Below the pieces are notes generated by a model that was not told the origin of the DNA, made no database searches, and worked only from the letters and a program-made list of their open reading frames with translations. DNA of 12,052 nt from JAUWCW01 sp030609125 [NCBI: Candidatus Rokuibacteriota bacterium]. Its GTDB lineage: Bacteria; JAUVQV01. A program made the translations under genes and the position numbers. Below, one piece after another: positions 1-12,052 of the stretch; position 1 is the first letter of the stretch, and each line of letters opens with the position of its first letter. The DNA is taken from contig JAUWCW010000027.1 in NCBI GenBank assembly GCA_030609125.1, forward strand, positions 1 through 12,052, in the 5' to 3' direction.

Positions 1-5
1 CAGTT

Positions 6-186
6 AGGACTCACGCAAGAATAACTTCCCCTTTTCGCATCTCAGATTCAGACCGTCTTCGGCCGATCCTCAATCACGAAATCCTCGAAAGAGCCCTGCT
101 ATTCCTGCGGTTTCGCTCAATCAGATCGACCAAATCCGATCCAAATCTGAGCGCGAATTCTGTGAACTTATTCTTGCGTGAGTCCT
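6..186. repeat. MITE-like element with terminal inverted repeats
   Basis: Positions 6-28 and 164-186 are inverted repeats of 23 bp with one mismatch (C25/C167). The core 18 bp (7-24 against 168-185) is perfect. A second, nested inverted repeat pairs 41-48 (ctcagatt) with 144-151 (aatctgag), so much of the element could fold on itself. It has no ORF of coding size and is visibly less GC-rich than the genes around it. This is the structure of a short non-autonomous transposable element (MITE) or a deleted insertion sequence. I do not see a clear target-site duplication in the few flanking bases available, and I cannot name a parent IS family. It lies just upstream of the promoter of the coaBC operon. 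Confidence 0.6.
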
Positions 187-189
187 TCA

Positions 190-218
190 TTGCTTTTCCA
201 CCTCCTCTTTCCTATTAT
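190..218 (+). promoter_or_regulatory. Putative sigma70 promoter of the coaBC operon
   Basis: TTGCTT at 190-195 and TATTAT at 213-218 are separated by exactly 17 bp, close to the -35/-10 consensus. Transcription would start near 225, giving a leader of about 65 nt before the ATG at 290. The -35 box begins four bases after the inverted-repeat element ends, so insertion of that element may have shaped this promoter. The rest of 219-289 is GC-rich and shows no clear riboswitch or strong Shine-Dalgarno sequence. Confidence 0.5.
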
Positions 219-289
219 GATCTGATGAAATCCGTCGGCAGCACCGCGCGTTCTCCTCTCCCGGGCGGGCGCACGTCCCGGTTGGTCCC

Positions 290-1504
290 ATGCTGAAAGG
301 CAAGGCCGTCGTCCTCGGGGTCACGGGAGGGATCGCCGCCTACAAGGCGGCCGAAATCCTCAGGGGCCTGAAGAAGAACGGGGCCGACGTGGCGGTGGTC
401 ATGACCGCCAACGCCGGGCGCTTCGTCGCTCCCCTCACCTTCGAGGCCCTGTCGGGGAGGCCCGTCTCGGTGGACCTTTTCGATCCCCCCGCACCGGGCG
501 GCATGGAGCACCTGACGCTGGCCAAATGGGCCGACCTGGTGCTGATCGCACCCGCGACGGCCAACACCATAGCCAAGCTTGCCGCCGGCCTTGCCGACGA
601 CCTGATGAGCACCCTCGCCCTGGCGACGACGGCGCCCCTGCTCATCGCTCCGGCAATGAACACGCGGATGATCCGCCACCCCGCCACGGAGGCGAACCTG
701 GCCGCGCTTGCCGGCCGGGGGGTGCACATCATCAAACCCGAAACGGGAGCCCTGGCGGAAGAAGAGGAGGGCTACGGCCGGCTCGCCTCCACCGAGTCTA
801 TCGTGAGGAGAGCCTCCGAGCTGCTCCTTCCGCGTCACGACCTGGCGGGACGCCGGCTGCTGGTTACCGCCGGCCCGACCCGGGAGGCCCTGGACCCGGT
901 TCGCTACATTTCCAACCGCTCCTCCGGGAAAATGGGGTTCGCCATCGCCGTCAGGGCGCTGAGCCGGGGAGCGGCTGTCACGCTCGTTCACGGCCCCGTC
1001 TCCCTTGAGATTCCCGCAGGCGTTCACGCCGTCGCCGTCCTGAGCGCCGGGGAGATGCAGGCCGCCGTCAAAGAGCACCTCGAGGCGAGTGACGCTGTCA
1101 TCATGACGGCCGCCGTTGCGGACTTCAGGCCCGCAGACCCCCGCCCGGGGAAAATCAAGAAGGGCGGCACGGACGGCATGGTCCTCGAGATGGAGGCCAC
1201 TCCCGACATCCTGGGCGGAATCGGACGCAACAAGGGCCGGAGGATCGTCGTCGGATTCGCCGCGGAAACGAGCGATCTTGAGAAAAACGCCCGGAAGAAA
1301 CTGGCGGAGAAGAACCTGGACCTGATCGTCGCCAACGACGTGACGGTTCCCGGCGCAGGATTCGAAAGCGACACCAACCAGGTGGAGATGTTCACCAGGA
1401 CCGGGCGGCGAATTCCCGTGCCCCTTCTCCCCAAGGAAGAGGTGGCGGAGCGGATTCTCGACCAGGTAGCGAGCCTCCTCGAGCAGGCGGAGGAGGGGGC
1501 GTGA
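290..1504 (+). CDS. coaBC: Bifunctional CoaBC: phosphopantothenoylcysteine decarboxylase / phosphopantothenate-cysteine ligase
   Basis: This cytosolic bifunctional enzyme carries out two steps of coenzyme A synthesis: joining 4'-phosphopantothenate to cysteine (CoaB) and FMN-dependent decarboxylation to 4'-phosphopantetheine (CoaC). At 404 aa it has the usual length. The N-terminal flavoprotein half shows GVTGGIAAYKA (10-20), the catalytic-type His in MEHLTLAKW (His74) and the PAMN motif (121-124). The ligase half begins near 186, with TAGPTREALDPVRYISN (193-209), SSGKMG, TAAVADFRP and a KIKK segment. ATG 290 is the only usable start after the in-frame stop at 218, although the Shine-Dalgarno sequence is weak. 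The Cys of the CoaC 'ACG..G.GRM' segment appears to be Glu here (AEEEEGYGRL, 156-165). It heads a three-gene operon and its stop overlaps the next start. Confidence 0.95.
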   Translation: MLKGKAVVLGVTGGIAAYKAAEILRGLKKNGADVAVVMTANAGRFVAPLTFEALSGRPVSVDLFDPPAPGGMEHLTLAKWADLVLIAPATANTIAKLAAGLADDLMSTLALATTAPLLIAPAMNTRMIRHPATEANLAALAGRGVHIIKPETGALAEEEEGYGRLASTESIVRRASELLLPRHDLAGRRLLVTAGPTREALDPVRYISNRSSGKMGFAIAVRALSRGAAVTLVHGPVSLEIPAGVHAVAVLSAGEMQAAVKEHLEASDAVIMTAAVADFRPADPRPGKIKKGGTDGMVLEMEATPDILGGIGRNKGRRIVVGFAAETSDLEKNARKKLAEKNLDLIVANDVTVPGAGFESDTNQVEMFTRTGRRIPVPLLPKEEVAERILDQVASLLEQAEEGA

Positions 1505-2193
1505 GCGATTCGCCGGCAGCGGAGCTCGGCCGGCTCTGCCGTCTGACGGCGTCGCTGGTCCGGGACATCACGGAGAGCCGCTGGTCGGGGATGGACCACA
1601 TCCGGGTGGAGAGCGCTGTGGCCGCTGCGCTGAAAGAGATCGCCGGCAAAGTCGCCTCCTGCCGCAAGTGCCCTCTTTGCGAGAAGAGAAAGAACACGGT
1701 CTTTGGGGAAGGGAGCCCGGCGGCAGACCTCATGTTCGTCGGGGAAGGTCCCGGCGCCGACGAGGACCGGCTGGGAAGACCGTTCGTCGGCAGGGCCGGC
1801 GGCCTCCTTGACGACATCATCAGCAAGGGAATGGGGCTTCGCCGGGAGCAAGTCTACATCGCCAACGTTGTCAAGTGCCGCCCTCCGGGGAACCGCGACC
1901 CCGAACCGGCGGAGATCGCCATGTGCGCTCCCTATCTGCACGCCCAGATCGACCTCATACAACCGAGCGTCATCGTCGCTCTCGGCAAGTTCGCCGCTCA
2001 GGTTCTTCTCGACACGGGGACGCCCATCTCGAAGCTGCGGGGGAACTGGGGCGAGTACCGCGGCGTGAGGCTCATGCCCACCTATCACCCCGGCTACCTC
2101 CTTCGCAATCCCGGGGACAAGGCCCTCGCCTGGAGGGACATCCAGGAAGTGATGTCCGTCCTCGGTCTCGAGCCCCCGGCGAGGACGCAATGA
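1501..2193 (+). CDS. Family 4 (4Fe-4S) uracil-DNA glycosylase
   Basis: This enzyme removes uracil from DNA to start base-excision repair of deaminated cytosine. The 230-aa protein has the family 4 / SPO1-polymerase-related fold: GEGPGADED (81-89), the GRPFVGRAG segment (92-100), the KCRPPGNRDP segment (125-134) and the HPGYLLR motif (196-202). Likely iron-sulfur ligands are Cys57, Cys60, Cys126 and Cys142, whose spacing agrees with what I recall of the Thermus enzyme. About 50 extra N-terminal residues precede the cluster, as in many delta-proteobacterial members. It starts at GTG 1501, overlapping the coaBC stop by 4 bp (GTGA), so translational coupling is likely. Its own stop overlaps the next start as ATGA. 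The link to its neighbours is operonic rather than metabolic. Confidence 0.92.
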   Translation: MSDSPAAELGRLCRLTASLVRDITESRWSGMDHIRVESAVAAALKEIAGKVASCRKCPLCEKRKNTVFGEGSPAADLMFVGEGPGADEDRLGRPFVGRAGGLLDDIISKGMGLRREQVYIANVVKCRPPGNRDPEPAEIAMCAPYLHAQIDLIQPSVIVALGKFAAQVLLDTGTPISKLRGNWGEYRGVRLMPTYHPGYLLRNPGDKALAWRDIQEVMSVLGLEPPARTQ

Positions 2194-3605
2194 AAGGCCG
2201 GCTTGTCTCTCTCGCCGGATCCCTCCTGGGCGTCCTCCTCCTCTCATCAGCCGTCGGAGCCGGGAGTGGGCCCCTGCGCCTGACCATCCTCTTCACCAAC
2301 GACGTCCAGGGCTACATCGAGCCCTGCGGGTGAAGCAAGAACCTGCTGGGCGGTCTTGCCCGGAGAGCCACCTTCATAGAGAAAAAGCGCTCCGAGGGAT
2401 CTCCCCTGCTGGTTTTCGACACGGGCGACATGTTCTTCAAGGACGTCTCCCAGCTGGAGCGGGAGGCGCCCCTGCTCCGGGTCCGCTCGCCGCTTGTCAT
2501 AAAGGCGCTGAACACCATGGGGTACGATGCCGCCAACGTGGGCTGGATGGACCTCATGCTGCCGGAGGAGATCCTTGACGACGCCGTTTCGGGGGCTGCC
2601 TTTCCCTTCCTCTCGGCGAACGTCCGCGACGAGTCGGGGGAGCCCCCGTACAAGCCCTACCTGATCCGGGAATTCGACGGTTTCCGGGTAGGCATCTTCG
2701 GCCTCGTCAGTCCCAGGGTCGTCGCCGGCAAGAGGTACAAGCGGGGCTCCTACCGCGTACTCGACCCTCTCGAGACCGCCCGGGAGGTGGTGGAGGAGCT
2801 CAGGCGTTCCTGTGACTTCGTCATCGCCCTCACCAGCCTCGGAGTGAAGGACGACCATGCCCTGGCGCGGTCCGTGGAAGGAATCGATGTCATCCTCGGC
2901 GGTCTGACGAAAAAAGTCATGTACACGGCGGAGGTCGAGGGCCGGACCGTCATAGCCCAGGCGGGATCGAAGGGAATGCGCATCGGCCGGCTCGAGGTTG
3001 AGATCCGGCCCGGCGGGAGCGGCCCGTGGGTCCCTCGCGGGGAGACGACGACAGAGGCGGCACGGACTTTCAGCTGGACGCCCGTCTCCCTTCAGAAGAA
3101 TATCAAGGACCACCCGGACATACTTGCTCTGCTCGAGGAGTACCGCAACACCCTCAAGGAGCAGCAGATCGCCCGTCAGGTCTCCCGGCAGCCGCTCGGA
3201 CCGCAGTCAGCGTACACAGGCATGGCGACCTGCCGGGAGTGCCACCCCCGGGAGTCTGCCCAGTGGAGCAGGAGCCCCCACGCGCACGCCTTCGTTACCC
3301 TTGTCAGGAAGAACCAGGACGGCAACCCGGACTGCCTGTCGTGCCACGTGACGGCTTTCGCTGAACCCGGGGGCTACAGGCCCGGATCGGAAGACCCGGA
3401 CCTGGCGAACGTTCAGTGCGAGGCCTGCCACGGGGCCGGAAGGTCCCATCGGGGAAGGGGACGCATCAACCTGAGGGTGCCGGAGTCGGTCTGCCGCGGC
3501 TGCCACAACATGGAAAACAGCCCCACTTTCAGGTACGAGAACTATCTGAGAAAGCTCGGAGAGCACTCCGACGGCTATTTCCGCCGCCCGCCCGCGTTAC
3601 GGTAG
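2190..3605 (+). CDS. Exported selenoprotein candidate: 5'-nucleotidase-like domain fused to tetraheme cytochrome c, read through in-frame TGA (Sec48)
   Basis: Seen: an open frame of 471 codons interrupted only by TGA at 2331-2333. Residues 1-24 form a signal peptide. A 5'-nucleotidase/UshA-like region follows (TNDVQG 36-41, LLGGLARRA just after the TGA, FDTGD 76-80, a GGLT segment near 237). The C-terminal part carries four CxxCH heme sites (348-352, 382-386, 410-414, 435-439) in a cytochrome c554-like setting with WSRSPHAHAF. The TGA gives EPCG-U-SKN where I expect Cys in relatives, and a SECIS-like hairpin follows at the fdhF spacing. The fragment after TGA, if started at ATG 2430, would have no signal peptide, yet heme c attachment requires export. 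So one read-through polypeptide makes sense. Most metal ligands of the phosphatase are replaced, so hydrolase activity is doubtful and a redox role is inferred. Start ATG 2190 overlaps the upstream stop. I recall a related family named '(seleno)protein ExtKL' in Geobacter. The alternative is a nonsense mutation or sequencing error. Confidence 0.82.
2331..2368 (+). promoter_or_regulatory. Putative bacterial SECIS element
   Basis: Directly after the TGA (2331-2333), GGGC (2348-2351) and GCCC (2358-2361) pair around a six-base loop GGUCUU (2352-2357). The stem extends through U2347-G2362 and C2346-G2363, with weaker pairs below. The GGU of the loop is the seventh codon after UGA. In E. coli fdhF, from memory, the SECIS loop AGGUCU also places GGU at the seventh codon and is likewise closed by GC/GC. 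Such an element recruits SelB with selenocysteyl-tRNA. A competing hairpin pairs GCAAGA (2335-2340) with UCUUGC (2354-2359), and there is no clear bulged U, so the fold is not certain. Confidence 0.65.
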
Positions 3606-3632
3606 CGGGGCAGCGGGAAACAGGAAACGGGC

Positions 3633-3658
3633 TGGTCGCAGGCTGAAGCCTGCGGCTA
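3633..3658. repeat. Palindromic repeat between convergent genes
   Basis: CGCAGGCT (3637-3644) and AGCCTGCG (3647-3654) form an inverted repeat that extends with wobble pairs to 3633-3658. It lies in the 53-bp gap between the stop of the plus-strand selenoprotein gene and the stop of the minus-strand ComFB gene. It could act as a bidirectional transcription end or be a REP-type repeat. There is no U-tract on either side, so I do not call it an intrinsic terminator. Confidence 0.5.
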
Positions 3659-3946
3659 CTAGAAATGATGGGGACGCTTGGTGACCTTCTTGAACGCTTC
3701 CTCCACCGCCTTCCTGGCTTCCTTAAGAAGAGCCGCGTCTTCTTCCTCTCCGGCCTTCTCGTGGAAACTGTAGACGTGGTAGCGCGGCTGAAGGCTGTTG
3801 AGGGCGATGGCCGCGGCATCGAGGATGCAGTCGCGACAGCGGCAGAGCGAGGAATTCTCCCCAAGATGGTGCTCGATGGCCATCCACACCTTCTCCTCGT
3901 TGCCGTTTTTCAATTCATCGATGTCATGGTAGTCGATCAATGCCAC
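3659..3946 (-). CDS. ComFB-family protein (late competence development domain)
   Basis: A 95-aa soluble protein made almost entirely of a ComFB domain. The signature is a cysteine cluster C-x-C-x2-C (Cys35, Cys37, Cys40) followed by DAAAIALNSLQPRY (43-56), matching the family's 'C-x-C..C..D..A.ALN.L.P.Y' pattern. An acidic and basic helix follows and the protein ends in RPHHF. ComFB was named from the Bacillus comF operon. More recent work describes family members as cyclic-dinucleotide (c-di-GMP) receptors, which fits the diguanylate cyclase-type genes further along this window, though a direct link is inference. The start is GTG 3946, with AAGGTGA as a good Shine-Dalgarno sequence. It begins 6 bp after the stop of the mog gene, so the two are very probably co-transcribed. 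Confidence 0.82.
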   Translation of the reverse strand: MALIDYHDIDELKNGNEEKVWMAIEHHLGENSSLCRCRDCILDAAAIALNSLQPRYHVYSFHEKAGEEEDAALLKEARKAVEEAFKKVTKRPHHF

Positions 3947-3952
3947 GGTCGG

Positions 3953-4429
3953 TCACCTTCCCTCTCTTGTGCTCCCTGAAAAGAGCCATTGCAGCGTCGG
4001 CAGGATAGTCGCGAAGCACTCTTGCACCGCCTTGGGGCTGCCCGGCAGGTTCACGATCAGGCACTCTCCGCAGAAACCGGCGAGTGCCCTTGAAATCAGG
4101 CTGGCGGGGGCCTTCTCGTAGCTTGCCCACCGCACGGCCAGCGACAGGGCGGGCAGGTCCCGGTCGATGAGGGGATGTGTCGCCTCCGGAGTCACGTCCC
4201 GAGGGGCCACGCCCGTGCCTCCCGTTGTCAAAAGGATCCTGACGGCGCTGTTGCGGACCATGCTTCTCAGGGCGGCGCGTATGTTCCGGACCCTGTCCGG
4301 GACGACCCGGTACGCTTCGACCCGGGCAGGGACGCTGGAGAGCAACTCGCAGAGCAACCGGCCGCTGAGGTCTTCGCGCTCTCCCCGCGAGGACCTGTCA
4401 CTGGCTGAAAGTACCGCAGCTCCAGTCAT
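3953..4429 (-). CDS. mog: Molybdopterin adenylyltransferase, MogA/MoaB family
   Basis: This 158-aa cytosolic enzyme is expected to adenylate molybdopterin with ATP before molybdenum insertion, in molybdenum (or tungsten) cofactor synthesis. Motifs: SASDRSSRGEREDLSG (8-23), the nucleotide-binding TTGGTG (68-73), RDVTPEAT (77-84) and NLPGSPKAV (127-135). The length is somewhat short but normal for the family. ATG 4429 is preceded by GGAGAGGAAG. I cannot decide between MogA and MoaB naming from sequence alone. It lies 6 bp upstream of comFB in the same direction, behind a TTGACA promoter. Molybdo- or tungstoenzymes, such as formate dehydrogenases, are common in respiring anaerobes that also use selenocysteine. 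That context is suggestive only. Confidence 0.9.
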   Translation of the reverse strand: MTGAAVLSASDRSSRGEREDLSGRLLCELLSSVPARVEAYRVVPDRVRNIRAALRSMVRNSAVRILLTTGGTGVAPRDVTPEATHPLIDRDLPALSLAVRWASYEKAPASLISRALAGFCGECLIVNLPGSPKAVQECFATILPTLQWLFSGSTREGR

Positions 4430-4446
4430 CTTCCTCTCCGCAACCC

Positions 4447-4475
4447 ACCTTAGTACAGCGCAAAGACCATGTCAA
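4447..4475 (-). promoter_or_regulatory. Putative sigma70 promoter of mog-comFB
   Basis: On the minus strand a perfect TTGACA (plus-strand 4470-4475) is followed after 17 bp by TAAGGT (4447-4452). The -10 box matches the consensus only in part. The start of transcription would be near 4440, giving a short leader of about 11 nt that includes part of the Shine-Dalgarno sequence of mog. The promoter lies between the terminator of the cytochrome operon and the mog start, where a new transcript would be expected. Confidence 0.5.
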
Positions 4476-4484
4476 CGCATCCGG

Positions 4485-4510
4485 AAAAACGGGGGCAGTC
4501 CCCGGTTTTC
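4485..4510 (-). terminator. Intrinsic terminator of the HAMP-cytochrome operon
   Basis: On the minus strand, AAAACCGGGG (from plus-strand 4509-4500), a four-base loop ACTG and CCCCCGTTTT(T) form a GC-rich hairpin followed by a run of five T. There is one G-G mismatch (4491/4504). It sits about 40 bp after the stop of the cytochrome gene at 4550. The matching A-run on the other side means it could also work on the plus strand. Confidence 0.7.
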
Positions 4511-4549
4511 TGTCTGGAACCATTCGGCGTCCGTCACCTGGCAGCTCCT

Positions 4550-6142
4550 TCACAGGGCGGCGGAATCGGCTCCTTCGGGGTGGCACCTCTCGCACCGGTC
4601 AACACCGTCGATCATCCACTGCGGCGGCCTGCCGAAGCGGAATTTGTGATCGTGGATGCTGAACGAATTTCCCGAGCCGCTCACCGCAGGGGGGTGACAG
4701 TCGACGCACCCCGCCTGGCCTTCGGTGTGCTCCGCGTGCGCCTCGTAGTCTTCGAGTGTCTCCTTGTGGCAGGTGCCGCACAGCTCGCTGTCGGTGAGAG
4801 TGGCTTCCGGCTCGATCTCCCCGGCGGAGGGACGGCTGTGGCCCGTGCAGACGTCGCAGCTGACACCCTGCAGGATGTTCACCCTTCCCGCCCAGAACTC
4901 GAACTGCCTGTGCCGGTCCTCATAGCTGCCGTCCCCCTTGAAATCCTCCGCTCCCTGACCGGCCTTGGGCACCAGCCCCTGGTAGTAGCGCATCAGGTCC
5001 TCCCCGGGGCGGTACCCGACTGGATAGCGGAACTTCCCGCTCCTGTCGTGGCCGCTGGTGTGGCACGACTCGCACACCATGTCCCACCGGCTCTGCACCA
5101 GAAGTGCGGGATTGACGATGTCGAACTGGTCCGTCGATTCGGTGTGTCGCAGGCCGGGGCCGTGACAGGATTCGCATCCCGTGCCCCTCTCCATGTAAGT
5201 GCCGTCGAAGGGGTTGAGAGCTGTCGTGTGACAGCCGGCGCAGTACCGCAGCCATGAACGGCTGTATGACCCTGCGCCTGCGGCCCAGCCCTCTCCCACG
5301 ATGGACCACCTCTCGGGTCTGACCATGAGGCCCTTGCGGCCCTCAACGATATACCCCTGGACCCAGTGCTCGCCGACGGTGTAGAGGATCTTCTCAGGTG
5401 GAAAAGGCTTCTTCCCTTCGAAGCGGTCCCTGATCACCGAAGGGTCTCCGGCGGCGTCCTGGAAGTTCCGGGTGTGCAGACTCCTGCTCCACTCACTGTA
5501 GATATCGGGGTGACACCCGCGGCATCGCTCGGAGCCGACGTATTCGGGGAGCAGATCGGCCGAAAAGCTCAACTCCTCCCCGACGGCCACGCCCTGCTCG
5601 TGACAGCTGAGGCACAGCTCCCCCTTGGCGTTCGACATCCTGAGAAAGTAGGTCGGGAAGCGCTTCCGGCGGCTGATGGCGGAGCGGGCCAGCTCAACGA
5701 AGGTGGGGGGAATGAATCTCCGTTCCGCCTCGAACGGCCCGTGGGGATCGTGGCACGTGGCGCAGGTCATGGTGTGGTAATCGTCGAGGTGAAACTCCTC
5801 CGGCACCGCCGACTCGGGCCTGATCTCGACGGGGTGCTCGTCGCGGTAGTGTGCGTCCTCGTGGCAGCCCGAGCACAGGGCCACTATCTGGTCGACGAAG
5901 GTAACCGTCGTGTAGTCTTCCTTGTCCGGTTCCGGCGTCTTCCGGTGACAGGTCAGGCACTGGTCCGGGTCCGACATGAAGGCGTGGGGATTCACTCTCT
6001 CCTCCACCGCCCCTCCGGAAGCAGCGGGGGAAAAGACCGCCGCCAGGCAGAAAAGAGCCGCCGCCAGGGGTGCGGAGAGTCCGGCGGGACCACGCCGACG
6101 GCCTGCGGTGCTGCCGTGCCCGGAAAAGCGAGGGAGCGTCAT
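4550..6142 (-). CDS. Exported multiheme cytochrome c, 11 canonical CxxCH plus one atypical CxxC site
   Basis: A periplasmic or surface electron-transfer protein of 530 aa. From the ATG at 6142, an arginine-rich stretch and a hydrophobic segment (LSAPLAAALFCLAAVFSPAASG, about 22-43) form the signal peptide. Canonical heme sites in order are CLTCH, CSGCH, CATCH, CLSCH, CRGCH, CAGCH, CESCH, CESCH, CGTCH, CVDCH and CERCH. CDVCTGH (about residue 429) has the cysteines but not the adjacent His. The fifth site sits in a cytochrome c554-type block (RCRGCHPDIYSEWSRSLHTRNF) resembling the sibling cytochrome at 2190-3605. I prefer ATG 6142 over TTG 6172: the ATG has AAGG 10 nt upstream and lies 19 nt after the stop of the preceding HAMP gene, whereas the TTG overlaps that gene. 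A hairpin terminator follows the stop. The specific redox partner is unknown. Confidence 0.92.
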   Translation of the reverse strand: MTLPRFSGHGSTAGRRRGPAGLSAPLAAALFCLAAVFSPAASGGAVEERVNPHAFMSDPDQCLTCHRKTPEPDKEDYTTVTFVDQIVALCSGCHEDAHYRDEHPVEIRPESAVPEEFHLDDYHTMTCATCHDPHGPFEAERRFIPPTFVELARSAISRRKRFPTYFLRMSNAKGELCLSCHEQGVAVGEELSFSADLLPEYVGSERCRGCHPDIYSEWSRSLHTRNFQDAAGDPSVIRDRFEGKKPFPPEKILYTVGEHWVQGYIVEGRKGLMVRPERWSIVGEGWAAGAGSYSRSWLRYCAGCHTTALNPFDGTYMERGTGCESCHGPGLRHTESTDQFDIVNPALLVQSRWDMVCESCHTSGHDRSGKFRYPVGYRPGEDLMRYYQGLVPKAGQGAEDFKGDGSYEDRHRQFEFWAGRVNILQGVSCDVCTGHSRPSAGEIEPEATLTDSELCGTCHKETLEDYEAHAEHTEGQAGCVDCHPPAVSGSGNSFSIHDHKFRFGRPPQWMIDGVDRCERCHPEGADSAAL

Positions 6143-6161
6143 CGAAGGCGGACCTTCAGCT

Positions 6162-6755
6162 TCAGGTTTCAAACCACTTGACGGAGGTGGAAAGCTTCTT
6201 GCAGAGAAGATCGATGGAGCCCGTCACTTCCCTCAGTTCCTTGAGGGTCAGCTGCTCCGCGCCCGTGGCCTTGTAGCGCAGGGAAAGCACCGTGTTGTGC
6301 ACCTCCTTGCTGAGCCCCTGCATTTCGAGAATTTTGTCGCGGAACGAGGCGAGCAGGACGTCGGCCGAATCGTCCAGGGTGGATCTTTCCCACTGGGGGA
6401 CCACTCCCGCGGAAAAAGTCAGGTCCCCCCTGGAGAGCCTCTGCAGCAGCGTGTCCGCCCTCCGAATCGGCGCCGTCAGCCTCTGCGCAGCGGCCCGGAA
6501 CCCCAGCCACGTCGCCAGGGCCGCGATGACGAACCCCGTCCCTCCGGAAACGAGGGTCGCCGGCAGGAGAAGTTCCCGGGCCGTCTTTATGCTGCGGTGG
6601 GCGCTGTAAAAATCCTTCGCCAGGTCGAGATCGATGATGGTGAAAAGAGCGGCCCCGGCGGCGGCGAAGGCGACTAACTGCAGCCCTAAGACAACAAACA
6701 TCACTCTCAGGAGCCGTCTCCGGACTCTGGAGCCGCTTTTTACTTTTTCTCCCAC
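6162..6755 (-). CDS. Two-TM HAMP-domain membrane protein without an output domain
   Basis: A 197-aa inner-membrane protein. After a basic N-terminus come TM1 (about 17-41), a short periplasmic loop with DFYSAHRSIKTAREL (48-62), TM2 (about 64-86), a HAMP linker (about 87-137, with the typical PIRRADTLLQRLSRGDLTF) and a helical tail to residue 197. No kinase, GGDEF or methyl-accepting signalling module follows. So it resembles the membrane half of a chemoreceptor or sensor. The start is GTG 6755 with GGGAG 8 nt upstream. The frame stays open far upstream, but that stretch is antisense to the response regulator and not credible. It is the first gene of an operon with the multiheme cytochrome, suggesting that it anchors or senses that protein (inference). 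Confidence 0.78.
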   Translation of the reverse strand: MGEKVKSGSRVRRRLLRVMFVVLGLQLVAFAAAGAALFTIIDLDLAKDFYSAHRSIKTARELLLPATLVSGGTGFVIAALATWLGFRAAAQRLTAPIRRADTLLQRLSRGDLTFSAGVVPQWERSTLDDSADVLLASFRDKILEMQGLSKEVHNTVLSLRYKATGAEQLTLKELREVTGSIDLLCKKLSTSVKWFET

Positions 6756-6786
6756 GTCTATTACTCCCTTCAGCGCAAACAGGACT

Positions 6787-6815
6787 ATTGTAGTTGCCCC
6801 ATCGTGATTAATCAA
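6787..6815 (-). promoter_or_regulatory. Sigma70-like promoter of the HAMP-cytochrome operon, overlapping a palindrome
   Basis: Minus-strand TTGATT (plus 6810-6815) and TACAAT (6787-6792) are spaced 17 bp apart, a strong consensus match. Transcription would begin near 6780, about 25 nt before GTG 6755. A perfect 10-bp palindrome TGATTAATCA (6805-6814) overlaps the -35 box and could be an operator. The region 6756-6905 separates divergent genes and is clearly more AT-rich than the coding DNA. I see no equally good promoter for the plus strand, only a weak TATATG near 6852. Confidence 0.6.
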
Positions 6816-6905
6816 TAAACCGGGGCGCTTCCATGACCAGCGGATCTGTGATATATGTGAAACTGTTTTCAACCGGCCGCAAGAGAGGAAAAAAGAGGCG
6901 GAATA

Positions 6906-8795
6906 TTGTCCAAAGGCAACATCCTCGTTGTTGAAAAAGACCCTTTCTACTCGTCCCTGTACCAGAAGACCCTCTCCCGCGAAGGGTATCGGGTATTCCT
7001 TGCCGAGGGAGTAAGGGAGGGCCTGGGCCTTTTCGCCGAGCGCTCCTACGACGTGGTGATCTCCGACATGGTGCTCAGGGGCGAGGACGGCCTCTCGCTG
7101 CTCCAGGGGATCAGGGAGGCCTCCCCCAGCCAGGACGTAATCATGATCACCAGCATGCAGTCCATAAAGAAGGCCGTGGAGGCCCTCAAGCTGGGCGCTT
7201 CGGACTACCTCACCAAGCCCGTCGATGCCGACGAACTGCTGCTGGTAGTCAAGAATCTCCTCCACCGGCAGAACATATCCGCCGAGCACTCCCGCCTGGT
7301 CGGTGAAAACGTACTTTTTTTCGAGCAGTTCCGGGTCCAGAAAAGAGGGCTGGAAATCCTCGCCATGCTCGACACGGACAGGATCATCGACCACCTGCTG
7401 GACATCGTCATCGAGGAGACGCGGGCGTCGGGAGCAGCCCTCTGGTTCAGCAACGAGGTGGATGGAAACTTCAGCTTCGGCGCCGGCCGCGGCACCTACG
7501 ACCCGGCGCGGGAGGAAGCGGACCGGTCGTTTCAGAAAATCTCCCTGAGGGAGCAGCTCTTTCGGGGCCGGGCCGTGCTCCGGGATGCTGAAGGAGGGCA
7601 GCACCCTGAGACGGACCTGCAGAAAATCCACTCCTTCAGGCTCCCCCTCTTTCACAACGACCAAGTCACGGGCCTCATCGCCGTCAGCCCCCGCCACGAC
7701 CACAAGCCCTACACCGACTACGACGTCAACGTGGCCCGCGTCCTTATAGAGAGCGGCGCCATCTCCCTGCGGAACGCCCGTTTCTTTGCCCTTGAATCAT
7801 CCCGGGAGCTGCGTGATCCCAGCATGGAGATTTATTCGCCCGCGTACTTTCACCAGGCGGGGATGAAGGAAGTGAATATCGCCCGAAGATACGGGCGGGA
7901 GCTGTCGTTCGTCTGTGTCGAGATCGACGGCTTCATGGAGCTGAAAAAAAAGATCAAGGAAACGCAGGCGAGACGTCTTCTGAAGGAAGTGGCGGACAAG
8001 CTCCTGGAAGTCTCGAGAGAGACGGACGTCCTTTCCATGCTGGATGAGGGATCCTTCGCGATCATCATCCCCGAAACCGACTTCTACGGCGCCCTCATGC
8101 TGATCAAACGGGTGAAGGTCGCGCTGAGAAACACCCTTTTCGCCATCGATCTCAAAAGAGAGCTTCGACTCAGCGCCTCTCTCGGTTCGGCGACCTATCC
8201 GAATGACGGCGAGCAGCTCGTCACGCTTCTGCGCTCCGCCCGCGATCGTCTCCGGAGAGACCGCTCCAGTCTGGCGAGAAAGCTGAAACTCGAGAGCCGC
8301 TCTTTCTGGAAGGCCTACGCTCACCTCATCGGGCTCGGCTCCAGGCCGGACCGGGATGCCGCCCTCACCAACTGCTATCTGACCCTGAATGATGAGGACC
8401 TGGACCGGATCCGCAATCTCTTTCTCGATGAGGCGGGCCGGCTCGGAAACCGTCGCGGACTCCTCTACGTCGGCAACCAGTCGGTGGACTCCTCCCTCTT
8501 CGATTACTCCAACTTCTCCCGTCTGGCGAACACGAAGCTGTCCGTCTTTGCCCTGGGAGCACGGAGCGAGGGCTCCTGGAGCCACCCCGAGATCATGCCG
8601 GTCTACCTCGACGACCGCAACATACGCACTCACCGCTTCCTCCTCTGCATCGCCGAGTCCTTCTACTATACGTTTCTGTGCCGGCCGGAGGCCGAGGGGA
8701 GCTGGCGGGTTTTCCACTCCGCCGACCCCCACATAACCCATGAAATGATAGGGAAGCTGCAGGAGCGCTATCTTCTGCAGCAGCGGATCGGGTGA
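6906..8795 (+). CDS. Response regulator: REC-GAF-degenerate GGDEF with uncharacterised C-terminal domain
   Basis: A 629-aa cytosolic signalling protein. REC domain (1-120): acceptor Asp54 in VISDMVL and Lys104 in LTKP are present, so it can probably be phosphorylated. A GAF-like sensor follows (about 145-295, ending with DVNVARVLIESGAISLRNA). A GGDEF-fold region follows (about 330-450, with LSFVCVEIDGFMEL and LSASLGSATYPNDG), but the active-site signature GG[DE]EF reads LDEGSF (379-384), so cyclase activity should be absent. Residues 465-629 form a domain I do not recognise, with short beta-rich segments (LLYVGNQSVDSSLFDY, EIMPVYLDDRN). The start is TTG 6906, with GAGG 7 nt upstream. The stop overlaps the next gene as TGATG, so the two are coupled. 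It is divergent from the HAMP-cytochrome operon. Confidence 0.85.
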   Translation: MSKGNILVVEKDPFYSSLYQKTLSREGYRVFLAEGVREGLGLFAERSYDVVISDMVLRGEDGLSLLQGIREASPSQDVIMITSMQSIKKAVEALKLGASDYLTKPVDADELLLVVKNLLHRQNISAEHSRLVGENVLFFEQFRVQKRGLEILAMLDTDRIIDHLLDIVIEETRASGAALWFSNEVDGNFSFGAGRGTYDPAREEADRSFQKISLREQLFRGRAVLRDAEGGQHPETDLQKIHSFRLPLFHNDQVTGLIAVSPRHDHKPYTDYDVNVARVLIESGAISLRNARFFALESSRELRDPSMEIYSPAYFHQAGMKEVNIARRYGRELSFVCVEIDGFMELKKKIKETQARRLLKEVADKLLEVSRETDVLSMLDEGSFAIIIPETDFYGALMLIKRVKVALRNTLFAIDLKRELRLSASLGSATYPNDGEQLVTLLRSARDRLRRDRSSLARKLKLESRSFWKAYAHLIGLGSRPDRDAALTNCYLTLNDEDLDRIRNLFLDEAGRLGNRRGLLYVGNQSVDSSLFDYSNFSRLANTKLSVFALGARSEGSWSHPEIMPVYLDDRNIRTHRFLLCIAESFYYTFLCRPEAEGSWRVFHSADPHITHEMIGKLQERYLLQQRIG

Positions 8796-10336
8796 TGGCC
8801 GAGAGCGCCGGGAAAGGCAAGCGGTTCATCCTTGTCGTCGACAACGACATGGCCGTCCTGAAGCAGGTGGAAAACACTCTCCGGCGGAACGATTACGAGG
8901 TCCACCTCGCCACCGACGGGGCCCTGGCGATCAACCGGGCCCTCGCCTCTCCCCCGGAGGTCGTGATCTCTGCCGTCGAGATGCCCCTTCTCGACGGCTT
9001 CAAGCTCTGCCAGCTCCTCAGGACCAACCCCATAACACGTGACATCCCTTTCGTCTTTCTCACCAGCAAGGAGACGAGCCCCCAGCGTCTCGGGCAGTAC
9101 CTCCGGCCCTTCGACGAGTTCCTCCTCAAGCCTTTCAAGGAAGAAGAGCTCCTGGGACGGATAACCGGACTGCTGATGAGGATGGAGAAAGTCGAGGAAG
9201 TGGCCGTCGGCGAGAAGGCCCTTCTCGGGACGCTCTCCGAGATCACCCTCATGGACCTTCTTCAGATCCTGCGCATGAACCGCCGCTCGGGATTTCTCGA
9301 CCTCGAGCAGGAAGGCCGCCTGGCAACGGTCTTTATCCGCGAGGGGGAGGTGGTCAACGCCAAGCTGGGCAAATTCAAGGGCGAGAAGGCCTTCTTCAGG
9401 CTCCTCGACTGGAACAGGGGCAAGTTTGAGTTCCGGCCCCAGGCGGTGGAGACGGAAGTCCTCATCGAGCGGCCGGGGGAGAACCTCATCCTGGAGGGCC
9501 TTCGCCAGCTCGACGAGGTGAACAAGATCAAGGAGACTCTCTTCGCCGGAGGCAGACGCCTGGAGTTGGTCAAGCACTTCCAGGGCCCCCCTGAAAAGCT
9601 TCGACCCGTCACGCGGGAGGTCATCAAGCTCCTCGACTACTTCTCAGGTCTCGAAGACATCATGGACCAGAGTTCCTTCAACGATCTCGAGATCTGCCAG
9701 ACCCTCCAGGTGCTCATAGAAAAAGAGATCATCGATGTCTCCGCGGGAGTCGCCGAGGGCGAGGAGGCTCTCGAGACTCCCCTTCTCTCTCTCGAGGAAG
9801 CCCTGAAATTGAGCTATCAGCTCGGCATCGGCCGCGAGGAGACATCTCAGGCCTCGACGGGAAAACTCCTCCTCTTCACCAGCGAACGGAAGCTGCTGAA
9901 ACAGCTCCTTGAAGGGCTGTCACGGCATAAGGAGTTCAAGATCGACGCCGGGATCGTTCTCGACCCGGCAGCGAAGTCGATTCCTCTGGGTGGCATCGGC
10001 ACGGTCCAGATCCTGGAGGGCACGGACCTGAGCCTCTACTCTTTTCCCAGCGAAGCGTCCTATCAGCCTCTCTGGGAGCCCCTCTCACAGGGATCGCTCG
10101 GGAACCTGATCCTTCTCGGGGAGGGGAATTCGGCGGAGGACGCTGCCCGCTTCTGCGACAACGTCCTTCGTCAGCCCTTTCTCCTCTGCGGCCCCGGCAG
10201 GCCGGAAGGAGTGGAGAAGGCCGCACTGGGGTGGGAACCCTCCGTCCCCTGGAACTCCATCCCCCTGGGGGACGGCAGGGATGACGGCTACCGGCAGGTC
10301 TTCCGCGCCCTCTTTTCTCTTATCCTGAACAAGTAG
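8795..10336 (+). CDS. Pseudo-receiver-PATAN (DUF4388) protein with GTPase-like C-terminal region
   Basis: 513 aa, cytosolic. The receiver domain (10-130) keeps the acidic pair (VVDND, 14-18) and Lys112 (LLKPF), but the phospho-acceptor position is Ala60 (VISAVEMP), so phosphorylation is not expected. Residues 140-250 form a PATAN/DUF4388 domain (LLGTLSEITLMDLLQILRM, SGFLDLEQEG, FIREGEVVNAKLG, KGEKAFFRLLDWNRGKFEF), a scaffold-type module common in delta-proteobacteria and cyanobacteria. A helical stretch (255-315) follows. Residues 355-513 recall MglA/COG2229-type small GTPases (ILEGTDLSLYSFPSE then FQPLW-like ASYQPLWEPLSQGSLGNLILL), yet no P-loop is visible. That assignment is tentative. ATG 8795 overlaps the upstream stop; GTG 8792 is the alternative start. 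The protein probably acts by binding partners of the preceding response regulator. Confidence 0.85.
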   Translation: MAESAGKGKRFILVVDNDMAVLKQVENTLRRNDYEVHLATDGALAINRALASPPEVVISAVEMPLLDGFKLCQLLRTNPITRDIPFVFLTSKETSPQRLGQYLRPFDEFLLKPFKEEELLGRITGLLMRMEKVEEVAVGEKALLGTLSEITLMDLLQILRMNRRSGFLDLEQEGRLATVFIREGEVVNAKLGKFKGEKAFFRLLDWNRGKFEFRPQAVETEVLIERPGENLILEGLRQLDEVNKIKETLFAGGRRLELVKHFQGPPEKLRPVTREVIKLLDYFSGLEDIMDQSSFNDLEICQTLQVLIEKEIIDVSAGVAEGEEALETPLLSLEEALKLSYQLGIGREETSQASTGKLLLFTSERKLLKQLLEGLSRHKEFKIDAGIVLDPAAKSIPLGGIGTVQILEGTDLSLYSFPSEASYQPLWEPLSQGSLGNLILLGEGNSAEDAARFCDNVLRQPFLLCGPGRPEGVEKAALGWEPSVPWNSIPLGDGRDDGYRQVFRALFSLILNK

Positions 10337-10345
10337 GTTCCGCGG

Positions 10346-10669
10346 TCACCCTTTCCGGTCCTTCTTCCGCGAGGGCTCCCATCCGGTCATCCGCTTGTAC
10401 TCCTCCACCACTGCCTCCCGGATCTGTTTCCGCACGTCCCGGTTGAGAGGAACGACAAGATCGACGAACCTCTCCCGCCGCGCCCTCTGCGAGGGAAAGC
10501 CGATAAAGAGCCCCTGCTTCTCCGATTCGAGGATGCGGATGCCCCGCAACAGAAGGGCGTCTGCGATTTCGATCTCGGCGTAGGCCACCGTCCGCCCTCC
10601 GGTCTCCCTCGTGTCGAAGGGATAGACTCTCACGGCGGTGATGCTCAGCGTCTTAGGTTCGGATGACAT
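10346..10669 (-). CDS. spoVG: SpoVG family protein
   Basis: A 107-aa protein matching SpoVG throughout: SITAVRVYPF (9-18), AYAEIEIADALLLRGIRILESEKQGLFIGFPS (29-60), then DLVVPLNRDVRKQIREAVVEEYKRM. SpoVG proteins are small nucleic-acid-binding regulators. In Bacillus they affect septation and sporulation, but homologues are widespread in non-sporulating bacteria, including delta-proteobacteria and spirochaetes, so sporulation is not implied here. I start at ATG 10669, where family similarity begins. It overlaps the upstream diguanylate cyclase gene by 17 bp. A longer version from 10711 adds a Gly/Pro-rich lead with no family match. Its stop faces the PATAN gene's stop across 9 bp with no visible terminator. 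The target is unknown. Confidence 0.9.
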   Translation of the reverse strand: MSSEPKTLSITAVRVYPFDTRETGGRTVAYAEIEIADALLLRGIRILESEKQGLFIGFPSQRARRERFVDLVVPLNRDVRKQIREAVVEEYKRMTGWEPSRKKDRKG

Positions 10670-12052
10670 CTTTGAAGGTCCTGTGCCGGTTCCGCCCGGA
10701 CTCCTTGGCAAGGTAGAGCGCCTGGTCCGCGTGACGGACCAGGTCCTCCTTGCCCTCCCCGTCCTCCGGGAAGACGGAGGAGCCGATGCTGATGGTCACC
10801 GAAAGGGTCTTGTGTTCGTGCTCGAAGGTGAGGGCCCTTATCGACTTGAGAACCCGCTCGGCCATGTTCCCGCACCCCCGCCGGGCCGTGCCCGGGAGGA
10901 TGATGGCAAATTCCTCCCCCCCGTACCGCGCCACGAAGTCTATGCTCCTGGCAATCCCGGCGAGCTGCCGGGACACTTCCTTGAGGACCACGTCGCCGAA
11001 GGGGTGGCCGCAGGTGTCGTTGAGCTTCTTGAAGTGATCGATGTCGAGAAGCAGAAGGGAGAGGTGCTGGTTGTGCCGCTCCGCCCTCTGCAGCTCGTGG
11101 TCGAGCCTCTCCTGGAAGTGCCGGTGGTTGTAAAGACCGGTGAGCCCGTCGGTGAGAGCCATCTTCTCCACCTGGCGGTGAAGGATGGCGTTGGAGATCT
11201 GTGCCGCCGCCTGGTTGGCAAGAAGCTGGAGTGTCTCCAGGTGATAGTGGGTGAAGTGGGCGGCCTTGGCGGAGGCGAAGATTATCGTCCCTTCCAGCTC
11301 GTCGCGGAACCGGAGGGGGAGGCCCAGGAAGGAGCGCATCTTCTCGAGCCCGGTGTACCCCGGGATGATCTCCATCTTCTTGCGGTCGGAGAACACCAGG
11401 GGCTGCCCGTGATTGACGATATAGGAGACGAGGCAGTTCTTCTTCAGGGGGAATGAGACCGCCGAGGGGGACTCGAAACGGAAGCCGCGCTGCGTCTGCA
11501 GAACGAGGCGCCGCCGTTCAGGGTCGACGAAGAAGACGGCACACTGATCGTACGGTATCACCACGTTGATGCCGTCCACCAGGCTCTCGAGCATCTTGTC
11601 CGCCTCCAGCGTCATGCTGAGGCTGTTGCTCAGGGCATTGAGGGTCTCCAGCGTCATCTTGCGCCGGTCCCTCAGGGAGCTTTCGCGGAAGTTTTCCAGG
11701 AGAAGATTTACTTCGAGAGCAAAACCCTCGAACACCTCGAGTTCGCTCTTCGAGAACCTGTCGGCCGCGGGATGGTCGGCCACGAGGACACCGCGCAGAA
11801 CCTCCTGCTCCTTGACGGGAACGACCATGGGCGACGAGGAATCCCTGCCTTCAACGGTGAAGTTCACTCGGTGGCGGCCCTTTTCCACGTTCGAAAGCAT
11901 GAGGGCCGCCCCGTGCCTGGCTGATCCCCCGACGATTCCCTCCCCCACCCGGAAGTTCGCCTCCTCGTCGATCTTCACTCCCTCCGCCGCCGCCCGCCGG
12001 TGGAAGAACCTGTTGCCGTCCCTCTGAAAGTAGATGGCGGCCCGGGCCCCCA
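10653..12052 (-). CDS. Diguanylate cyclase, GAF-GAF-GGDEF (5' end beyond window)
   Basis: The visible 465 codons run off the window edge. The frame stays open to 12052, and the last residues (GARAAIYFQRDG...) already belong to a GAF domain, so GTG 11978 is not the true start. Order: the end of a first GAF (to about 11700), a helix, a second GAF (about 11610-11200, with CAVFFVDPERRRLVL and FLGLPLRFRDELEGTI), then a full GGDEF domain. The signature GGEEF is at 10908-10922, with ALTDGLTGLYNHRHF, LLLLDIDHFKKLND and SVTISIGSS all intact. An inhibitory-site R-x-x-D (RSID) lies five residues before GGEEF. It should therefore make c-di-GMP from GTP with product feedback, controlled by whatever the GAF domains bind. 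It overlaps the start of spoVG by 17 bp, implying one transcript. Confidence 0.93.
   Translation of the reverse strand, partial: GARAAIYFQRDGNRFFHRRAAAEGVKIDEEANFRVGEGIVGGSARHGAALMLSNVEKGRHRVNFTVEGRDSSSPMVVPVKEQEVLRGVLVADHPAADRFSKSELEVFEGFALEVNLLLENFRESSLRDRRKMTLETLNALSNSLSMTLEADKMLESLVDGINVVIPYDQCAVFFVDPERRRLVLQTQRGFRFESPSAVSFPLKKNCLVSYIVNHGQPLVFSDRKKMEIIPGYTGLEKMRSFLGLPLRFRDELEGTIIFASAKAAHFTHYHLETLQLLANQAAAQISNAILHRQVEKMALTDGLTGLYNHRHFQERLDHELQRAERHNQHLSLLLLDIDHFKKLNDTCGHPFGDVVLKEVSRQLAGIARSIDFVARYGGEEFAIILPGTARRGCGNMAERVLKSIRALTFEHEHKTLSVTISIGSSVFPEDGEGKEDLVRHADQALYLAKESGRNRHRTFKDVIRT

What the first reader, a model, noticed from the sequence alone, without database searches (positions are those of the whole stretch)
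2190..3605. Selenocysteine in a periplasmic metallophosphatase-fold / tetraheme cytochrome fusion
A single in-frame TGA (2331-2333) divides an otherwise continuous gene. Before it lie a signal peptide and the first phosphatase motif (TNDVQG). After it come the conserved GGLARRA segment, FDTGD and four CxxCH sites. The TGA gives C-G-U (46-48), a CxU redox-type motif where I expect Cys-Gly-Cys in relatives. Without read-through the heme part would have no export signal and could not receive heme. Standard annotation would produce a 47-aa peptide and a truncated cytochrome from ATG 2430. I recall NCBI naming a Geobacter family '(seleno)protein ExtKL'. If this is that family, the selenoprotein type is known and this is a new genomic setting (coaBC-udg operon). 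If not, it is a new selenoprotein.
Basis: partly seen in the sequence, partly recalled or inferred. Interest (0 to 1): 0.9.

Follow-up and report, generated by a model that had tools for sequence, protein, structure and literature searches.

The report
UshA-like selenoprotein fused to tetraheme cytochrome
The in-frame stop codon very probably encodes selenocysteine, but the gene belongs to an already catalogued bacterial selenoprotein family, so it is a well-supported new member in a thinly sampled lineage rather than a new kind of protein.

Summary
ORF 2190-3605 is open except for TGA 2331-2333, read as Sec48 in P-C-G-U. The read-through product scores 355.6 bits (cut-off 275) against NCBIfam NF041198 "UshA-like (seleno)protein", whose profile also spans the heme part. 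It is not ExtKL, the recalled family. The genome has selA, selB, selD and tRNA-Sec. The one other genome held from its phylum has the same TGA. All 111 relatives aligned have Cys or Sec at this column: Sec in 23 of 31 family-search loci; the other 80 come from a Cys-favouring scan. A SECIS-like hairpin follows the TGA; its GGTC loop goes with a GGT Gly codon in 23 of 24 Sec genes against 0 of 8 Cys genes of the same search. Beyond the catalogue entry: the UshA metal site is mostly lost (2 of 8 residues here, at most 5 in relatives), while PCG(C/U), four CxxCH and two more His are invariant. Most likely a periplasmic Cys/Sec-heme redox enzyme on a vacated phosphatase fold; substrate unknown.

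The parts
290..1504 (+). coaBC, upstream neighbour
   Evidence: TIGR00521 471.6 bits, cut-off 219.7
1501..2193 (+). family-4 uracil-DNA glycosylase, directly upstream; its stop overlaps the ATG at 2190 (ATGA)
   Evidence: TIGR00758 210.7 bits, cut-off 125.3; sequence
2181..2184 (+). GAGG, possible ribosome-binding site 5 nt before the ATG
   Evidence: sequence; inference
2190..3605 (+). UshA-like PCGU selenoprotein gene, 471 aa with U48
   Evidence: NF041198 355.6 bits
2190..2264 (+). N-terminal signal peptide (approximate end)
   Evidence: read from sequence: basic start, hydrophobic core; no predictor run. Helix 5-21 in the model
2280..3017 (+). UshA/5'-nucleotidase-fold domain (residues 31-276), metal site degenerate
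   Evidence: no Pfam metallophosphatase hit at E 0.001
2322..2333 (+). P45-C46-G47-U48 motif
   Evidence: P, C, G and C/U in 111 of 111 relatives, 80 of them from a scan that favours PCGC
2331..2333 (+). TGA read as selenocysteine
   Evidence: Sec machinery
2346..2363 (+). SECIS-like hairpin: 6-bp stem 2346-2351/2358-2363, loop GGTCTT 2352-2357
3231..3245 (+). heme site 1, C348-x-x-C351-H352
   Evidence: 111 of 111 relatives
3279..3281 (+). invariant H364, candidate distal heme ligand (inferred)
   Evidence: 111 of 111
3333..3347 (+). heme site 2, C382-x-x-C385-H386
   Evidence: 111 of 111
3417..3431 (+). heme site 3, C410-x-x-C413-H414
   Evidence: 111 of 111
3447..3449 (+). invariant H420, candidate distal heme ligand (inferred)
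   Evidence: 111 of 111
3492..3506 (+). heme site 4, C435-x-x-C438-H439
   Evidence: 111 of 111
3659..3946 (-). ComFB-like protein, convergent downstream neighbour, also next to the gene in G001
   Evidence: PF10719 60.5 bits; like start inside the ORF at L030:29-721 (by eye)

Best explanation
The gene encodes an exported selenoprotein of the UshA_like_PCGU family. Shown by sequence: the UGA at codon 48 is followed by a bacterial SECIS-like hairpin, the genome encodes SelA, SelB, SelD and tRNA-Sec, and relatives carry Cys or Sec at exactly this column. Inferred: SelB inserts Sec at the UGA; the full 471-aa chain is exported and receives four c-type hemes in the periplasm; the UshA fold has given up its dinuclear metal phosphatase site and now holds a Cys46-Gly-Sec48 redox pair. 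That pair does two-electron chemistry on a small substrate or thiol, and the cytochrome-c554-like tetraheme tail passes the electrons on one at a time to or from other periplasmic cytochromes, for example the protein with 11 CxxCH encoded at 4550-6172. My likelihoods: Sec insertion 0.95; loss of phosphatase chemistry 0.8; Cys/Sec-heme redox enzyme 0.6. Substrate and direction of electron flow are unknown. The confidence below is for the whole, Sec insertion weighing most.
For: NF041198 match over both domains, above cut-off. selB 314.5 bits (profile 2-399 of 581), selA 593.4, selD 362.8 with one in-frame TGA, tRNA-Sec 67.9 bits, all over cut-off; ARAGORN: tRNA-Sec, anticodon tca. Same TGA in G001, 50% identity. 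PCG[C/U] in 111 of 111 relatives; Sec in 23 of the 31 from family searches, Cys in 8. GGTCT at +22 to +26 in 23 of 24 Sec genes; Gly codon GGT in 23 of 24 Sec genes, 0 of 8 Cys genes, 13 of 79 scan Cys genes. 0.43% of 20,000 synonymous recodings of the window peptide give GGTC with a stem of at least 6 bp. Metal-site residues kept: UshA-like control L031 8 of 8, window 2 of 8, relatives 0 to 3 (one row 5). Four CxxCH, H364 and H420 in 111 of 111. Fold: 1ush Z 33.2, rmsd 2.1, 282 aligned. Tail: cytochrome c554 1bvb, E 1e-26 with the A2 profile.
Against: The fold of 53 nt from the TGA is no more stable than shuffles (z -0.14); Rfam has no match at gathering score. The minimum-energy fold of 51 nt draws the hairpin in 15 of 24 Sec genes, the window among them but not G001; 23 of 24 when +13 to +36 is folded alone. 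Contiguous stem is only 3 bp in 6 of 24 and 0 in one row with N. 80 of the 111 relatives come from a scan one of whose two patterns demands PCGC, and the 30 are the top scorers. Rows are related, so codon counts are not independent events. The PMC2398784 discussion sets UshA-like apart from families with Cys-based redox motifs (passage), though its table gives CxU. D38 and D80 are kept, so some metal binding is possible. No model coordinates were available, so no Sec-heme distance was measured. No expression or mass data.
Confidence: 0.8

Rival explanations
1. Cys46 and Sec48 do not shuttle electrons but bind something, a metal or a sulfane sulfur/persulfide, as a sulfur-handling cousin of SoxB, with the hemes accepting electrons from the bound sulfur compound.
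For: SoxB is the second-best NCBIfam hit (88 bits) and a structural neighbour (2wdc Z 31.1, rmsd 3.2, 302 aligned). CxU can ligate soft metals or carry persulfide (general knowledge, recalled).
Against: The SoxB score is far below its cut-off of 550. The window neighbours (coaBC, udg, comFB, molybdopterin-binding protein, multiheme cytochrome) show no sulfur-oxidation gene. Sox genes were not sought elsewhere in the genome.
Confidence: 0.2
2. A working UshA-type phosphatase or nucleotidase whose Cys/Sec and hemes are accessory.
For: Clear UshA/CD73 fold. D38 and D80 of the metal site are kept. Relatives have His at column 216 in 62 of 111 and at column 239 in 35 of 111.
Against: The N116 column is N in 0 of 111 relatives and W here; the H117 column is H in 4 of 111 and M here; the window keeps 2 of 8 site residues.
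Confidence: 0.08
3. The TGA is a true stop, a sequencing error or a pseudogene lesion.
For: Assembly of 376 contigs with unknown read support; TGA is the stop of udg next to it.
Against: Same TGA codon in G001 and in 22 of the 30 loci taken, GGT constraint downstream, full Sec machinery, no other stop in the frame.
Confidence: 0.03

Closest known systems
NCBIfam NF041198 UshA_like_PCGU, 'UshA-like (seleno)protein' (UshA-like, COG0737, CxU in PMC2398784, PMC9312934, PMC13188914; passages seen)
   Same: Score above curated cut-off, CxU motif, both parts of the profile matched
   Different: From a phylum with two genomes held here; udg-ushA-comFB neighbourhood
NF040886 ExtKL multiheme c-type cytochrome (seleno)protein
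   Same: Also a heme-bearing selenoprotein family
   Different: Not hit by P0001 at E 0.001; no hit over cut-off in the genome
NF049981 UshA-like (seleno)protein family 2 (CxxU in PMC13188914)
   Same: Related sequence, E 4.7e-22
   Different: 78.7 bits, below its cut-off 140; CxxU, not CxU
E. coli UshA / CD73 5'-nucleotidases (1ush)
   Same: Fold of the N-terminal part
   Different: Metal and catalytic residues mostly lost; a cytochrome domain follows
Cytochrome c554 (1bvb, PF13435)
   Same: Tetraheme tail: Pfam 58.4 bits, cut-off 20.8; PDB hit 1e-26 with the A2 profile
   Different: Fused to a Sec-bearing UshA-like domain

Membership tests
NF041198 UshA_like_PCGU | HMM score over the curated cut-off of 275 bits | tested here: met
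   355.6 bits
NF041198 UshA_like_PCGU | P-C-G-(U/C) motif | tested here: met
   PCGU at residues 45-48; PCG[C/U] in 111 of 111 relatives
NF041198 UshA_like_PCGU | UshA-like part plus C-terminal heme part within the profile | tested here: met
   profile positions 20-270 and 341-519 matched in one frame
Bacterial selenoprotein gene | selA, selB, selD and tRNA-Sec in the genome | tested here: met
Bacterial selenoprotein gene | bSECIS: upper stem 4-16 bp, loop 3-9 nt, G in the first two loop positions, 16-37 nt from UGA (figure-legend passage of PMC13188914; the passage was cut after its third rule) | tested here: met
   6-bp stem, loop GGTCTT, 18 nt after UGA
Bacterial selenoprotein gene | Sec in the protein shown by mass or selenium label | not testable with these tools
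   needs experiment
NF040886 ExtKL | HMM score over cut-off 250 | tested here: not met
   not among the 16 NCBIfam hits of P0001 at E 0.001
UshA 5'-nucleotidase (function) | Dinuclear metal ligands and catalytic His | tested here: not met
   2 of 8 residues kept; UshA-like control L031 keeps 8 of 8; residue numbers recalled
Cytochrome c554 / c-prime (PF13435) | Pfam score over gathering 20.8; four CxxCH | tested here: met
   58.4 bits; four CxxCH

The most novel reading that the evidence does not exclude
The whole 'UshA-like' PCG(C/U)-tetraheme family, seen here with Cys in Planctomycetota and Poribacteria and with Sec in Myxococcota-side genomes and in this phylum, is not a phosphatase family at all but a class of periplasmic Cys/Sec-heme oxidoreductases built on a mostly metal-free calcineurin-like fold, so that its database name misleads about its chemistry.
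Probability: 0.55. Interest if true: 0.5.

Novelty: new member of a known kind. Interest (0 to 1): 0.3.

Why it matters
It confirms by separate tests (Sec/Cys exchange at one column, SECIS codon constraint, machinery) a selenoprotein that standard gene calling would cut in two, in a lineage with few genomes. It also shows that what the family keeps is the Cys/Sec pair and the hemes, not the phosphatase metal site. That gives a concrete, testable chemistry to a family for which the passages I saw name no function beyond the UshA label.

Tried and rejected
Rejected: ExtKL membership; working nucleotidase; true stop or error. TGA as Trp rejected by inference: the column is Cys in the 88 relatives without TGA. 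Rfam gave nothing on the window at gathering score, and the 53-nt fold was not better than shuffles; the synonymous-recoding control is the better test. The viral-contig scan found no relative. The search in the phylum of G003 (genome of L057, titled Omnitrophica) gave 0 of 285 genomes over cut-off, 124 of 285 with some match. Gene context in ten regions (my own simple gene caller, neighbours not scanned against families) showed by eye tsaD- and ksgA-like starts beside several copies: housekeeping, no functional clue. The tree used 59 of 112 rows (window, 31 family-search loci, every third of the 80 scan loci). Paper searches for a function of this family: listings only, plus passages of PMC9312934, PMC2398784 and PMC13188914; no paper was read whole. 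The UshA residue numbers (D41, H43, D84, N116, H117, H217, H252, Q254) are recalled, from no call.

Full report
Observation. The frame 2190-3605 has a single internal stop, TGA 2331-2333. The ATG at 2190 overlaps the stop of a family-4 uracil-DNA glycosylase gene, itself after coaBC. Read through, the 471-aa product has a signal-like N-terminus (no predictor run), PCGU at 45-48 and four CxxCH.

Known family. NCBIfam NF041198 'UshA_like_PCGU' scores 355.6 bits against a curated cut-off of 275, and its profile covers both the UshA-like part (positions 20-270) and the heme part (341-519) in this frame. Pfam gives Cytochrome_C554 for the tail and no metallophosphatase hit at E 0.001. The family is in print as UshA-like, COG0737, CxU: passages seen in PMC2398784 (2008), PMC9312934 (2022) and PMC13188914 (2026). 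The 2008 discussion sets UshA-like apart from families with Cys-based redox motifs.

Machinery. In the window's own genome (completeness 92.38) selB 314.5 bits (profile 2-399 of 581), selA 593.4, selD 362.8 with one in-frame TGA, and tRNA-Sec 67.9 bits are over their cut-offs; ARAGORN gives tRNA-Sec, anticodon tca.

Relatives. One other genome of the order or phylum is held. It has the same gene with the same TGA, 50% identical, beside udg-like and ComFB-like genes recognised by eye. The cytochrome at window 4550-6172 is also shared: 54% identical over 495 columns to L201:7063-8712, each with 11 CxxCH. A family search of 377 genomes in the phylum of G002 (genome of L074, titled Myxococcales) gave some match in 371 and a match over cut-off in 22, of which 19 have one TGA inside and 3 none; of the 30 top-scoring loci taken, 22 have TGA and 8 have Cys at this column. 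One of its two patterns demands PCGC, so these are biased to Cys, and Sec forms in those phyla were not sought. Over all 111 relatives (31 + 80) P45, C46, G47 and C/U48 are invariant.

SECIS. Eighteen bases after the TGA a 6-bp stem carries the loop GGTCTT, within the bacterial limits quoted in a passage of PMC13188914. GGTCT sits at +22 to +26 in 23 of 24 Sec genes. The Gly codon involved is GGT in 23 of 24 Sec genes, in 0 of 8 Cys genes and in 13 of 79 scan Cys genes; GGT is 14% of 1263 Gly codons in the 23 Sec genes other than the window's. Of 20,000 synonymous recodings of the window peptide, 6.4% give GGTC and 0.43% give it with at least 6 bp. Against: the 53-nt fold is no better than shuffles; the 51-nt minimum-energy fold draws the hairpin in 15 of 24 Sec genes, not in G001's, though 23 of 24 draw it when +13 to +36 is folded alone; the contiguous stem is 3 bp in 6 rows and 0 in one row with N; the rows are related.

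Chemistry. The model (pLDDT 84.1, pTM 0.85) matches E. coli UshA (1ush, Z 33.2, rmsd 2.1, 282 aligned), and the A2 profile matches cytochrome c554 (1bvb, E 1e-26). An ordinary UshA-like protein of the related genome (L031) keeps 8 of 8 metal and catalytic residues; the window keeps 2; relatives keep 0 (26 rows), 1 (28), 2 (20), 3 (36) or 5 (1). By contrast PCG(C/U), the Cys and His of four CxxCH, H364 and H420 are kept in 111 of 111. I infer that the phosphatase site was given up and that Cys46/Sec48 work with the hemes as a periplasmic redox enzyme. What it reduces or oxidises is unknown, and the neighbourhoods look like housekeeping.

Origin of Sec. In a tree of 59 of 112 rows the window and G001 pair (100/99) inside a clade of 34 rows that also holds the 30 loci, L120 and L084 (100/99). 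They lie beside, not within, the Sec clade of 22 (100/96). Two label changes are needed; a single origin is not ruled out.

Verdict. A well-supported selenoprotein and a new member of a known family. What is left of interest is the function that the conservation suggests.

Noticed in passing
window 4550-6172 (-): Multiheme cytochrome with 11 CxxCH, 54% identical to L201:7063-8712 (also 11) in the related genome; both also share a CDVC site without His directly after it.
   Followed up: partly
L010 (G000:C159:5730-6647): selD match with one in-frame TGA: selenophosphate synthetase looks like a selenoprotein itself.
   Followed up: no
window 6906-10336: Two adjacent response-regulator proteins (one with GGDEF, one with DUF4388) whose ORFs overlap by four bases.
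   Followed up: no
window 10346-10711 (-): SpoVG-like protein; a similar start is seen at L201:1732-2046 in the related genome (by eye).
   Followed up: partly
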